This document shows, one piece after another, positions 1 to 61,421 of a stretch of DNA of 61,421 bases; positions within the stretch are counted from its first letter, which is position 1, and every line of letters begins with the position of its first letter. Under the pieces are notes generated by a model. It was not told the DNA's origin, ran no database searches, and worked only from the letters and a program-made list of their open reading frames with translations. The stretch covers positions 1 through 61,421 of the forward strand of contig JACPDH010000018.1 in NCBI GenBank assembly GCA_016184115.1, in the 5' to 3' direction. The translations under genes were made by a program, and so were the position numbers. The stretch comes from Acidobacteriota bacterium. GTDB taxonomy: Bacteria > Acidobacteriota > Thermoanaerobaculia > Gp7-AA8.

Positions 1-52
1 CGTGAGGGACTGGGACATTGAGTGCTGAAGTCTCGGCTCGGGGACGAAAATC

Positions 53-128
53 TGGAGCGGGCGACGGGATTCGAACCCGCGACCAAGAGCTTGGGAAGCT
101 CCTACTCTACCAACTGAGCTACGCCCGC
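53..128 (-). tRNA. tRNA-Gly (anticodon CCC), CCA encoded
   Basis: Read on the minus strand this folds as a full cloverleaf. The acceptor arm GCGGGCG pairs with CGCCCGC, and the D arm is GCTC/GAGT. The anticodon stem GGAGC/GCTCT carries the loop TTCCCAA, giving anticodon CCC. The T arm has the loop TTCGAAT, the discriminator is T, and a genomically encoded CCA follows. It decodes GGG, a common glycine codon in a high-GC genome. It is convergent with nothing nearby; the divergent acetyltransferase gene begins 78 nt away. Confidence 0.95.
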
Positions 129-205
129 CCGACGAGCGAACCGGATTCTAGCAGAACTCACGAAATCGCGCTCTCCGGTGCCGCTGCGTCTACACTCTGT
201 TCTCG

Positions 206-586
206 ATGAAGGGTCAGCGGCTTTTCGTGCGTGCAATGGACGCATCCGATTTCGGTACACTCGAAGCACTTCACTCCGCGTCTGAAGAGCCGATCGAAGA
301 GGACGTTCGCGCTGCAAATGGCCTCGTGGGGCGTCTCGCGGGAAGCAGCGTCGCCTACCTCACCTGGCGACGCGACCGCGACGCGATGACGATCTCGCGG
401 ATCTTCGTTCCACCCGACCTACGGCGGCTCGGAATCGGCCGGATGCTGCTCGCCGAGGCTGCAACGATCGCCGCGGATGCGGGTGCGACGGAGCTCCGGG
501 TGGAACAGGACTGCAAACTCGCGCGGTACTTCGAGCGCCGCGGATTCGTATCTGCAGAAGGATCGTTGATCAAAGCGACCCGCTGA
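206..586 (+). CDS. GNAT-family N-acetyltransferase
   Basis: A 126-residue single-domain protein. The acetyl-CoA binding loop of the GNAT fold (motif A) is visible as RRLGIG at residues 73-78, preceded by the beta strand ISRIFVPP and followed by a helix (MLLAEAATIAADAG). The C-terminal YFERRGF matches the usual end of the fold (xxFYxxxGF). Length is typical for the family. The substrate cannot be told from sequence; family members acetylate amines on small molecules, peptides or ribosomal proteins. It sits 7 nt upstream of the lytic transglycosylase gene on the same strand, so the two may be co-transcribed. Start is the first ATG; no strong ribosome-binding site is seen. Confidence 0.8.
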   Translation: MKGQRLFVRAMDASDFGTLEALHSASEEPIEEDVRAANGLVGRLAGSSVAYLTWRRDRDAMTISRIFVPPDLRRLGIGRMLLAEAATIAADAGATELRVEQDCKLARYFERRGFVSAEGSLIKATR

Positions 587-593
587 CGACACG

Positions 594-2846
594 ATGCGCA
601 CGGTACGCTCCATCCTTCTCGCCTTCGCGGCGATCGCGTTCGCCTGCAGGAGCCCTCAGCCGGCTCCTGCGCCTCCGCACCCATCGGCTCCGCCGCGAGC
701 GGAAAGCCTGCCGTCAACGGTCGGTGAGGCGCTCTTGCTGCGAGCCGACGCCGAGCGCTATGACGGGGCACTGCAGCACCTCGCCCGGTCGTCCGACGCA
801 ACGACCGCTCGGCACGCACGCGCACTCTCCGCCCTTCACCGCGTCGAGTCAGCCGACGTACGCGGCGCGATTCCCTTACTCGAGAGCGCGGCCGCCGAGT
901 CTCCGCTCCTCGCACCGAAACTGCTCGTCGAGCTCGCGAGGGCGCGCGACGCAGCGGGTGACTCCCGAGGCGCGCTCGAAGCGGCGCGACGCGTCATCGA
1001 TTCGCACCCTGAGAGCGGAGCTTCGGTCGAAGCGAGACTGATCGCACCGACCCTCGCGCTCCGGAATGGCGATCCCTTTGCCGCGACCAGGCTCCTCGAC
1101 GCGGCGCTCGGCGTTCCCCTCGACACGTTCACCGAGTCGCACCTCGTCGCACTCGCGAGCGACCTCGATGCGCTGCACAAGCCAGGCCTTGCGCTTCGCG
1201 TGCGCCGCCATCTCGTGGAGAGCTACCCTCGGGGCCGGCACTTCGAGCAGACCTTCGCCCGCGTTCTCCACCCCGAAGGGCTTCCGTCGCCTTTCGACGC
1301 GATGACCGTATCCCAGCTCGCGTCGCTCGCCGAACGGTTCGCGCAAGCGGGGCACGCCGACGAAGGGCTCGAGCTCATCCGTATTCTCCGCGGGCGCAAT
1401 CCAAAGGGGCCAGCCGCCGAAAGGATCCGCATCACCACCGCGCGGCTGCTCTTCCGTCTACGGCGCTACGACGACGTTCTGATGCTGCGCATCGATCCGA
1501 AGTCGCCCTACGTTTCCGAGCTTCGGATGCTTCGCGCCCGCGCCTACTGGAGACTCGACCGCGACAAGGAGTTTCTGCAGCTCGTCAAGGCGACGATCCG
1601 AAAACCTCCTTCCGCGCAAGCCGACGCCGAGGCGCGCGAGCTGCTCGCCCGCTACCACGCGACGACGACGGGCGACCACGAAGAGGCTGCCGCGATCTTC
1701 GGTGCGCTCGTCGGACGTGGCGTGCCCGGAGCCGACGGCGAGCACCTCTGGGAAGAGGCGTGGCAGCTCCTGCTTGCGGGCGCCGACGAACGAGCGCTCG
1801 CGTCGCTCGACCGCTATCTGCGCGCCTGGCCTGACGCGGCGTACACCGCGAACGCGCTTTTCTGGAAGGGTAAACTGCTCGAAGAACGCGGGGATGTTGC
1901 TGGGCGCGACGAAGTGTTCGCGCGCCTCGTCCGCGAACGGCCTTACGACTACTTCACCTGGCGCGCCCGCGCGATCGCGTCGCTTCCCGCGCCGCCCGGC
2001 GCGTCGATCGACGACGCGCCGCCATTCCCCGACATCGCGACGAGCCCGCGACTCGGTGACGAGCGCGCCGCACGCGCGGCGGAGCTTGCCGCCATCGGCC
2101 TGCATGGCGACGCAGCGCGCGAGTGGGCCTCGCTCGCACAGGCATACACGTCCGACCTGGCCGTCGCGTACCGTCACGCCGACGCGCTCGCGCGAAGCGG
2201 CGACGCAAACCGCGCGATCCAGATTCTTCTCGCCGGCTTCCGCGACGTAGCGCGCCACGGAGCGAGTGGCGTCCCTCCCCGCTTCTGGCAACTTCTCTAC
2301 CCGCGAGCGAAGTGGGAAGCGATCACGACATCCTCGGCACGACGCGAGATTGACCCATGGCTCGTGGCCGCGATCGTTCGCCAGGAGAGCGCGTTCGAGC
2401 CTGGCGTCGTCTCCGGCGCCGGCGCAGTCGGAATGATGCAGATCATGCCCGCCGAGGCGACGCGAATCGCGTCATCCGAGGGAGCTCCGCGCGCGATCGC
2501 GCGCGAGGAGCTATTCGATCCTGCAATCAACATCGACATCGGCACGATCGAGTTGCGAGGGCTCCTCCGGCGCTTCGAGGGAAACGAGGTGCTCGCGGTC
2601 GCGTCATACAACGCCGGCGAGGCTGCGGTTAGGCGCTGGAACGAGCGACGACCGATGGGCGCCGACATCGACCGCTTCATCGAGACGATCCCGTATGCCG
2701 AGACACGGCTCTACGTGAAGATCGTGCTGCGTAACCGGCACGAGTACCGGCGCATCTACGGGGAGGGCGAATCTGGCAAGCTGCAGCAGGTAATGCGCGG
2801 GCATCCTACTCGAGCGGATGAAGTTAGAACGATGAACGATGAATGA
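594..2846 (+). CDS. Lytic murein transglycosylase with TPR-like superhelix, lipoprotein
   Basis: A 750-residue Slt70-type enzyme that cleaves the MurNAc-GlcNAc bond of peptidoglycan with 1,6-anhydro product formation. The N-terminus is a lipoprotein signal with lipobox LAFAC-like residues near position 18, followed by a Pro/Ala linker. Residues about 50-570 are alpha-helical repeats of the TPR/Slt superhelix. The SLT catalytic domain begins near 585, with catalytic Glu598 in RQESAF and the family markers GAVGMMQIMP and ASYNAGEAAVRRW. The last codons lie inside a heptad inverted repeat, so the C-terminal residues TMNDE are repeat-encoded. The long helical region predicts a ring around glycan strands in the periplasm. 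The family assignment is secure; the exact substrate preference is not readable. Confidence 0.9.
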   Translation: MRTVRSILLAFAAIAFACRSPQPAPAPPHPSAPPRAESLPSTVGEALLLRADAERYDGALQHLARSSDATTARHARALSALHRVESADVRGAIPLLESAAAESPLLAPKLLVELARARDAAGDSRGALEAARRVIDSHPESGASVEARLIAPTLALRNGDPFAATRLLDAALGVPLDTFTESHLVALASDLDALHKPGLALRVRRHLVESYPRGRHFEQTFARVLHPEGLPSPFDAMTVSQLASLAERFAQAGHADEGLELIRILRGRNPKGPAAERIRITTARLLFRLRRYDDVLMLRIDPKSPYVSELRMLRARAYWRLDRDKEFLQLVKATIRKPPSAQADAEARELLARYHATTTGDHEEAAAIFGALVGRGVPGADGEHLWEEAWQLLLAGADERALASLDRYLRAWPDAAYTANALFWKGKLLEERGDVAGRDEVFARLVRERPYDYFTWRARAIASLPAPPGASIDDAPPFPDIATSPRLGDERAARAAELAAIGLHGDAAREWASLAQAYTSDLAVAYRHADALARSGDANRAIQILLAGFRDVARHGASGVPPRFWQLLYPRAKWEAITTSSARREIDPWLVAAIVRQESAFEPGVVSGAGAVGMMQIMPAEATRIASSEGAPRAIAREELFDPAINIDIGTIELRGLLRRFEGNEVLAVASYNAGEAAVRRWNERRPMGADIDRFIETIPYAETRLYVKIVLRNRHEYRRIYGEGESGKLQQVMRGHPTRADEVRTMNDE

Positions 2847-2920
2847 TGAACCCAGAAAGGAAGCCGGGAGTGTCTGGTTCTTTTCTGGATTCATCATTCA
2901 TCATTCATCGTGCTACCTTC
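2820..2920. repeat. Heptad inverted repeat A (GAANNNN arms)
   Basis: Two 40-nt arms (2820-2859 and 2880-2920) are near-complementary. The left arm is read as successive 7-mers starting with GAA: GAAGTTA, GAACGAT, GAACGAT, GAATGAT, GAACCCA. Mismatches between arms in the core are transitions. The transglycosylase stop codon lies inside the left arm. It probably forms an RNA hairpin at the 3' end of that transcript; there is no clear U-tail. Confidence 0.75.
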
Positions 2921-3045
2921 ATCTATCACCTTTCGCCTTCGCACCCACGCGCTTCGGAATAGTCATTACTCTCCCCGCGTGAGCAATCTTGCGGCGTCCC
3001 GGTTCTCTCGTCTTCGTCCGTCGCGATCGTCTATCATTTCACCAC

Positions 3046-6000
3046 ATGCCACCCGATCCGGTTCGTCCCCGATCGAAGGGCTGGCGCCGCGGCGCACTGT
3101 GGCTGACGCTCGCGATTCTGTCAGCACAGGGCGCAACTGCGCAGCGTTATCACATCCGGAACTTCACGCCTGAGGAAGGGCTTCCGGCGGCACAGATCTT
3201 CGCCCTCCACCAGGATGCCAAAGGGTACGTGTGGACCGGATCGCCCGGAGGGCTCAGTCGCTACGACGGCGTGGGATTCACGACGTTCTCTCAAGCCGAT
3301 GGGCTCGAGGACCAGTCGATCAAAGTCATTCTCTCCGATGAGCAGGGAAGACTCTGGTTCGGGGCCAACGAAGGAGTCACGGTCTTCGACGGTCGTCGAT
3401 TCACCCAGTACGGAAGGGACTCGGGCATCGGTGCCGGGCGGATCTCCAGTGGCGCGATCGATCGCTTTGGCACGGTCTGGTTTGCGACGCAGGAAGGAGG
3501 CTTGAGCGCATTCGTGGAAGGACGGTTCCGCACCTACACCGGGCGGGACGGACTGCCCGACGACGATGTCTTCAGGGTGTTCGCGGACTCTCGGGGTCGT
3601 CTCTGGATCAGCACGCGCAACTCCGGTATTGCAGTCGCCACCTGCGAACCAAACGGGCGCTTGAGCGACCTTCGCATTTTCACCAAGGCCGACGGGCTTC
3701 CGCACGACACGATCCGTGCATTCGCCGAGGATCGCGAAGGCAACATCTACATCGGCACGCGAGGCGCGGGCATCTCTCGCTACGATGGTCACTCATTCGC
3801 CAACTACGATCGCAGTCATGGTCTATCGAGCGGCGACGTGCTCAACTTGCTAGTCAGTCGGCAGGGGGAGCTGGTGATCGGCACCTACGACCGCGGAATC
3901 ACGATTTGCAGCCTCCCCTCGCTCGACAGTTGTCGGCAGATCACACGGGAGAACGGACTGCAGGAGGATTCGGTTCTCAGCCTCATGGAGGACCGCGACG
4001 GACACCTCTGGTTCGGGTTGAACTACGGCATCAGCGAGCTCGTGGACGAGAAGTTCGCGTCGTTCACAGAGAAGGAAGGGCTGGTCAACAACACCGTCTA
4101 CGCTGTTTTTCCGGACGTCGATGATTCGGTCTGGTTTGGCACCTTCCGCGGCGTATCCCGCCTTCGTTTCGACGGCCAGACGAGCAACCCCGAATGGACG
4201 CATCTTCGCGGAGATGGAGTCCTTCCATCGAATGAAGTGTGGGACATCCGACGCGACCGCGGCGGGAGGCTGTGGATCGGCACCTCCCTCGGTCTCTGTC
4301 TCTACTCGGAGACCATCGGATGCCGGACCTTCACGACACGACACGGCATGGTCGACGACTACATTCTCGATCTGCACGAGGACGCTCACGGAAACCTCTG
4401 GCTGGGAACGGGTGGCGGAGTGTCGATGATCGCTGCGGATTCGCTGGGACCGCGGCCACAGTTCAAGAACTACACTCCTGCGGACGGCCTTCCTGCAAAG
4501 AATATCTACGCCATCGCCGAAGATAAGAAGGGCCGAATGTGGTTCGGCGCCCAGGCGCAGGGACTCGCCGTCCTCGATCGTGGGACGATCAAGGTGTACG
4601 GCAAGAATGATGGCCTCCGGAGCGACGGCATTGCCGCTCTTTACGCCGCGCGCGATGGAAGCGTATGGGTAGGTACGCGGGGAGGCGGCCTGGCGAGGTA
4701 CCGCGACGCGGCGGTGGAGGAGAAGGCCTTCATTAGCTTCGGCGCGAGAAGCGGCATTCTTGCAGATACCGTGCAGGCGATCGCGGAGGACCAATCGGGA
4801 CGACTGTGGCTTGGGACGAATCGAGGGGTCTACCTGATCGATCCGTCACGGGCGGACCGAGACGATGCGCCTAACATGGTCCTGGAGCACTACGAGACAA
4901 CGGATGGTCTCGCTGATAACGCCAGCAGCACAATGAACGGAATCGCGTTCGATCGGGCTGGGAACCTCTGGCTCGGTTTCTCTCGCGGTGCTACCGTCTA
5001 CCGCCCGGCGTTCGAACGAAAGGCGCCGTCGCCGCCCCAGGTGGATATCGTCCAGGTTTCAGTCCGTGGCGGACCGCGGTTGCCTTCGTTGTTCAGCACG
5101 GCCGAGGTGAAAGAACCGGTCCAGTGGTTGAACGACGCCTTGCCGCCTCTTCCGCATGATCGCAACGACATCCGCTTCGACTTCCGCGCTCTTCGCTTCG
5201 CTGGTGGTGAACAGATTCGTTACCAGCATCGGCTCGAAGGCTTCGAGCAGGCGTGGTCGGACGAATCCATGACACCGTTCAAGGAATACACGAATCTCAG
5301 CGCAGGTGAGTACAGGTTTCTCGTTCGTGGGCGTTCGGGCGATGGCTCATGGAGCGGAGAGCCTGCCCGGTTTGCATTCGTGGTCCTTCCGCCGTTCTGG
5401 CAAACCTGGTGGGCGAGATCGATCGCGGTGCTGCTCGGCGCTATCCTCATTCTGGCGATGCACAAACTGCGAACGCGTGCGATCGTCGTCCGCAACCGCG
5501 AGCTCGAAGGCGTCGTCGCGGCTCGCACAGCGCAGCTCGCCGAGTATTCACACCGCCTCGAGGAGCACGCGAACGAGCTCGAACGAGCGAATGAAAAGAT
5601 CATCGCGGCAGACGAAACGAAAACCCGCTTCTTCACGACCATGAGCCACGAGTTGCGGACGCCGCTCAATTCGATCATTGGCTTCTCCGAGATTCTGACG
5701 ACGAGATTGGGCGAACGCGCCTCCGCCCGCGAGATGGGGTTCATCCAGAACGTTCTCGAGAGCGGTCGTCACCTGCTCAACCTCATCAACAACCTTCTCG
5801 ACCTGTCGAAGATCGAAGAGGGAAAGATGGAGGTCCATGTCGACGATGTCGTCATGTCCGAGCTCGTGGACGGTGTCACAAGCATGCTCGAGGCAATCGC
5901 GTCGCGCAGGAGAATCGAGCTCATGTCGAACGTTGCTCCGGACCTCCCCGAGCAGCGAATCGACGCCGCGAAACTCAAACAGATCCTCTACAACCTCCTG

Positions 6001-7170
6001 TCGAATGCGATCAAGTTCTCTCCTGACGGATCGAAGATCGAGATCGGCGTGCGGTTGCTCGCTGGAAACGCTTCGCCGCTCGGCGCCGACAGCGTCGAAG
6101 TCTCGGTCACCGACCACGGTCCGGGAATCCCCTTGGCTCTCCAGCAGCTGATCTTCGAGGAGTTCCGCCAGACCGCCACGGGAGCGAAATCGGAAGGGAC
6201 GGGGCTCGGCCTTGCAATCGTCCGGAAGCTGGCGGAGATTCAGGGCGGACGGGTCTCCGTGGAATCGCAGGTTGGTGTCGGAAGCACGTTCCGGGTGGTC
6301 ATTCCGAGCATGGTCACGGAGATCCTGCTCCACGACTCCATCTCCGACGAGGTCACAGTCGCTGCTCAGGCGGGCAAGCCGCACACCATTCTGATCGTCG
6401 AAGATGACGCGGAATTCGCAGCCTCGCTCCGAGAGAACCTCGAGGCAGCCGGGTTCAGAACTGTCTCGACGCGCAGGGGCGAAGAGGTCTTGCGGCTCGC
6501 GCGCGACATTTGCCCCTCGACGATCACGCTCGATCTCCTGCTTCCGGGAGTCGACGGCTGGGAAGTCCTGCGGCAACTGAAGAGTGACCCAACCTGCTCG
6601 AAGGTTCCAGTGGTGATCATCTCTGCATTCGGAGACCGCGAGCTCGGCGTCGCGTTAGGCGCGGACGAGCAGTTCGAAAAACCACTCGACCATACGATGC
6701 TGTTGGCCAGAATCCGCGAGCTGCTCCCCGCCGACGGCAAGCGGAGCGAGACCATCCTCGTCATCGACGACGACGCCAGCGTGCAACAAGTCTTGAAATC
6801 CACGCTCGGCGAGGCGGGATACGAAGTCATCTGCACCGGAAGTGGTGACGCGGGAGTCCGCCTCGCGAGCAGCGTGCATCCAGCGTTGATCGTGCTCGAC
6901 CTCATGATGCCCGAGGTCAATCCCTTCGAAGTGGCTGCAAGAATCCAGGGCGACCCCTCGACGCGCTCGATTCCGCTCGTGATCCTGACTCCCCGAGAAC
7001 TGGGGCTCGACGTGCGCGATCAGCTCCTGCACAAGATGAAAGCCCAGCTCGAGAGGGGTGCCATCCCAACCTCCCGAGTGGCCGAGACCATCCGTGAGTT
7101 GGATCGGCGGCAGTCGACACGCCCTTCCTCGCATCCCGATCCGTCCACAGTCGAACCGACCCGCTCGTGA
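3046..7170 (+). CDS. Hybrid two-component sensor: Reg_prop propeller, Y_Y_Y, HisKA-HATPase, two REC domains
   Basis: A one-protein signalling system of about 1374 residues. Start is ATG 3046, giving a signal peptide ending near ATAQ; a TTG 57 nt upstream is in frame but gives a poor leader. A periplasmic beta-propeller of Reg_prop repeats (repeated LWFG/LWIG and GLP motifs) fills residues about 30-690. A Y_Y_Y domain follows, then a membrane segment near 788-808 and a coiled coil. HisKA carries the phospho-acceptor His868 (SHELRTP). HATPase follows with NLLSNAIKFS, DHGPGIP and GTGLGLAI. REC1 has EDD and phospho-Asp1163 with a downstream EKP. REC2 has DDD and Asp1285 but no obvious Lys-Pro, so it may be atypical. 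There is no DNA-binding output domain. In Bacteroidetes such propellers sense glycans; the ligand here is unknown. Confidence 0.9.
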   Translation: MPPDPVRPRSKGWRRGALWLTLAILSAQGATAQRYHIRNFTPEEGLPAAQIFALHQDAKGYVWTGSPGGLSRYDGVGFTTFSQADGLEDQSIKVILSDEQGRLWFGANEGVTVFDGRRFTQYGRDSGIGAGRISSGAIDRFGTVWFATQEGGLSAFVEGRFRTYTGRDGLPDDDVFRVFADSRGRLWISTRNSGIAVATCEPNGRLSDLRIFTKADGLPHDTIRAFAEDREGNIYIGTRGAGISRYDGHSFANYDRSHGLSSGDVLNLLVSRQGELVIGTYDRGITICSLPSLDSCRQITRENGLQEDSVLSLMEDRDGHLWFGLNYGISELVDEKFASFTEKEGLVNNTVYAVFPDVDDSVWFGTFRGVSRLRFDGQTSNPEWTHLRGDGVLPSNEVWDIRRDRGGRLWIGTSLGLCLYSETIGCRTFTTRHGMVDDYILDLHEDAHGNLWLGTGGGVSMIAADSLGPRPQFKNYTPADGLPAKNIYAIAEDKKGRMWFGAQAQGLAVLDRGTIKVYGKNDGLRSDGIAALYAARDGSVWVGTRGGGLARYRDAAVEEKAFISFGARSGILADTVQAIAEDQSGRLWLGTNRGVYLIDPSRADRDDAPNMVLEHYETTDGLADNASSTMNGIAFDRAGNLWLGFSRGATVYRPAFERKAPSPPQVDIVQVSVRGGPRLPSLFSTAEVKEPVQWLNDALPPLPHDRNDIRFDFRALRFAGGEQIRYQHRLEGFEQAWSDESMTPFKEYTNLSAGEYRFLVRGRSGDGSWSGEPARFAFVVLPPFWQTWWARSIAVLLGAILILAMHKLRTRAIVVRNRELEGVVAARTAQLAEYSHRLEEHANELERANEKIIAADETKTRFFTTMSHELRTPLNSIIGFSEILTTRLGERASAREMGFIQNVLESGRHLLNLINNLLDLSKIEEGKMEVHVDDVVMSELVDGVTSMLEAIASRRRIELMSNVAPDLPEQRIDAAKLKQILYNLLSNAIKFSPDGSKIEIGVRLLAGNASPLGADSVEVSVTDHGPGIPLALQQLIFEEFRQTATGAKSEGTGLGLAIVRKLAEIQGGRVSVESQVGVGSTFRVVIPSMVTEILLHDSISDEVTVAAQAGKPHTILIVEDDAEFAASLRENLEAAGFRTVSTRRGEEVLRLARDICPSTITLDLLLPGVDGWEVLRQLKSDPTCSKVPVVIISAFGDRELGVALGADEQFEKPLDHTMLLARIRELLPADGKRSETILVIDDDASVQQVLKSTLGEAGYEVICTGSGDAGVRLASSVHPALIVLDLMMPEVNPFEVAARIQGDPSTRSIPLVILTPRELGLDVRDQLLHKMKAQLERGAIPTSRVAETIRELDRRQSTRPSSHPDPSTVEPTRS

Positions 7171-7301
7171 ACGTCGTTTTCCGCCCATCCCCGGCACACC
7201 CACCGCCGCCTGCACGCGTTTGCTCGAGATGTGCTGTGCCGTATCAGGAACCTCGATGCTCGTGGCGTACTTTGGATGATGCTCCGGCGCGCTGCCGCAG
7301 C

Positions 7302-7330
7302 TTGACATATCGCCATACCATCCGTATGGT
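7302..7330 (+). promoter_or_regulatory. Promoter with embedded operator for the VapBC pair
   Basis: A -35 TTGACA (7302-7307) and a -10 TATGGT (7325-7330) are separated by exactly 17 nt. An inverted repeat CCATAC-N5-GTATGG (7313-7329) lies in the spacer and overlaps the -10, where antitoxin binding would block polymerase. The antitoxin ATG is only 7 nt past the -10, so the message may be leaderless or have a very short leader. Confidence 0.65.
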
Positions 7331-7337
7331 TTTCCAT

Positions 7338-7565
7338 ATGAAGACGACACTCAACATCGACGACACGGTCATGGCGCAGCTCAAGCGCGAGTCGGCCCGG
7401 CAGGGGCGAACCATGTCGGAGCTCGTCGAGACGGCTCTGCGCATGCTCTTTCGATCGCGGAAGACACGTGAGGAACTGCCTCGGCTGCCCACGTTTCGCG
7501 GCGGTAGACCTCTCGTCGACGTGGCGGATCGCGACGCGCTCTACCACGCCATGGAAGAGCGCTGA
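7338..7565 (+). CDS. vapB: VapB-type antitoxin, ribbon-helix-helix
   Basis: A 75-residue protein. The N-terminus MKTTLNIDD is a typical ribbon-helix-helix strand, followed by helices TVMAQLKRESARQ and TMSELVETALRMLF. The C-terminal part (about 40-75) would be the disordered toxin-binding segment. ATG 7338 was chosen because it starts exactly at the RHH strand; an ATG at 7326 is inside the -10 hexamer. The stop codon overlaps the toxin start (TGATG), so translation is coupled. By family knowledge it neutralises the PIN toxin and represses its own promoter, for which an operator-like palindrome is visible just upstream. Confidence 0.85.
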   Translation: MKTTLNIDDTVMAQLKRESARQGRTMSELVETALRMLFRSRKTREELPRLPTFRGGRPLVDVADRDALYHAMEER

Positions 7566-8008
7566 TGCTACTGGTCGACACGAACGTACTGATCGACGCG
7601 GCGAATGCCGACTCGGAGTTCCACGACGCGTGCCGGACATGGCTCGAACGCCAGCGCGCGCAAGCCGGAGCCTGGTACACAACCTGGCCGGTCGTCTACG
7701 AGTTTCTCCGCGTGACCACGCATCCACGCGTGATGCGCAAGCCGTGGGGCGTAAAGGCAGCGTGGCAGTTCGTCTCGGCACTTCTCGCCGCACCGGGGCT
7801 GGACGTTCTGGTCCCAACCGAGAGCCACGCCGAGATTGCGGGGCAGGTGTTCGCCGAGGTGCCCCAGCTCGGCGGGAACCTGATGCACGACGCGCACACT
7901 GCAGTCCTCATGCGCGAGCACGGCATCCGTCGCATCTGTACGCGCGACATGGATTTTCGCCGCTTCCCGTTCGTCGAGATCGTCGATCCGACCCGTCGAG
8001 GGTCCTGA
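7565..8008 (+). CDS. vapC: VapC-type PIN-domain ribonuclease toxin
   Basis: A 147-residue PIN-domain protein, full length for the family. The four acidic active-site positions are present: Asp5 in VDTNVL, Glu46 in VVYEFLR, Asp109 in MHDAHTA and Asp128/Asp130 in TRDMDF. PIN toxins bind Mg2+ or Mn2+ and cut tRNA or rRNA at specific sites. The start overlaps the antitoxin stop by one base. The gene ends 3 nt before mfd, so read-through of the toxin transcript into mfd is likely. It most resembles the TA PIN subgroup with the YEFLR motif. The RNA target cannot be inferred. Confidence 0.9.
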   Translation: MLLVDTNVLIDAANADSEFHDACRTWLERQRAQAGAWYTTWPVVYEFLRVTTHPRVMRKPWGVKAAWQFVSALLAAPGLDVLVPTESHAEIAGQVFAEVPQLGGNLMHDAHTAVLMREHGIRRICTRDMDFRRFPFVEIVDPTRRGS

Positions 8009-8011
8009 GCC

Positions 8012-11000
8012 GTGGAACGCAACCCCGAGCTGATCCGGCAGATCCGTCGCAGCGTCGCGAAGACGCGCGAAGTGGCGGCCGTCCTCTCGCAACTCGACAC
8101 CGGGCGCGTCAACGTCACGAACGCCTCACCCGAGGCACGCGCGTTGCTGCTCGCCACGCTCGCTGAGGCGACGGGACGGCGCCTTGTGGTCGTCGTCCCG
8201 TCCGATGCCCGCCTTACCGAGCTCGAGCACTCGCTCCGGCTCTTTCACGAGCGAGGCGAGCGCGTGGTCGTCTATCCGGCGCCGTCGCTCTCGCCGTACC
8301 AGGACGTCGACCCGTCGCTCGCGGTGCAGCGCGACGAGATACGCGCGCTCGCGAGTCTCGTCGCCGGCGAGGTCGATGTCCTCGTCGTCCCGGCGCGCGC
8401 GCTCTACAACCGAGTTCCCGCCGCGGATGCGCTAGCTTCGCGCGTGCTGCAACTCGAAGCCGGAAGCGAGATCGACCCGCGCGCGTTCACGCAGAACCTC
8501 GTCGAGAACGGCTTCACGCGTACCGATCTGGTCGGCGAAGTCGGAGACTTCGCAGCACGCGGCGGGATCATCGACCTCTTCCCGCCGAATTACGAGCGCC
8601 CCGTACGCGTCGAGCTCTTCGGCGACACGATCGAGTCGATCCGGTGGTTCGAGAGCGACACGCAGCGATCGGGCGACGCCGTCGCGTCGGTCTCGATCGA
8701 TCCGCTCTTCCACTTCGACCTCTCGAAGAAGACGCGCGACGCGCTCGCCCGGCGACTCTCGGTCGACTTCAACGAACCGCTTTACAAGCGCGACCTCGCG
8801 GAGAAAATCGATCGCCTGCAGGAGACGGGTCGGTTCCCCGGAATCGAGTCTCTCGCGCACCTCGCCGCGGGGAGCGTCTCGCTGTCGGAGTTTCTCGCCT
8901 CACACGGCGATTGGCTCGTCGTGCCGATGGAACCGGGCGAGATCGAAGGCTCGCTCGACAAGTACGACCAGATGCTCCGCTCGGAGTACGAGGCCGCCGC
9001 CGCGCAAGGGCGCGCCGTCTATGCACCCGATCGGCTCCTGACTCCCCCCGACGCCGTCCACTCGTGGATCGGCTCCGCGCCGCTCGCACTTTCGTCCTTG
9101 CATTCGAGCGCCTCCGGCCGCGAGGAGATTCGCGTGCGCGCCACCGAAACGCCGCGCTTCGTGAACCGGCTCGGCGAGCTCGCCGGCGAGCTCGCAAAGG
9201 CGCGCGAGTCGGGGCTCCGCCCCGTCCTCTTCATCACGACCCGAGGGGGACGCGAGAAGGCGGAGCGCCTGCTGCGTGAATTCTCGATTCCATACGAAGA
9301 CGATCCGGCGACACCGGGAGACGCGCTTGCGGTGACCGGCGGCGCCCTCCCGGCAGGCTTCGTCTTCGACTCCGCGAAGCTCGCGGTGATTTCCGAATGG
9401 GACCTCTTCGATCCGCCCACGCACCGCAAGGCGGCTCCGAAGCGCCGGACGAGCGACGCGTTTCTCTCCGATCTGCGCGACCTCAAGATCGGCGACTTCG
9501 TCGTGCACGTCGACCACGGAGTCGGCGTCTTTCGCGGCCTCCAGCGCATCCCCTTCGGTGAAGCGGAGCGCGAAGTGATGGAGATCGAGTACTCGTCGAA
9601 AGGCAAGCTGCTGTTGCCGATGGAGAGCCTCCACCTCGTCCAGAAATACTCGGGCGGCGCCGACGCGCCACCGAAGCTCGATAAGTTAGGCGGAACGAGC
9701 TGGGCGCGCACCAAGGCCTCCGTGAAGAAGGCAATGCGCAACATGGCGGACGAGCTTCTCAAGCTCTATGCGACGCGCCGCATGATCGGAGGCCACGCGT
9801 TCGCGTCCGACACGCCTTGGCAAAAGGAGTTCGAGGACGCCTTCGAGTTCGACGAGACCGACGACCAGCAGGCGGCGATCGACGACGTGAAGAACGACAT
9901 GGAGTCGCGGAAGCCGATGGACCGCCTCCTCTGCGGCGACGTCGGATACGGCAAGACCGAGGTCGCGATGCGCGCCGCATTCAAAGCGGCGATGGACGGC
10001 CGTCAAGTCGCCGTGCTCGCGCCAACGACGATCCTCGCCTACCAGCACTACCGCACCTTCCTCCGGCGCTTCGCGTCGTTCCCCGTCCAGATCGAATTGA
10101 TGTCGCGCTTCCGCTCGCCGAAAGAACAGAAGGAGATCGCCGCAAAGATCGCCGTGGGCGAGATCGACATCCTCGTCGGAACGCACCGCCTCCTCTCGAA
10201 GGACATCGAATGGCGCGAACTCGGCCTCCTCGTCGTCGACGAGGAGCAGCGCTTCGGTGTCGCACAGAAGGAGCGGCTCAAGTCGTTCAAAAAGTCAGTC
10301 GACGTTCTCTCCATGTCCGCGACGCCGATCCCGCGCACCCTCAACATGTCGCTCACCGGGATCCGTGACATCAGCGTCATCGAGACACCGCCGAAAGACC
10401 GCCTCGCAATTCAGACCGCGATCGTCTCGTGGAACGACGAGTTGATCAGCGAGGCGATCCAGTTCGAGCTCGCACGCGGCGGCCAAGTCTTCTTCGTCCA
10501 TAACCGCGTCGACACGATCTTCGAGATGAAGCACTACCTCGAGACGCTGATCCCCGGTCTCCGCGTCGTCGTCGGCCACGGACAGATGGACGAGAAGGAG
10601 CTCGAGCGCTCGATGATGGCGTTCATAGAGCGCAAGCACGACGTCCTGCTCGCGACGACGATCATCGAGAACGGGATCGACATTCCGGCGTGCAACACGA
10701 TGCTGATCGCGCACGCGGAACGCTTCGGCCTCTCACAGCTCTACCAGCTGCGCGGGCGCGTCGGCCGCTCCGACCGTCTCGCCTTCTGCTACCTCCTCGT
10801 CCCTTCCGAAAAGGCACTCTCCGGCGACGCGCGCAAGCGTCTCGCGGCGATCCAGGAGTTCGCCGATCTCGGCGCCGGCTTCCGCATCGCGGCGCGCGAT
10901 CTCGAGATCCGCGGCTCGGGCAACATCCTCGGTGGGGAGCAGTCAGGGCAAATCGCGGCAGTCGGATTCGAGATGTACACGAAGCTGCTCGAAGAAGCGA

Positions 11001-11470
11001 TCGCCGAACTGCGCGGCGAGCCGATCGAAGAAGTCGTCGAGACCTCGATGAGTCTCGGCCTTAACATTTACATCCCGCGAGACTACGTCGCCGACGAGAA
11101 TCTCCGGATGATGTTCTACAAGAAGATCGCCTCGGCGAAAGACGAAGCGCGCCTGGGCGACATCCGCGGCGAGATGCGCGACCGCTTCGGCGCGATCCCC
11201 GAAGACGTCGATCGCCTACTCGACTTCGTGCGGCTCAAACTGCGCGCTCAGGCGATCGGCGTGCAAAGCGTTGCGCGCGAAGGGCGCCAGATTGCGCTGA
11301 AGTTCATGAGCAGCGCGAGAATCGACCCGAACCGGCTCCTGCTCCTGCTCAGCGAAATGCCACAGGCGAAGTTCTCTCCAAGCGGCGTGCTCTCCTTCGC
11401 AACGACCGAGAGTGGGACCGCGCTCATAGGCAGCATCGGCGATGTCCTCGGGCGGCTCGAAGCGGCGTAG
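8012..11470 (+). CDS. mfd: Transcription-repair coupling factor Mfd
   Basis: 1152 residues, the usual Mfd length. It releases RNA polymerase stalled at lesions and recruits UvrA. The N-terminal third is the UvrB-homology module. The CarD-like RNA-polymerase interaction domain begins near residue 490 with GDFVVHVDHGVGVFRGL. The RecG-like translocase follows with Walker A GDVGYGKTEVA near 642, the DEEQ box and SATPIPRTL, and later the QLRGRVGRS motif VI. The TRCF C-terminal domain follows. GTG start. It directly follows vapC with a 3-nt gap and its 3' end overlaps the next reading frame by 29 nt. Nothing is missing. Confidence 0.97.
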   Translation: MERNPELIRQIRRSVAKTREVAAVLSQLDTGRVNVTNASPEARALLLATLAEATGRRLVVVVPSDARLTELEHSLRLFHERGERVVVYPAPSLSPYQDVDPSLAVQRDEIRALASLVAGEVDVLVVPARALYNRVPAADALASRVLQLEAGSEIDPRAFTQNLVENGFTRTDLVGEVGDFAARGGIIDLFPPNYERPVRVELFGDTIESIRWFESDTQRSGDAVASVSIDPLFHFDLSKKTRDALARRLSVDFNEPLYKRDLAEKIDRLQETGRFPGIESLAHLAAGSVSLSEFLASHGDWLVVPMEPGEIEGSLDKYDQMLRSEYEAAAAQGRAVYAPDRLLTPPDAVHSWIGSAPLALSSLHSSASGREEIRVRATETPRFVNRLGELAGELAKARESGLRPVLFITTRGGREKAERLLREFSIPYEDDPATPGDALAVTGGALPAGFVFDSAKLAVISEWDLFDPPTHRKAAPKRRTSDAFLSDLRDLKIGDFVVHVDHGVGVFRGLQRIPFGEAEREVMEIEYSSKGKLLLPMESLHLVQKYSGGADAPPKLDKLGGTSWARTKASVKKAMRNMADELLKLYATRRMIGGHAFASDTPWQKEFEDAFEFDETDDQQAAIDDVKNDMESRKPMDRLLCGDVGYGKTEVAMRAAFKAAMDGRQVAVLAPTTILAYQHYRTFLRRFASFPVQIELMSRFRSPKEQKEIAAKIAVGEIDILVGTHRLLSKDIEWRELGLLVVDEEQRFGVAQKERLKSFKKSVDVLSMSATPIPRTLNMSLTGIRDISVIETPPKDRLAIQTAIVSWNDELISEAIQFELARGGQVFFVHNRVDTIFEMKHYLETLIPGLRVVVGHGQMDEKELERSMMAFIERKHDVLLATTIIENGIDIPACNTMLIAHAERFGLSQLYQLRGRVGRSDRLAFCYLLVPSEKALSGDARKRLAAIQEFADLGAGFRIAARDLEIRGSGNILGGEQSGQIAAVGFEMYTKLLEEAIAELRGEPIEEVVETSMSLGLNIYIPRDYVADENLRMMFYKKIASAKDEARLGDIRGEMRDRFGAIPEDVDRLLDFVRLKLRAQAIGVQSVAREGRQIALKFMSSARIDPNRLLLLLSEMPQAKFSPSGVLSFATTESGTALIGSIGDVLGRLEAA

Positions 11471-12458
11471 CGCGATTGCGGAATTCGAAATCCCAAATCC
11501 TCCTGATGTAAACTCCCTCCGACTGAAATCGCCTCGGAAGCCGGCCCTGAAACCCACTCGCACACTCTCCATCCTCGCCGCCGCGATCGTCGTGATCGTC
11601 ACGGGAGGAGCGTGTCGTGAGAAGGTCGACAAGGTGCCGCCTGGCGTGATCGCTCGGGTCGGGACCCGCATGGTCAGCGTGGAAGACTTCAAGCACTACT
11701 TGAAGCGCAACACCGGCACCGAGCTCGCGCAGATTGCTCCAGTCGCCGCAAGCCCGCTGCTCGACCAGTACGTGAATGAGCTTCTCCTTTCGGAGTACGC
11801 CGCGGCCCGGAATCTCGACGTCGACGCGGAGAAGGTCACCGAGGCCGTGCGAAAAGACCCTGGCTCGACCTTGACTGAAAAGCGAGACGAGCTGCGGCGC
11901 GTACGGCTCATGGCAGAGCTCACGACAACGGTCGAGAGACCGGGAGACGAAGAGGTTCGGAAGTTCTACGCGGAGCATCAAGGAGAGTTCCGGCAGGAAG
12001 AGCAAGCACGCGTCCGCCAGATTCTGGTTCGTGACGAGGCGACTGCGAACAAGATCCTCTCCGAGTTGCGCGCCGGTGCCGACTTCGAGGAGCTCTCGAA
12101 GAAACACTCCACCGCTCCGAATGCCAGCCGGGGAGGTGAGATTGGCTTCATCGCTCGCGGCCAGCTTCCCCCCATCTTCGAGCAGGCAATCTTTCCCCTC
12201 AATCCCGGCCAGTTCAGCGGCGTCGTCGCAAGCGATAACGTGTTCCTGATCTTCAAAGTCGTAGAGCGCTCAGCCGCGGGCTCGATCGCCTATGAAGACG
12301 TCAAGGAGACGATTCGCATCCGCCTCGAAGCCGAGAATCTCGACAAGAAAGTCACCGAGACCCTGCGGGGCGCCATGAAGCAGTTCCCGGTAACCATTCT
12401 GACCAAACGGGTTCCGTTCCCCTATACCGGTATCTATCCGCGCGTCGCGAACGAATAA
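11442..12458 (+). CDS. PpiC/parvulin-type peptidyl-prolyl isomerase, lipoprotein
   Basis: Up to 338 residues. A hydrophobic leader LSILAAAIVVIVTGGAC places a lipobox Cys near residue 58 of the long form. The first ATG lies inside mfd, and the true start may be a non-ATG codon near 11530-11545, because only the segment before ACREK looks like a signal peptide. The body has a SurA-like N-terminal helical region. A rotamase domain follows with RVRQILVRDEATA, FEELSKKHS, GGEIGFIARGQLPPIFEQAIF and a QFSGVV...FLIFKV end. It would act at the periplasmic face on outer-membrane protein folding. A second related gene follows, and the two probably form a unit with mfd. Confidence 0.85.
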   Translation: MSSGGSKRRSAIAEFEIPNPPDVNSLRLKSPRKPALKPTRTLSILAAAIVVIVTGGACREKVDKVPPGVIARVGTRMVSVEDFKHYLKRNTGTELAQIAPVAASPLLDQYVNELLLSEYAAARNLDVDAEKVTEAVRKDPGSTLTEKRDELRRVRLMAELTTTVERPGDEEVRKFYAEHQGEFRQEEQARVRQILVRDEATANKILSELRAGADFEELSKKHSTAPNASRGGEIGFIARGQLPPIFEQAIFPLNPGQFSGVVASDNVFLIFKVVERSAAGSIAYEDVKETIRIRLEAENLDKKVTETLRGAMKQFPVTILTKRVPFPYTGIYPRVANE

Positions 12459-12537
12459 GAGCCGCCCCGCGCGTGTTTGCGGATCCGTCCGGAACAACGA
12501 AAATCCGCCCGGAGACGGGCCGGTCAGGATCTTGAAA

Positions 12538-13536
12538 ATGACAAAGAACAGATTTCTCCTCGCGGCCACCCTCACCCTGTTCACCGTCTCGGCCTCTGCC
12601 GAAGTGGTGGAAGCGATCGTTGCCCGCGTCGGCGACCGAATCATCACCCGTACGCAGTACAGCGACCGGATGCGCGCGGCCTACATCGAGATCGATCGCG
12701 CATCCGCAACTCCGGACGAGGCCGCGGCGCGCAAAAAGCGGACCTATGACGGGCTTCTCGACGAGATGGTCGAAGAGCTCGTGATCAAGGACCGGGCCGA
12801 CCGGCTCAACATCACAATCAGCGAGCCCGAACTGAAGGAAGCGGTCAACCGCCTCAAGGCGCAGTATGGAATCAGCAGCGACGACGCGTTCGAGGCCTCG
12901 CTGAAGGAAGCTGGTCTCACCAAAACGCAGATGGAGGCGCGCCTTCGCGAGACGCTGCTGACGAACAAGGTCTTTGGTCGAGAGCTTCGCTCGCGCGCCG
13001 AGCTCACCGACAAAGAGCTCAAGGCACGATATGAGCGCGAAAAGGAGCAGTATCGCCTCCCCGAACGCGCCGAGATACGCGAGATCGTCGTGACGATTCC
13101 CGAAGGAGCGACGGGCCTCGTCGCCGTAGAGAAGCAGGGAATGGCGGACGAGCTCGGCAAGCAGGCCCGCGCCGGCTCCGACTTCGCGAAACTGGCATCC
13201 CAGTTTTCCGACGCAGCCACCAAAGCCGACGGAGGACTTCTCGGCGAGGTAAAGAAGGGTGAGCTGATCGCGGAGCTCGACAAGGCCATCTTCACGGCGA
13301 ATACGGGTGACGTCGTCGGTCCGATTACGACGCAGTTCGGCTACCACATTCTCAAGATCGAGAAACGAATGGACGCTGAGCTCCCCGGTTTCGAAGCGGT
13401 GAAGGAACAGCTTCGCAAGGATGCGAGTGAAGAGACCTTCCAGCGCGACTACAAGGCCTACGTCGAGAATCTCCGCAAGGAAGCCTACATCGTGACGTTC
13501 CCGGAGAACATTCCGACGCTGAACGCGTCGAATTGA
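12538..13536 (+). CDS. surA: SurA-like periplasmic chaperone / peptidyl-prolyl isomerase
   Basis: About 332 residues with a short Sec signal peptide cleaved after SASA. The SurA N-terminal chaperone module begins EVVEAIVARVGDRIITRTQYSDRM. A single parvulin domain follows (RAEIREIVVTI, DFAKLASQFSDAATKADGG, LGEVKKGELI, GPITTQFGYHILKIEKR). Classical SurA has two parvulin domains, so this is the shorter, single-domain form common outside Enterobacteria. ATG 12538 is preferred; a TTG two codons earlier is in frame. It assists outer-membrane protein folding in the periplasm. The stop codon touches heptad repeat D. Confidence 0.88.
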   Translation: MTKNRFLLAATLTLFTVSASAEVVEAIVARVGDRIITRTQYSDRMRAAYIEIDRASATPDEAAARKKRTYDGLLDEMVEELVIKDRADRLNITISEPELKEAVNRLKAQYGISSDDAFEASLKEAGLTKTQMEARLRETLLTNKVFGRELRSRAELTDKELKARYEREKEQYRLPERAEIREIVVTIPEGATGLVAVEKQGMADELGKQARAGSDFAKLASQFSDAATKADGGLLGEVKKGELIAELDKAIFTANTGDVVGPITTQFGYHILKIEKRMDAELPGFEAVKEQLRKDASEETFQRDYKAYVENLRKEAYIVTFPENIPTLNASN

Positions 13537-13614
13537 GAATGAAGCATTGAGAATTGAGAGGTGGCGGCTGAATGGGTGGCGCCCGTTCAGCCGCCACCTC
13601 TCAATTCTCAATGC
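13530..13614. repeat. Heptad inverted repeat D (GAATTGA arms)
   Basis: Arms 13544-13572 and 13586-13614 are perfectly complementary over 29 nt with a 13-nt loop. The distal part of the arm is a degenerate 7-mer run (GAATTGA, GAATGAA, GCATTGA, GAATTGA), and the proximal part is GC-rich. The run already starts across the surA stop codon. It likely acts as a transcript end or stabilising hairpin. Confidence 0.75.
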
Positions 13615-13683
13615 AAGATTTCGCCTCGCCGAGGTACCATCTCTCCCGCGTGCTCCCCTCCCTCTCTCCTCTGACCACGAGAG

Positions 13684-14436
13684 ATGAACGAACTTGAACG
13701 TGTCATTGAGGACATCGAAGGAATCGACGCGCCCGAGCGCGTCGTCGTATTAACCGGAGCAGGTGTGTCCGCCGAGAGCGGCGTCCCGACGTTCCGCGGC
13801 GCAGGAGGGCTCTGGAAGGACTTCCGGCCCGAAGAGCTGGCGACGCCTGAGGCGTTCGCGCGCGATCCACTGCTCGTCTGGCAATGGTACGAGTGGCGGC
13901 GCGACCTGATCCGCGCTGCGCAGCCGAACGACGCACACGCGGCACTCGCATGGTTCGAACGTGAGGTCGAGGGGGCGTGTGGGTACTCGCTCGTTACCCA
14001 GAATGTCGACGGTCTCCATCGCCGCGCCGGGTCGCGACGGCTCCTCGAGATCCACGGCAACATGTTTCGCGCGCGCTGCATCCGCGAAGGGACAAGGCGC
14101 GAGTTTCCCGATTCTCCGGCCGAGCTGCCGCCACGTTGCACGTGCGGATCTCTGCTTCGACCCGATGTCGTCTGGTTCGGCGAACCGATCGATCTGATCG
14201 CCGACGCGATGTCGGAAGCCTCCGCCGCCGATGTGATGCTGGTCATCGGAACGTCAGGGACGGTCTACCCTGCGGCGGGGCTCGTCTCGCTCGTGCGAGG
14301 CGGGATGACGATCGAGATCAACCCCGACGAAACGCCGCTGAGCGGCGCATTCTCGTCGTCGATCCGATCGTCGGCGACGGCGGCAACGCGCGCCGTTCTC
14401 GAAGCACTCGCCCGGAGGCTCGCATCATGCCGCTGA
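13684..14436 (+). CDS. cobB: NAD-dependent protein deacylase, sirtuin (CobB class)
   Basis: 250 residues. Removes acyl groups from lysine using NAD+. Rossmann motifs are GAGVSAESGVPTFRG and TQNVDGLHRRAG; the catalytic His follows in LEIHGN; the end of the fold has GTSGTVYPAAG and EINPDE. Tyr69 and Arg72 (WYEWRR) match the YxxR pair that lets class III sirtuins accept succinyl and malonyl groups, so desuccinylase activity is plausible. The zinc site is odd: Cys132 is followed by IRE where a CxxC is expected, then Cys152 and Cys154 in CTC, leaving three cysteines instead of four. It overlaps radC by 10 nt. Confidence 0.92.
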   Translation: MNELERVIEDIEGIDAPERVVVLTGAGVSAESGVPTFRGAGGLWKDFRPEELATPEAFARDPLLVWQWYEWRRDLIRAAQPNDAHAALAWFEREVEGACGYSLVTQNVDGLHRRAGSRRLLEIHGNMFRARCIREGTRREFPDSPAELPPRCTCGSLLRPDVVWFGEPIDLIADAMSEASAADVMLVIGTSGTVYPAAGLVSLVRGGMTIEINPDETPLSGAFSSSIRSSATAATRAVLEALARRLASCR

Positions 14437-15104
14437 GGATTGCCGACCTTCCCCTCGACGAGCGGCCACGCGAGCGACTCTTCCGTCACGGACCCCAGAC
14501 ACTCTCCGACGCGGAGCTCGTGGCGCTCCTGCTCGGATCCGGCACGGCGGGCGCGAGTGCGATCGACGTCGCTCGCTCCCTGCTCGGCGACGGGCTCGTA
14601 CGAATGTCACGGCGCGACTGGAGCCTCGCGCGACGCGAGCGTGGCGTCGGTGCGGCGAAGGCCGCCCGCCTCGCTGCCGCGTTCGAGTTAGGCCGCCGTC
14701 TCGCCGCACACACCGATGGCGATCGCGACCCCGTGCGCGACCCGATCGGCATCGCCCGAAGCCTCGTTCACCGCTACGGCCACTACGACCAGGAGCGGCT
14801 CGGCGCCGTCTTCCTCGATGCGAAAAACCGCCCCATCCGCGAGCGCGAGATCTACGTCGGCACCGTCAACGCCACGACCGTTTCGACGCGAGACATCCTT
14901 CGCATCGCTCTCGACGAAGGCGCCGTCTCCGTCGTCATCTTCCACAACCACCCCTCCGGCGACCCCTCTCCGTCCGGAGACGACCTCCTCTTCACCCGCC
15001 AGATGGTCGAGGCCGGCAAGCTCCTCGGCATCGAAGTCGTCGATCACCTGATCATCGGATTGAACAAGTTCGTGTCGCTGAAGCAGAGGGGGGTGATTCT
15101 GTGA
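14427..15104 (+). CDS. radC: RadC-family JAB/MPN protein
   Basis: 225 residues. An N-terminal helix-hairpin-helix part (LSDAELVALLLGSGTAG) is followed by a JAB/MPN domain with the metal motif HNHPSGDPSPSGDD and an upstream Glu in REREIYVGTVN. Family members (ComM/RadC/DUF2466) have a metalloprotease-like fold; a role in DNA repair is doubtful, so only the fold is claimed. ATG 14427 was chosen because it begins at the conserved MPLRIADLPLDERPRERL N-terminus and overlaps the cobB end, giving translational coupling. A longer in-frame extension upstream runs through cobB and is not coding in that frame. Confidence 0.92.
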   Translation: MPLRIADLPLDERPRERLFRHGPQTLSDAELVALLLGSGTAGASAIDVARSLLGDGLVRMSRRDWSLARRERGVGAAKAARLAAAFELGRRLAAHTDGDRDPVRDPIGIARSLVHRYGHYDQERLGAVFLDAKNRPIREREIYVGTVNATTVSTRDILRIALDEGAVSVVIFHNHPSGDPSPSGDDLLFTRQMVEAGKLLGIEVVDHLIIGLNKFVSLKQRGVIL

Positions 15105-15147
15105 GGCAGAAGAAAGGTCATAGGTCAAAGGCAGGCACCTGGTGTTC

Positions 15148-15373
15148 CGTCGCGTAGCGACGACATACGTTAGCCCCCGGTGGCGAGCCCGCGAAGCAGG
15201 CGATGCTACCGGGGGGAACACGTCGACGAAAATTGTCGCGCCGCGTAGCGGCGCCGGATCTTCCGCCGCTACGCGGCGGGGAGGATTCTCCCGCCTCGCT
15301 TCCCCCGGTTCCCTCGTCCCCGCTTCGCGGGGCTCGGTCACCGGGGGCTACGATACGTCGTCGCTACGCGACG
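15148..15373. repeat. Nested palindrome with CGC-GTA-GCG hairpin units
   Basis: Outer arms 15148-15190 and 15328-15373 are complementary over about 40 nt with few mismatches. Inside and within the arms are small perfect hairpins built on one theme: CGTCGC-GTA-GCGACG, CGCCGC-GTA-GCGGCG, CCGCCGC-TAC-GCGGCGG and CCCCGC-TTC-GCGGGG. The architecture resembles REP/BIME clusters. No transposase is adjacent. Confidence 0.7.
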
Positions 15374-15448
15374 AAGGGACGCAATCCGCTATCTACTCTG
15401 GCTCACAGCCTGAGGGCTGTCGTTCGCCTGCTTTCGCCTCTCGTCCCC

Positions 15449-15481
15449 AAAAAAGGCGGAGGGGCTCACCGCCCCTCCGCC
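15449..15481 (-). terminator. Intrinsic terminator of ilvE
   Basis: On the minus strand an 11-bp stem GGCGGAGGGGC/GCCCCTCCGCC with a 5-nt loop (plus-strand 15455-15481) is followed by six T residues (15449-15454). It lies 36 nt past the ilvE stop, a classical rho-independent terminator. Confidence 0.85.
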
Positions 15482-15516
15482 TGCTTTGACCTCTGACCTA
15501 TGACCTTTGACCTGCC

Positions 15517-16470
15517 TTACGTCGCCGCCAACGCCACCTTCTTCGCCGGAACGACGGGTGTCAGCCAGTGGTATCGGTCCTCGACCTCACCGGTGATGTA
15601 GTCGAAGAAGGCCTTCTGGATCTTTTCGGTGACGGGGCCGCGACGGCCTGCGCCAATCGTGATGCGGTCAATCGAGCGGATCGGCGTGACTTCCGCCGCA
15701 GTGCCGGTGAAGAACACTTCGTCGGCAACGTAGAGAAACTCGCGCGGGATGTCCTGTTCGATCACCTTGAAGCCAAGATCTTTGGCGATCGTCAGGATCG
15801 AGTCGCGCGTGATGCCAGGCAGCACCGAGGCTCCGAGCGTCGGCGTGTAGATGATGTCGTTACGGACGATGAAGATGTTCTCGCCCGAGCCCTCGCTGAC
15901 GTAACCACGAACGTCGAGCGCGATTCCTTCTGAGTAGCCATCCGCGTCCGCCTCGAGGCGGATCAGCTGCGAGTTGAGGTAATTGCCGGTCGCCTTCGCC
16001 ATCGCGGGGAATGTGTTAGGCGCCATGCGCTCCCACGACGCGACGCGCACGTCGACGCCCTGCTCGAGCGCTTCTTTACCGAGGTACTTCCCCCACTCCC
16101 ATGCGGCGATGCAGACGTCGACCGGGCAGTTGCCGGGAAAGACACCAAGCGAATGGAAACCGCGATAGACGAGCGGGCGGAGATAGCAGCTCTCGAATCC
16201 ATTGGCCAGAACGGTGTCGATGCATGCCTGATTGAACTCTTCAGGCGTGTACGGAATCGCCATGCGGTAGATTTTCGCGCTGTCAAAAATGCGGCGTGTG
16301 TGCTCGCGAAGCCGGAAGATCGCGGAGCCCTGCTTCGTCTTGTAGCAGCGGACTCCCTCGAAGACGCCGGATCCGTAGTGAATGACATGGGAGAGGATGT
16401 GGATTCGGGCATCGGCGAAATCGACAAGCCGCCCGTTCATCCAGATTGTCTTGACTTCTTCGAAGGGCAT
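15517..16470 (-). CDS. ilvE: Branched-chain amino acid aminotransferase
   Basis: 317 residues of a fold-type IV PLP aminotransferase that makes valine, leucine and isoleucine from their 2-oxo acids with glutamate. It shows [19 protein letters not shown], the PLP Lys159 in MAKATGN, and the signature [23 protein letters not shown] at 16470 was chosen over an upstream ATG at 16521 because GGAGG sits 5 nt before it and the protein then begins [14 protein letters not shown], the usual family start. It has its own promoter and terminator, so it is monocistronic. Confidence 0.95.
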
Positions 16471-16510
16471 GGAAGCCTCCAGGGGGTCGATGGGAGTGAG
16501 GACAGGGCTC

Positions 16511-16582
16511 GCGCAGTGCAAACCCGGGTAGCGCGGTGCAAACCCGGGCGCGAGTATAGTTTCGGCCGTTTTTCGAAGTCAA
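16511..16582 (-). promoter_or_regulatory. ilvE promoter with tandem operator-like repeats
   Basis: On the minus strand, -35 TTGACT (plus 16577-16582) and -10 TATACT (plus 16553-16558) are spaced by 18 nt. Two copies of GTGCAAACCCGGG (within 16511-16528 and 16531-16548; 20-nt period) cover the predicted start and early leader, as an operator or a duplicated leader element would. Confidence 0.65.
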
Positions 16583-16695
16583 CGTCGCATCACGCCGCGC
16601 CACCAGCGCTTTTGCGGCACGTTTCGGTCGCGTATCATGCGCACGCCTCCGTGGCGCGCCAGATCGCCGCGGAAGTCGCGAGGAACAGGTCGAAA

Positions 16696-17496
16696 ATGGA
16701 TCCCAAAGGGCGTATCGCGATCGTCACCGGGGCGTCGAGCGGCATCGGCGCCTCGACGGCAGTTGCGCTCGCGAGAGCAGGCAGCCGGGTCGTCGTCGCG
16801 GCCCGCAGGGCCGACAAACTCGAGGCGACCGTCGCGATGTGTCGCGCGGAGGGCGCCGAGGCGGTCGCGATCCGGACCGACGTCCGGATCCGTGAAGACT
16901 GCGTCGCGCTGGTCCGCCAAACGAACGACAGGTTCGGGCCGCCTGAAATCCTCGTCAACAACGCCGGGTTCGCGATCTTCGATACGATCGCCGACGCTCG
17001 CCCCGACGACATCCGTTCGATGATGGACACGAACTACCTCGGCGCGGTGAACTGCACACAAGCTGCCTTGCCGGGGATGATCGCGCGAGGATGCGGCGCG
17101 ATCGTGAACGTGGCGTCGATCGTCGGGATCATGGGTTTCGCGGGAATGGGCGCGTACTGCGCGACCAAATTTGCTCTCGTCGGATTCAGCGAGGCACTGA
17201 GAAGCGAAGTGATCGCGCGCGGCATTCGGGTCTCCCTCGTCTGCCCAGGCACGACCGACACCGAGTTCTTCGACACTGCGATGCGCGAGAAGTCACCGGC
17301 GGCCGAGCGGCTCATCCTTGCGGTACCTCCCGAGCGCGTCGCGCGCGCGGTGATGCGCGCCGTCCGCGGAGGCAAGGCGAGAATCATCGTCCCGTGGCCG
17401 GCGGGGCTCTATATGCGCTTCAAGGAGCTCGCACCCGGCACGGCGCACTTTCTCATGCGAAAAGTCTCTGAGATGATCGAGAGGCGGGGCCGTTGA
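16696..17496 (+). CDS. Short-chain dehydrogenase/reductase
   Basis: 266 residues. The classical SDR Rossmann fold is shown by TGASSGIG (residues about 12-19), NNAGFAIF and the catalytic Ser-Tyr-Lys set in NVASIVGIMG and YCATKFAL. The C-terminal extension with FKELAPGTAHFLMRKVSEMI is like SDRs acting on acyl lipids or sterols, but the substrate cannot be named. ATG 16696 is preceded by AGGAAC. The stop codon overlaps the rhomboid gene start, so the pair is translationally coupled. The long open frame upstream of 16696 is antisense to ilvE and was ignored. Confidence 0.88.
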   Translation: MDPKGRIAIVTGASSGIGASTAVALARAGSRVVVAARRADKLEATVAMCRAEGAEAVAIRTDVRIREDCVALVRQTNDRFGPPEILVNNAGFAIFDTIADARPDDIRSMMDTNYLGAVNCTQAALPGMIARGCGAIVNVASIVGIMGFAGMGAYCATKFALVGFSEALRSEVIARGIRVSLVCPGTTDTEFFDTAMREKSPAAERLILAVPPERVARAVMRAVRGGKARIIVPWPAGLYMRFKELAPGTAHFLMRKVSEMIERRGR

Positions 17497-18134
17497 ACTT
17501 CTGGAAAACACCGGTCACTGCTGCGCTTCTCGCCGCAATCCTCTTCGTCTTCGTGCTCGAGCTCCTTGCTGGCGCGCTCCGCGACATGCAGGTTCTCGAA
17601 CAGATGGGCGCGATCGTGAGAGGAGTCATCGAGCGAGGTGACTACTGGCGCCTTCTCGCAGCGATGTTTCTGCACGGCGGCTTCATCCACCTGCTGCTCA
17701 ACATGTGGGCGCTCCTGCAGATCGGTGGGATTTTCGAAACGCTGTTCGGCTCCACGCGGTTTCTTCTCACCTACTTCATCTCCGGGCTCGCCGCCTCGCT
17801 CGTCAGCTCGATTTTCATCCCGCCTAACACGCCCGGCGTCGGCGCAAGCGGAGCGATATTCGGCATCATCGGCGCGCTGATCGTCGCGCTCAGGCGATCG
17901 CCGCAATGGAGCCGCAAGGAGTGGAGCGGCGCGCTGGCGAGACAACTCGCGATGTGGGCAGGGATCAACATCATCATCGGGTTCACGATGCCAGGCATCG
18001 ACAACGCCGCGCACATCGGCGGATTCATCGCCGGGCTCATCCTCGGCCTCGTTCCGCATCACGTGCCGCCGCCACCGCCGAATGAGCTCACGATCGACGT
18101 TCAGGTGCTGGACGATTCCCGAACCAGGCAGTGA
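17493..18134 (+). CDS. Rhomboid-family intramembrane serine protease
   Basis: 213 residues with about six hydrophobic segments. The catalytic dyad is Ser119 in GASGAIFG and His174 in AHIGGFIAGL. The conserved early motif MFLHGGFIHLLLNMWAL is present. Rhomboids cleave transmembrane helices within the bilayer. The TTG start at 17493 overlaps the SDR stop. The Pro-rich tail after TM6 (HHVPPPPPNE) is cytoplasmic. The substrate is unknown; coupling to an SDR is not a known functional link. A three-stem palindrome follows the stop. Confidence 0.9.
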   Translation: MNFWKTPVTAALLAAILFVFVLELLAGALRDMQVLEQMGAIVRGVIERGDYWRLLAAMFLHGGFIHLLLNMWALLQIGGIFETLFGSTRFLLTYFISGLAASLVSSIFIPPNTPGVGASGAIFGIIGALIVALRRSPQWSRKEWSGALARQLAMWAGINIIIGFTMPGIDNAAHIGGFIAGLILGLVPHHVPPPPPNELTIDVQVLDDSRTRQ

Positions 18135-18148
18135 GAAGCCCAGGCTCA

Positions 18149-18200
18149 TCGTGGCAACGGCCTCCGGCCGTTGCGCGGAGGCCGGAGGCCTCCGCCACGA
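18149..18200. repeat. Cruciform-like palindrome with two inner hairpins
   Basis: A 7-bp outer stem (TCGTGGC/GCCACGA) encloses two perfect hairpins with 3-nt loops: AACGGCC-TCC-GGCCGTT and GGAGGCC-GGA-GGCCTCC. It lies between convergent genes and could terminate both transcripts, but has no T-run. Confidence 0.7.
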
Positions 18201-18212
18201 ACGACCCCGGCC

Positions 18213-19286
18213 CTAACGCCGCCTCAATACGACCCTCAGGTTCTGGTCGCCGTAGAGGATCTGGTTCAGACACGTGACCAGCTGGCGAATCTCGCGTGAC
18301 GCGTCGCTCGCAACCTGAATCGTATCGCTTTCGGGAAATGGCGCCCCCGTTGTCGCTTCGGCAACGTCGAAGCCCGCTTCCCTTCCGAGCGTGACGAGCG
18401 AAGCGAGATGGCGCGGGCCGAGATGCGTCGGATCCTTCCATAGCTCCGTCGCACTGACCACGACCGACGCGGCGTTAGGCGTCTCGATGACGAAGTGCCC
18501 TCCTGCGCGGATCACCCTCGCGGCCTCCGTGTACAGCGCAAAGAGCATGCCGGCCGGAAGATGCTCGACGACGTGCATCGCGACGAGCGTACCGATCGAG
18601 CCGTTCTCGAATCCGTTGAGGCAGCCCGGGATCGCGCCGACCGACGCGTCGAGTCCCTTCGCCAACAGGTCGGCGACCGATCGCTCGTTGGTGTCGAATC
18701 CCTTCGCGGCGATCGCCTCGTCGCGGCAAAGCGACAGAAGCTCGCCTCGTCCGCAACCGATGTCGACGACAGGCGCACCCTCCTTCAGGTAGGGGAGGTA
18801 ATGCCTCGCCGCCTCACGGACATCCGCCTCGCTGCCTCGGAGTGCCTCCTCCAGACGACGGTAGACGAAGTCGGCCCGGGCGGCGATCGCGACTGGCTCC
18901 CCGGCCGGCGGATTGGCGAGATCACGAAGGCGCGCGGAGACTCCCTCGATCTTCCGGTCGACGGCTGCAACGAGAGCGTCTCCCCGCCTCACCGCGATCG
19001 GAACGAGCTCCTCCATTCGGGCGACGTGCGCCTGGAGATCGCGGGCGAGATTCGTCTCGACTCCTTTGAGGTCGGTCCGGAGGTCGGTGATCAGTTCGAG
19101 GATCGCGAGGTTGAAGTCGCGCTGGCGCACCGGCTCGCCCGACGCGCGGAGGAGAATCGCCGCGAGCTTCCGTAGCAGGCGCGCGACCAGACCCGGGCGT
19201 GGTGGGTATCGGCGGTCGTCGCGCCAGACTGCGCGCCATCCTTCGAGACCCGCGGGAGGCTGCTCGATGAAACGTTCGTCACTCAT
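18213..19286 (-). CDS. SAM-dependent class I methyltransferase with N-terminal helical region
   Basis: 357 residues. Residues about 1-150 are charged and helical, with coiled-coil character (LITDLRTDLKGVETNLARDLQAHVARMEELV). The methyltransferase fold follows, with motif I VVDIGCGRGELL, the acidic loop GFDTNE and the post-motif VVEHLPAG. The layout resembles methyltransferases that modify O-antigen or other glycan ends (WbdD-like), where a coiled coil sets chain length. That is only a resemblance; the substrate is unknown. It stands alone between a convergent rhomboid gene and the ribosomal operon. Its start is 73 nt past the rplI stop codon, so it could be the last gene of that minus-strand operon. 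Confidence 0.82.
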   Translation of the reverse strand: MSDERFIEQPPAGLEGWRAVWRDDRRYPPRPGLVARLLRKLAAILLRASGEPVRQRDFNLAILELITDLRTDLKGVETNLARDLQAHVARMEELVPIAVRRGDALVAAVDRKIEGVSARLRDLANPPAGEPVAIAARADFVYRRLEEALRGSEADVREAARHYLPYLKEGAPVVDIGCGRGELLSLCRDEAIAAKGFDTNERSVADLLAKGLDASVGAIPGCLNGFENGSIGTLVAMHVVEHLPAGMLFALYTEAARVIRAGGHFVIETPNAASVVVSATELWKDPTHLGPRHLASLVTLGREAGFDVAEATTGAPFPESDTIQVASDASREIRQLVTCLNQILYGDQNLRVVLRRR

Positions 19287-19357
19287 TGCGCACCAAAGAA
19301 TACGGCGGCCGCAGTGCGGCCGCCGTAAAAATGTTTCGCTACTCGATTCGTAGCGAG

Positions 19358-19819
19358 TTACTTCTGCTCGTCAGCGCCGAGCGCGTGAACCTCGACCGTC
19401 ACCTTCGCGCTCACCTCGCGGTGGAAGCGAACTTCCACCTCGTGCGTGCCGAGCGCCTTGATCGGGTGATCGATGTCGATCCTCCGCTTGTCGATGTCGA
19501 GCCCCTGGGCCGCAAGCAGGTCGGCGATCTCACTCGCCGTCACCGAGCCGAAGAGAACCCCTTCGTCTCCGGCGCGCTTGGTCACCACGAGCTTCAGCTC
19601 CTTCATCTTGTCGGCAGCGAGCTGTGCCGCGTCCTTTTCTTTGGCGTTGAGAGCCGCCCACTTCTTCCGCTCGTGCTCGGCCGCCTTCAGGTTGCCAGGC
19701 GTGGCTTCGCGCGCGAGCGCCTTCGGAATCAGGTAATTCCGGGCATACCCGTCCTTGACGCTGACGACTTCGCCGCGTCCGCCGAGGCCCCGAACCTCAT
19801 CCGTCAAGATCACTTTCAT
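19358..19819 (-). CDS. rplI: 50S ribosomal protein L9
   Basis: 153 residues. The N-terminal domain MKVILTDEVRGLGGRGEVVSVKDGYARNYLIPKALA is the L9 signature; the long connecting helix and a C-terminal RNA-binding domain follow. It binds domain V of 23S rRNA near the L1 stalk. It is the last gene of rpsF-rpsR-DUF2232-rplI, the conserved order in many bacteria, and its start overlaps the upstream membrane-protein gene by 23 nt. Confidence 0.97.
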   Translation of the reverse strand: MKVILTDEVRGLGGRGEVVSVKDGYARNYLIPKALAREATPGNLKAAEHERKKWAALNAKEKDAAQLAADKMKELKLVVTKRAGDEGVLFGSVTASEIADLLAAQGLDIDKRRIDIDHPIKALGTHEVEVRFHREVSAKVTVEVHALGADEQK

Positions 19820-20795
19820 CGGAGTCTTCCTTTCGCTTCAAGTTCCGAAAATCGAAAAAGCTGTCGAATAAACCAGTGAGAAACAGGACCGCCATGCCGA
19901 CCAGGTTGAATGACACGAGGCCGAGCAGCACGAAGGCGGGCGCCGAGGCGAGAAAGCCGACCGGGCTCCTCGACATCAGCATCCGCACCACCGCAAGGCC
20001 CTGCACCCAGTAGAGCAAGGCGACGATCGCGAGTACGTTGAGCCCCGCCATCTTGAGATCTCCCTCCGCGAACGGAGAGAGGCCCGAGACGATGAAGGCG
20101 ACGAGCACCCAGTCGGGGAGCGCGAAGAAGCGGAACTTGTACTGCCCCGCCTCAGGGTCGTCCCGCTTCAACCTCGGGATCATCACAACGCCGATGAGAA
20201 ACATCATCGCCGTGTTTGCCGTGATGACCGCGGGGAGGAACGAGGCGACGATCACGTCGCCGACGCTGCGCATCATCCCGAGATACTCCTTCGGGAGCTG
20301 CGCATTCATCGCGATTGCCTGATCAAAGACCGAACCGGCTTCTGCGACGAAGCCGGCGTAGGGCGAGTAACCCCACGCGATTCGCATGATCGCCTCGACG
20401 ACGACGACTCCGAGCAACGCCATTCCGAACGTCGCCAGGAACGCCGGCCCCGACGGGATCCGCCGTTCCGCGTGCTGCGCGAGCAGCAGCGCGGGAAATC
20501 CTATTTGAAAGACCAGGAGGGCCGCAGCGGTGAAGCCCGTCTGCGACGCCTCGCCCCCTCCTGCGAGGGAGCCAAGGAGCATCACGGTGACCGTCACGAC
20601 GAGGACGAGCCTCGCCGCCCTCTGCCCGTAGCGGAAGACCGCGCTGAGCACGATCGCCGGAACGAGCAGGGTGAGCGGCGGGAGCACCGTCAGTGAGACG
20701 AGCAGCGCGTGGACCGCGATCCCGATCGTCGATCGGAAGCGACCCGGCGCGCGCATCTCCACCGGCCCAGGGGCCCCGGTGTCGGCGCCGTCCAT
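19797..20795 (-). CDS. DUF2232 (YybS-like) integral membrane protein
   Basis: 332 residues with about eight hydrophobic helices, for example LLVSLTVLPPLTLLVPAIVL and FLPAVITANTAMMFLIGVVMI. In Firmicutes and Acidobacteria-like genomes a DUF2232/YybS gene lies between the rpsR and rplI region genes, and this one sits exactly there. The molecular function of the family is not established. The C-terminal tail is highly acidic and Lys-rich (KRKEDSDESD). It overlaps rplI by 23 nt and starts 7 nt after rpsR, so it is certainly in the operon. Confidence 0.8.
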   Translation of the reverse strand: MDGADTGAPGPVEMRAPGRFRSTIGIAVHALLVSLTVLPPLTLLVPAIVLSAVFRYGQRAARLVLVVTVTVMLLGSLAGGGEASQTGFTAAALLVFQIGFPALLLAQHAERRIPSGPAFLATFGMALLGVVVVEAIMRIAWGYSPYAGFVAEAGSVFDQAIAMNAQLPKEYLGMMRSVGDVIVASFLPAVITANTAMMFLIGVVMIPRLKRDDPEAGQYKFRFFALPDWVLVAFIVSGLSPFAEGDLKMAGLNVLAIVALLYWVQGLAVVRMLMSRSPVGFLASAPAFVLLGLVSFNLVGMAVLFLTGLFDSFFDFRNLKRKEDSDESDLDG

Positions 20796-20802
20796 CGTCC
20801 GA

Positions 20803-21102
20803 TCAGTCCGTCGAGAACGGGATCAGCGCCATCGTGCGGGCGCGCTTGATCGCGATCTGGAGTTTTCGCTGATGCAGCGAGCAGGTTCCCGAAATGCGGC
20901 GGGGCAGAATCTTGCCACGCTCGGGGATGAACTGCTGCAGTAGCTTGATGTCCTTGAAGTCGATGTACTCGAGCTTCTCGACACAGAACTTGCAGACTCT
21001 CTTGCGACGATAGAAGAACTTCTTCTTGCCGCCGTGCGCGCCGCCGCGATCGCCGCCGGGTCCGCCGCGACGGGGTCCTGAGCCAGGTGATGTGTTCGAC
21101 AT
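20803..21102 (-). CDS. rpsR: 30S ribosomal protein S18
   Basis: 99 residues. The C-terminal core has the S18 marks [29 protein letters not shown] and [20 protein letters not shown]. The N-terminal 30 residues are a Gly/Arg-rich tail. Cysteines in CKFCVEK and SGTCSLH could form the zinc ribbon of the C+ type S18. It pairs with S6 on the platform of the 30S subunit. It follows rpsF by 18 nt. Confidence 0.96.
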
Positions 21103-21120
21103 GTTCTCGCTCCTCCCTCG

Positions 21121-21564
21121 TTATTCGGCCGCGGGCTCAGCCGCAGCCTCCTCGACGACGACCGGCGCGACTGCCACCGGCTCGGCAACGGGCGCCGCCA
21201 CTACGGCGGCAGCAGGCTGCACCGGAACGCGAACCTTCTTCGGGTTGCGTGCGGCGAGCTTCGCGGCCCGCTTCGCCATCAGATCGACACGAACGATGAT
21301 GTGGCGCATCACCTTGTCCGAGTTCTTCATCTTGCGGTCGAGCTCGGACAGTTCATCCGAACCCGCCTCGAAGACCCAGAGGTGGTAATGGCCTTCCGTC
21401 ACCTTCTCGATCGGATAGGCAAGACGACGGCGTCCCCACGAATCTTCACTGACGAGCTTCGCGCCGCTCTTTTCGGCGACACCGCGAAACTCCGTCAGAA
21501 GATCGGTGATCTCCGTCTCGCTGAGTTGGGGGGAAACGACTGACAGGACTTCGTAAGTCCTCAT
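21121..21564 (-). CDS. rpsF: 30S ribosomal protein S6
   Basis: 147 residues. The S6 fold covers residues 1-100 (MRTYEVLSVVSPQLSE, WGRRRLAYPIEKVTEGHYHL, VMRHIIVRVD). A 45-residue Ala/Val/Glu-rich tail extends beyond the usual end, as in several phyla. AGGAGG precedes the ATG. First gene of the ribosomal operon. The roughly 110-nt leader with a GC hairpin may be an S6:S18 autoregulatory site, but the signature bulge could not be confirmed by eye. Confidence 0.96.
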   Translation of the reverse strand: MRTYEVLSVVSPQLSETEITDLLTEFRGVAEKSGAKLVSEDSWGRRRLAYPIEKVTEGHYHLWVFEAGSDELSELDRKMKNSDKVMRHIIVRVDLMAKRAAKLAARNPKKVRVPVQPAAAVVAAPVAEPVAVAPVVVEEAAAEPAAE

Positions 21565-21588
21565 GAGACCTCCTTCTGGCCTAGCGGA

Positions 21589-21603
21589 GCCCCCTTCGGG
21601 GGC
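21589..21603 (-). promoter_or_regulatory. Leader hairpin before rpsF
   Basis: A 6-bp GC stem (GCCCCC/GGGGGC) with a 3-nt loop stands about 25 nt upstream of the rpsF start, near the ribosome-binding site. It may be part of an S6:S18 feedback site; the position fits, the exact consensus does not show clearly. Confidence 0.3.
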
Positions 21604-21680
21604 CCAAGGAGTAGGCAGATTGTTAGAAACACCCGGAGGCGCCGGGCCCGCAAACGCTTGGTAAGTTTAGGAGATGAGCG

Positions 21681-21709
21681 ATTATTCCGGCCGTAGAGAT
21701 TCGACACAA
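21681..21709 (-). promoter_or_regulatory. Promoter of the ribosomal protein operon
   Basis: On the minus strand, -35 TTGTGT (plus 21704-21709), a 17-nt spacer and -10 AATAAT (plus 21681-21686). The predicted start near 21674 gives a leader of about 110 nt before rpsF. Confidence 0.5.
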
Positions 21710-21724
21710 CTCAAGCGATTGTGT

Positions 21725-21816
21725 GGAAGTTAGAACGATGAAGTTAGAACGATGAATCCAGAAATGGGGAACGCCTGCTTTCTGGATTCATCGTTCTAAC
21801 TTCATCGTTCTAACTT
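21725..21816. repeat. Heptad inverted repeat B, perfect 39-bp arms
   Basis: Arms 21725-21763 and 21778-21816 are perfectly complementary with a 14-nt loop. The arm reads GAAGTTA, GAACGAT, GAAGTTA, GAACGAT, GAATCCA, GAAA, i.e. five 7-mers each starting GAA. It lies 25 nt downstream of the mqnC stop codon and just upstream of the ribosomal operon promoter. Confidence 0.85.
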
Positions 21817-21841
21817 CAGTATTTTCAGATCGATCCACCGC

Positions 21842-22975
21842 TCAGACGGCCCGAACCGCCCCAGCCTCTCTCCCTACCCTCTCGTGCGTCGCCTCGTCCA
21901 CGAATCCCTGGTAGAGCGTCAGCCGCTGCACCGGCTCGTAGCCCGCCGCGCGGATCAGCCGCTTCATCTCGTCGGTCGTGACGTGGTTCCTCGCCCCGGC
22001 GGCGGCGACCACGTTCTCCTCGATCATGATCGAGCCCATGTCGTTCGCGCCAAACTCGAGCGCAAGCTGTCCGATGCCGAGCCCCTGCGTCACCCACGAC
22101 GATTGGATCGCACGAATGTTGTCGAGGTAGATCCTCGAGACTGCCTGCGTTCTGAGATATTCGTAGCCGCTCTCCGGCGGGATCTGGGTCATCTCCGTGT
22201 TCTCGTTCTGGAAGGTCCAGCCGATGAACGCGGTGAACCCCTTCGTCTCATCCTGCAGCTCGCGCACGACACGAAGGTGCTCGACACGGTCTTCCAGCGT
22301 CTCTCCCATACCGAACATCATCGTCGCCGTGGTCCTGAGCCCCAGCTCGTGAGCCACGCGATGCACATCGAGCCATCCCTTCGTCGACGCCTTCGGATAC
22401 GAGAGCGAATCGATCCGGACGCTGTCGACGAGAATCTCCGCGCCTCCTCCCGGGACCGACTGCAACCCTGCCGCGATCAGCCTCTCCATCACCTCGCGTA
22501 GTGGCTTCCTGGTGATGCGCGCGATGAAGAGAATCTCAGGGGCCGAAAACGCATGCCGGTGAACATCGGGGAACTCGTCGCGCATCCAGCGGAGCACGTC
22601 TTCGTAGTATTCGAGCGGCAGATCGGGATGAACACCGCCCTGCAGCAGCACGCCCGTTCCGCCGAGGTCGATCGTCTCCTGGATCTTCTGCCGCAGCTCC
22701 TCCTTCGAAAGAAGGTAGCCTTCCGGATCGCCTGGCTTCCGGTAGAACGCGCAGAATTTGCACTTGTAGACGCAGACGTTCGTGTAGTTGATGTTGCGAT
22801 CGACGATATAGGTCACGACCTTCGGGTCGTTGAAACGATTGCGGATCGCGTTGGCCGCGGCTCCGAGCTCGAGCAGTTCGCCGTCACGCAGAAGCGTCAG
22901 AGCTTCCTGGTCGGTGATCCGGTTTCCCGCGATTGCCTTGCGGAGGATAGCGTCTACTTCGGCTCGATCAGCCAT
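21842..22975 (-). CDS. mqnC: Cyclic dehypoxanthinyl futalosine synthase (radical SAM)
   Basis: 377 residues. Radical SAM enzyme of the futalosine menaquinone pathway that cyclises dehypoxanthine futalosine. The [4Fe-4S] motif is CVYKCKFC in NYTNVCVYKCKFCAFYR. Other MqnC marks are LLQGGVHPDLPLEYYED, HAFSAPEI, SVPGGGAEILVD, ATMMFGMGETLEDR, GFTAFIGWTFQ and FGANDMGSIMIEENVV. ATG 22975 was chosen because it begins at MADRAEVDAIL, 22 nt inside the end of mqnA, a coupled overlap. The related MqnE was considered, but the QGGVHPDL and GGGAEILVD blocks fit MqnC better. Confidence 0.9.
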   Translation of the reverse strand: MADRAEVDAILRKAIAGNRITDQEALTLLRDGELLELGAAANAIRNRFNDPKVVTYIVDRNINYTNVCVYKCKFCAFYRKPGDPEGYLLSKEELRQKIQETIDLGGTGVLLQGGVHPDLPLEYYEDVLRWMRDEFPDVHRHAFSAPEILFIARITRKPLREVMERLIAAGLQSVPGGGAEILVDSVRIDSLSYPKASTKGWLDVHRVAHELGLRTTATMMFGMGETLEDRVEHLRVVRELQDETKGFTAFIGWTFQNENTEMTQIPPESGYEYLRTQAVSRIYLDNIRAIQSSWVTQGLGIGQLALEFGANDMGSIMIEENVVAAAGARNHVTTDEMKRLIRAAGYEPVQRLTLYQGFVDEATHERVGREAGAVRAV

Positions 22976-23793
22976 TCGATCCTTCGTCCCTCGTCGATGA
23001 GCCGGTATTTTGCGGCGAGCGCGTAAAAGCGTGCAAGCGCCGACCGCTCCCGCCTGCCGAAGTCGTAATGCAACGCGGAGCGGAAATATTCGAGAAGCTC
23101 GTTGAATGGCAGCGCCAGCTCGCTCGACGCCTCCCGCGCGATCATCTCGACCTGAGAAAGGCCGAATTCGCGGCTTTCGACAAGCCGCGCGACGAGTTGC
23201 TCCGGGCTCCTGCCACCCAGGCCGGCGTCGATCGCGGCTCTGCTCCCCGCCCAGAGTGCGAACACGAACGGCTCGTCGAAGAGCGCATTCCACTCCGAAA
23301 CGAGATCGTAGCGATACCTCGCCGACGCCGGGAGCTCCTGCGAGACCTGGAGTGCCCGATCGCCGATGACGACTGCAGCGTCATGCCCCTCGAGTCGCAA
23401 CAACTCGGACGCCTCGACGGCGTCGAACTTCACGTCAGCGTAGGCTTCCGGCCCGAGGCGCTCGCCGAGGAGGATTCGCGCCAGTGTCACCGACGTGCGC
23501 GAGCTCGGGTCGAGCGCGACGCTCCGGACCGCATCGAGGGGGACTTTCGAGACGAGCAGCACGCTGCGGACTTCGGTGCGCGAGGCGATGCAGATCTCCG
23601 GCATCGCGACGACGCCCGGAATCCGCAGCATCTCGATCGCGGGAATGAGTGCGAGGGCAGCGCTCCCTCCGGCGATGAGATCGGCGCATCGCGCCGGCGA
23701 AGCGAATTGAAACTGCTCATCCGCCTCGGGGGCGTGGGTGAGACCCCACCAGAGCGGACGTGCATTGAGGAAAGAAATCAGTGCGTATTTCAA
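22954..23793 (-). CDS. mqnA: Chorismate dehydratase (menaquinone futalosine pathway)
   Basis: 279 residues from the TTG at 23793, which yields MKYALISFLNARPLWWGL, the family N-terminus. An ATG at 23850 in the same frame would add 19 residues without homology. MqnA is a periplasmic-binding-protein-like fold that dehydrates chorismate to 3-enolpyruvylbenzoate. Visible blocks are SPARCADLIAGGSAALALIPAIE, SVALDPSSRTS, DAAVVIGDRAL and YDLVSEWNALFDEPFVFALW. It is directly upstream of mqnC on the same strand. mqnB, mqnD and mqnE are not in the window. Confidence 0.9.
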   Translation of the reverse strand: MKYALISFLNARPLWWGLTHAPEADEQFQFASPARCADLIAGGSAALALIPAIEMLRIPGVVAMPEICIASRTEVRSVLLVSKVPLDAVRSVALDPSSRTSVTLARILLGERLGPEAYADVKFDAVEASELLRLEGHDAAVVIGDRALQVSQELPASARYRYDLVSEWNALFDEPFVFALWAGSRAAIDAGLGGRSPEQLVARLVESREFGLSQVEMIAREASSELALPFNELLEYFRSALHYDFGRRERSALARFYALAAKYRLIDEGRRIEWLIEPK

Positions 23794-23850
23794 GATCGTC
23801 TTGCCTGAAGTTCGCTCGTGACCGATGCTTGGGGTGAGCCGACGCATCAT

Positions 23851-24074
23851 TCACCAAACGACAACGCAGTTCAACCCGCCGAGCCCCGACTATTCATGAA
23901 GCTTCGTTGCGAGGAGCGTGAGAGGTACATGGATACAAGGCGCGCGACCGTTCGGCGACGACGGCGTAGTCGTACACTACGTCGAGGAGCCGAACCGAGC
24001 GCAACGCCGTAGACATGCGGCTATCGCGCTCCGCAGCAGAAGTCTCATGAATTGTCCGGGCGAGGGAGGCACGC
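23851..24074. other. Gene-free stretch between divergent mqnA and phosphatase genes
   Basis: About 220 nt with no credible gene. It holds short hairpin potential, for example CGGCGT near 23965 pairing with ACGCCG near 24006, and GTAG-N7-CTAC inside. A structured RNA is possible but nothing diagnostic was recognised. Divergent promoters should lie here; no convincing -35/-10 pair was seen. Confidence 0.4.
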
Positions 24075-24518
24075 GTGAGCGAGCTCGACGCTTATCGAAC
24101 GACGACACTCTTCCAACTCGACGATAGCGGCCACCTCTTCATTTCACCAGCGATCCGCGGCTGGGAGCCGATCCACGACCGGAAGGTCAATGTCGTGATC
24201 GACCTCGAGGGCGATCTCGACCACGGAGTGCCGACACTTCCCAACTCGATCCTCTACCTCTATTTTCCGATCCACGACGAAGAGTTGCCTAACCTCGCCA
24301 AGCTGCACGCAATCGGCGACCTCGGCGCGTCGTTGATCACATCGGGCCACCGGGTTCTCTCCCACTGCGGCATGGGCTTCAATCGCTCCGCGCTCGTCGC
24401 CGGGCTGATCATGCACAAGCTCGGCGCCCCCGGACCCGACGTCGTCAAGACGATCCGCGCGCGCCGCGCCGGAGCGCTCTTCAACGAAAACTTCGCACGG
24501 TTCCTCGAGGAATTGTAG
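24075..24518 (+). CDS. Dual-specificity / tyrosine phosphatase-like protein
   Basis: 147 residues. The Cys-phosphatase signature HCGMGFNRSA (Cys98, Arg104; CX5R) is intact. An Asp in the upstream loop FPIHDEELPNL is a candidate general acid. The length matches the small dual-specificity group. It would remove phosphate from protein tyrosine or serine or from small phosphoesters. GTG start with GAGGGAGG just before it. Stands alone, convergent with the OmpA-like gene. Confidence 0.85.
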   Translation: MSELDAYRTTTLFQLDDSGHLFISPAIRGWEPIHDRKVNVVIDLEGDLDHGVPTLPNSILYLYFPIHDEELPNLAKLHAIGDLGASLITSGHRVLSHCGMGFNRSALVAGLIMHKLGAPGPDVVKTIRARRAGALFNENFARFLEEL

Positions 24519-24546
24519 CGATCGGGTCTTGCGAGCGCTCCCGGCA

Positions 24547-24933
24547 TCATCGCAGCACGAGAACAACGACGCGACTCCTCGCGTGCCTTTGATGGTCGCC
24601 GCTCACCGCAGCGCGGATGCCTGCGCCGGTCGCGACGATCTCCGCGCGGTCCATCGGAACCGCCAGCTTCGTGCAGAGATATCGCCTAACCGCCTCGGCT
24701 ATCGTTAGGCCAAGAGGCCGGCCGCGCTCCCCGGAAATGGCCGCATCACCACCGTGCCTCGCGGTCTCGATGTAGAAGCGCTCTCCCGCAGTAACCCGCG
24801 CGAGCCACATCGCGTAGCGATCGAGCAGGGCGCGCGACGCCGGCAACAGCTCGTCCGAGCCGGGAGCAAATCGAAACTGTCCGATGATTCTGACAGCTCC
24901 GGCGAGCGCGTCCTCTCCGTGCAGCCCCGTCAT
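24547..24933 (-). CDS. OmpA-like C-terminal domain protein, no signal peptide
   Basis: 128 residues resembling an OmpA/MotB peptidoglycan-binding domain: FAPGSDELLPASRALLDRYAMWL at the start, RPLGLTIAEAVRRYL in the middle and RSRVVVLVLR at the end. The N-terminus has no signal peptide, and the usual NxxLSxxRA motif is degenerate (ERGRPLGLTIAEAV). It overlaps the upstream lipoprotein gene by 4 nt (ATGA), so the two are one operon. Either it is exported by an unseen route or it is a decayed domain. Confidence 0.55.
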   Translation of the reverse strand: MTGLHGEDALAGAVRIIGQFRFAPGSDELLPASRALLDRYAMWLARVTAGERFYIETARHGGDAAISGERGRPLGLTIAEAVRRYLCTKLAVPMDRAEIVATGAGIRAAVSGDHQRHARSRVVVLVLR

Positions 24934-25616
24934 ACGCGCACGTCGACGGGAACCGGCATCCGCATGGTCAGGCGCAGCTGCGTGCCGGGAGGAAGGACGA
25001 TCGTCGTCCCCTCGGTCGACGCGGCGATCGCGGTGCCGATGCCACCGCCTGCCAGCCCACCGATAGCTCGTCCCGGATCGTCGTCGACCTGATGCCCGGC
25101 CACCGCGCCGATCACCACGCCCGCGACGATCGTCGCCGTATCCTTCGCCGTCTCGCTCGGTCCGGTCCGCGCGAACATCGCGGCGATCGGATACACGCGT
25201 CCATCAGGTGTCTCCAGCTGATCGAGCGAGAAGGCGAGACTTGCCCGCCCTCCTATCTTCGGCAGCGGGTGGGCGACCGTAACTTCACCACGCACAATGG
25301 ATCCCGCCGTGATCACGGAGGTCGTGCCGATGATGACCGGTTCCGTCACGACGCCCGCGACCCGGTCACCAGGCCGGCTCGTCTGGCTCGAAACCGTGGA
25401 CGTCAGCCTGACGCCGATCTTCGTCCCCTCGGGTACGACCATCCGTCGCACGACTGGCTCGACGGACTCCTTTTGCTCCGCAAGGCTCCGTCCGGTCGCA
25501 TCTGAGCTGCTTCGGCTGTCGCCTTTGGAGCATCCGAACGCCACCACAAGCGCCACTGCAAGGCATAGTGACGGGAGCCCCCGCCAATCCGTGATCCATC
25601 CAAGATTCGTGACCAT
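24930..25616 (-). CDS. Lipoprotein with glycine-zipper segment
   Basis: 228 residues from ATG 25616, chosen for its strong GGAGGAGGTGTC ribosome-binding site. The leader LCLAVALVVAFGC ends in a lipobox Cys. The mature part has a beta-rich domain (VPEGTKIGVRLTSTVSSQTSRPGDRV, ITAGSIVRGEV) resembling the C-terminal domain of TrbI/VirB10-like or SH3-like envelope proteins. A glycine-rich membrane-like stretch follows (AGVVIGAVAGHQV, IGGLAGGGIGTAIA), then a closing LPPGTQLRLTMRMPVPV. Function unknown. It heads the pair with the OmpA-like gene. Confidence 0.65.
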   Translation of the reverse strand: MVTNLGWITDWRGLPSLCLAVALVVAFGCSKGDSRSSSDATGRSLAEQKESVEPVVRRMVVPEGTKIGVRLTSTVSSQTSRPGDRVAGVVTEPVIIGTTSVITAGSIVRGEVTVAHPLPKIGGRASLAFSLDQLETPDGRVYPIAAMFARTGPSETAKDTATIVAGVVIGAVAGHQVDDDPGRAIGGLAGGGIGTAIAASTEGTTIVLPPGTQLRLTMRMPVPVDVRV

Positions 25617-25766
25617 GACACCTCCTCCGCGCCTTTTGGAGGAGCAATCGATGTGCCAGCGACGACGGGACCGCGAATACGACATCTACGCGTCGGCTGA
25701 GGGGACGAAGGATGAACGAATTACATCGCGGATTGTCAGTTCGACTGCTCGAGGCCGCACTTCAGG

Positions 25767-26222
25767 TCAAGCGCGGGAAGCGCTGGAGGCCACTTCCTTC
25801 ATGACTTCGTTCACGACGGCTTCTCCCGCTTCCCGCACTTCGCGGGACATTTCGTCGCCGACCGCGAATCGCACGCCCTCGATGCCGAAGACGACGACGC
25901 GCGCCGGCAGATAGCCGAGCGTCCTCGCGAGCGCGATCGCCTCGGCGACGCCTAACGCGTGCGTCGATCCCTCGGGCTGGCGCGGTCCCGTCCAGCCGAT
26001 GCTCGCATCGATCCGGTGGACTCTTCCGGCGCACCCCGACGCCGCCACGGCGTCGACGATCGCGACGCCATCTTCGCCGCGCATCAACTCGACGAGATCG
26101 GCGGCATCGCCAACCAGCATCGCCACGCAGGCGCCGCACCCCGACTCCTTCACCCGACGCGCCACCGCGAGGCCGACGGCGTCGTCGCCCCGCAGGTCGT
26201 TCCCGACGCCGACAACCAGCAT
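25767..26222 (-). CDS. [NiFe]-hydrogenase maturation protease
   Basis: 151 residues of the HycI/HyaD family, which cleave the C-terminal tail of the large subunit after nickel insertion. Visible are GVGNDLRGDDAVGLAVARRV with the Ni-binding acidic residue, AIVDAV, and STHALGVAEAIALA with a conserved His. It lies 4 nt after the large-subunit gene whose tail it must process, as expected for group 3 operons. It is the last gene of the hydrogenase operon. Confidence 0.92.
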   Translation of the reverse strand: MLVVGVGNDLRGDDAVGLAVARRVKESGCGACVAMLVGDAADLVELMRGEDGVAIVDAVAASGCAGRVHRIDASIGWTGPRQPEGSTHALGVAEAIALARTLGYLPARVVVFGIEGVRFAVGDEMSREVREAGEAVVNEVMKEVASSASRA

Positions 26223-26226
26223 GCGG

Positions 26227-27525
26227 TCAGTCCTCGCGCTCGACCTCGAGCCGCAGGAAATGTGTCGCGCACGAGATGCAGGGATCGTAGTTCCTGATCG
26301 TCTGCTCGCAACGCATCGCCATGTCGTTCTGGCTCAACTCGAGATGTGACTCGGCAAAGCGTCGCAAATCGTCCTCGATCGTCGAGAGGTTCTGCGCCGT
26401 CGGAGGCACGATCTTCGCCTCCATGATCTTCCCGTGCTCGTCGATTCTGTATCGGTGGTAGAGGATCCCACGCGGCGCTTCCGTGCACCCCGCGCCGGTC
26501 CCGACCCTTGGCTGCACGTCGACCGCCGGGCGCTCGGGTCTTTCGTACTGTTCGATGATCCGGACCGCCTCGTCGCACGCGTATAGCAACTCCACCGCAC
26601 GGACGACGATGCTCTGAAACGGATTCCTGCAGACCGGTCCGAGTCCCGCTTCGATCGCCGCCTGCTGCGCCACCGGCGAGAGTCGGTCGAAATTGAGGCT
26701 GTATCGCGCAAGCGGACCGGTGTGGTAATTGCCACGATCGCGCACGACGGAGTGAAGCGCATTCGAGTGCGCGACGTGCTGCTCCTGAAATACCGATTCG
26801 TAATCGATCACCGGGATGTCGATTCCCTTGCTCGACACGATGTTTCCCTCGTTGAGCGGGTACTCGTCAGGGTGACGGAGCGCGACGAATTCGTAATCGA
26901 ACTCGAGCTCCTGCATCGGCAGCGTCGCGACGAACTTCACGAAGCCGATCGCCTCGTCTCGAGCCGTCTTGAGCCGCTCGAGGAGCGGCGCGAGCTCGGC
27001 TCGCGCCGGCGTGCGATAGAAGCCTCCAATCCTCACATTGATTGGATGGATCTCGCGCCCACCGACGACGTTCACGATGTCGTTTCCCGTCTTCTTCACG
27101 GCGAGCGCGCGCTGCACGAGCTCCGGGTGATCGGCCGCCATCGCGATGGCATCGTCGTAGCCCAGGAAGTCGGGGGCGTGCAGCATGAAGATGTGGAGCG
27201 CGTGCGACTCGATCCACTCACCGCAATAGAGCAGCCGTCGAAGCGCACGCAGCTGCCCCGTCACCTTCACCCCGGCGACCTGCTCCATCGCGTGCACCGA
27301 GCTCATCTGATAAGCAACCGGGCAGATGCCGCAGATCCGCGCAGTGATGTCGGGCGCCTCCGTCCACGCCCTGCCGCGGAGAAACGCCTCGAAGAAGCGA
27401 GGCGGTTCGTAGATTCGGAGCTTCGCCTCCGCAACCTTGTTTCCCTTCACGCGAAGCATCAACGCGCCTTCACCCTCCACGCGCGCGAGCGTCTCGACGT
27501 CGATGTTCAACGTTTTTGCTGCCAC
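26227..27525 (-). CDS. hydA: [NiFe]-hydrogenase large (alpha) subunit, group 3b type
   Basis: 432 residues carrying the Ni-Fe site. The L1 motif RICGICP (Cys65, Cys68) and the L2 motif DPCISCATH (Cys416, Cys419) are complete. Cleavage after His422 would release a 10-residue tail [10 protein letters not shown]. The subunit set with an NAD(P)/FAD gamma and a beta ferredoxin subunit places it with cytoplasmic NADP-linked hydrogenases (sulfhydrogenase, group 3b), which couple H2 and NADP(H) and may also reduce sulfur. It is 3 nt from the small-subunit gene. No accessory hyp genes are here. Confidence 0.93.
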
Positions 27526-27528
27526 CGG

Positions 27529-28314
27529 TCACCTCCCCTGCTCGAGTGCCTCACTCTCGCGGCGGAACGGCTCGGCCGCCGCGTTGAACGAGCGGAAGAG
27601 GCGCATCCGCGCGTCGACACCGAGCCCCGCCTCGGCGAGGCGCCGGCTGAGGGCGGGAGCGTTGACCGATTCCGCCGGGCCGTAGCAGCCGAAGCACCCT
27701 CGGTCGTATGCGGGACAGAGCGCGTTACAGCCCGCCTGCGTGACAGGCCCGAGGCATGCCTCGCCTCGCGCAACGAGGACGCAGACCGTGCCGCGGCGCT
27801 TGCACTCGAGGCAGACGCTATAGCTCGGAATCTGCGGCTTGCGCCCATGAAGGAAGGCGCCGACGACCTCGAGCAGCTGGTGCTTGCTGATCGGACAGCC
27901 GCGCAGTTCGAAGTCGACCTTCACGTGGTCGGCGATCGCGCTGGAGCGCGCGAGCGTCTCGATGTACTCGGGACGCGCGTAGACCGCCGAGGTGTACTCG
28001 CGCACGTCGGCAAAGTTGCGGAGAGATTGGATTCCGCCAGCCGTGGCGCAGGCGCCGATCGAGATCAGAAGTTTCGACTGATTGCGGATCTGCTGAATCC
28101 GCTGCGCGTCGTGGTACGTCGTCACCGATCCCTCGACCAGCGAAAGGTCGTAGGGCCCGTCGGCCATGGCTCGCGTCGCCTCAGGGAAGTACGCGATCCG
28201 GATCGCGCCAGCGACGGCAAGAAGCTCGTCCTCGCAGTCGAGGAGTGACAGCTGGCAACCGTCGCACGATGCGAACTTCCAAACCGCAACGCTCGGTTTC
28301 TTCACGGTGCGCAT
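27529..28314 (-). CDS. hydD: [NiFe]-hydrogenase small (delta) subunit
   Basis: 261 residues. The proximal [4Fe-4S] ligands include [14 protein letters not shown] near residues 16-28, then [11 protein letters not shown] and [14 protein letters not shown]. Unlike the shortest family members, the C-terminal half carries further Cys-rich runs ([32 protein letters not shown]), enough for two more clusters, as in group 3b delta subunits. It is cytoplasmic, with no Tat signal. The start codon overlaps the gamma-subunit stop by one nucleotide. Confidence 0.92.
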
Positions 28315-29168
28315 CAGATCCCCCTGACTCTCATCAGCTTCTCGATGTCGGGATAGGCGAACACCGGGCCGTCTTTACAGACGAACGCCGGACCCATCTG
28401 ACAGTGACCGCAGAAGCCGATGCCGCACTTCATGTTCCGCTCCATCGACAAGAAGATCTGGTCGGCATCGAAACCGCGGTCGAGGAGCGTCTGCACGGTG
28501 AACCGCATCATGATCTCGGGGCCGCAGACCATGGCGATTCCTTCGCGTACCGCGGCGCGCGGGATCAGCGTCGTCACCGGGCCGACCGGCGCGCGCCAAT
28601 CGCGCCCCGCCGAGTCGACGGTGACGAGAACCTCGAGGTCGAAGCGCCCGCGCCACGACTCGAGCTCGCTCCGGAAAAGGATGTCTGCCGGCTGGCGCGT
28701 GCCGTAGAGGATCGAGATCTTTCCGTACCGCGCGCGGTTGCGGAGCAGGTGATAGATCGCCGGGCGAAGCGGCGCAAGGCCGATGCCACCGGCGATGAGC
28801 ATGACGTCGTTGCCCACCGCGGGTACGACCGGCCACGGCGTGCCGAACGGGCCACGAATGCCGACCGTGTCGTCTCGACGCACTTTGCAGAGCGCGGCCG
28901 ACACCGCGCCGACGCTCCGAATCGTCTGCTCGAGCGTTCCCGCCCGCGCCGGATCGCCGCTGATCGAGATCGGCACTTCACCGATGCCGAAGGCGTACAT
29001 CATCGTGAACTGCCCCGGCGCGAAACGAAAGCCGTCGCCGTCGGCCGGTCGCAACTCGATCGTGTGCGTGCCATCGATCTCACGCTGGTTCTTCGCCACG
29101 CGGAAAGGACGCGTCGCCATCGGGTCGGCGAGCGACGTCTGTTCAGACTCCAACAGTTGGCTTTCCAT
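28314..29168 (-). CDS. hydG: Hydrogenase gamma subunit, FAD/NAD(P)-binding oxidoreductase
   Basis: 284 residues from ATG 29168. Ferredoxin-NADP reductase fold: FAD site [22 protein letters not shown], nucleotide site [15 protein letters not shown] and [11 protein letters not shown]-terminal [2Fe-2S] ligand set lies in [17 protein letters not shown]. It passes electrons between NADP(H) and the Fe-S chain. The start lies 26 nt inside the preceding cNMP-binding gene. It matches the gamma subunit of Pyrococcus-type sulfhydrogenase and dihydroorotate dehydrogenase B electron-transfer subunits; the operon decides for hydrogenase. Confidence 0.92.
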
Positions 29169-29610
29169 ACATGTCCAGGATCTGAAGCCGCATCGCCTCG
29201 AGGCGGTCGACGATGACCTTCGCAAAACGTTTCATGAAGTCGTAGCCCATGCGCGGATCGCCGTCGCACTTCGCGCGCAGGCAGCTGCAATCGAAGCGAA
29301 CTGCGCGCACGACCTCGACAGCGCGCGCGTCAAAGGCCCACCGGTAGGGGGGAATCAACCACGACCAGCCGAAGATGTCGTTCTGATCGAGCGTCTGGAT
29401 GACGATGTCGCCGTTCCCGGCGCTGAGCTCGAGTGCGACCCGCCCCGCGCGGATCGCATAGAAGCAGTTCGCCTCCTCCCCTTCACGACAGATGAACTCC
29501 CCCACTTCGAAGCGCACATTCGCGCCGCATCCGGCAATCGTCGCGAGATCTGCCGCGTCGATCCCCTCGAAGAACGGATGCTCCTTCAGGAGCTTCTCAA
29601 TGCCCTCCAT
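29143..29610 (-). CDS. Single-domain cyclic nucleotide-binding protein in the hydrogenase operon
   Basis: 155 residues with one Crp-type beta-roll: [52 protein letters not shown], and an Arg in the ligand pocket (FDARAV). A C-terminal helix [25 protein letters not shown] is the dimer helix, and no helix-turn-helix follows. It is not a DNA-binding regulator but may gate the enzyme or sense a ligand. ATG 29610 was chosen; it lies 14 nt inside the end of the beta-subunit gene. Such genes recur in group 3b operons. Confidence 0.82.
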
Positions 29611-30778
29611 GTCGCGCCTCCTCGCTCCGGCGGATCGCCGCGAGCTCCTCGGTGATGTCGATGCCGGCTGGGCACCAGGTGATGCAGCGCCCGCACCCGA
29701 CGCAGCCGGCGACGCCGAACTGGTCGATCCACGTTGCAAGTTTGTGAGTCATCCATTGACGGTAACGCGATCGCGCGTTAGGCCGAAGACTTCCCCCATG
29801 GATGTACGAGAACTCGAGCGTGTGGCACGAGTCCCACTTTCGCGTCCGCGTCGCTTCCTTACCCGCGAGATCGGCCGCGTCCTCGACCGTCGTGCAGAAG
29901 CATGTCGGGCAGACCATCGTGCAGTTGCCGCACGACATGCAGCGCTTCGCTACGTCGTCCCATCGGGGGTCCTCGTAGCTCCGATAGAGAAGCTCGCGCA
30001 TTCCGTCCGTCACGACCTTGCGCCCGTTCTGCGCCACGGCACGATCGATCGCCGCCTCGGCACCCTCCACGTCAGCGATCATCGCCGGACGGAGCGCCAG
30101 CTCGTCGATCAGCTCCCGCCCTCGCTCCGTTCCCGCGTCGACGAGAAACTCGTGCCGCTGCCCTTCCATGATCTCCGTGAGCACCAGGTCGTAGCCCGTC
30201 TCGTGGTGCGGTCCCGTCCGCATTGACACGCAGAAGCAGGTCGGCGCCGCCTGGGTGCAGTTCACCGCGACGATGAACGCCGCCTCCCGCCGCAGTCTGT
30301 ATCCCCGGTCGACGTACGGCCCTTCGAGGAAGACACGGTCTTGCACCTGGATCGCCCTCAACTCGCACGAGCGAACGCCGATGAAGGCGTACTTCGGCTC
30401 TTCGGCAAGGCCGGCGTCGACCGTGAACGCCCCGCCCGCGTCCCGCTTCGCCGTCACCAGCTTCGTCTCCGGCGGAACGAGGAACGTCTTCCATGACCAG
30501 GGCCCGACCGTGTAGCCAAACACCGCCACGTCTTCGCGGCGACGAAGGCGATAGCGCCCTCCGTCCTGCTCTTCGGTCCATCCAATCGGCAGGTCGGACT
30601 CGCCGTCGATTCGATCGATTGCGATCGCGCCGTCGCGCAACGTCGGGCCGACGAGCTGATATCCACGCGTGCGGAGTGCCGCGAGAAGCGCGGGGAGCGC
30701 ATCTCGCGCGAGGATCGATGCCGCGCTCGACGCGCGAGCGCTGTCCTCCCTCGGAAAATCTCTCGGGCGGACCTTCAT
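29597..30778 (-). CDS. hydB: Hydrogenase beta subunit, 4Fe-4S ferredoxin type
   Basis: 393 residues. Two ferredoxin motifs are visible: [16 protein letters not shown] near 285 and [15 protein letters not shown] near 365. Both fit the HydB/anaerobic sulfite reductase A (AsrA)-like family, which passes electrons within cytoplasmic hydrogenases. The N-terminal domain ([32 protein letters not shown]) matches the family. First gene of the operon; upstream is a GTGAC-N4-GTCAC site. Confidence 0.9.
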
Positions 30779-30905
30779 CGTGAGCGCCTCCCTTCGATGC
30801 CGTCTGCACGGATGCTACGTTTGCGCTTCCCGCGCCGCGACGACGCGACGCACCGGAGAAGAAAGCGTCACTCACTCGCCGTCGGCCAGGGCGGGCGCAC
30901 GCGGG

Positions 30906-30919
30906 GTGACGGGAGTCAC
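30906..30919. promoter_or_regulatory. Crp/Fnr-type dyad upstream of the hydrogenase operon
   Basis: GTGAC-GGGA-GTCAC, a perfect 5-bp dyad with N4 spacing (equivalent to GTGA-N6-TCAC). It lies 128 nt upstream of the hydB start. The same dyad occurs before the porin-nrfHA genes and the Crp/Fnr gene. The rest of the 30779-31115 gap shows no gene. Confidence 0.55.
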
Positions 30920-31115
30920 GCTCCCCGTGGCTTTCGCACTCAGGCACCGCAATCCGCCGCTCGAAGCGACGAATTCGGACGCTCTCGCCCCCTTCGGCAA
31001 TGCACCGGCCGTTCCGCGCGTTTCACGTCACGAGTCGCGACACACGCGTCCACGGCCAGGCCGTGCGTGACCCGATGAGACTGCAGCCGTTCGACGGCCC
31101 CCAAGGAATTACGAA

Positions 31116-32903
31116 ATGCTCAAACAGAGACTCTTTACCGTCGCGCTTTCGCTGTCACTGTCGCTGCCTGCGCTGGCGGCTTCGCCTTCGTCATCGGACG
31201 TCGCGGTCCGCCTGTGGCCGGCCGCAGAAGCAACGCGGGCGCAGATCGACGACCTCGCGATGGCCGTGCACGACCTCACGCCGCTCGATCGCCATCACGT
31301 AGGCCCCCTTAGCAGCGGAGAGCTCGCGACACTCACCGAGCAGACGCCTGGGGGCCCGCTTCGAGTCGGCCTCGTCCGCAACCTGACGCACGCGCCGCGA
31401 ATCGACAGCCTTGCGCTCGAGGCGGCAGCAGGAGCGAAGCGCTCCGCCGGAGGAGGCCTCCTCCGCCGTGAGAGCGATGGCTCGATCAGCTGGACCCTCG
31501 CGATCGACTCGGCCGCGGCAGACGCGATGCGCATTCATTTCGATCGATTCCTGATTCCCGCCGGCGCGAAAGCGTTCGTGTACGCCGAAGAGGGCGAAGT
31601 GCACGGTCCATACACGAACGAGCTGGTGCGTTCGATAGCCCCAGCCGGCGACGATTTCTGGACGAACACTGTGCACGCTCCGACGATCTATTTCGAAGTG
31701 CGCTTTGCAGGAGCAACAGCTCCGCTCGATCTCTCGATCGACGCAATCGCCCATCTCGAGCTCCCTGCCTCCGACGCGCGCCCCGAGCTCTCCGGCACCC
31801 CTGAAGGGACCGAATGTTTCATCGACGTCGCATGCGCAACCGAGAATGCATCGCTCATCGATAACCTGAGTCGCGCCGCGGCGCGTCTCTCGTTCCAGAA
31901 GAACGGCTCGTTCTATCTCTGTACCGGGTCGCTCGTGAACGTCCCCTCGACCGGCGAGTTCGAGCCTTACATGCTGACGGCAAACCACTGCCTCGACAGC
32001 CAGGCAAGCGCAACGAGCCTCGAAGCGTATTGGGACTACAGGCCGAGCGCCTGCGGCGGAGCCGCTCCACCGCTGTCCTCGCTCCCGCGAAGTCTCGGAT
32101 CGACGCTGCTCGCCTCCAGCGCGTCATCCGACTTCACCTTTCTCCAGCTCCAGCAGTCGCCGCCTGGCTCGCGCAGCTTCCTGGGATGGAGCTCGAGCAG
32201 TGCCGCGGTCTCGAGCGGGATGACCTTCTACCGCGTCGCCCATCCGCAAGGGGGACCACAGCGCCTCTCGACCTCGACGTATCAGCCGGTTCCACCGGTT
32301 GGCGTCTGCACGAACCTCCCGCTCAACTCGTTTCTCTATTCGAAAGGCGAATCGGGCGGAACGACCGGGGGGAGCTCGGGCAGCCCGATGACGAACGCCT
32401 CGGCGCAGATTCTCGGTCAACTCTTTGGCAAGTGCGGCACGGACACCTCGAACCCTTGCGACTACGAGCCGGTTTCGGCAGTCGATGGCCGCTTCTCCGT
32501 CACCTTCCCGTCGATTGAAGAGTGGCTCGAACCGCCTGCGTCGACCGACCCGTGCGTCGCGTCATCGTCGGTCATCTGCGCGCAGTCGAACCGATTCAAG
32601 ATCACGCTCGCGGCGAAGGACCCACGAACCGGCAAGACCGACAGCGGCTACGTGATGTCGTCGACGAACGTCTTCGGCTACTTCGCCTTCCCTGTCATCG
32701 CGTCGAACCAGACCGACCCGCAGATCTTCGTGAAGGTGCTCGACGGCCGTCCTGTCAACAACAAGTGGTGGGTCTTCTACGCCTCACTCACCGACGTCGA
32801 GTTCACCCTCACGGTCACGGACACACAGACCGGCGCCGTCAAGACCTACCATCAGGATCCATACACGCAAAAATCGGCGAACGACACGGGCGCGTTCGAT
32901 TGA
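31116..32903 (+). CDS. Secreted trypsin-like serine protease
   Basis: 595 residues with a Sec signal peptide cleaved near ALA-AS (residue 22). The chymotrypsin-fold catalytic triad is visible: His291 in TANHCLD, Asp339 in SSDFTFLQL and Ser423 in GGSSGSP. Cys pairs around them (SFYLCTGSLVN, CGTDTSNPC) suggest disulfides. The N-terminal 200 residues form a domain as in lysyl-endopeptidase (Achromobacter protease I)-like proteins. The C-terminal 120 residues are beta-rich (RFKITLAAKDP...VFGYFAFP), an adhesion-type domain seen in such enzymes. Cleavage preference is not readable with certainty. It is transcribed away from the hydrogenase operon. Confidence 0.9.
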   Translation: MLKQRLFTVALSLSLSLPALAASPSSSDVAVRLWPAAEATRAQIDDLAMAVHDLTPLDRHHVGPLSSGELATLTEQTPGGPLRVGLVRNLTHAPRIDSLALEAAAGAKRSAGGGLLRRESDGSISWTLAIDSAAADAMRIHFDRFLIPAGAKAFVYAEEGEVHGPYTNELVRSIAPAGDDFWTNTVHAPTIYFEVRFAGATAPLDLSIDAIAHLELPASDARPELSGTPEGTECFIDVACATENASLIDNLSRAAARLSFQKNGSFYLCTGSLVNVPSTGEFEPYMLTANHCLDSQASATSLEAYWDYRPSACGGAAPPLSSLPRSLGSTLLASSASSDFTFLQLQQSPPGSRSFLGWSSSSAAVSSGMTFYRVAHPQGGPQRLSTSTYQPVPPVGVCTNLPLNSFLYSKGESGGTTGGSSGSPMTNASAQILGQLFGKCGTDTSNPCDYEPVSAVDGRFSVTFPSIEEWLEPPASTDPCVASSSVICAQSNRFKITLAAKDPRTGKTDSGYVMSSTNVFGYFAFPVIASNQTDPQIFVKVLDGRPVNNKWWVFYASLTDVEFTLTVTDTQTGAVKTYHQDPYTQKSANDTGAFD

Positions 32904-32904
32904 A

Positions 32905-32976
32905 CTTCAGGTCATAGGGCGAAGGTCACAGCAGGCGACCTTTGACCTTCGATCTTCGACCTTTGACCTTTGAGCT
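32905..32976. repeat. Heptad repeat F (GGTCRAA type)
   Basis: It begins 1 nt after the serine protease stop. The right part (32936-32976) read on the minus strand is GGTCAAA, GGTCGAA, GATCGAA, GGTCAAA. The left part (GGTCATA, GGGCGAA, GGTCACA) is partly complementary to it. No long perfect stem. Confidence 0.55.
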
Positions 32977-33000
32977 GCGTTCTGCGATAACGCCCCCCCA

Positions 33001-34806
33001 ATGAGCCGGTCGGTACTCCTCAGCTGCGAAGATGTCGCGCGCGTGATCGGTGCGCGTACGATTTTCGAGAAGGTCTCCTTCGCGCTGTTCGACGGAGACC
33101 ACGTCGGGCTGATCGGTCCGAACGGGTCGGGCAAATCGACACTCCTTCGCATCCTCGCGGGAACTGAGCCTCCCGATTCCGGGACGCGCGTCGTGCGGCG
33201 CGGCATCCGCGTCGGCTACGTGCCGCAGGATCCCGTCTTTGCGCCGGGTCGCACAGTTGAAGAGGTTCTGCTCGACGCGCTCGCGGACGATCCGACGCTC
33301 GATGACTACGATCGCGCCTCGCGCGTTGCCGTCGCACTGGGCAAAGTCGGCTTCACCGATCGCGAGCAGAAGACCGATGCGCTTTCAGGAGGCTGGCGTA
33401 AGCGTCTCGCAATCGCACGCGAGGTCGCTCTGACGCCCGATGTTCTCCTCCTCGATGAACCGACGAACCACCTCGACGTCGAAGGGATCCTCTGGCTCGA
33501 AGCGTTCCTGAAGAACGAGCCCGAAGCGTTCGTCGTGGTCAGCCACGACCGCTACTTCCTCGAGAACGTCACGCGCCGGATGATGGAGCTGAACCCCGCC
33601 TACCCCGAGGGCATCTTCGAGGCCTCGGGAAGCTACAGCGTCTTCCTCGAAAAGCGCGACGATCTGCTGCGAGGTCAGGCCGCGTACCAGGAAACGCTCG
33701 CGAATCTCGTTAGGCGCGAGATGGAATGGCTACGGCACGGCCCGAAGGCACGAACGACAAAGGCGAAGGCGCGCATTCAGAACGCCGAGGGACTGATCGA
33801 CGAGCTCGAGGAGAGCCGCGCACGGACACGGACGCAGTCGGCCAAGATCGATTTCACCGCCTCCGAAAGGCAGACGAAACGCCTCTGGTGGTGCAAAGGT
33901 CTCGGAAAGTCGCTCGGAGGGCGCGAGATCTTTCGAGGTCTCGATCTGCTGCTCACCCCCGGAGCGCGCCTCGGCGTTCTCGGCCCTAACGGCTCCGGCA
34001 AGACCACGCTCCTGCGGACGATCGTCGGTGAGCTCGCGCCGGACGCCGGTGAGGCGGGGCGCGCCGAGAGGTTGCGCGTCGTCTACTTCGAGCAGAACCG
34101 GCAGAGCCTAGACCCGGAGCTGCCTCTCCGCCGAGCGCTCGCCCCTGAGGGAGACTCGGTGGTGTTCCAGGATCGCTCGCTCCACGTCGCTTCGTGGGCA
34201 AAACGCTTCCTCTTCCGCGGCGAACAGCCCGACACGAAGGTCGGAAGCCTTTCGGGAGGCGAGAAGGCGCGCGTCGCGCTCGCGCAGTTGATGCTCGATC
34301 CCGCCGACCTCCTCGTTCTCGACGAACCGACGAACGATCTCGACATCGCGACGCTCGACGTGCTCGAAGAGTCGCTCGTCGAGTTCCCCGGCGCACTCGT
34401 GCTCGTGACCCACGACCGCTACATGCTCGACCGCGTCTCGACGTCGATCCTGGCGCTCGATGGGCGCGGAGCTTGCGGCCTCTTTGCCGACTACGCGCAG
34501 TGGGAAGCGTCGCGACGCGAGGCACGCACGCCGGAGGCGCAGCAGGCAGCAAAGCAACAGCCCGAACGCTCCCGCGCGAAGAAGCTGACTTATGCCGAGC
34601 AGATGGAGCTGGACGGAATGGAAGCGGTCGTGACGAAGGCCGAAGAAGCTCTCGCAATGCGTAAGGCGGACGCCGAGGTTCCGGCGATCGCGAGCGACGC
34701 CGTCGAGCTTCAAAAGCGCTGGAATGCCGTCGCGGACGCTCAGGCCACGGTCGACCGTCTCTACACGCGCTGGAGCGAGCTCGAGGAGAAGCGCGGCGAA
34801 GGATAG
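33001..34806 (+). CDS. uup: ABC-F family ATPase, Uup type
   Basis: 601 residues with two nucleotide-binding domains and no membrane part. The first has GPNGSGKST, LSGGWRKRLAIA and DEPTNHLDVEG. The second has GPNGSGKTT, LSGGEKARVALA and DEPTNDLDIATLD. A linker with GPKARTTKAKARI lies between them, and a C-terminal coiled coil (from KKLTYAEQMELDGME) is the Uup hallmark. ABC-F proteins bind the ribosome or DNA junctions; Uup is linked to replication-fork and ribosome quality functions. Start is at ATG 33001, with a C-rich stretch in place of a Shine-Dalgarno sequence. Confidence 0.92.
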   Translation: MSRSVLLSCEDVARVIGARTIFEKVSFALFDGDHVGLIGPNGSGKSTLLRILAGTEPPDSGTRVVRRGIRVGYVPQDPVFAPGRTVEEVLLDALADDPTLDDYDRASRVAVALGKVGFTDREQKTDALSGGWRKRLAIAREVALTPDVLLLDEPTNHLDVEGILWLEAFLKNEPEAFVVVSHDRYFLENVTRRMMELNPAYPEGIFEASGSYSVFLEKRDDLLRGQAAYQETLANLVRREMEWLRHGPKARTTKAKARIQNAEGLIDELEESRARTRTQSAKIDFTASERQTKRLWWCKGLGKSLGGREIFRGLDLLLTPGARLGVLGPNGSGKTTLLRTIVGELAPDAGEAGRAERLRVVYFEQNRQSLDPELPLRRALAPEGDSVVFQDRSLHVASWAKRFLFRGEQPDTKVGSLSGGEKARVALAQLMLDPADLLVLDEPTNDLDIATLDVLEESLVEFPGALVLVTHDRYMLDRVSTSILALDGRGACGLFADYAQWEASRREARTPEAQQAAKQQPERSRAKKLTYAEQMELDGMEAVVTKAEEALAMRKADAEVPAIASDAVELQKRWNAVADAQATVDRLYTRWSELEEKRGEG

Positions 34807-34861
34807 TCGCGAAGGCGCCCCCTGTCGCCCCGCAACGGCCCGACGCCGTTATCGGTACACA

Positions 34862-34916
34862 GCTCTTCCGCATCGTGGCCAAGGCCGCTGCCACTCCCTG
34901 GCTCTTCCGCATCGTG
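34862..34916. repeat. 16-nt direct repeat, 39-nt period
   Basis: GCTCTTCCGCATCGTG occurs at 34862-34877 and 34901-34916, each followed by a similar AAGGCCG/GAAGCCG tail. A second short repeat, GCAACGGCC, flanks the pair. No gene crosses them. They lie between uup and the argR promoter. Confidence 0.6.
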
Positions 34917-34984
34917 ACGAAGCCGTTCCGTTTCGACGCAACGGCCGGCGGTCGCTGTCGCTCACCCCTGCTCGCCTCCTGTTG

Positions 34985-35020
34985 TATGAATATTTATTGC
35001 ATCTATCGAATATTCATGCT
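34985..35020 (+). promoter_or_regulatory. ARG-box-like operator upstream of argR
   Basis: An AT-rich island in GC-rich DNA holds TGAATATTTATT (within 34985-35002, 12 of the consensus TGAATWWWWATTCA positions intact) and GAATATTCAT (35008-35017). It lies 15-50 nt before the argR ATG. The arrangement fits ArgR binding and autoregulation of the downstream arginine cluster. Confidence 0.6.
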
Positions 35021-35035
35021 ATCTACGCGTTCGAC

Positions 35036-35527
35036 ATGACGACCTCGCCTCAGAGACGCGACGAAATCATCCGGGTCATCCGGAATGGTGTCGTCTCCTC
35101 CCAGGAGGAGCTCCTCGCGAAACTCGCGAAGCGGGGGATCCGTGTCGCGCAGCCGACCCTCTCCCGCGACCTGCGCGAGCTCGGCGTGGTCAAGACGCCT
35201 GATGGCTACGCGATTGCCGAGACCCTCACCGCGGCACTGCTCGCGCCCAAAGAGCGCCGGGAAGACAAGCTCGACTCCACGATCCACGGGCTCGTCCTCA
35301 CGGCGACGCTGAGCGGGACGATAGTCGTGCTCCGGACCCCGCCCGCCCAGGCGCAGCCCGTGGCCCGCGCGATCGACGAGGCCGACCTCCCCGACGTTGC
35401 AGGCACCCTCGGCGGCGACGACACCGTCTTCGTCGCCATGACCTCCACCAGCGCCGCGCACGCCTTCGAGCGTCGCGTCCGCGCGCTCACCTCCCCGGCG
35501 CCTTCACGCAGGCGCACACGAACCTAG
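35036..35527 (+). CDS. argR: Arginine repressor
   Basis: 163 residues. Winged helix-turn-helix at the N-terminus (RRDEIIRVIRNGVVSSQEELLAKL, QPTLSRDLRELGVVK), then the C-terminal oligomerisation and arginine-binding domain (GLVLTATLSGTIVVLRTPPAQAQPVARAID, AGTLGGDDTVFV) with the conserved GDDT. It forms hexamers with arginine and represses arg genes. ATG 35036 sits just after two ARG-box-like palindromes. It heads the arginine cluster in the same direction. Confidence 0.95.
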   Translation: MTTSPQRRDEIIRVIRNGVVSSQEELLAKLAKRGIRVAQPTLSRDLRELGVVKTPDGYAIAETLTAALLAPKERREDKLDSTIHGLVLTATLSGTIVVLRTPPAQAQPVARAIDEADLPDVAGTLGGDDTVFVAMTSTSAAHAFERRVRALTSPAPSRRRTRT

Positions 35528-35582
35528 CGCACGGCCGCTCGGTTCGTCTTCTCACCATCGAGTGTCCAGGGAGGAAAAAGTC

Positions 35583-36602
35583 ATGACAATTCGTGTTTCC
35601 ATCGCAGGCGCAACCGGCTACTCGGGCTCCGAGCTCGCGGCGATTCTCGCGCGGCATCCGTCCGCCGAGGTCGTTGGCGCCTTCTCCGGCGGTTCATCCG
35701 CCGGCGCGCCGTTCGCGTCGCTCCATCCCTCGCTCCGCGGCGTTCCCGGTCCCGTCGTCGCTCCCTTTTCCATCGACGCGATTCTCGCCACGAAGCCCGA
35801 TGTCGTCTTCCTCGCGACGCCTAACGAGCTCTCCGCGGAGGCCGTGCCGGCGCTTCTCGCGGGCGGGACGACGGTCATCGATCTCTCCGGATCGTTCCGC
35901 CTTCGCGATGCCTCGCTCTACCCGGTGAAATACGGCTTCGAGCATCCGGCACCTGCGCTCCTCGGCGAAGCCGTCTACGGCCTCACCGAGTGGTGCAACG
36001 GCTCGCTCGCGGGCGCCAAGCTCGTTGCGAACCCAGGCTGCTATCCGACTTCAATTCTCCTCGCCACGCGGCCGCTCCGACCGTTACTCGCAGAAGGGAC
36101 GACGATCGTCTGTGACGCGAAAAGCGGCGTGTCGGGGGCCGGCAAGCGGGCCGAAGCTGAATATTCATTCACCGAGCTCGCAGGCAACTTCAAGGCCTAC
36201 GGCGTCGGCACGCACCGCCACGAGCCGGAGATCGCCGCGTGGCTCGAGCATGGCGAGCCGAACGTCATCTTCGTCCCGCATCTGCTCCCCGTGCCACGGG
36301 GCATCCTCTCGACGATCTACCTCAACTTCGAGGAGGAGACGACGGCCGAAGATGTCGCCTGGCTCTTTGCCAGCGCCTACGCCGATGCGCCGTTCGTCCA
36401 CGTCCATCCGGCCGGCAGGCTCCCGTCGCTCAAGGATGTCGTTGGCACGCCACGCTGCGAGATCGGCTTCACGCTCCTCGCTGGCGGTCGGAGCGCGGTC
36501 GTCGTCTCGGTGATCGACAACTTGTTGAAAGGCGCCGCATCGCAGGCGGTCCAGAACTTCAACCGGGCCTTCGGGCTCGGCGAAACGGAGGGGCTCGCAT
36601 GA
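35583..36602 (+). CDS. argC: N-acetyl-gamma-glutamyl-phosphate reductase
   Basis: 339 residues. NADPH-dependent reduction of N-acetylglutamyl phosphate, third step of arginine synthesis. Rossmann start GATGYSGSELAAIL; active-site Cys153 in NPGCYPT; FLATPNELSAEAVP; GVSGAGKRAE; FVPHLLPVPRGI. ATG 35583 is preceded by GGGAGG with 8-nt spacing; an upstream in-frame GTG (35562) lies before that ribosome-binding site. It overlaps argB by 4 nt (ATGA). Confidence 0.96.
   Translation: MTIRVSIAGATGYSGSELAAILARHPSAEVVGAFSGGSSAGAPFASLHPSLRGVPGPVVAPFSIDAILATKPDVVFLATPNELSAEAVPALLAGGTTVIDLSGSFRLRDASLYPVKYGFEHPAPALLGEAVYGLTEWCNGSLAGAKLVANPGCYPTSILLATRPLRPLLAEGTTIVCDAKSGVSGAGKRAEAEYSFTELAGNFKAYGVGTHRHEPEIAAWLEHGEPNVIFVPHLLPVPRGILSTIYLNFEEETTAEDVAWLFASAYADAPFVHVHPAGRLPSLKDVVGTPRCEIGFTLLAGGRSAVVVSVIDNLLKGAASQAVQNFNRAFGLGETEGLA
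36158..36167 (+). promoter_or_regulatory. ARG-box-like palindrome inside argC
   Basis: TGAATATTCA occurs within argC and shares GAATATTCAT with the box before argR. AT-rich palindromes are rare in this coding sequence. An internal operator is possible; chance is also possible. Confidence 0.35.
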
Positions 36603-37381
36603 AAAGCTGGACGGTCGTGAAACTCGGCGGAAGTCTCCTGGAGAACGTGGCGATGCGCTCCCGCGCCCTCGCCGCGATCAGCGCTGCGACCGCATCGGGA
36701 GAGAATCTCGTCGTCGTTCACGGCGGCGGCAAGCGGATCGACGCGACGCTCGCGAAGCTCGGCATCCCGAAGCGGACGCACGCCGGCCTCCGGATCACCG
36801 ACGACGCGACACTCGACGTCGTCGTCTCGGTCCTCAGTGGCACGGTAAACAAATTGCTCGTCGCGGAACTGACGTCGTTAGGCACACCGTCGGCCGGCAT
36901 CTCGGGCCCTGACGCCGCGACGCTCGAGGCGGAGCCTCACCCTCCGATCGACGGCGTCGAGCTCGGCCACGTCGGCCGGGTGACAAGCGCAAATCCCGCG
37001 CTCATCGAGGCGATTGCCGCTCGCGGCGTGCTTCCCGTCGTCGCCTCGGTCGCCCTCGGACCCGACTCGACGATGCTGAACGTCAACGCCGACGCCGCAG
37101 CGGCAGCGATCGCCGTCGCGCTCGGTGCGAAGCGCCTGCTCTTTCTCACCGACGTGCCGGGGCTCCTCGACGACAAGGGCCAGGTCATTGAGTCGATCTC
37201 GGCCGCTTGCGCGGAGCAACTCCTCGAGTACCGAGTCGTCTCGGGAGGAATCGTCCCCAAGCTCCGTTCCTGCCTCGAAGCCATCCATGGTGGCGTCGGC
37301 GAAGTCGTCATCGCCGGCCCCGCCGGTCACGAAAACGCGCTCAACGTCGGTATGGGAGGTACGCGCCTTGTTGCTGCATGA
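36599..37381 (+). CDS. argB: Acetylglutamate kinase
   Basis: 260 residues of the amino acid kinase fold. It phosphorylates N-acetylglutamate with ATP. It shows VVKLGGSLLE, VVHGGGKRID, GISGPDAATL, NVNADAAAAAIAVALGAKRLLFLTDVPGL and VSGGIVPKLRSCLEAI. The N-terminal arginine-sensing helix of feedback-inhibited ArgB is absent, so control may rest with ArgR. Its start overlaps argC and its end overlaps argD, a coupled operon. Confidence 0.96.
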   Translation: MKSWTVVKLGGSLLENVAMRSRALAAISAATASGENLVVVHGGGKRIDATLAKLGIPKRTHAGLRITDDATLDVVVSVLSGTVNKLLVAELTSLGTPSAGISGPDAATLEAEPHPPIDGVELGHVGRVTSANPALIEAIAARGVLPVVASVALGPDSTMLNVNADAAAAAIAVALGAKRLLFLTDVPGLLDDKGQVIESISAACAEQLLEYRVVSGGIVPKLRSCLEAIHGGVGEVVIAGPAGHENALNVGMGGTRLVAA

Positions 37382-38573
37382 CGAATCACCCGCTGGAGTC
37401 GAGCTCCGCGAGAGCTCCTACGTTCTCGGAACCTACGCCCGGACACCGTTCCATCCGCGTGAGGGGAAGGGAGCGCGCCTCGCCGACGCCGAAGGGAAGA
37501 TCTACTGGGATCTCCTCTCTGGCATCGCCGTAAACGCGCTCGGCTATCGCCACCCGGCGATCCTCCGCGCACTGCGTGAGGCGTCGGAAGGGCTTCTCCA
37601 CGTTTCGAACCTCTTCTTCCACCCGTGGCAGGGAATCCTCGCGGAGCGGCTCGTCGCAGGCTCGGGCCTTGCGCGCGCCTTTTTCTGCAACAGCGGCACC
37701 GAGGCGAACGAGGCGGCGCTCAAGTTCGCGCGGCTCCGGAACCCGGGGCGATCGAAGGTCGTCGCGATCGAGGAGAGCTTTCACGGCCGCACCTTCGGAA
37801 GCCTCTCGCTCACGGGCCACGAAGCGTACAGAACACCGTTCGCACCGCTCGTTTCGGGCGACGTCGTCTTCGTGCCGCCTAACGACACCGAGGCGCTCGA
37901 AAAGGCTGTCGATGGTGAGACCTCGGCGATCTTCCTCGAGCCGATCATGGGCGAAGGAGGGATCATCCCCCTCTCTTCGAAGTTCATGCAGACCGCGAGC
38001 GTCCTCGCCGATCGGCACGGTGCGCTACTCGTCTGCGACGAGATCCAGTGCGGCCTTGGCCGGACCGGCAAACTCTTCGCCTTCGAACATGCGGGCATCG
38101 TCCCCGACATGGTGACGCTGGCGAAGCCGTTAGGTGGCGGGCTGCCGCTCGGCGCCGTGCTCGTCGGACCGCGAGTCGAAGACCTCGTGAAGCCTGGGCA
38201 CCATGGCACGACGTTCGGCGGCAACCCGGTCGCCTGCCGCCTCGGGGTCGCGCTGCTCGCGGCGATCGAGGAAGAGCGGCTTCTCGCAAAGATCGAAGCG
38301 CTCGGCGCCTGGCTCGAAAGCGAGCTCGCTCCGCTCGCTGGCAAACACGGAATTCTCGACGTGCGCGGCATGGGGCTCATGTGGGGCATCGAGCTCGACC
38401 GCCCCGCGACGCCGGTGATGAAGGCGCTCCTCGCCGAAGGCTTCGTCGTCGGCACCGCGCGCGACAAGGTCATTCGGCTCCTGCCGCCTTACATCGTTCC
38501 GAAGAAGGCGCTTCAGGAGTTCGTGAAAGCGCTGGTGAAAGCGCTGGAGAACACATCAAGTTCCAATTCGTGA
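37368..38573 (+). CDS. argD: Acetylornithine aminotransferase
   Basis: 401 residues from the TTG at 37368, chosen because GGGAGG lies 8 nt before it and the frame before that runs through argB. Class-III PLP aminotransferase: YWDLLSGIAVNALGYRHP, FCNSGTEANEAALKFAR, SFHGRTFGSLSLTGH, LVCDEIQCGLGRTG and the PLP Lys in TLAKPLGGGLPLGA. It converts N-acetylglutamate semialdehyde to N-acetylornithine. It overlaps argB by 14 nt. Confidence 0.95.
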   Translation: MLLHDESPAGVELRESSYVLGTYARTPFHPREGKGARLADAEGKIYWDLLSGIAVNALGYRHPAILRALREASEGLLHVSNLFFHPWQGILAERLVAGSGLARAFFCNSGTEANEAALKFARLRNPGRSKVVAIEESFHGRTFGSLSLTGHEAYRTPFAPLVSGDVVFVPPNDTEALEKAVDGETSAIFLEPIMGEGGIIPLSSKFMQTASVLADRHGALLVCDEIQCGLGRTGKLFAFEHAGIVPDMVTLAKPLGGGLPLGAVLVGPRVEDLVKPGHHGTTFGGNPVACRLGVALLAAIEEERLLAKIEALGAWLESELAPLAGKHGILDVRGMGLMWGIELDRPATPVMKALLAEGFVVGTARDKVIRLLPPYIVPKKALQEFVKALVKALENTSSSNS

Positions 38574-38589
38574 CAAAGGAGACCACCCC

Positions 38590-39819
38590 ATGAAGAAGAC
38601 GTACAAGAAGGTCGCTCTCGCCTACTCCGGCGGCCTCGACACCTCGATCATCATCCCGTGGCTGCGGGAGAACTACGGATGCGAGGTCGTCGCGGTCGCC
38701 GTCGACGTCGGCCAGGCCGAAGAGACGGCGCATCTCGAAGAGAAGGCGCTCGCGACGGGCGCGAAGGAGTTCTACCTCGTCGACGCGGTCGAAGAGTTCG
38801 CCGCGGAATACCTCTTTCCGGTGCTGCGCGCCGGTGCTGTTTACGAGCGCGACTACCTGTTAGGCACCTCGTCCGCTCGGCCGCTCATCGCGCGGAAGCA
38901 GGTGGAGATCGCGCTCGCAACCGGTTGCGACGGCCTGGCACACGGCTGCACTGGCAAGGGGAACGACCAGGTCCGCTTCGAGCTTGCCTACCAGGCGCTT
39001 GCACCAGAGCTCGGCATCATCGCCCCGTGGCGCGAATGGGACATCGTCTCCCGCGAAGACGCAATCGACTACGCGACTGCGCGCGGCATCCCTGTGCCGG
39101 TCACGAAGAAGGACCCTTACTCGCGCGATCGAAACCTCTGGCACCTTTCGCACGAAGGTGGGCCGCTCGAGGATCCATCGTTCGAGCCGGTCGAATCGAT
39201 GTTCCAGCTGACACGAAGCCCCGAGAACGCGCCCGACGCCTCGGAAAAGGTCACGATCTCGTTCGAGCACGGCTTCCCTGTCGCTGTCGATGGGATCGAG
39301 CTTTCTCCCGCCGCGCTCGTGAAGACGCTCAACGCCATCGGCGGGCGGCACGGAATCGGCCGCGCCGACATCGTCGAGAACCGGCTCGTCGGCATCAAGT
39401 CGCGCGGCGTCTACGAGACGCCTGGGGGAACGATCCTCGTCGAAGCGCTGAAAGCGCTCGAGTCGCTCACACTCGACCGCGAGTCGGCGCACGAAAAGGA
39501 GCGGATCGCGACGCGCTACGCCGAGCTCGTCTACTTCGGCCAGTGGTTCTCGCCCTTGCGCGAGGCGCTCGAGGCGTTCTCCGAAACGATCTCGGCCATG
39601 ACGGCCGGCGATGTCACCGTCAAGCTGTTCAAGGGGAACTGCAGCGTCGTCGCGCGAAAGTCGGCGCACTCGCTCTACTCGCAGAACCTCGCGTCATTCG
39701 ATATGACCGGCTACGACGCGCGCGACTCCGCCGGCTTCATCCGCCTCTTCGGGCTGCAGACGCGAGGGCGGAAGCGATTGTCGCCGATGGGAGTCGGGAA
39801 GGTGGCGGTCAACGAGTAG
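38590..39819 (+). CDS. argG: Argininosuccinate synthase
   Basis: 409 residues. It joins citrulline and aspartate using ATP. N-terminal ATP-pyrophosphatase motif AYSGGLDTSI; then GKGNDQVRFE, WDIVSREDAIDYA, KDPYSRDRNLWHLSHEGG and the C-terminal YLRRFAS-equivalent region. AGGAGACC stands just before the ATG. It follows argD by 16 nt. Heptad repeat C follows the stop, so this may be an internal transcript end before argH. Confidence 0.97.
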   Translation: MKKTYKKVALAYSGGLDTSIIIPWLRENYGCEVVAVAVDVGQAEETAHLEEKALATGAKEFYLVDAVEEFAAEYLFPVLRAGAVYERDYLLGTSSARPLIARKQVEIALATGCDGLAHGCTGKGNDQVRFELAYQALAPELGIIAPWREWDIVSREDAIDYATARGIPVPVTKKDPYSRDRNLWHLSHEGGPLEDPSFEPVESMFQLTRSPENAPDASEKVTISFEHGFPVAVDGIELSPAALVKTLNAIGGRHGIGRADIVENRLVGIKSRGVYETPGGTILVEALKALESLTLDRESAHEKERIATRYAELVYFGQWFSPLREALEAFSETISAMTAGDVTVKLFKGNCSVVARKSAHSLYSQNLASFDMTGYDARDSAGFIRLFGLQTRGRKRLSPMGVGKVAVNE

Positions 39820-39882
39820 ATCTGTTCGGGCGGGGGCGCGCGCGCGTCGTGTCCCTCCCCGGGAATTACCCGACGAACGATT

Positions 39883-39990
39883 GTCGGGAAGTTAGAACGT
39901 AGAACGATGAATCGAGAACCCAGAAAGAAGTCGGCGCCGCACCCCATTTCTGGGTTCTCAATTCATCGTTCTACGTTCTAACTTCCCGAC
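39883..39990. repeat. Heptad inverted repeat C, 44-nt arms
   Basis: Arms 39883-39926 and 39947-39990 pair with a single transition mismatch. The 7-mers are GAAGTTA, GAACGTA, GAACGAT, GAATCGA, GAACCCA, GAAA, again each starting GAA. The 20-nt loop contains GGCGCC. It lies between argG and argH. Confidence 0.85.
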
Positions 39991-40042
39991 ACGGAAACGA
40001 TTACAAACGCACACACAGACAGCAGGCAAACGAACGAGCACG

Positions 40043-41464
40043 ATGAAACAAAAAGCCCAACGATCGACCACGACCCGCACCAACATGTGGGGCTCCCGTT
40101 TCGCGACCGCGGCGGACGCTCGCCTTCGCGCGTTCAACGACTCGTTCCGATTCGACTGGCGCCTGCTCGAGCAGGACATCGCCGGGTCGATCGCCTGGGC
40201 CGAAGCGCTCGGCAAGGCGGGAGTGCTCTCGCAGCGCGAGGAGCGGCGCGTCGTCCGCGCGCTGCGAGAGCTCCTCGACGAGACGAGCGGGAAGACGCTC
40301 CCTCTCGACGCCCACGAAGACGTCCACTCATTCGTCGAGTCGGCGCTCTCCCAAAAGGTCGGTGCACTCGCGAAAAAGCTCCACACCGGCCGCTCGCGTA
40401 ACGACCAGGTCGCAACCGACCTGCGACTCTGGCTTGCCGACGCGGCGCTCGAGGCAGTCTCTCTTCTCGCGCCGCTCGCCGCCACGCTCGTCGCGCTCGC
40501 AAAGCGCGAGGCCGCCACGCCGATGCCCGGATACACGCATCTCAAGCAGGCAGAGCCGGTGACCTTCGGCCACTGGTGCCTCGCCTACGTCGAGATGCTC
40601 TTCCGCGACGCCGACCGCCTTCTCTCCGCGTACGGCCGGGGCGACGAGTGCCCGTTAGGCAGCGGAGCCCTCGCGGGCTCGCCCGTCGAGATCGATCGCG
40701 AGGCGCTCGCCTCCGCGCTCGGCTTCGCACGCCCTTCCGCAAACTCGCTCGACGCCGTCTCCGACCGCGACTTTGCCGCCGACTACCTCTACGCCTCGAC
40801 GCTCCTGCTGGGGCATCTCTCGAGGCTCGCCGAAGACCTGATCTTCTTCTCCTCGGACGAGGCCGCCTACGTCGAGCTCCCCGACGCGATGGCGACCGGC
40901 TCGTCGCGCATGCCGCAGAAGAAGAACCCCGATGTCCTCGAGCTCGTCCGCGGCCACGCGGGACGGGCGATCGGCGAGACCACCGGCTTCCTCGCGCTCC
41001 TCAAGGGGCTGCCGCTCGCCTACGACAAGGATCTGCAACTCGACAAGGAGCCGCTCTTCCGGATGCGCGAGACGCTCGCCGCCGCACTTCCGGCGCTCGA
41101 GGCGCTCGTCGCAGGCCTGACGTTGAACCGCGACCGGATGCTCGCAGCGGCATCGAGCGACCTACTCCTCGCGACCGCCGTTGCCGACGCGCTCGCGGCC
41201 CGCGGGATCGCCTTCCGCGAGGCGCACGAGATCGTCGGCCGGCGGATCGCCGAGGCGATCGCGAAGAAGACGACGCTGAAGCAGCTCGGCCCAGGCGGCG
41301 GCATCACCGCCGCCGACCTGCACGCGCTCGACCCGGCGCGCTCGGTTGCGGCAAAAAAGAGCATTGGCGGCACGTCTCCGAAACGAGTACGGAGCGCGGC
41401 CGTGGCCGCCGCGAAGCGCGCGAACGCGCTCGCTACTCTGATAGCGAAGGAGAGCCGGCGATGA
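40043..41464 (+). CDS. argH: Argininosuccinate lyase
   Basis: Up to 473 residues. It releases arginine and fumarate. Family marks: MWGSRFA at the N-terminus, HTGRSRNDQVATDLRLW, TPMPGYTHLKQAEP and the superfamily signature GSSRMPQKKNPD. The conserved part begins at the second ATG (40085); the 14 residues before it (MKQKAQRSTTTRTN) have no homology feel, and neither ATG has a clear ribosome-binding site. The stop overlaps the argJ ATG. Confidence 0.96.
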   Translation: MKQKAQRSTTTRTNMWGSRFATAADARLRAFNDSFRFDWRLLEQDIAGSIAWAEALGKAGVLSQREERRVVRALRELLDETSGKTLPLDAHEDVHSFVESALSQKVGALAKKLHTGRSRNDQVATDLRLWLADAALEAVSLLAPLAATLVALAKREAATPMPGYTHLKQAEPVTFGHWCLAYVEMLFRDADRLLSAYGRGDECPLGSGALAGSPVEIDREALASALGFARPSANSLDAVSDRDFAADYLYASTLLLGHLSRLAEDLIFFSSDEAAYVELPDAMATGSSRMPQKKNPDVLELVRGHAGRAIGETTGFLALLKGLPLAYDKDLQLDKEPLFRMRETLAAALPALEALVAGLTLNRDRMLAAASSDLLLATAVADALAARGIAFREAHEIVGRRIAEAIAKKTTLKQLGPGGGITAADLHALDPARSVAAKKSIGGTSPKRVRSAAVAAAKRANALATLIAKESRR

Positions 41465-42642
41465 AACTGCCAAAGGGCTTCACGGCCTCGGGGATCCGGT
41501 CGGGGATCCGCAAGAAGCGTCCCGACCTCGCGCTCATCGTCGCCGAGAAGGGGGCGAACGCCGCGGCAATCTTCACGACGAATCGCATCGTCGCGGCTCC
41601 CGTCACGATCTCGAAGGCGTCGCTCCGTGCAAGCGGAGGGCGCTTGAAGGCCGTCGTCGTGAACGCTGGCTGCGCGAACGCGGTCACCGGAAAGGAAGGC
41701 CACGCCGCGGCGAAGCGCGTTCAGGCGCGCGCGGCCGAGCTCCTCGGCTGCACGAACGACGAGATTCAGATCGCCTCGACAGGCGTGATCGGTGTGCTAC
41801 TGCCCGACGCGAAAATCCGCGCGTTCCTTCCCGACGCCATAGCACGCCTCTCCTCGGGTGGCATCGAAGCAGCGTCGCACGCCATCCTCACGACCGACGT
41901 CGGACCGAAGGTCGCGCAGGCGAGCTTCCCGTGGAACGGCGGACGCGCGCGCATCGTCGGCATCGCGAAAGGTGCCGGCATGATTCACCCGAACATGGCG
42001 ACGATGCTCTCGTTCATCACGACCGACGCTCCGGCGACGCCCGCGTTTCTGAAGCAGGCGCTCGTAGAGGCGGCGTCGACGAGCTTCAACGCGATCTCGG
42101 TCGACGGCGACACGTCGACGAATGACACCGTCCTGCTCATGGCTTCGGGTGCAGCGGGAGGCCCGGCGATGAAAGGCGGTACGGAGAGCGCTGCGTTCGT
42201 CAAGGCGCTGCAACAGGTCTGCCGCGAGCTCGCCTGGATGATCGTTCGCGACGGCGAAGGCGCCACCCGCGTGATGGAAATCGAGGTCACCGGCGCACGG
42301 AGCGACCGCGACGCGAAGCTCGCCGCGCACGCGATCGCGACCTCGCCGCTCGTCAAGACCGCGCTCCATGGCGGCGACCCGAACTGGGGGCGCATCCTCG
42401 CCGCCGCCGGGCGCAGCGGCGCGCGATTCAACCCGAAGCAGGTGTCGCTGCAGTTAGGCGCGATCACGCTCGTGGCGAGTGGGCAGCCCTGCGCGTACGC
42501 GGAAAAGGACGCCGCAAAAGTCGTATCCCGCGAGCGTGTCCCCGTTCTTCTCTCGCTGGGAACCGGACCTGGCAAGGCGGTCCTCATGTCGTGTGACCTG
42601 GGGCACGACTACGTATCGCTCAACGCCGACTACCGGAGCTAA
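41461..42642 (+). CDS. argJ: Glutamate N-acetyltransferase / amino-acid N-acetyltransferase
   Basis: 393 residues. It recycles the acetyl group from N-acetylornithine to glutamate; bifunctional members also use acetyl-CoA. The self-cleavage site is the Thr181 of GMIHPNMATML, which becomes the nucleophile. Also visible are NAGCANAVTG, STGVIG, SFNAISVDGDTSTNDT, GDPNWGRILAAAGRSG and the C-terminal HDYVSLNADYRS. It overlaps argH by 4 nt and runs 23 nt into the convergent pseudouridine synthase gene. A cyclic ornithine pathway is implied. No argF or argA is present in the window. Confidence 0.95.
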   Translation: MKLPKGFTASGIRSGIRKKRPDLALIVAEKGANAAAIFTTNRIVAAPVTISKASLRASGGRLKAVVVNAGCANAVTGKEGHAAAKRVQARAAELLGCTNDEIQIASTGVIGVLLPDAKIRAFLPDAIARLSSGGIEAASHAILTTDVGPKVAQASFPWNGGRARIVGIAKGAGMIHPNMATMLSFITTDAPATPAFLKQALVEAASTSFNAISVDGDTSTNDTVLLMASGAAGGPAMKGGTESAAFVKALQQVCRELAWMIVRDGEGATRVMEIEVTGARSDRDAKLAAHAIATSPLVKTALHGGDPNWGRILAAAGRSGARFNPKQVSLQLGAITLVASGQPCAYAEKDAAKVVSRERVPVLLSLGTGPGKAVLMSCDLGHDYVSLNADYRS

Positions 42643-43531
42643 ACGCCGTCGGCAACGGATGAAAGCCATCGGGGAGCGGCGCGTTGAAAAGCAGCTTCTT
42701 CCCGGTGCGCGGGTGCGCGAACCCGAGTGTTCGCGCGTGAAGCGCGAGGCGGCCAATCGGGTCGCTCTTCGCGCCAAAGCGCGCATCGCCCGCGATCGGG
42801 AATCCCTTCGACGCGAACTGCGCGCGGATTTGGTTCCGTCGTCCCGTCTCGAGCGTCACCTCGAGCATCGAATAATACTTTCCCCGGTCGACGACCTTGT
42901 AATGCGTGATCGCGAGCTTTCCGCGATCGTGCGGGCCCACCGTGCGCACCTCGAGCGTGCGCTCGTCTTCACGAAGATAGGATCGTATCGTTCCCTCGTC
43001 GGTGGGAGGACCGCCCTCCACGATCGCGACGTAGACTCGGTCGATGTCGTGCTCGGCGAACGTCTTTTTCAGCACGTCGCGAGCGAGCGGGCTCTTCGCG
43101 AACATCATCGTTCCCGACGTGTTGAGATCGAGACGATGGATGACATGAACGCGTTCGCTGACGCCCGCGCGCAGGTAGGTATTGATGTACTCCTCCGCCG
43201 TCTGCTCGGTCTCGAGCTTTGATGCAACCGATAGCAATCCTGCACTCTTGATCACGACGATGATGTCGTCGTCCTCGTAGAGAATCGACAGCGCTCCGGA
43301 GATCCCCGGAAGCTGCGAGTGTCTCCCGATCTCGATTCGGTCTCCCGGCACGAGCTCGCGACGCGCGACCTTTTCGATCGCACCGTTGACTCTCACCCGC
43401 CCCTGTTGAAGCATCTGGCGCAGCGTCGTCTTGCTCGATTCGGGAAATCGTGCCGCGAGCGCAGCGAGCAGCTCGGTCTTTGCGTCGGCAATGAATTTCG
43501 TCACGAACGCGATCTTAGACCCATATGGCAT
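42620..43531 (-). CDS. RluA-family pseudouridine synthase with S4 domain
   Basis: 303 residues from ATG 43531; a GTG at 43504 is an alternative start. An N-terminal S4 RNA-binding domain (SSKTTLRQMLQQGRVRVNGAI, LVPGDRIEI) precedes the catalytic fold with the active Asp in HRLDLNTSG and the later VTLETGRRNQIRAQF. It isomerises uridines in rRNA or tRNA; which site (RluC, RluD or TruC-like) is not decidable. Convergent with argJ. Confidence 0.9.
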   Translation of the reverse strand: MPYGSKIAFVTKFIADAKTELLAALAARFPESSKTTLRQMLQQGRVRVNGAIEKVARRELVPGDRIEIGRHSQLPGISGALSILYEDDDIIVVIKSAGLLSVASKLETEQTAEEYINTYLRAGVSERVHVIHRLDLNTSGTMMFAKSPLARDVLKKTFAEHDIDRVYVAIVEGGPPTDEGTIRSYLREDERTLEVRTVGPHDRGKLAITHYKVVDRGKYYSMLEVTLETGRRNQIRAQFASKGFPIAGDARFGAKSDPIGRLALHARTLGFAHPRTGKKLLFNAPLPDGFHPLPTAFSSGSRR

Positions 43532-43616
43532 CGGTCGGAGGGGGACGGATCGGTGCCGCGTTGACATTCCCACCGTGGAGAGATGCATCATTCGCCTGTC
43601 GACGACGGAGTCAGGA

Positions 43617-44087
43617 ATGCGAAGAACACCCAGACCGACCCTCGAAACGAGCGATGTGCGCGCACAGGGGCTCTTCAACATTGGCCAGGCTTCCGAAGCA
43701 TCGGGGGTCAGCGCGAAGATGATTCGCCACTACGAGTCGATCGGCCTGCTTCCCCCGGCCGAACGGACCTTCTCCAACTATCGCGTCTATTCACAAAACG
43801 CAGTACACACACTGCAGTTCGTCAGGCGCGCCCGCGATCTCGGCTTTTCGATGAAACAGATTCACGAGTTGCTGGGGCTCTGGCTGCACAGGCGCCCGAG
43901 CCGCGACGTGCGGAAGATCGCGCTCGAGCACGTGAAGGAGCTCACGACGAAGATCGAGGAGATGGCAGCGATGAAGCGAACGCTCGAGAACCTCGCCGCG
44001 CACTGCCATGGCGACGATCGCCCCGAGTGCCCGATCCTCGACGATCTCGCGCTGCATGAAAGGCAGGCCAAAGGCCAAAGGTCATAG
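43617..44087 (+). CDS. cueR: CueR-like Cu(I)-responsive MerR regulator
   Basis: 156 residues. A MerR HTH (FNIGQASEASGVSAKMIRHYESIGLLPP), a dimer helix, then the metal loop CHGDDRPEC with Cys130 and Cys138 seven residues apart, the CueR spacing. A 20-residue N-terminal extension precedes the HTH. Its likely target is the 19-bp-spacer promoter of the copper ATPase 3 kb away on the other strand. The last codons are a GGYCANA heptad run (repeat G), giving the tail AKGQRS. Confidence 0.92.
   Translation: MRRTPRPTLETSDVRAQGLFNIGQASEASGVSAKMIRHYESIGLLPPAERTFSNYRVYSQNAVHTLQFVRRARDLGFSMKQIHELLGLWLHRRPSRDVRKIALEHVKELTTKIEEMAAMKRTLENLAAHCHGDDRPECPILDDLALHERQAKGQRS
44061..44086 (+). repeat. Heptad run G at the cueR 3' end
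   Basis: GGCCAAA, GGCCAAA, GGTCATA in tandem overlap the cueR stop codon region. It is the same 7-mer family as repeats E and F, but no complementary arm is seen downstream, so it is a solo half. Confidence 0.5.
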
Positions 44088-44109
44088 CCCAGAAGACAGC
44101 TGAGTCGGA

Positions 44110-44370
44110 CTACGTTGGAACGCTCTGCAGCGGATTGCGAAGAACGCACGTACGGAATGGTAGTCCGGGAGGCGCGCCTCGCAGGTATGGCTCGAGCGGG
44201 GCGACCGCCTTCACGAGACGGTTGAGGTTTTCACGATCGCGCGAGTAGACGACATCCAGATCGCTCGTGAGCCTGGCCGATCCATGCGCAGTCGCAGCGA
44301 CACCGCCCACGATGATGAAGTCGATGCCACCGTCGCAGAGCGTACGCACCAGCCCTTCGAAGTCAACCAC
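44110..44370 (-). pseudogene. Truncated MNT/AbiEii-type nucleotidyltransferase
   Basis: 86 residues from the GTG at 44370, which overlaps the stop of the partner gene. The polymerase-beta-like motif is complete: DFIIVGGVAATAHGSARLTSDLDVVY (GGxAxxxHG and DxD). After LRGAPPGLPF the sequence changes abruptly and stops. Relatives continue for a further roughly 60-80 residues with a second half of the fold, so the 3' half looks lost or frameshifted next to cueR. It was presumably the toxin or enzyme partner of the small upstream protein. Confidence 0.6.
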
Positions 44371-44566
44371 GCCGATGGCGAGCCTCTCGTTCCGCGCGCG
44401 CGAGCTCCTCTCCGAATCTCTGTCGCGCCTGAAGCGCTTCGAGCCGCTCGGTTGGACTCTTTCTGAGGTTCTCACGCAGCAACGTTCGATCGACGTCCCG
44501 CTTGTACACCTCGATCACGTCGTCGATCGAGCTTCGCGCCGCGACCTCGCGATTCCCTTCCGACAT
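44363..44566 (-). CDS. Small partner protein of the nucleotidyltransferase
   Basis: 67 residues: IDDVIEVYKRDVDRTLLRENLRKSP followed by a helical ERLEALQARQRFGEELARAER. Proteins with the pattern YKRxVDRTLLRENL-LTPxERL-QRFxEEL are found directly upstream of such nucleotidyltransferase genes, with overlapping stop and start as here. The function of the pair is not established; a toxin-antitoxin role has been suggested for MNT-type enzymes generally. This member appears intact although its partner is truncated. Confidence 0.65.
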   Translation of the reverse strand: MSEGNREVAARSSIDDVIEVYKRDVDRTLLRENLRKSPTERLEALQARQRFGEELARAEREARHRRG

Positions 44567-44641
44567 GTCGTGATTCCAACGCTGAATGGTCCCTTACCTG
44601 CCAAGGCGCGCCGAACCGCGCAACCCTTTCGCCGTTGCCGC

Positions 44642-44731
44642 GGCAAGCTCAGCGGGGATGCGAGACGCCCGCGCGACGGCCGGCGGGACGCCGGCGCTAC
44701 GAAGCCATAGACGCGCTCAACGCGTCTTGCC
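44642..44731. repeat. Cruciform-like palindrome cluster
   Basis: An outer stem GGCAAG (44642) / CTTGCC (44726) encloses GCCGGCG-GGA-CGCCGGC (44679-44695) and AGACGCG-CTCAA-CGCGTCT (44709-44727, partly overlapping the outer arm). The 44567-44766 gap holds nothing else recognisable. Design resembles the 18.15 kb element. Confidence 0.55.
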
Positions 44732-44766
44732 TGCTATGCCTTCTGGCCGTTGGCCCGCCTCCCCCC

Positions 44767-47370
44767 TCAGATACGCGCATTCTTCAGCCTCAGCGCATTC
44801 GTAATGACTGACACCGAGCTAAAGCTCATCGCCGCGGCCGCGATCATCGGGCTGAGGAGAACTCCAAACACGGGATAGAGCACACCCGCCGCCAGCGGCA
44901 CGCCTAACGCATTGTAGACGAATGCGAAGAAGAGATTCTGCCGGATGTTTCGCATCGTCGCCTCGCTGAGGCGGCGCGCACGCACGATCCCGCGAAGATC
45001 CCCCTTCACCAGAGTCACCCCGGCACTCTCCATCGCCACGTCCGTTCCGGTCCCCATCGCGATGCCGACCTGAGCCTGTGCGAGCGCCGGCGCGTCGTTG
45101 ATCCCGTCCCCGGCCATCGCGACGATGCGCCCCTCGCTCTGCAGTCGCTTGATCGCGTCCGCCTTATCCGGAGGCAGCACCTCGGCGATCACTTCGTCGA
45201 TGCCCAGCCGATTCGCGACGGCGGCCGCCGTCGTCCGGCTGTCGCCGGTCAGCATCACGATGCGCAATCCTTCGGCATGGAGCTCACGGATCGCATTCTC
45301 CGTCGTCTCCTTCACGGGGTCCGCGACGCCGACGAGGCCGGCGACCTTCCCGTTCACTACGACGAACATCACCGTCTGCCCCTCGCCGCGCATCTCTTCC
45401 GCACGCGCGTCGAGCGTTGTCGCGTCGATTCCGAGCGCCGCGAGCATCGCCGCGTTCCCCAACGCGACGGGAGTACCGTCGACCGTGCCTCGGATTCCCT
45501 TGCCCGTCACCGACGCGAAGTCGTCGACCGGGCGGACGACTACACCTCGCTCGAGTGCGCCGTCGATGATCGCCGCGGCGAGAGGGTGCTCGCTCGCCGC
45601 CTCGACGCTCGCGGCGAGCATCAGCAGCTCATTCTCGTCGACGCCGTCGGTAACGACCGCCGCGAGTCTGGGCTTCCCTAACGTCAACGTCCCCGTCTTG
45701 TCGACGACGAGCGTGTCGACGTTGCGAAGAACTTCGATCGCTTCGGCGTCGCGGAAGAGCACGCCTGCCGTCGCTCCCTTCCCCGCCGCGACCATCACCG
45801 ACATCGGAGTGGCCAGCCCCAGGGCGCAGGGGCACGCGATGATGAGGACCGCGACTGCGTTCACTAACGCGTACGCGAGACGAGGGTCGGGGCCCAGCAT
45901 GGCCCAGATCGCAAACGTGATCACCGCCGCCGCCATCACCGCCGGCACGAACCAGCCCGATACGGTATCGGCGAGTTTCTGGATCGGAGCGCGGCTCCTC
46001 TGTGCCTGCGCCACCATGTTGACGATCTGCGAGAGGAGCGTCTCGGCGCCGACCTTATCAGCGCGCATCAGGAGCGTTCCCGTTCCATTCACCGTGGCGC
46101 CGATGAGGCGGTCACCCGCCTGCTTCTCGACCGGCAGCGGCTCGCCCGTGACCATCGATTCGTCGACGCTCGAGGAGCCGCTCATCGCGACGCCGTCGAC
46201 CGGGATCTTTTCACCAGGGCGGACACGAAGTGTGTCGCCCGACTGGACCTGCTCGAGCGGAACATCGGATTCGCTGCCGTCCGCCGCGACGCGCCGCGCC
46301 GTCTTCGGAGCGAGCCCGAGCAGCGCGCGGATCGCCGCTCCCGTGCGGCTTCGAGCACGGAGCTCCATCACCTGCCCTAACAAGACCAGCGCGACGATGG
46401 CGGCTGCCGCTTCGAAGTAGACGCCGACGTGCCCCTGCGCGTCACGGAACGCAGGCGGGAAAATCTCCGGCGCGACCGTCGCAACGAGCGAGTACGCGTA
46501 GGCGACGGAGACTCCGGCCCCGATGAGCGTGAACATGTTGAGGTGCCGGTTCACGAGCGACGCCCAGGCGCGCTCGAAGAGCGGCCAGCCGGCCCAGAGC
46601 ACCACCGGTGTCGCGAAGGCGAGCTCGATCCACGAGCCCCAGACCGTGAGCGTGTGCCCGAGCAGCTCGTGTGATCCCGGTATGTGGCGCAGCATCGCGA
46701 ACACCACGAGCGGCGCGGCGAGGAGCGCACTCACCGTGAAGCGGCGTGTCATGTCGTCGAGCTCGGGATTCGCTTCGTCGAGCGTCACCGTCCGCGGTTC
46801 GAGCGCCATGCCGCACTTCGAGCACGAGCCCGGCGCGTCGCTGACGACCTCCGGATGCATCGGGCAGACCCACTCCGTTTTCGTCGGTAGTGCGGTCACG
46901 GTTTCCGGCTCGAGCGCCATGCCGCACTTCGGGCAGGCGCCCGGGCCCTCCTGCCTAACCTCCGGGTCCATCGGACAGACATGTGTCACGTGTTCGAGCC
47001 TGCCCGACCGCATCGCGAGCTTCTTCTCCCCGCGAAGGTAAGGGCCAGGGTCGGCGTCGAAGCGCGTCTTGCAGCCCGGCATGCAGAAGTAATAGGTGGC
47101 GCCATCGAGCACCGATGTCGCCGCCGCTTTCGCCGGCTCGATCATCATTCCGCAGACGAGGTCCTTCACTCTGTCGCCCGGCGCGCCCGCCGCCGTTCCC
47201 ACGCCGTATGCCGGCGGATCCGCGTCGAATTTCTCCTTGCAGATCCTCGAACAGAAGTAATACGTCGTGTCGCCGACGACCGACGACCCGGCCGCCTTTG
47301 CCGGATCGATCGTCATGCCGCAGACCAGGTCGGTCACCCGAGCGGTCGGAGTGGCTTCGGTCGATGTCAT
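44767..47370 (-). CDS. copA: Copper-translocating P1B-type ATPase with YHS and HMBD domains
   Basis: 867 residues. N-terminus: two YHS domains ([16 protein letters not shown]...[12 protein letters not shown] near 10-55 and [14 protein letters not shown]...[12 protein letters not shown] near 68-112). Two heavy-metal-binding zinc-ribbon-like modules follow (HVCPMDPEV...[19 protein letters not shown]...[10 protein letters not shown]). The core has eight predicted helices, the ion site CPC ([11 protein letters not shown]), [15 protein letters not shown] and [12 protein letters not shown]. It exports Cu(I) or Ag(I). There is no classical GMxCxxC HMA domain. It has its own CueR-type promoter. Confidence 0.92.
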
Positions 47371-47421
47371 GTTCAGGGCTCCTCTGTCGTCGTTCTCGAC
47401 CGGTCCTACCGGTCTGGCTAC

Positions 47422-47452
47422 AACATAAGGCTTCCCACCGTTGGAAGGTCAA
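47422..47452 (-). promoter_or_regulatory. CueR-type promoter of copA
   Basis: On the minus strand, -35 TTGACC (plus 47447-47452) and -10 TATGTT (plus 47422-47427) are separated by 19 nt, the overlong spacer that MerR regulators untwist. The spacer contains the dyad CTTCC-N7-GGAAG, like the E. coli copA promoter. The leader is about 45 nt, with AGGAG before the copA ATG. Confidence 0.85.
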
Positions 47453-47527
47453 GTGGCCGCGCAGTCACGACGAAGTCCGAGTCGTGGTGTCGCTGCCTCC
47501 TTCAGGCGCAACACAACGGATTCCGAT

Positions 47528-47553
47528 CCTCGGTTTTCCATCAAAAACCGAGG
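47528..47553 (-). terminator. Hairpin after the metallophosphoesterase gene
   Basis: CCTCGGTTTT pairs with AAAACCGAGG over a 6-nt loop, 24 nt past the stop codon on the minus strand. The stem itself ends in A/T pairs; there is no long T-run after it. Confidence 0.45.
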
Positions 47554-47576
47554 TTGCAGCGTGATGCGTTTCGTCG

Positions 47577-48488
47577 CTATGACTTTCCGATCTCCACGCG
47601 TCTCGTCCTCTTTCCCGTCTCATCGAGCACGTGCGCCTCGATCGTCGCAATCCGCCCGTCGTCGTCGATCTCATACATATTGAAGCCGGAGCGGATCATC
47701 GGGTCGTCGTGGTCGAGAGCGCCGCCACTCGACGAGACGATGTCGAGCGCACCGGTCGAGGTCGGCAGCGTGCGGTGTGTGCGCATGTGAAGATGGCCGA
47801 AGAGAACGAGGCCGCGCGCGAGCGCGCCTAACGTCTCGCGAAGCTCGGCACCGTCGACGAGGCCGTCGCGCTTCTGCTTCCGCGTCGGCCGGTCATCGAC
47901 CGGAGGGTGATGAAGCAGCACGACGGGTGTTCGTCTGGCAACTTCCGGATGCCGGAGCGCCTTGCCGAGCGCCGCGAGCTGAGGATCGCCCACGAGCCCC
48001 GCGGCGACGAACGGAGGCCGCGGCACGGCGCTCGAGAGGGCGATGATCGCAGCCGGCCCTCGCAGCTTCATGCATGGAAACGCCCCCGAAGCCAGCTCGA
48101 GCGCGAGCTCCGGCAGATCGCTCTTCAGAAACGTGCCAAAGTGATGCGGAAAGCGGCGCTCGTGATGAATCGTCCGAAGGTAGACATCGTGGTTGCCCGG
48201 TACGACTGTCACTTCGACCCGCCGCGCGACCTCGTCGAGCAAGGTACGCGCCTCCTCGTACTCGCTCTCGAGCGACAGATTCGTGATGTCGCCTGTGACG
48301 ACGACGTGGTCGGCCGCGGCCGCGGCCGCCTCGAGCGCGGCGACGAGCAGGTCGCGCCGGAACACCCGCTTCCTCTTCAATAGAAGGTTGGCGTACCCGG
48401 TGATCCGCTTGTTGAAGATTGCCTTTCGCCACTCGAAACCGAGCGGAGAGAGGACGTGAAGGTCGGAGACGTGAGCGATCCGGAACAT
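47577..48488 (-). CDS. Calcineurin-like metallophosphoesterase
   Basis: 303 residues from ATG 48488, which begins the conserved core MFRIAHVSDLHV; the open frame continues upstream without homology. The dimetal motifs are complete: DLH, GDITN, GNHD, HHPP and GHLHMRTH. Such proteins hydrolyse phosphomonoesters, cyclic nucleotides or nucleotide-lipids (UDP-diacylglucosamine hydrolase-like). The substrate is not decidable. It is divergent from the di-heme gene. Confidence 0.87.
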   Translation of the reverse strand: MFRIAHVSDLHVLSPLGFEWRKAIFNKRITGYANLLLKRKRVFRRDLLVAALEAAAAAADHVVVTGDITNLSLESEYEEARTLLDEVARRVEVTVVPGNHDVYLRTIHHERRFPHHFGTFLKSDLPELALELASGAFPCMKLRGPAAIIALSSAVPRPPFVAAGLVGDPQLAALGKALRHPEVARRTPVVLLHHPPVDDRPTRKQKRDGLVDGAELRETLGALARGLVLFGHLHMRTHRTLPTSTGALDIVSSSGGALDHDDPMIRSGFNMYEIDDDGRIATIEAHVLDETGKRTRRVEIGKS

Positions 48489-48733
48489 TCGAGAACGGAG
48501 TCTATCGTCGTCGCGCCGGAGCCGCCCCTCGAAAATTGAGCGTGTCGTTTCCCGGCTCCCGCTCGTGGCTTTCCGCCCACGTCGCGGCGAGGCGACTCGA
48601 GCTGCCGGAGGTCGCCCTCGAGCTTCGCATCCCTGGAGCTCGCGCGCGCTCGCGGCCGCCTCGAAGGGTCGCCTTCCTGCTATACTCCGCGCTTCCATTT
48701 CCAAAACCGTGTCTTCACCGAAGGAGGAGCGCT

Positions 48734-50215
48734 TTGCTACTTGACCGGAGAACCCCTCTGTATTTCTCGCTCTGTGCATTCGTCTTCATGCTCGTCGCAA
48801 CTTTCCCGGCACTGGCCGAAGGGGTCGGAGATGGCCCGACGATCGAGCATCATCTCGGCCAGCAGGAGATCGAAAGCGGGACGATTCCGTTAAGCCAGCT
48901 GGTGAACGACGGCCGGCGACTCTTCGCCGCGAAGTTCAACCGCTTCGACGGTCAGGGTCGTCCTGGCACGACGGGAGGCGGAGCGCCTCGGGTTTCCGGT
49001 AGCGCGCCACCGTTCATTCGCACGTCCGCTCCCGACGCAAACTCGTGCGCCGGCTGCCACAACGACCCGGTCGTCGGTGGCGCGGGCGACATCGTCGCGA
49101 ACGTCTTCGTTCTCGCGCAAACGCTCGACCCCGTCACTGAATCGGTCAGTCCCGATTTCTCGAACGAGCGAAATACGCTCGGAATGCAGGGCAGCGGAGC
49201 GATCGAGATGCTCGCCCGGGAAATGACGGCGACGCTGATCACGACGCGCGAAGCCGCCATCCAACAGGCCAAGGCAACCGCCATGAACGTCACTCGGGAG
49301 CTTCTGGCCAAAGGCGTCTCCTTTGGCAGCATCACAGCCAAGCCGGACGGGAACGTCGACACGACGCAGGTTCAAGGCATCAACGCTGACCTCATCATCC
49401 GACCGTTCCACCAGAAGGGCGTCGTCGTCTCGCTCCGCGAGTTCTCCAACAACGCCTTCAACCACCATCACGGAATGCAGTCGGTCGAGCGCTTCGGACA
49501 GTCGATGACCGGCTCCCACGACTTCGACCAGGACGGCGTGAGCGATGAACTGACCGTTGGCGATATCACAGCGGCGACGATTTATCAGGCGGCACTGAAC
49601 ATTCCGGGACAGCGCATTCCCAATGACGGGCCACGCGCCCGCGCAATCGTCCGTGGCGAGCGCTCGTTCGCGCGAATTGGTTGCGGCAGCTGCCACGTCG
49701 CCGAAATGACGCTCGACAACCCCGTATTCAGCGAGCCTAACCCGTACAATCCTCCGGGCAACCTTCGCCCCGCGGACGTCGGTCACTCAGTCACGTTCGA
49801 CCTAACGAGCGAGGGCGAGCTGCCTCGGCTCGAGCGTTCGCACGACGGCAAGGCCTACGTGCGCGCCTACACCGACCTGAAGCGTCACAACCTTTGCGAC
49901 AGCGAGCTCACCCACTTCTGCAACGAGAAAGTCGTGCAGGGGGGTGTGCCGACCGGAGACTTCATCACGCGCAAGCTCTGGGACGTCGGCAGTACCGCGC
50001 CCTACGGCCACCGCGGCGATCTCACGACGATTACCGATGCGATCTACTACCACGGCGGCGAGGCGCGAACGTCCCGCGACGCCTTCTTCGCATCCAGCGA
50101 CGAGGAACGATCCGAGGTGATCGAGTTCCTGAAGTCGCTCCAGATCCTGCCAGCCGGGACTCCATCACTCGTCGTCGATGAGAACGGGAACCGCAGGCGG
50201 GCCGCGAGGCGCTGA
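48734..50215 (+). CDS. Secreted di-heme oxidoreductase (thiol oxidoreductase-like, DHOR family)
   Basis: 493 residues from the TTG at 48734, preceded by AGGAGG with a 6-nt gap. Signal peptide ends near ALAE. Two c-type heme motifs: CAGCH (105-109) and CGSCH (317-321). A HHHGMQSVERFGQ segment may supply a heme ligand. The layout matches the family related to bacterial di-heme cytochrome c peroxidases. It is periplasmic; substrate is unknown. The end of the gene is followed by a 15-bp hairpin. Confidence 0.83.
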   Translation: MLLDRRTPLYFSLCAFVFMLVATFPALAEGVGDGPTIEHHLGQQEIESGTIPLSQLVNDGRRLFAAKFNRFDGQGRPGTTGGGAPRVSGSAPPFIRTSAPDANSCAGCHNDPVVGGAGDIVANVFVLAQTLDPVTESVSPDFSNERNTLGMQGSGAIEMLAREMTATLITTREAAIQQAKATAMNVTRELLAKGVSFGSITAKPDGNVDTTQVQGINADLIIRPFHQKGVVVSLREFSNNAFNHHHGMQSVERFGQSMTGSHDFDQDGVSDELTVGDITAATIYQAALNIPGQRIPNDGPRARAIVRGERSFARIGCGSCHVAEMTLDNPVFSEPNPYNPPGNLRPADVGHSVTFDLTSEGELPRLERSHDGKAYVRAYTDLKRHNLCDSELTHFCNEKVVQGGVPTGDFITRKLWDVGSTAPYGHRGDLTTITDAIYYHGGEARTSRDAFFASSDEERSEVIEFLKSLQILPAGTPSLVVDENGNRRRAARR

Positions 50216-50227
50216 GCGCTGCTCCGA

Positions 50228-50298
50228 GAGGAGCCGGCAGGAAGGGGTTGTTAGGCGAGCCCGGCGGGGCAGACCTCCAGAGCTCCTGCCGGCTCCTC
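50228..50298 (+). terminator. Long-stem hairpin after the di-heme gene
   Basis: Perfect 15-bp arms (50228-50242 and 50284-50298, core GAGCCGGCAGGA) enclose a 41-nt loop. It lies 12 nt past the stop. No T-tract follows, so termination or mRNA protection are both possible. Confidence 0.5.
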
Positions 50299-50421
50299 GC
50301 GACTCGCGTTGACCCTGCGGTGAACGAGCCAAACTTCTCCGCGACTCGACTGCCGATCGATGGCAGAATCTGGGAGGCCCGTTGGCTGTTGCTGCGGCAC
50401 TCAACCAGTAAGGAGTCACGC

Positions 50422-51882
50422 GTGAATCAATCGTCGAATCCCTCTCTCGCCGGTCGCGCCCTCGCGGCCGTCGCATTGATGATTGGCTTCTATGCGCTCG
50501 CGATCGGCATCGCGGCCGCACTGCTCTACATCCCCTACGCCGAAGTCGTCTACGCAGGGCGGATCCACATCAAGCTGGCGATCGGATGCGTTGTCGGCGG
50601 CCTGGCGATCCTCTGGGCGATTCTCCCCAGAATCGACCGGTTCGAGGCGCCCGGGCCGAAGCTCGATCCCGTCGAGCAGAAGGAGCTGTTTCGAACGCTC
50701 ACGCAGGTCGCGCGCGGTACGGGGCAAACGATGCCGTCTGAGGTTTACATCGTCTCGGACGTGAATGCGTGGGTAAGCCAGCGTGGTGGGGTCATGGGCT
50801 TCGGCAGCCGCCGCGTGATGGGACTCGGCCTGCCGCTGCTCCAGACTTTGAGAGTCTCGGAGTTCACCGCGGTCATTGGTCATGAGTTCGGTCACTTCCA
50901 TGGTGGCGACACCTCGCTTGGGCCGTGGATCTACAAGACTCGCGCGGCGATCGGCAGGACGATCCAGAGCCTCGGTGACGGCGTCCTTCACAAGCCGTTC
51001 CTCTGGTACGGCAACTTCTTCCTTCGCGTGACGCAGGCAATCTCGCGACGACAAGAGCTCGCCGCAGATCAACTCGCCGCCGCAATTGCAGGGCCGGCCG
51101 CGCTTGCAAACGGTCTCATCGCCGTCCATCGCGCCGCACCCGCATTCGATTCCTACTGGCGGAACGAGATCGTCCCGCTACTTAATGCTGGCTATAGGCC
51201 TCCAATCGCCGACGGGTTCCGCCAGTTCGTCAACATAGATTCGATCTCCTCGGCGATGGAGAAGATTGCCGACGAAGAACTGCAGCACGGCGAGGCCGAC
51301 ATCTACGACAGCCATCCGCCATTGCGCGAACGCCTCGCGGCACTCGGCCAACTCGAGCAGCGGACGGCTCCCGCCGACGAGCCGGTGGCCGCTTCGCTCC
51401 TCCGGAACACCTCGCGCATCGAGCGGGAGCTTCTCGCGGTGCTCGGTGGCGCAGAGCTTGCGAAATCGCTCAAGCCCCTATCGTGGTCGGCGGCGGGCAC
51501 TACCGTCTTCCTCCCGTTCTGGCGAGAACGGGTGAGCAAGAACGCATCTGTACTCGCAGACCTGACCCCCGAGTCGCTCTCCAGCCTCATCGGCTCGATG
51601 ACGGGGCTCGTGAGGAAGTTGGACATGGATGGCGTGCCTCCCGAGGAGCGGGTCGATGCAGCCGAAGATGTGATCGGTTGCGCGATCGCAGTCGTGCTCG
51701 CCGACCGCGGATGGACTCCGGTCGCGGAGCCTGGTCGCGAGATCGAGATGACGCGAGACGAGCTGGTCATGCGCCCGTTCAGCGTCATGCGGCGACTGCG
51801 CACGGCAGAGCTGGCAGCTGAGGGGTGGCAGACCGAGCTCGTCGCCGCGGGAATCGCGGGTGCGCCGCTCGCTCAGCGCTGA
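50422..51882 (+). CDS. M48-family membrane metalloprotease
   Basis: 486 residues from the GTG at 50422 (AAGGAG 6 nt before it). Two N-terminal membrane helices (VALMIGFYALAIGIAAALLY, IKLAIGCVVGGLAILWAIL) are followed by the zinc site VIGHEFGHFHGGD (His154, His158) and a third ligand in QELAADQLAA. Similar to the HtpX and YhfN groups that degrade misfolded membrane proteins. A long C-terminal part with alpha helices is of unknown function. Reading frame before the GTG has no homology. Confidence 0.87.
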   Translation: MNQSSNPSLAGRALAAVALMIGFYALAIGIAAALLYIPYAEVVYAGRIHIKLAIGCVVGGLAILWAILPRIDRFEAPGPKLDPVEQKELFRTLTQVARGTGQTMPSEVYIVSDVNAWVSQRGGVMGFGSRRVMGLGLPLLQTLRVSEFTAVIGHEFGHFHGGDTSLGPWIYKTRAAIGRTIQSLGDGVLHKPFLWYGNFFLRVTQAISRRQELAADQLAAAIAGPAALANGLIAVHRAAPAFDSYWRNEIVPLLNAGYRPPIADGFRQFVNIDSISSAMEKIADEELQHGEADIYDSHPPLRERLAALGQLEQRTAPADEPVAASLLRNTSRIERELLAVLGGAELAKSLKPLSWSAAGTTVFLPFWRERVSKNASVLADLTPESLSSLIGSMTGLVRKLDMDGVPPEERVDAAEDVIGCAIAVVLADRGWTPVAEPGREIEMTRDELVMRPFSVMRRLRTAELAAEGWQTELVAAGIAGAPLAQR

Positions 51883-52032
51883 GCCGATCCCTCACGACCG
51901 GCGCAGAGTCCGCAATCGGAGCGAGGACACGAGCCCTCCGGCGCAACCGGCTTGCCCCGATGCGAGCTGCGTCTTCGGTTACCAGGAAACTCAACGGCCA
52001 CCCTGATCGGGTGGCCGTGGTTTGTTGGAATC

Positions 52033-52108
52033 TGGAGCCGTTGACCGGACTTGAACCGGTGACCTGCTGATTACGAATCAGCTGCTCTACCAACTGAGCT
52101 ACAACGGC
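52033..52108 (-). tRNA. tRNA-Thr (anticodon CGT), CCA encoded
   Basis: Minus-strand cloverleaf with acceptor GCCGTTG/CAACGGC and D arm GCTC/GAGC. The anticodon stem GCTGA/TCAGC carries the loop TTCGTAA (anticodon CGT, decodes ACG), and the T loop is TTCAAGT. The discriminator T and an encoded CCA complete a 76-nt gene. Confidence 0.95.
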
Positions 52109-52213
52109 CTGGGATGCGTACCGGGAGGCCCGGAGCAGCGCGGATTATACCGATGCCCGCGCGGCTGTCCAGCCTTCCGAAGCGTGCGGGAGAACGCTGG
52201 CCCCGGCAGTGGT

Positions 52214-52350
52214 ATTTCGGATTCCGGATTCCGGATTTCGGATTCGGAGGGTCAGGCACTGCCACCGTCCCCGGAAACACCTACAAAAGCAAAAAGCGGG
52301 CGACTCGATCGAGGCCCGCTTCCAAGAACCCGAAATTCGAAATCCGAAAT
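52214..52350. repeat. Heptad inverted repeat H (GGATTYC type)
   Basis: Left arm 52214-52247 is GGATTCC, GGATTCC, GGATTTC, GGATTCGG. Right arm 52329-52350 is complementary to the outer part with transition mismatches. A separate terminator hairpin lies in the loop. This and the terminator fill the 400-nt gap between tRNA-Thr and the Crp/Fnr gene; no ORF is credible there. Confidence 0.6.
52294..52321 (-). terminator. Intrinsic terminator downstream of the Crp/Fnr gene
   Basis: Minus-strand stem AAGCGGGC/GCCCGCTT with a 12-nt loop, followed by a T-rich run (TTTGCTTTTG). It lies about 190 nt beyond the regulator stop and protects the tRNA from read-through. Confidence 0.65.
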
Positions 52351-52508
52351 GACTCCAGGTACTGCTGCGAGGTGCGGGCCGCCGCGATGAAACTGCGGGG
52401 CTCGGGAGGGTGGGATCAGGTTGCGGAACGAATCAGTGGGTCACTGGGGTGATCGAATCTGATGGGATCGCAGGTCGCCCGCACCTCGCCGTGTCAACTC
52501 TCAATCCG

Positions 52509-53225
52509 CTAGATCGACACCATCTCTTCGAGCGCCGCATGGTCGGTGACCATCACCGTCGAGCCCTTGATGTCGATGATCTTCTTCTTGCGCATGTCAC
52601 TCAGGAGACGCGTGATCGTCTCGCGCGTCGTGCCGAGCATCTGCGCGATCTCCTCGTGCGTGAGAACGACTTTGAGGCGGAATGCGCCGTTGGTCTTCGT
52701 CGTCTCGTCGCACCAATCAAGCAGCAGCTTTGCGAGTTTCTCGCCGGTCGAAGACGAGAGTCCCAGCGCGCGAATCTCGCGCTGCGCCATCTGGTACTTC
52801 TCCGACAACTGCTCTGCCGTGTGGAAGCAGGCTTCAGTGTGCTCATTGAGAAATGCGAGGAACTCGGAACGCTTGATGAAGTTCACCTGACATGGCTCGA
52901 TCGTCTCGGCCGATACCTCGTACGGCTTGCCGAGGATCGCAGAGCTGAGGCCGAGCACTTCGCCCGGCTGCACGATCTTGAGAATCAGCTTCTTCCCTTC
53001 GCTCGAGGAGGTCGTGAGCTTCACGCGCCCGCTGCAAAGGATGAAGACCCCCCTGGGCTGTTCTTCCTCGACGAAGAGGAGAGCCCCTCGCGGGTAGACG
53101 CTCGTGAATTTGATCTTCTCGAGCCCCTCCATCGTCTTCTTCGTCAAATTGCAGAACGGCCGGTCAGTCCGGTCCAGACAGTCCATACAGCTGTAGTGGA
53201 CGTCGATGTTGTACGGTGAAGGCAT
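52509..53225 (-). CDS. Crp/Fnr-family regulator with N-terminal cysteine cluster
   Basis: 238 residues from ATG 53225. The N-terminus has Cys13, Cys16 and Cys25 (YSCMDCLDRTDRPFC; CX2CX8C), recalling but not copying the iron-sulfur ligand set of FNR; a fourth Cys may be in ILCSGR. A cNMP-type beta-roll is followed by a long dimer helix and an HTH (VLTHEEIAQMLGTTRETITRLLSDM). A GTGAC-N4-GTCAC dyad lies 119 nt before the start, suggesting autoregulation. Close to porin-nrfHA, so probably a redox switch for nitrite ammonification. Confidence 0.9.
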   Translation of the reverse strand: MPSPYNIDVHYSCMDCLDRTDRPFCNLTKKTMEGLEKIKFTSVYPRGALLFVEEEQPRGVFILCSGRVKLTTSSSEGKKLILKIVQPGEVLGLSSAILGKPYEVSAETIEPCQVNFIKRSEFLAFLNEHTEACFHTAEQLSEKYQMAQREIRALGLSSSTGEKLAKLLLDWCDETTKTNGAFRLKVVLTHEEIAQMLGTTRETITRLLSDMRKKKIIDIKGSTVMVTDHAALEEMVSI

Positions 53226-53329
53226 TGCTCGCTCCATTTCCTTCGACCGGGAGCCGGCAGGTCGATGCACGACGGTCCCCGTTCCTGTCACTGAATCTAG
53301 GGAAGGAGCGCACGGGGGGCGAGCAGGAA

Positions 53330-53357
53330 TGTCACGGAGTAACGTGACAACCGTCAC
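53330..53357. promoter_or_regulatory. Crp/Fnr-type dyads upstream of the regulator gene
   Basis: GTGAC-AACC-GTCAC at 53344-53357 overlaps a second dyad TGTCAC-N8-GTGACA at 53330-53349. Position 105-132 nt before the regulator start. Confidence 0.6.
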
Positions 53358-53423
53358 GGGCGGGCGGGACCGCCCGTGGGTGCATTCCCGCGAGGCGTCA
53401 CCCGCGTCCGTGCGAGCGCGCGC

Positions 53424-53837
53424 CTACGACGCCTTCGAGATGAGCGGCCCCGAGTTGCGAATGAGGCCGAGACAGCGATCGACATCCTGGCTTAGAAGCC
53501 TCAGCACGGCGAGGCGACCCTCGGGATGCTCGTCGAGAAAGCGCATCACAGCGTCTTTCCGAACAAAACCCGCACGCGTCGCAGCAACCACTTCGCCTGT
53601 CGCACCCCAGGGACGATCGGCGAAGAGAGGGCCGAGCCCGAGAATCTGACCGCCTCGCGCGAGTCGCTCCGTGACCGCCACACCCGCAGCGTTCGGGTAC
53701 GTGAGCTGGACTTTGCCACGCTGGATCAGGTAGACGCCGTCCGCCGGCTCGTTTGCTTCGAAAAGTTTGTCGCCAGCCTTGAGGAGCATCGGTTCGACGA
53801 AAGCGCTCAGCGCGCGGAACAGCTCCACGGCATTCAT
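53424..53837 (-). CDS. Single-domain cyclic nucleotide-binding protein
   Basis: 137 residues from ATG 53837. One beta-roll (LFEANEPADGVYLIQRGKVQLTY, GGQILGLGPLFADRPWGATGEVVA) and the start of a dimer helix (FLDEHPEGRLAVLRLLSQDVDRCL); no DNA-binding domain follows. This is the second such HTH-less protein in the window (the other is inside the hydrogenase operon). It may modulate the neighbouring Crp/Fnr protein or be an independent ligand sensor. Its function is unknown. Confidence 0.75.
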   Translation of the reverse strand: MNAVELFRALSAFVEPMLLKAGDKLFEANEPADGVYLIQRGKVQLTYPNAAGVAVTERLARGGQILGLGPLFADRPWGATGEVVAATRAGFVRKDAVMRFLDEHPEGRLAVLRLLSQDVDRCLGLIRNSGPLISKAS

Positions 53838-54148
53838 CGTGCGCGGCGGTGATGCTGCCGGTCGTGTCGACGTCCTGGCGCGCCGGTGTTCCTCTCTACC
53901 GATCATGCATGCAGAATAGAGACCACGCAGAGTCGCGCGTGTGACCAGTGCTACTCGTTTTTGTGACTGGCTGAACACGCCCATGGGTCGCAACTACGAA
54001 ACCACAGGCGCATGGTGCGCGAGGAAAACGAACGATTCCGTGCGCTCGAACATCCACGATCACGCTGCAAACAAAGGGCGGGAGCTAGTTCCGCCTCACG
54101 CGATGCGTCAGCAGTTTCACAAACGGAGGCACGACTACCGCACCTGTC

Positions 54149-54180
54149 GTGACACGCGTCACGCGCGTGACCTCCGTCAT
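54149..54180 (+). promoter_or_regulatory. Array of Crp/Fnr-type dyads upstream of porin-nrfHA
   Basis: GTGAC-ACGC-GTCAC (54149-54162), a perfect palindrome GTCACGCGCGTGAC (54158-54171) and GTGA-N6-TCAT (54167-54180) overlap with 18-bp spacing, 53-84 nt before the porin ATG. A weak -10 TATCGA at 54201 would put the nearest site close to the -40 activation position. The rest of the 53838-54232 gap has no gene. Confidence 0.6.
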
Positions 54181-54232
54181 TCCGGGCTGACGCGACGACC
54201 TATCGAATACGCTGCAACGAAAGGGACATGAC

Positions 54233-55675
54233 ATGGAGGGACAGAAATTGAAGCGTCTTCTGCTCGTCGCGGTTCTTCTGGCGGTGACTCCGATTTCGCT
54301 GCTCGCGCAGGAAACCGAGCCTGGGAGGGTCGACGTCAGCGGGAGCTGGCGGCTTCGCGCCGAGGATTGGAGCTGGTTCGACACCCCCGCACGAGAGACC
54401 GACTACTCGTTCTTTGGATCGCTGCTCACCGTCAACGCCGGGCAAAAGCGAGAGACGGTCGACTGGCTCGTGGAAGGCGCGATGCCAATTCTCTGGAGCC
54501 TTCCGGAGAACGCCGTCGCTCCGCCCCCTCAGGGGCTCCTCGGTCTCGGCGCGAACTACGACCAGGCCAACCGCGACAGTACTGAAGGGCTCTTTGTGAG
54601 GCAGGCCTTCGTCAACTTCAAGGGGCTCGGGAACGGGCGTACGGTCAAGCTCGGCCGCTTCATCTTCAGCGAAGGGATGGAGCGAAGCTACGACGATGCG
54701 AATCTGATGTGGCTCAAGCGGATGAGAATCTCGCAGCGCCTCATCGGTGACTTCGGCTTCTCGCACGTCGGGCGAAGCTTTGACGGCGCGAAGTACGCGC
54801 ACGAGACCGGAACGAGCAACTTCACACTGATGGCTGCCGTCCCGACAGAAGGAGTCTTCGATGTCGACGGCAACGACCAGATCGACGATATCTTCCTCGC
54901 GTACGGCGCCTACACCCGCGAGACCGCGACGCCAGGTGAATGGCGCCTCTTCGGAATCTACTATGACGACGATCGCGGCCTAGTGAAGAGCGACAACCGC
55001 AGCGCAGCGGCGCGCAACCTCGACCGCGAGAAGATTGCGCTGAGCACGATTGGCTTCAACTGGGTGCAGGCCGTTCCTGCCGGAGAGAACGGAGTGGTCG
55101 ACATCCTCTTCTGGGGAGCGCTCCAGTACGGCGACTGGGGCACGCTCGATCAGTTCTCGACCGCGTTCGCCTTCGAGACCGGCTATCGCTTCACCGGGTT
55201 GCCCGGCAAGCCGTGGATCCGCGTCGGCGTCTTCGACGGCAGCGGTGACGACGACCCCAACGACGACCGCCATGAGACCTTCTTCCAGGTGCTGCCTACG
55301 CCGCGCCTCTACGCCCGCATGCCGATCTACAACATGATGAACAGTACCGACATGTTCGTGCAGTTCTTCGCCGAGCCGGGCGAGAAGTGGACGATCCGCG
55401 GCGATTACCACGGCATCGGCCTCAACAAGTCGACCGACCTCTGGTACGCGGGCGGCGGCGCCTTCCGATCCGACAATTTCGGATACGCAGGGCGCCCGTC
55501 CGGCGGCGCGGACAACCTTCTGTCGGTCGTCGACCTCAGCGTAGACTACAAGCTCAACAGTCACCTCTCGACGACGCTCTATCTGTCGCACGCGCAGGGC
55601 GGAGCGGTGATCGACAACATCTACGACGGCGACACGGCCCAGTTCTTCTATCTCGAGATGACCGCGAAGTTCTGA
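54233..55675 (+). CDS. Outer-membrane beta-barrel protein, alginate-export (AlgE)-like
   Basis: 480 residues with a Sec signal peptide ending ISLLAQ. The mature sequence is made of alternating amphipathic strands (VDVSGSWRLRAEDWSWF, TVKLGRFIFSEG, WRLFGIYYDDD) and ends with aromatic EMTAKF, the outer-membrane targeting signature. The pattern fits the alginate-export/porin superfamily. Next to nrfHA it may admit nitrite or other anions, but that is inference from position. A dyad array lies upstream. Confidence 0.75.
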   Translation: MEGQKLKRLLLVAVLLAVTPISLLAQETEPGRVDVSGSWRLRAEDWSWFDTPARETDYSFFGSLLTVNAGQKRETVDWLVEGAMPILWSLPENAVAPPPQGLLGLGANYDQANRDSTEGLFVRQAFVNFKGLGNGRTVKLGRFIFSEGMERSYDDANLMWLKRMRISQRLIGDFGFSHVGRSFDGAKYAHETGTSNFTLMAAVPTEGVFDVDGNDQIDDIFLAYGAYTRETATPGEWRLFGIYYDDDRGLVKSDNRSAAARNLDREKIALSTIGFNWVQAVPAGENGVVDILFWGALQYGDWGTLDQFSTAFAFETGYRFTGLPGKPWIRVGVFDGSGDDDPNDDRHETFFQVLPTPRLYARMPIYNMMNSTDMFVQFFAEPGEKWTIRGDYHGIGLNKSTDLWYAGGGAFRSDNFGYAGRPSGGADNLLSVVDLSVDYKLNSHLSTTLYLSHAQGGAVIDNIYDGDTAQFFYLEMTAKF

Positions 55676-55751
55676 GGCCTTGCCGTGCGGCGCGGATCCG
55701 ACGCCGGGCCGCACGGCGCCTTTTGACCTAACGGCCACAGGAACAGCGACC

Positions 55752-56204
55752 ATGAAACGAGCGCAAATTCTCGCGATCGTCGTCGGCGCCACCATCGGCG
55801 TCGCCGTCGGCATCGGTGGCTACACCTTCGCGTACGCGAAGGGAGCCTCCTATCTCCAGAACGATCCCGTCGCCTGCGCGAACTGCCACGTCATGACGGA
55901 GCAGTACGACGGGTGGCGGCACGGAAGTCATCGCTCGGTTGCGACGTGCAACGACTGCCATACACCACCCGGCCTCGTCCCGAAGTACTACACGAAGGCG
56001 AAGAACGGATTCTGGCATTCTTTTTACTTCACGACCGAGCTCTTCCACGAACCAATCCAGATTACAGCGTCGAACCGCGACGTCACCGAACAAGCATGCC
56101 GCAAATGTCACGCGGCGATCGTTCAGGCGATCGATCCCGTGGGCGGCCACGACGAACAGACATCATGCCTCCGTTGCCACCGCGACGTCGGGCACAAGCA
56201 CTGA
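55752..56204 (+). CDS. nrfH: NrfH-like tetraheme cytochrome c, quinol dehydrogenase subunit
   Basis: 150 residues. An N-terminal membrane anchor (ILAIVVGATIGVAVGIGGYTFA) and four c-heme motifs (CANCH, CNDCH, CRKCH, CLRCH) match NrfH, which takes electrons from menaquinol and delivers them to NrfA. It is 21 nt before nrfA. Menaquinone is likely available through mqnA/mqnC here. Confidence 0.92.
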   Translation: MKRAQILAIVVGATIGVAVGIGGYTFAYAKGASYLQNDPVACANCHVMTEQYDGWRHGSHRSVATCNDCHTPPGLVPKYYTKAKNGFWHSFYFTTELFHEPIQITASNRDVTEQACRKCHAAIVQAIDPVGGHDEQTSCLRCHRDVGHKH

Positions 56205-56225
56205 GCACAGCACGAAGGTGAGACC

Positions 56226-57683
56226 ATGACCGACCAGAACGACACCACGAAGAGCCCGAGCGTACTCAAGCCGCTCCTCATCACCGCGCTCGTCACCGCG
56301 ATCCTCGCGATAGGCGCCACGGCACTTCTCGTCAACATCTTCGAAAAAAAGGAAGAGGCGAAGAACCCCTTCTTCCGCGTCGTCGAGCTCGACGACGAGA
56401 CCGAGGACCCGGAGATCTGGGGTAAGAACTTCCCGATGCAGTACGACGGCTACATGAAGACCGTCGATCAAGTCCGCACACGCTTCGGCGGTAGCGAAGC
56501 GATTCCTCGCACGCCGACCGATGCGGACCCACGCTCCGTCGTCTCCCAATCGAAGATCGAAGAAGACCCGCGCCTCCGCACGATGTGGGCCGGGTACGCG
56601 TTCGCGCACGACTTCCGCGAAGAGCGCGGCCACGCCTACATGCTCGAGGACCAGATCTTTACCGAACGCCAGGAGTTCAAGCAGCCCGGCACCTGCCTCC
56701 ACTGCCACGGGTCGATGTACCTCCCCTACAAGCACGCTGGAAACGGCGACATCATCAAAGGCTTCGAAAAGATCAACCCGATGCCTTACATGGAGGCGAA
56801 AGATCTGGTCAAGCATCCGATCGCCTGCATCGATTGCCACGACCCGGAAACGATGGCGCTTCGCGTCACCCGCCCAGGCTTCATCGAAGGCATCGCCGCG
56901 CTGAAGGAGTCGCAGGGGATCAAGGGATACGACGTCAACAAAATGGCGACGCGTGCGGAGATGCGCTCGTACGTCTGCGGCCAATGCCACGTCGAGTACT
57001 ACTTCAAAGGGCCCGAGAAGCGTCTCACCTATCCGTGGGCCAATGGCCTGAAGGCCGACCAGATCCTCGAGTACTACACGACCGGTTACGGCAAGGAGCA
57101 CAAAGACTGGACGCATGCCGACACGGGCGCGCCCGCACTCAAGGCGCAGCACCCGGAGTTCGAGATGTGGAGCCAGGGCATCCACGCGCGCAGCGGCGTC
57201 GCCTGCGCCGACTGCCACATGCCCTACACCCGCGTAGGCGGCCTGAAGATCAGCGACCACCACGTTCGCAGCCCGCTGCTCAACACGAACAACGCCTGTC
57301 AGACCTGCCACAAGTGGTCCGAAGACGAGATGAAGGCGCGCGTCGAGACGATTCAGGAGCGAACCTGGGAGATGCGCAACCGCTCGATGGACGCCCTCAT
57401 GGAGCTGATCAACGACATCAAGGCAGCGAAGATGGCGGGTGTCGCCGAAGCGCAGATTACGGAGGCACAGATCGCGCAGCGTAAGGCGGGCTTCCTGCTC
57501 GACTTCGTGGAGGCGGAGAACTCCACCGGATTCCATGCCCCTCAGGAAGCGGCGCGCATCCTCGATCAGTCGCTCGAGTACACCCGCAAGGGCCAGCTCG
57601 CGCTGCGCCCGAAATTCCCTCAAGTGCTCGAGATCGGCAAGGACACGCCGCCGCCCGCGAAGGCGCCCGCGACGAAGTCATAG
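56226..57683 (+). CDS. nrfA: Cytochrome c nitrite reductase (ammonia-forming), CxxCH variant
   Basis: 485 residues. Pentaheme enzyme that reduces nitrite to ammonium in the periplasm, with an N-terminal membrane/signal helix. Heme motifs are CLHCH (157-161), CIDCH, CGQCH, CADCH and CQTCH. The active-site heme normally has CxxCK with a Lys ligand; here it is CLHCH with a His, as in a recognised NrfA subgroup. Catalytic surroundings are kept (CGQCHVEYYF, QGIHARSGVACADCHMPY). Forms the NrfHA complex with the upstream protein. Confidence 0.93.
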   Translation: MTDQNDTTKSPSVLKPLLITALVTAILAIGATALLVNIFEKKEEAKNPFFRVVELDDETEDPEIWGKNFPMQYDGYMKTVDQVRTRFGGSEAIPRTPTDADPRSVVSQSKIEEDPRLRTMWAGYAFAHDFREERGHAYMLEDQIFTERQEFKQPGTCLHCHGSMYLPYKHAGNGDIIKGFEKINPMPYMEAKDLVKHPIACIDCHDPETMALRVTRPGFIEGIAALKESQGIKGYDVNKMATRAEMRSYVCGQCHVEYYFKGPEKRLTYPWANGLKADQILEYYTTGYGKEHKDWTHADTGAPALKAQHPEFEMWSQGIHARSGVACADCHMPYTRVGGLKISDHHVRSPLLNTNNACQTCHKWSEDEMKARVETIQERTWEMRNRSMDALMELINDIKAAKMAGVAEAQITEAQIAQRKAGFLLDFVEAENSTGFHAPQEAARILDQSLEYTRKGQLALRPKFPQVLEIGKDTPPPAKAPATKS

Positions 57684-57704
57684 CGGTGAACCTGACCTCG
57701 GCCT

Positions 57705-57827
57705 GGAGGGGCCTGGGGGTCAGACCTCAACTTTAAAGTCAACGGGCCGCCAGCTGGCGGCCCGTTGACTTTAAAGTTGAGGTCTGACCCCGACTTTAAA
57801 GTTGAGGTCTGACCCCCAGGCCCCTCC
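57705..57827. repeat. REP-like palindrome with a duplicated arm
   Basis: A perfect 76-nt palindrome (57716-57791, centre AGCT at 57752-57755) is followed by an extra copy of its right arm (57792-57827), which pairs with the outer left sequence from 57705. Alternative foldings compete. Core words are GTCAGACCTCAAC and CTTTAAAGT. It begins 22 nt after the nrfA stop and truncates the next reading frame. Confidence 0.8.
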
Positions 57828-57828
57828 C

Positions 57829-58071
57829 TACGTCGAGCTCCACCTCGCTGGCCGCACCGTCCTTCACAGGATCACGATGTCGACTATCGAACGGCGCCTC
57901 GACCCCGCGGAGTTCATCCGCGTGCACCGGACCTCGATGGTCCGCCGAGGGCTCGTCACCTCGATCGAGAGAGCCGGCGACGGCAGCTTCGTGCTTTCCC
58001 TCTCCCCGGGGGAACGAGTGCCCGTCAGCGAGCGCTACGCCCCGTCCGTGCGCGCGCTGCTCTCCTGCTGA
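57829..58071 (+). pseudogene. LytTR DNA-binding domain remnant
   Basis: 81 residues align with the last four fifths of a LytTR domain: YVELHLAGRTVLHRITMSTIERRL, FIRVHRTSMV, LSPGERVPVSERY. The first strand of the domain and the receiver domain that normally precedes it are missing, and the homology begins exactly where the palindrome ends. This looks like a response regulator beheaded by insertion or rearrangement. An ATG at 57877 could give a shorter protein, but that would remove half the fold. Confidence 0.6.
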
Positions 58072-58127
58072 TCGGCGGCAGTCGCTAATCCGGCCGAATC
58101 ACCCGTTCCGCGGTCGCCATCTGCGCG

Positions 58128-59336
58128 CTACTTCGCGACCATCTCCGCCGCCGCGACCGCCGCCAGCGCCTGCTCGAGGTCGAGTCGGATGTCGCCGACG
58201 TCTTCACAGCCGACCGCGAGCCGGACAAGTCCCGGAGTGATCCCCTGTCGGCGCCGCTCATGCAGCGGGATCCCTTTGTGCGTCATCGACGCCGGATGCT
58301 CGATCAGCGACTCGACGCCGCCTAACGACACCGCGAGGGCGATCATCGAGACCGAGTTCATCATCACCCGGCCCGCCTCGACTCCACCGTCGAGCTCGAA
58401 TGCGATCACCGAGCCGGGCCCCGACATCTGCCTCATTGCGAGCTCGTACTGCGGATGCGATTCAAGGCCCGGATAGCGGACCCAGGCAACTCCCGCCTGC
58501 TTCTCGAGCCACGCGGCGATCGCCCTCGCGTTCTGTTGCGCCTTCTCGACTCGCATTCCGAGCGTCCGGATACCTCGCAGCACGAGCCACGCCTGGTGGG
58601 GGTCCATCGTGCAACCGAACGTGATCGACACGTCGCGGATCGCCGCGAGATGTTTCGGGTCGCGGGCAACGACGATCCCTGCCACGACGTCGGCGTGGCC
58701 GTTGAGTGACTTCGTCATGGAGTGGACGACGATATCGGCTCCCTGTTCGAGCGGGCGCTGCAGAATGGGACCCGCGAACGTGTTGTCGACGACGAGTGGA
58801 ATTCCGGCGCCGCGCGCCGCGGCGGCCGCGAGCTCCATGTCGACCAGGTCGACCGTCGGGTTCGCCGGCGTCTCGATGTAGATCATCCTCGTCTCGGGCC
58901 GGACGGCATCCGCGAGCCCGACCGAGTCGGTCGCAGCGACGTACGTTGCCGCGATGCCGAAGCGCGTCAGGTACTTGTCGACCAACCCGCGCGATGGGCC
59001 GTAAACCGGATGAGTCATGACGACGTGGTCGCCACCCCGAAGCAGCGCGAGCAGCACCGTGCTCACAGCCGCCATGCCAGTCGCGGTCGCGACCGCGCCG
59101 CAGCCGCCTTCGAGCTCCGCGACGCACGTCTCCAGCGCCTGGATCGTCGGGTTGCCTAACCGGGTGTAGATCGGTCCTGCCGACTCCCCCGCGAAGCGCG
59201 ACGCACCCTCTTCCGCCGACGGGAATGCAAACGTCGAGCTCTGGTAGATAGGAACCGACATTGCGCCTCGGTGCGCTGCCGGGTCGAGTCCTCCATGGAT
59301 GATCTTCGTGTCGCGTCCCGCCGAGCCCTTCTTCAT
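58128..59336 (-). CDS. PLP-dependent trans-sulfuration enzyme (methionine gamma-lyase / cystathionine gamma-synthase class)
   Basis: 402 residues from ATG 59336. Cys/Met metabolism PLP fold: VPIYQSSTFAF, YTRLGNPTIQALE, ATGMAAVSTVLLAL, ETPANPT, VVDNTFAGP and the PLP Lys in VVHSMTKSLNGHADV. The family covers methionine gamma-lyase, cystathionine beta/gamma enzymes and homocysteine synthases, which are hard to separate; the NPT and GHADV blocks allow any of the three. Divergent from the rhodanese gene. Confidence 0.82.
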   Translation of the reverse strand: MKKGSAGRDTKIIHGGLDPAAHRGAMSVPIYQSSTFAFPSAEEGASRFAGESAGPIYTRLGNPTIQALETCVAELEGGCGAVATATGMAAVSTVLLALLRGGDHVVMTHPVYGPSRGLVDKYLTRFGIAATYVAATDSVGLADAVRPETRMIYIETPANPTVDLVDMELAAAAARGAGIPLVVDNTFAGPILQRPLEQGADIVVHSMTKSLNGHADVVAGIVVARDPKHLAAIRDVSITFGCTMDPHQAWLVLRGIRTLGMRVEKAQQNARAIAAWLEKQAGVAWVRYPGLESHPQYELAMRQMSGPGSVIAFELDGGVEAGRVMMNSVSMIALAVSLGGVESLIEHPASMTHKGIPLHERRRQGITPGLVRLAVGCEDVGDIRLDLEQALAAVAAAEMVAK

Positions 59337-59698
59337 CGCTTCGCTCCCTCTGTGTCGTTCGTGCGCACCGGATCCTCCGGAGCGACGGCGCATTGTGCAA
59401 CGCGACGCCTGTCAGGACCGGTGTCTCCCCAACCCTTCCCCCGTGACCCGCATCACCACGAACGGCGGTACGAATTTCTCCCTTGAAGGCGGCCACCCGT
59501 GTTGCGCCCGGGAATGGGGAGCCTCACCGCGCTCCCCCGCGTCGACGTTTTCCGAATCCTGCCAACGCCAGAAATCCCGATGCCGCCGTCGCTGTTCGAA
59601 ACCTCCGAATCCGAATCGAGTCTTATCGGATGGAGGGAGCCGGACGCCTCGACGGAGGACGGCCGTCGCAAGCAACGTCCCGGAAGGAAACCGTACGA
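59337..59698. other. Gene-free stretch between divergent lyase and rhodanese genes
   Basis: About 360 nt. A 30-nt patch near 59600-59630 is rich in CGAATCC/GAATCCG words and resembles a decayed heptad arm (compare repeat J), with no partner seen. Otherwise nothing recognisable; divergent promoters are expected here. Confidence 0.4.
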
Positions 59699-60409
59699 AT
59701 GTTCGACCGAAGATTCTTCGCCGAGGGCGCCGCGATCGTCGTGCTCGCAGTGCTCTGTGCATCGACCTCGAATATCGTCGCGGCGCGAGAGCGGAAGCTC
59801 GCGCCCGTTGGCGACTACCCTCGCGCGCTCGAAGTTCCTGCGAAAGTCGCTGACCCGGCTCCAGCGGCGGCCGTCGCCCCCGCCACGGACGAGAGTGCGA
59901 TCTCCACGATCCCCGAGGCACTCGAGACTGCCGCGACTACGACGGCAGCCGCGCCATCGACCGCGACACCCCCGCAACCCGCGCTGTCGACGACCCCCAC
60001 GACCCAGGTGAAGCTCCCGGCTGGTGTACCCGTGCCGCCGAAGCCGAAGAAGCTCTTCGCGCCGCATCCCGACGTGGCGTACGTCGAGATCACGAACGCG
60101 GACGCGATGCAGCTCTGGCACGAGAAGGCGATCTTCATCGATGCGCGCCGGACCGACGTCTTCAACCAGGGACACATTGCCGGCTCACGCTCGATGCCGG
60201 TCTGGGAAGCCGACATCAACGACCGAATCCGTGCCTTCTTCGACGAGGTGACCAACCAGCAGCAGCCGATCGTCGTCTACTGTTCGGGCGGCAACTGCGA
60301 GGACTCGCACATGCTTGCCGACAAGCTCTGGGGAGCCGGCTACGAGAACGTACTCGTCTACAAGGACGGCTTCCCGGCTTGGCAAAGGATGGGCGGGGCG
60401 GTGGAGTAA
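59699..60409 (+). CDS. Rhodanese-like domain protein, exported or membrane anchored
   Basis: 236 residues. An N-terminal hydrophobic helix (AIVVLAVLCASTSNIVAA) is followed by a low-complexity Ala/Pro/Thr linker to about 110 and a rhodanese domain: FIDARRTDVFNQGHIAGSRSMPV and the active Cys195 in YCSGGNCEDS. It would act on sulfane sulfur or thiols outside the cytoplasm. ATG 59699 follows GGAAGGAAAC. It starts a set with a MauE/DoxX protein and a lipoprotein, a plausible redox module. Confidence 0.85.
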   Translation: MFDRRFFAEGAAIVVLAVLCASTSNIVAARERKLAPVGDYPRALEVPAKVADPAPAAAVAPATDESAISTIPEALETAATTTAAAPSTATPPQPALSTTPTTQVKLPAGVPVPPKPKKLFAPHPDVAYVEITNADAMQLWHEKAIFIDARRTDVFNQGHIAGSRSMPVWEADINDRIRAFFDEVTNQQQPIVVYCSGGNCEDSHMLADKLWGAGYENVLVYKDGFPAWQRMGGAVE

Positions 60410-60593
60410 TGCGGAATGTGAATTGCGAAATGCGGAATGAAGGCGGGATTCGCTCAGTCGCTCGGACATGGCTATGTCGATTGATGAATGAGCCGATTCG
60501 TGCGGTCCGTACCATTCGAATGGGAGTCAGCGTCCCACTTTCGGTTTTGAGTCCGCATCTGAATTCCGCATCCCGCAATCCGCATTCCGCATT
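60408..60593. repeat. Heptad inverted repeat J (TGCGGAA type)
   Basis: Arms 60408-60442 and 60559-60593 are 35 nt each. The 7-mers are TGCGGAA, TGTGAAT, TGCGAAA, TGCGGAA on the left and, read in reverse complement, TGCGGAA, TGCGGAT, TGCGGGA, TGCGGAA on the right. The four internal mismatches are transitions. The left arm starts at the rhodanese stop codon. The interior holds nothing else recognised. Confidence 0.7.
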
Positions 60594-60602
60594 CGGAAAC
60601 AC

Positions 60603-61097
60603 ATGACCAACCTCAAAAAGATCCTGACCGACGACTGGCTGACCGTTCGCGTGCAGATCGCACTCGGTGCGATCTTCGTTGCGGCGTCGCTGCCGAAGCT
60701 CCTCGACCCGCCGAGCTTCGCGCACATGATTTACAACTACCGGCTCGTTCCCGGCTTCGCGATCAACGCGATCGCGCTCGTCATGCCGTGGCTCGAGCTC
60801 CTCGCGGGCGTCGCGCTCATTCTCGGCATATGGCGACGCCCCGCCGCTTCGATCATTGGGGCGATGCTCGTCGTCTTCATCGTCGCCATCTCGATCAACC
60901 TCGGCCGCGACAACGCCGTCAACTGCGGCTGCTTCGACATCACGTCCGCAAACAAATCGCACGACGAGCTGATCGCGGAAATGTGGTGGGTCGTCACGCG
61001 AGACATCGGAATGCTGTTGATGGTCGCCCAGATTCTCTGGAGCTCGAAGCTCCGCCCCGCCAGTCGCGAAGACGACGCCGTTGCCGTAGTCGACTGA
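60603..61097 (+). CDS. MauE/DoxX-family redox-associated membrane protein
   Basis: 164 residues with about four helices (VQIALGAIFVAASLPKLL, LVMPWLELLAGVALILGI, AASIIGAMLVVFIVAISI, IGMLLMVAQILW). The family marker INLGRDNAVNCGCFD with paired cysteines is present. Members sit beside exported thiol or sulfur enzymes and are thought to handle disulfides or quinones. Next to the rhodanese gene it extends the redox module. Confidence 0.8.
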   Translation: MTNLKKILTDDWLTVRVQIALGAIFVAASLPKLLDPPSFAHMIYNYRLVPGFAINAIALVMPWLELLAGVALILGIWRRPAASIIGAMLVVFIVAISINLGRDNAVNCGCFDITSANKSHDELIAEMWWVVTRDIGMLLMVAQILWSSKLRPASREDDAVAVVD

Positions 61098-61175
61098 TGG
61101 AATAGCGGCCGCCGCGCGGACCTTCTTTCCGTCGGAAACGAAGCAAGAATGTCTTGTAAAGGCAGATTCGAACCG

Positions 61176-61421
61176 ATGAGACTCTCAAAACGAACCATGC
61201 TCGCGATCGCGCTCACCGCGTCATTCGCGGCTGCCTGCGCCAAGAGCGAGCCGGCGGCTCCCGTCGCAGGCGAAGCGGCCACGACGACCGCGACCGCTTC
61301 GAATGTAGCGACCGCGGCGGATTCCGCTGCGCCGCAGCCGGAGCCCGGCTCGCCCGTCGCCACCTTCACACCGTCGAGCGACACCGTGGCGCCAATGCTC
61401 CCGATGCTCGGCGCGTCGCCG
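61176..61421 (+). CDS. Lipoprotein, N-terminal part (cut by window end)
   Basis: 82 codons are visible. Signal sequence MRLSKRTMLAIALTASFAAAC with a lipobox Cys near 21, then an Ala/Pro/Thr-rich linker. The gene continues beyond the window. By neighbourhood it may carry a thioredoxin-like or similar redox domain; nothing in the visible part shows it. Confidence 0.6.
   Translation, partial: MRLSKRTMLAIALTASFAAACAKSEPAAPVAGEAATTTATASNVATAADSAAPQPEPGSPVATFTPSSDTVAPMLPMLGASP

Follow-up and report, generated by a model that had tools for sequence, protein, structure and literature searches.

The convergent genes radC and ilvE of this genome are separated by a gap of 412 nt (15105–15516 in the window, the name used here for the whole stretch of 61,421 nt that was analysed). 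The question raised by this locus is what the gap is made of, and whether it is a place where mobile repeat units nest into one another, as a preliminary description made from the letters of the sequence had proposed. The reading that we consider likely is that the gap is a nest of two layers: a slot with heptad arms, tied to an S23-type element, which holds a dimer of REP-type units.

Layout and fold of the radC–ilvE gap

One neighbour of the gap matches the RadC profile (PF04002, 127.7 bits) and the other, which faces it, is by its profile match a class IV aminotransferase (PF01063, 170.5 bits), for which the gene name ilvE is the label of the preliminary description. The outermost feature is a pair of inverted arms (15101–15131 and 15490–15520; 84%) written in heptads of the form AGGTCAN and TGACCTN. 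Inside these lies a second pair of arms of 35 nt (15148–15182 and 15339–15373; 89%), which bounds exactly 226 nt (15148–15373), and the gap also holds a perfect inverted pair of 15 nt (15239–15253 and 15264–15278). The theme CGTCGCTACGCGACG, which makes the CGC-GTA-GCG hairpins, was found with at most two mismatches at four positions of the gap (15148, 15239, 15264 and 15359). The main features are collected in Table 1. The heptad arms around a 226-nt inverted repeat, the four or more small hairpins and the ilvE terminator had all been noted in the preliminary description and are borne out; its statement that nearly every base lies in an inverted repeat was too strong, as 77% of the bases are paired in the minimum free energy (MFE) fold.

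Table 1. Coordinates of the features discussed, as positions in the window.
Feature	Position	Strand	Remarks
Left heptad arm (AGGTCAT AGGTCAA AGG)	15115..15131	-	directly follows the stop codon of radC; 111 places in the genome carry homologous heptad dimers
Right heptad arm (TGACCTN, four units)	15484..15513	+	directly before the ilvE stop codon
First REP-type unit	15148..15253	+	hairpin U 15148–15162, REP stem-loop 15174–15215, hairpin U′ 15239–15253
Second REP-type unit, inverted	15264..15373	-	hairpin U′ 15264–15278, REP stem-loop 15302–15347, hairpin U 15359–15373
Intrinsic terminator of the ilvE transcript	15449..15481	-	hairpin 15455–15481 (stem 15455–15465/15471–15481); six A at 15449–15454, the U run on the minus strand; also in the sister gap and the C25 copy
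Composite duplicated at C25	15113..15517		identical at 378/397 aligned bases, with 8 gap positions
Gene-less hairpin with GAA-type heptad arms	39882..39991		arms shared with the PF05635 element of C118 (L156)

The predicted fold of the gap is far more stable than its composition would give. As RNA, the MFE is −263 kcal/mol against −172 ± 5.6 kcal/mol for 60 shuffles (z −16.4), and as DNA the fold has a z of −12.4, a stability that none of 100 shuffles reached. Exact inverted 9-mers take up 48% of the gap (mean of 200 shuffles 2%, maximum 14%), and the share taken in by exact inverted 7- to 10-mers is 45–60%. When 593 segments of 412 nt were scanned over the 61 kb, the top value (0.37) fell to the segment that starts at 15142. 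A search of the whole window against Rfam returned two tRNAs only, and the gap does not lie within a 23S rRNA.

The preliminary description had also proposed that the genome be searched for the units of the gap. The gap proved not to be unique: its own genome (G000) gave 83 matches to it on many contigs, a second whole composite among them.

REP-type units of the inner layer

The inner layer belongs to a REP-type family of fixed geometry, in which a hairpin U, a REP stem-loop and a hairpin U′ follow one another over ~105 nt. The fetched DNA of G000 and of a sister species (G001) contains 24 such units, 18 in the former and 6 in the latter. The distance from U to REP is 20 nt in 22 of the 24 and 21 nt in two, with five other positive distances up to 120 nt. 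The REP stems retain CCCCCGG/CCGGGGG, many of the inner loops are different palindromes, and the tag at the base of the stem reads TTAG in 19 units, GTAG in 4 and ATAG in 1. A strict REP pattern, GYTAGCCCCCGGT, was found at three places only among 20 relatives including the genome itself; since the majority of units read CTTAG, this pattern was too strict, and a scan for U and REP tokens took its place.

Head-to-head dimers of the unit are found in the window, at C25 and at a transposase locus on C98. The genome has eight IS200-like (PF01797) matches, and the gene at C98:45401–45841 (PF01797, 81.5 bits; NCBIfam IS200, 57.1 bits with a cut-off of 55) is flanked on its left by a U/REP unit and on its right by an inverted unit. 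The order of the window dimer, U-R-U′/U′-R-U, is that of the C98 locus without the gene, and an arrangement of inverted units is described for RAYT loci and GTAG-type REP dimers in PMC3733652. Relatives of the C98 protein are present in 7 of the 12 genomes searched; among 11 other relative loci that were read, U and REP tokens were found together at one (L359, in G001), REP tokens only at one (L365, in G001), U tokens only at L362, and neither at eight. The hairpin repeat of the gap is probably mobile, and the REP dimer would most likely have been put there by the RAYT-like IS200-type transposase of the genome.

Several other repeats were seen on the way. At L069 (9528–9743) a tandem array of 20 nt (10.8 copies by TRF), the unit of which contains half of the U hairpin, adjoins the RAYT-like gene. 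A second RAYT-like gene (46% identical) stands at L070 (1500–2850) among palindromic repeats of different sequence, possibly a REP family of its own. An inverted repeat of ~137 nt at L148 (3093–3229) matches several dozen places in G001 in both orientations, and in the window (57705–57827) two perfect inverted repeats (38 nt without a loop, and 36 nt) surround GGGGTCAGACCTCAACTTTAAAGTC and are possibly the ends of another mobile element.

Heptad arms and PF05635 genes

The heptads of the outer layer are likewise dispersed. The dimer TGACCTHTGACCT occurs at 111 places in the genome (100 of them among the matches listed with positions), compared with 0 for a control of reversed letters. Examination of 45 heptad sites, from the window and 54 fetched loci with gene calls by a simple scoring of our own, placed none of them within a predicted gene. 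Both arms are present at 16 sites, in the order AGGTCA...TGACCT at all 16, and at most sites in this genome the heptads are without any gene. A degenerate second AGGTCA/TGACCT pair lies in the window at 32909–32976, its arms a few bases apart, and at L070 (3196–3445) a long array of AGTCCTN heptads seemingly extends across a neighbouring gene's reading frame.

In G001 radC and ilvE are convergent too, around a gap of 658 nt with the same terminator as that of the window. Where the window has the REP dimer, this gap holds a small gene of the S23/four-helix-bundle family (PF05635, 104.8 bits), and its arms are of other letters, GGCGAGAGGCGAGAGGCGATGA and CATCGCCTCTCGCC, that is AGGCGAN rather than AGGTCAN. 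These arms fall under the automatic heptad threshold; scored as an inverted pair they reach 26.5, a value attained by none of 300 shuffles (mean 7.8). In two other members of the family the gap measures 64 nt (G011) and 26 nt (G003). In a genome of another genus (G007, L258 on C222) an armed PF05635 gene with TTAGCTC heptads stands on the contig just ahead of the radC match, close to the same radC–ilvE pair.

By analogy with this sister gap, we infer that the outer TGACCTN arms belong to, or derive from, a stem-armed S23/PF05635 element. The own genome has five PF05635 genes, none at C100 (the contig of the window) and none with TGACCT arms, so that what speaks for a descent of this slot from an S23 element is the sister gap, together with analogy. 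A different account is that two unrelated insertions entered the same gap, an S23 element in G001 and REP units in G000, and that the TGACCTN arms are unrelated to S23 elements. The difference in arm letters would fit it, as would the finding that none of the seven PF05635 genes of G000 and G001 is TGACCT-armed. The arms stand, though, at the same gap edges in both species, with a common terminator between them, and at other orthologous sites the letters of the two arms shift in concert. At a locus between two ABC-transporter genes (named from the ORFs) a PF05635 element is found in five genomes at the same place and in the same orientation. Its arms read AGTGCTG, AGTACTG, mixed A/G-GTGCTG, AGGACTG and AGTGCTG, and in every case the opposite arm is the complement. 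The arms therefore change together, through either selection for pairing or the copying of one arm onto the other. At the C59 and C106 sites, where both flanks can be aligned, G000 has a PF05635 gene within arms of AGTCCTG and GCGGAAT type, and the G001 counterparts are gene-less with arms of unrelated letters (GAATTGA; GTTGTTA/TAACAAC). We hold the account of two unrelated insertions to be unlikely.

Other slots show similar behaviour: at L107/L329 both arms are retained around unrelated inserts. The nesting of mobile-type units that the preliminary description suspected is supported, in that two families are nested in the gap and the nesting recurs in the C25 composite and at two places in G001 (for which 36 regions out of the 53 matches listed were fetched). 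At slot L104/L327 heptads and a REP unit stand together in G001, and the orthologous slot of G000 is without the REP unit; at L345 heptads and REP units are present in G001, and the corresponding junction of the window, near 42641, has neither (one flank was comparable there, the other being lost at the end of the G001 contig). The radC–ilvE gap would itself be a hot spot in the sense first meant if its two different elements entered separately.

The link between heptads and PF05635 genes extends well beyond this genus. The idea came from loci L143–L162; the loci of a broad set and L249–L274 were fetched later. The broad set consists of the 80 best of 540 relatives in the alignment of one armed protein, which makes it no random sample; they come from named genomes of many phyla, and 76 of the 80 were testable; the four left out had a flank of <200 nt, a rule which also removed 5/46 loci of a class set and 1/18 ilvE control loci. 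A period-7 array was found within 350 nt of the PF05635 gene at 34 of the 76 loci, on both sides at 13, and 42 had no heptad array at the threshold used. Other periods (5, 6, 8–12) were seen at 0 to 4 of the 76, period 8 being found at four; the arms of the PF05635 gene at L313 (Gemmatirosa) are also of period 8, CTCCTGCC, rather than 7. An inverted-arm score of at least 16 was reached by 53/76 loci (the other 23 scoring lower), compared with 8/76 in direct orientation and 6/152 with exchanged flanks; the corresponding counts were 34, 5 and 2 at a score of 20 and 15, 2 and 0 at a score of 25.

The smaller sets and the controls were scored alike. In the class set (41/46 testable) heptads were found at 25 loci, inverted arms at 32, direct at 3 and exchanged at 2/82; for the 21 class loci fetched after the idea had been formed, the figures were 13, 14, 1 and 0/42, and for nine plasmid loci (9 of 27 records) 8, 8, 2 and 1/18. 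PIN-gene controls gave heptads at 0/30 and, in the arm-score recount of 28 loci, inverted arms at 0/28, direct at 1 and exchanged at 1/56, and ilvE control loci gave heptads at 2/17, inverted arms at 1, direct at 1 and exchanged at 7/34. None of the eight IS200-like genes of the genome has heptads. The letters of the heptads vary from locus to locus, and the two arms within one locus match: among 31 two-armed loci the consensus heptads are complementary at 6 or 7 of 7 positions in 27. Four match to the same degree in direct sense, and two of these four are complementary as well. By title, armed loci come from Nitrospirae, Phycisphaeraceae, Pyrinomonadaceae, Dehalococcoidia, Desulfobacterales, Thiohalophilus, Armatimonadetes, Ignavibacteriae, Opitutaceae and Omnitrophota. 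Two loci on cyanobacterial plasmids (L308 and L311) have an armed PF05635 gene within a CRISPR operon, with cas6 and cas4 as its neighbours, and at L307 such a gene stands between the two ribonucleotide reductase genes.

These counts bear on the view that heptads are simple repeats made by slippage in non-coding DNA, their inverted order and their link with PF05635 following from placement in long gaps. That heptads are gene-less at most sites here, that some lie 1 kb away from PF05635 genes (4/76), and that PMC4692102 and PMC4679880 treat them as simple repeats all agree with it. Slippage, however, does not make inverted copies, so the inverted arms (with the contrast to direct, exchanged and PIN counts just given) count against it, as does the single order of the two-armed TGACCT sites, and we regard this view as decidedly improbable. 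Gene-less pairs can moreover share their arms with a gene-bearing element. The hairpin at 39882–39991, which lies in the gap before the ORF at 40043 (argG–argH, named from the ORF reading), has GAA-type heptad arms of 45 nt that are 98% complementary, with a loop of 20 nt, and these arms also flank the PF05635 gene at C118 (92.5% on both sides). A second gene-less pair with the same GAA-type arms is present at L089 (798–888). A lone copy of the arm was seen in the window at 2820–2859 (87.5% over 40 nt).

A little less probable still is the view that the whole gap is a module for termination and mRNA ends, a bidirectional terminator with REP hairpins under selection, and that mobility is incidental. 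It accords with the very stable fold, with the conservation of the terminator in the sister gap and with an excess of convergent gaps, which make up 15/43 heptad sites with two known neighbours compared with 7/57 gene pairs in the window. Against this, 28/43 heptad sites are not convergent, the content of the gap is wholly different in the sister species and the gaps of the family relatives are of 64 and 26 nt, and the REP units are dispersed and adjoin a transposase gene.

A second composite, a proposed history and known systems

The second whole composite, at C25:57870–58265, also lies in a convergent gap, between other genes than those of the window copy on C100. The two differ at 19 bases in addition to the gap positions in Table 1, and their likeness begins within the left arm and reaches as far as the border of the stop codon of ilvE. 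That duplication and repeats are artefacts of assembly, as 126 contigs and several REP matches at contig ends might suggest, is very improbable, given these 19 base differences and 8 gap positions between copies that sit between different genes, and the recurrence of the same REP unit elsewhere in the sister genome, which was assembled separately. Next to the same peptidase gene as at C25 (67% DNA identity), G001 has a region with a plain terminator that lacks the composite. The second neighbour of this region differs from that of C25; because only one neighbour matches, it is not a clean empty site, and copying may have gone either way between C100 and C25. No target-site duplication was seen among the compared sites, no pair of which is close enough for one to be read.

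A history of the gap can be proposed in four steps. A heptad-armed S23 element would have occupied the gap in the ancestor of the genus, as the arms and terminator in both species suggest. In the lineage of the window, which is without the gene, the REP dimer would then have entered, probably by means of the RAYT-like enzyme. Copying of the composite between C100 and C25 followed, presumably through the arms and most simply by recombination or conversion via heptads common to dozens of sites. Lastly, to judge from the fold and from the biology of intervening sequences (IVS), the arms may form a long RNA stem around the insert that may be processed; removal of the stem as in rRNA intervening sequences, by RNase III, would make inserts tolerable at gene ends.

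On a wider scale, the results suggest that many heptad repeats in bacteria resemble the arms of S23/IVS-type elements, a point that is new; a search for literature that joins heptads and PF05635 or four-helix-bundle genes in general found none, most subscription journals and all of bioRxiv being outside its coverage. We lean towards the view that heptad repeats, which have been known for decades from cyanobacteria, xanthomonads and other groups with no role assigned to them, are largely the arms of one widespread class of stem-armed elements, the gene of which is S23/PF05635 and the known case of which is the rRNA IVS. Each element would have its own heptad, and its arms would be rewritten together over short evolutionary times, complementarity being kept by selection on the stem or by arm-to-arm copying; gene-less pairs such as that of radC–ilvE would make up the non-autonomous majority, at which other repeats, REPs among them, could dock. 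Three subjects that were described apart are thereby joined: REP/RAYT repeats, unexplained heptad repeats and the S23 protein of rRNA intervening sequences. With pairing arms, a protein, and sites with and without the gene in hand, the nature of heptad repeats and the mobility of IVS become testable, and should the complementarity of arms hold at scale, a simple rule would suffice to detect S23 elements and related gene-less forms in any genome.

The gene-less hairpins (39882–39991 and L089 798–888) resemble MITEs in that a gene-bearing element of their own genome has the same arms; they differ from MITEs in that the gene-bearing form is without a transposase domain and no target duplication was seen. 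Heptad repeats of the Nostoc/Calothrix type are named STRR. Like these, and like the heptads of Xanthomonas and Beggiatoaceae, the present arms are dispersed, intergenic, tandem units of 7 nt. Xanthomonas has 70–75 inverted pairs of GGGAATC heptads, 83% of its heptad repeats occupy the same position in two species, and no tie to mobile elements is drawn in the available text (PMC4692102). Among the TAACTGA repeats of Beggiatoaceae, nearly always unpaired, one inverted case is given in 170 sets (PMC4679880), and Anabaena heptad repeats are rarely paired. In the accessible parts of these accounts no gene, element or origin is assigned to the repeats, whereas here PF05635 genes lie between the pairs. 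Xanthomonas has a PF05635 protein, XCC0516, which is PDB 2gsc (E 5.6e-28).

The inner layer is like REP/BIME/REPIN sequences with RAYT in its short intergenic palindromes, its head-to-head dimers and the IS200-like gene between inverted units (PMC3733652). In contrast to a REP or REPIN, the present unit is compound (U, REP stem-loop, U′), of ~105 nt, and nested inside another repeat family; in contrast to REPs with a GTAG (or CGTC) tag at the base of the stem, its tag is TTAG in 19/24 units and GTAG in 4. The outer layer compares most closely with the 23S intervening sequence of Coxiella, for which PMC4990558 gives an encoded S23 protein, a terminal stem of 28 bp, excision by RNase III, and tandem GACAGAT heptamers ahead of the ORF in a number that varies by strain; its authors think that the S23 protein, which is without known function, is not made. 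The present elements lie between protein genes, and in most cases heptad arrays make up both of their arms; the copy in the window is without an ORF, lost or never had, so that complementary terminal arms are present there and the PF05635 ORF only in the same gap of G001. What they share with the Coxiella IVS is terminal inverted repeats that form a stem, an S23/PF05635 ORF in the loop, and tandem heptamers.
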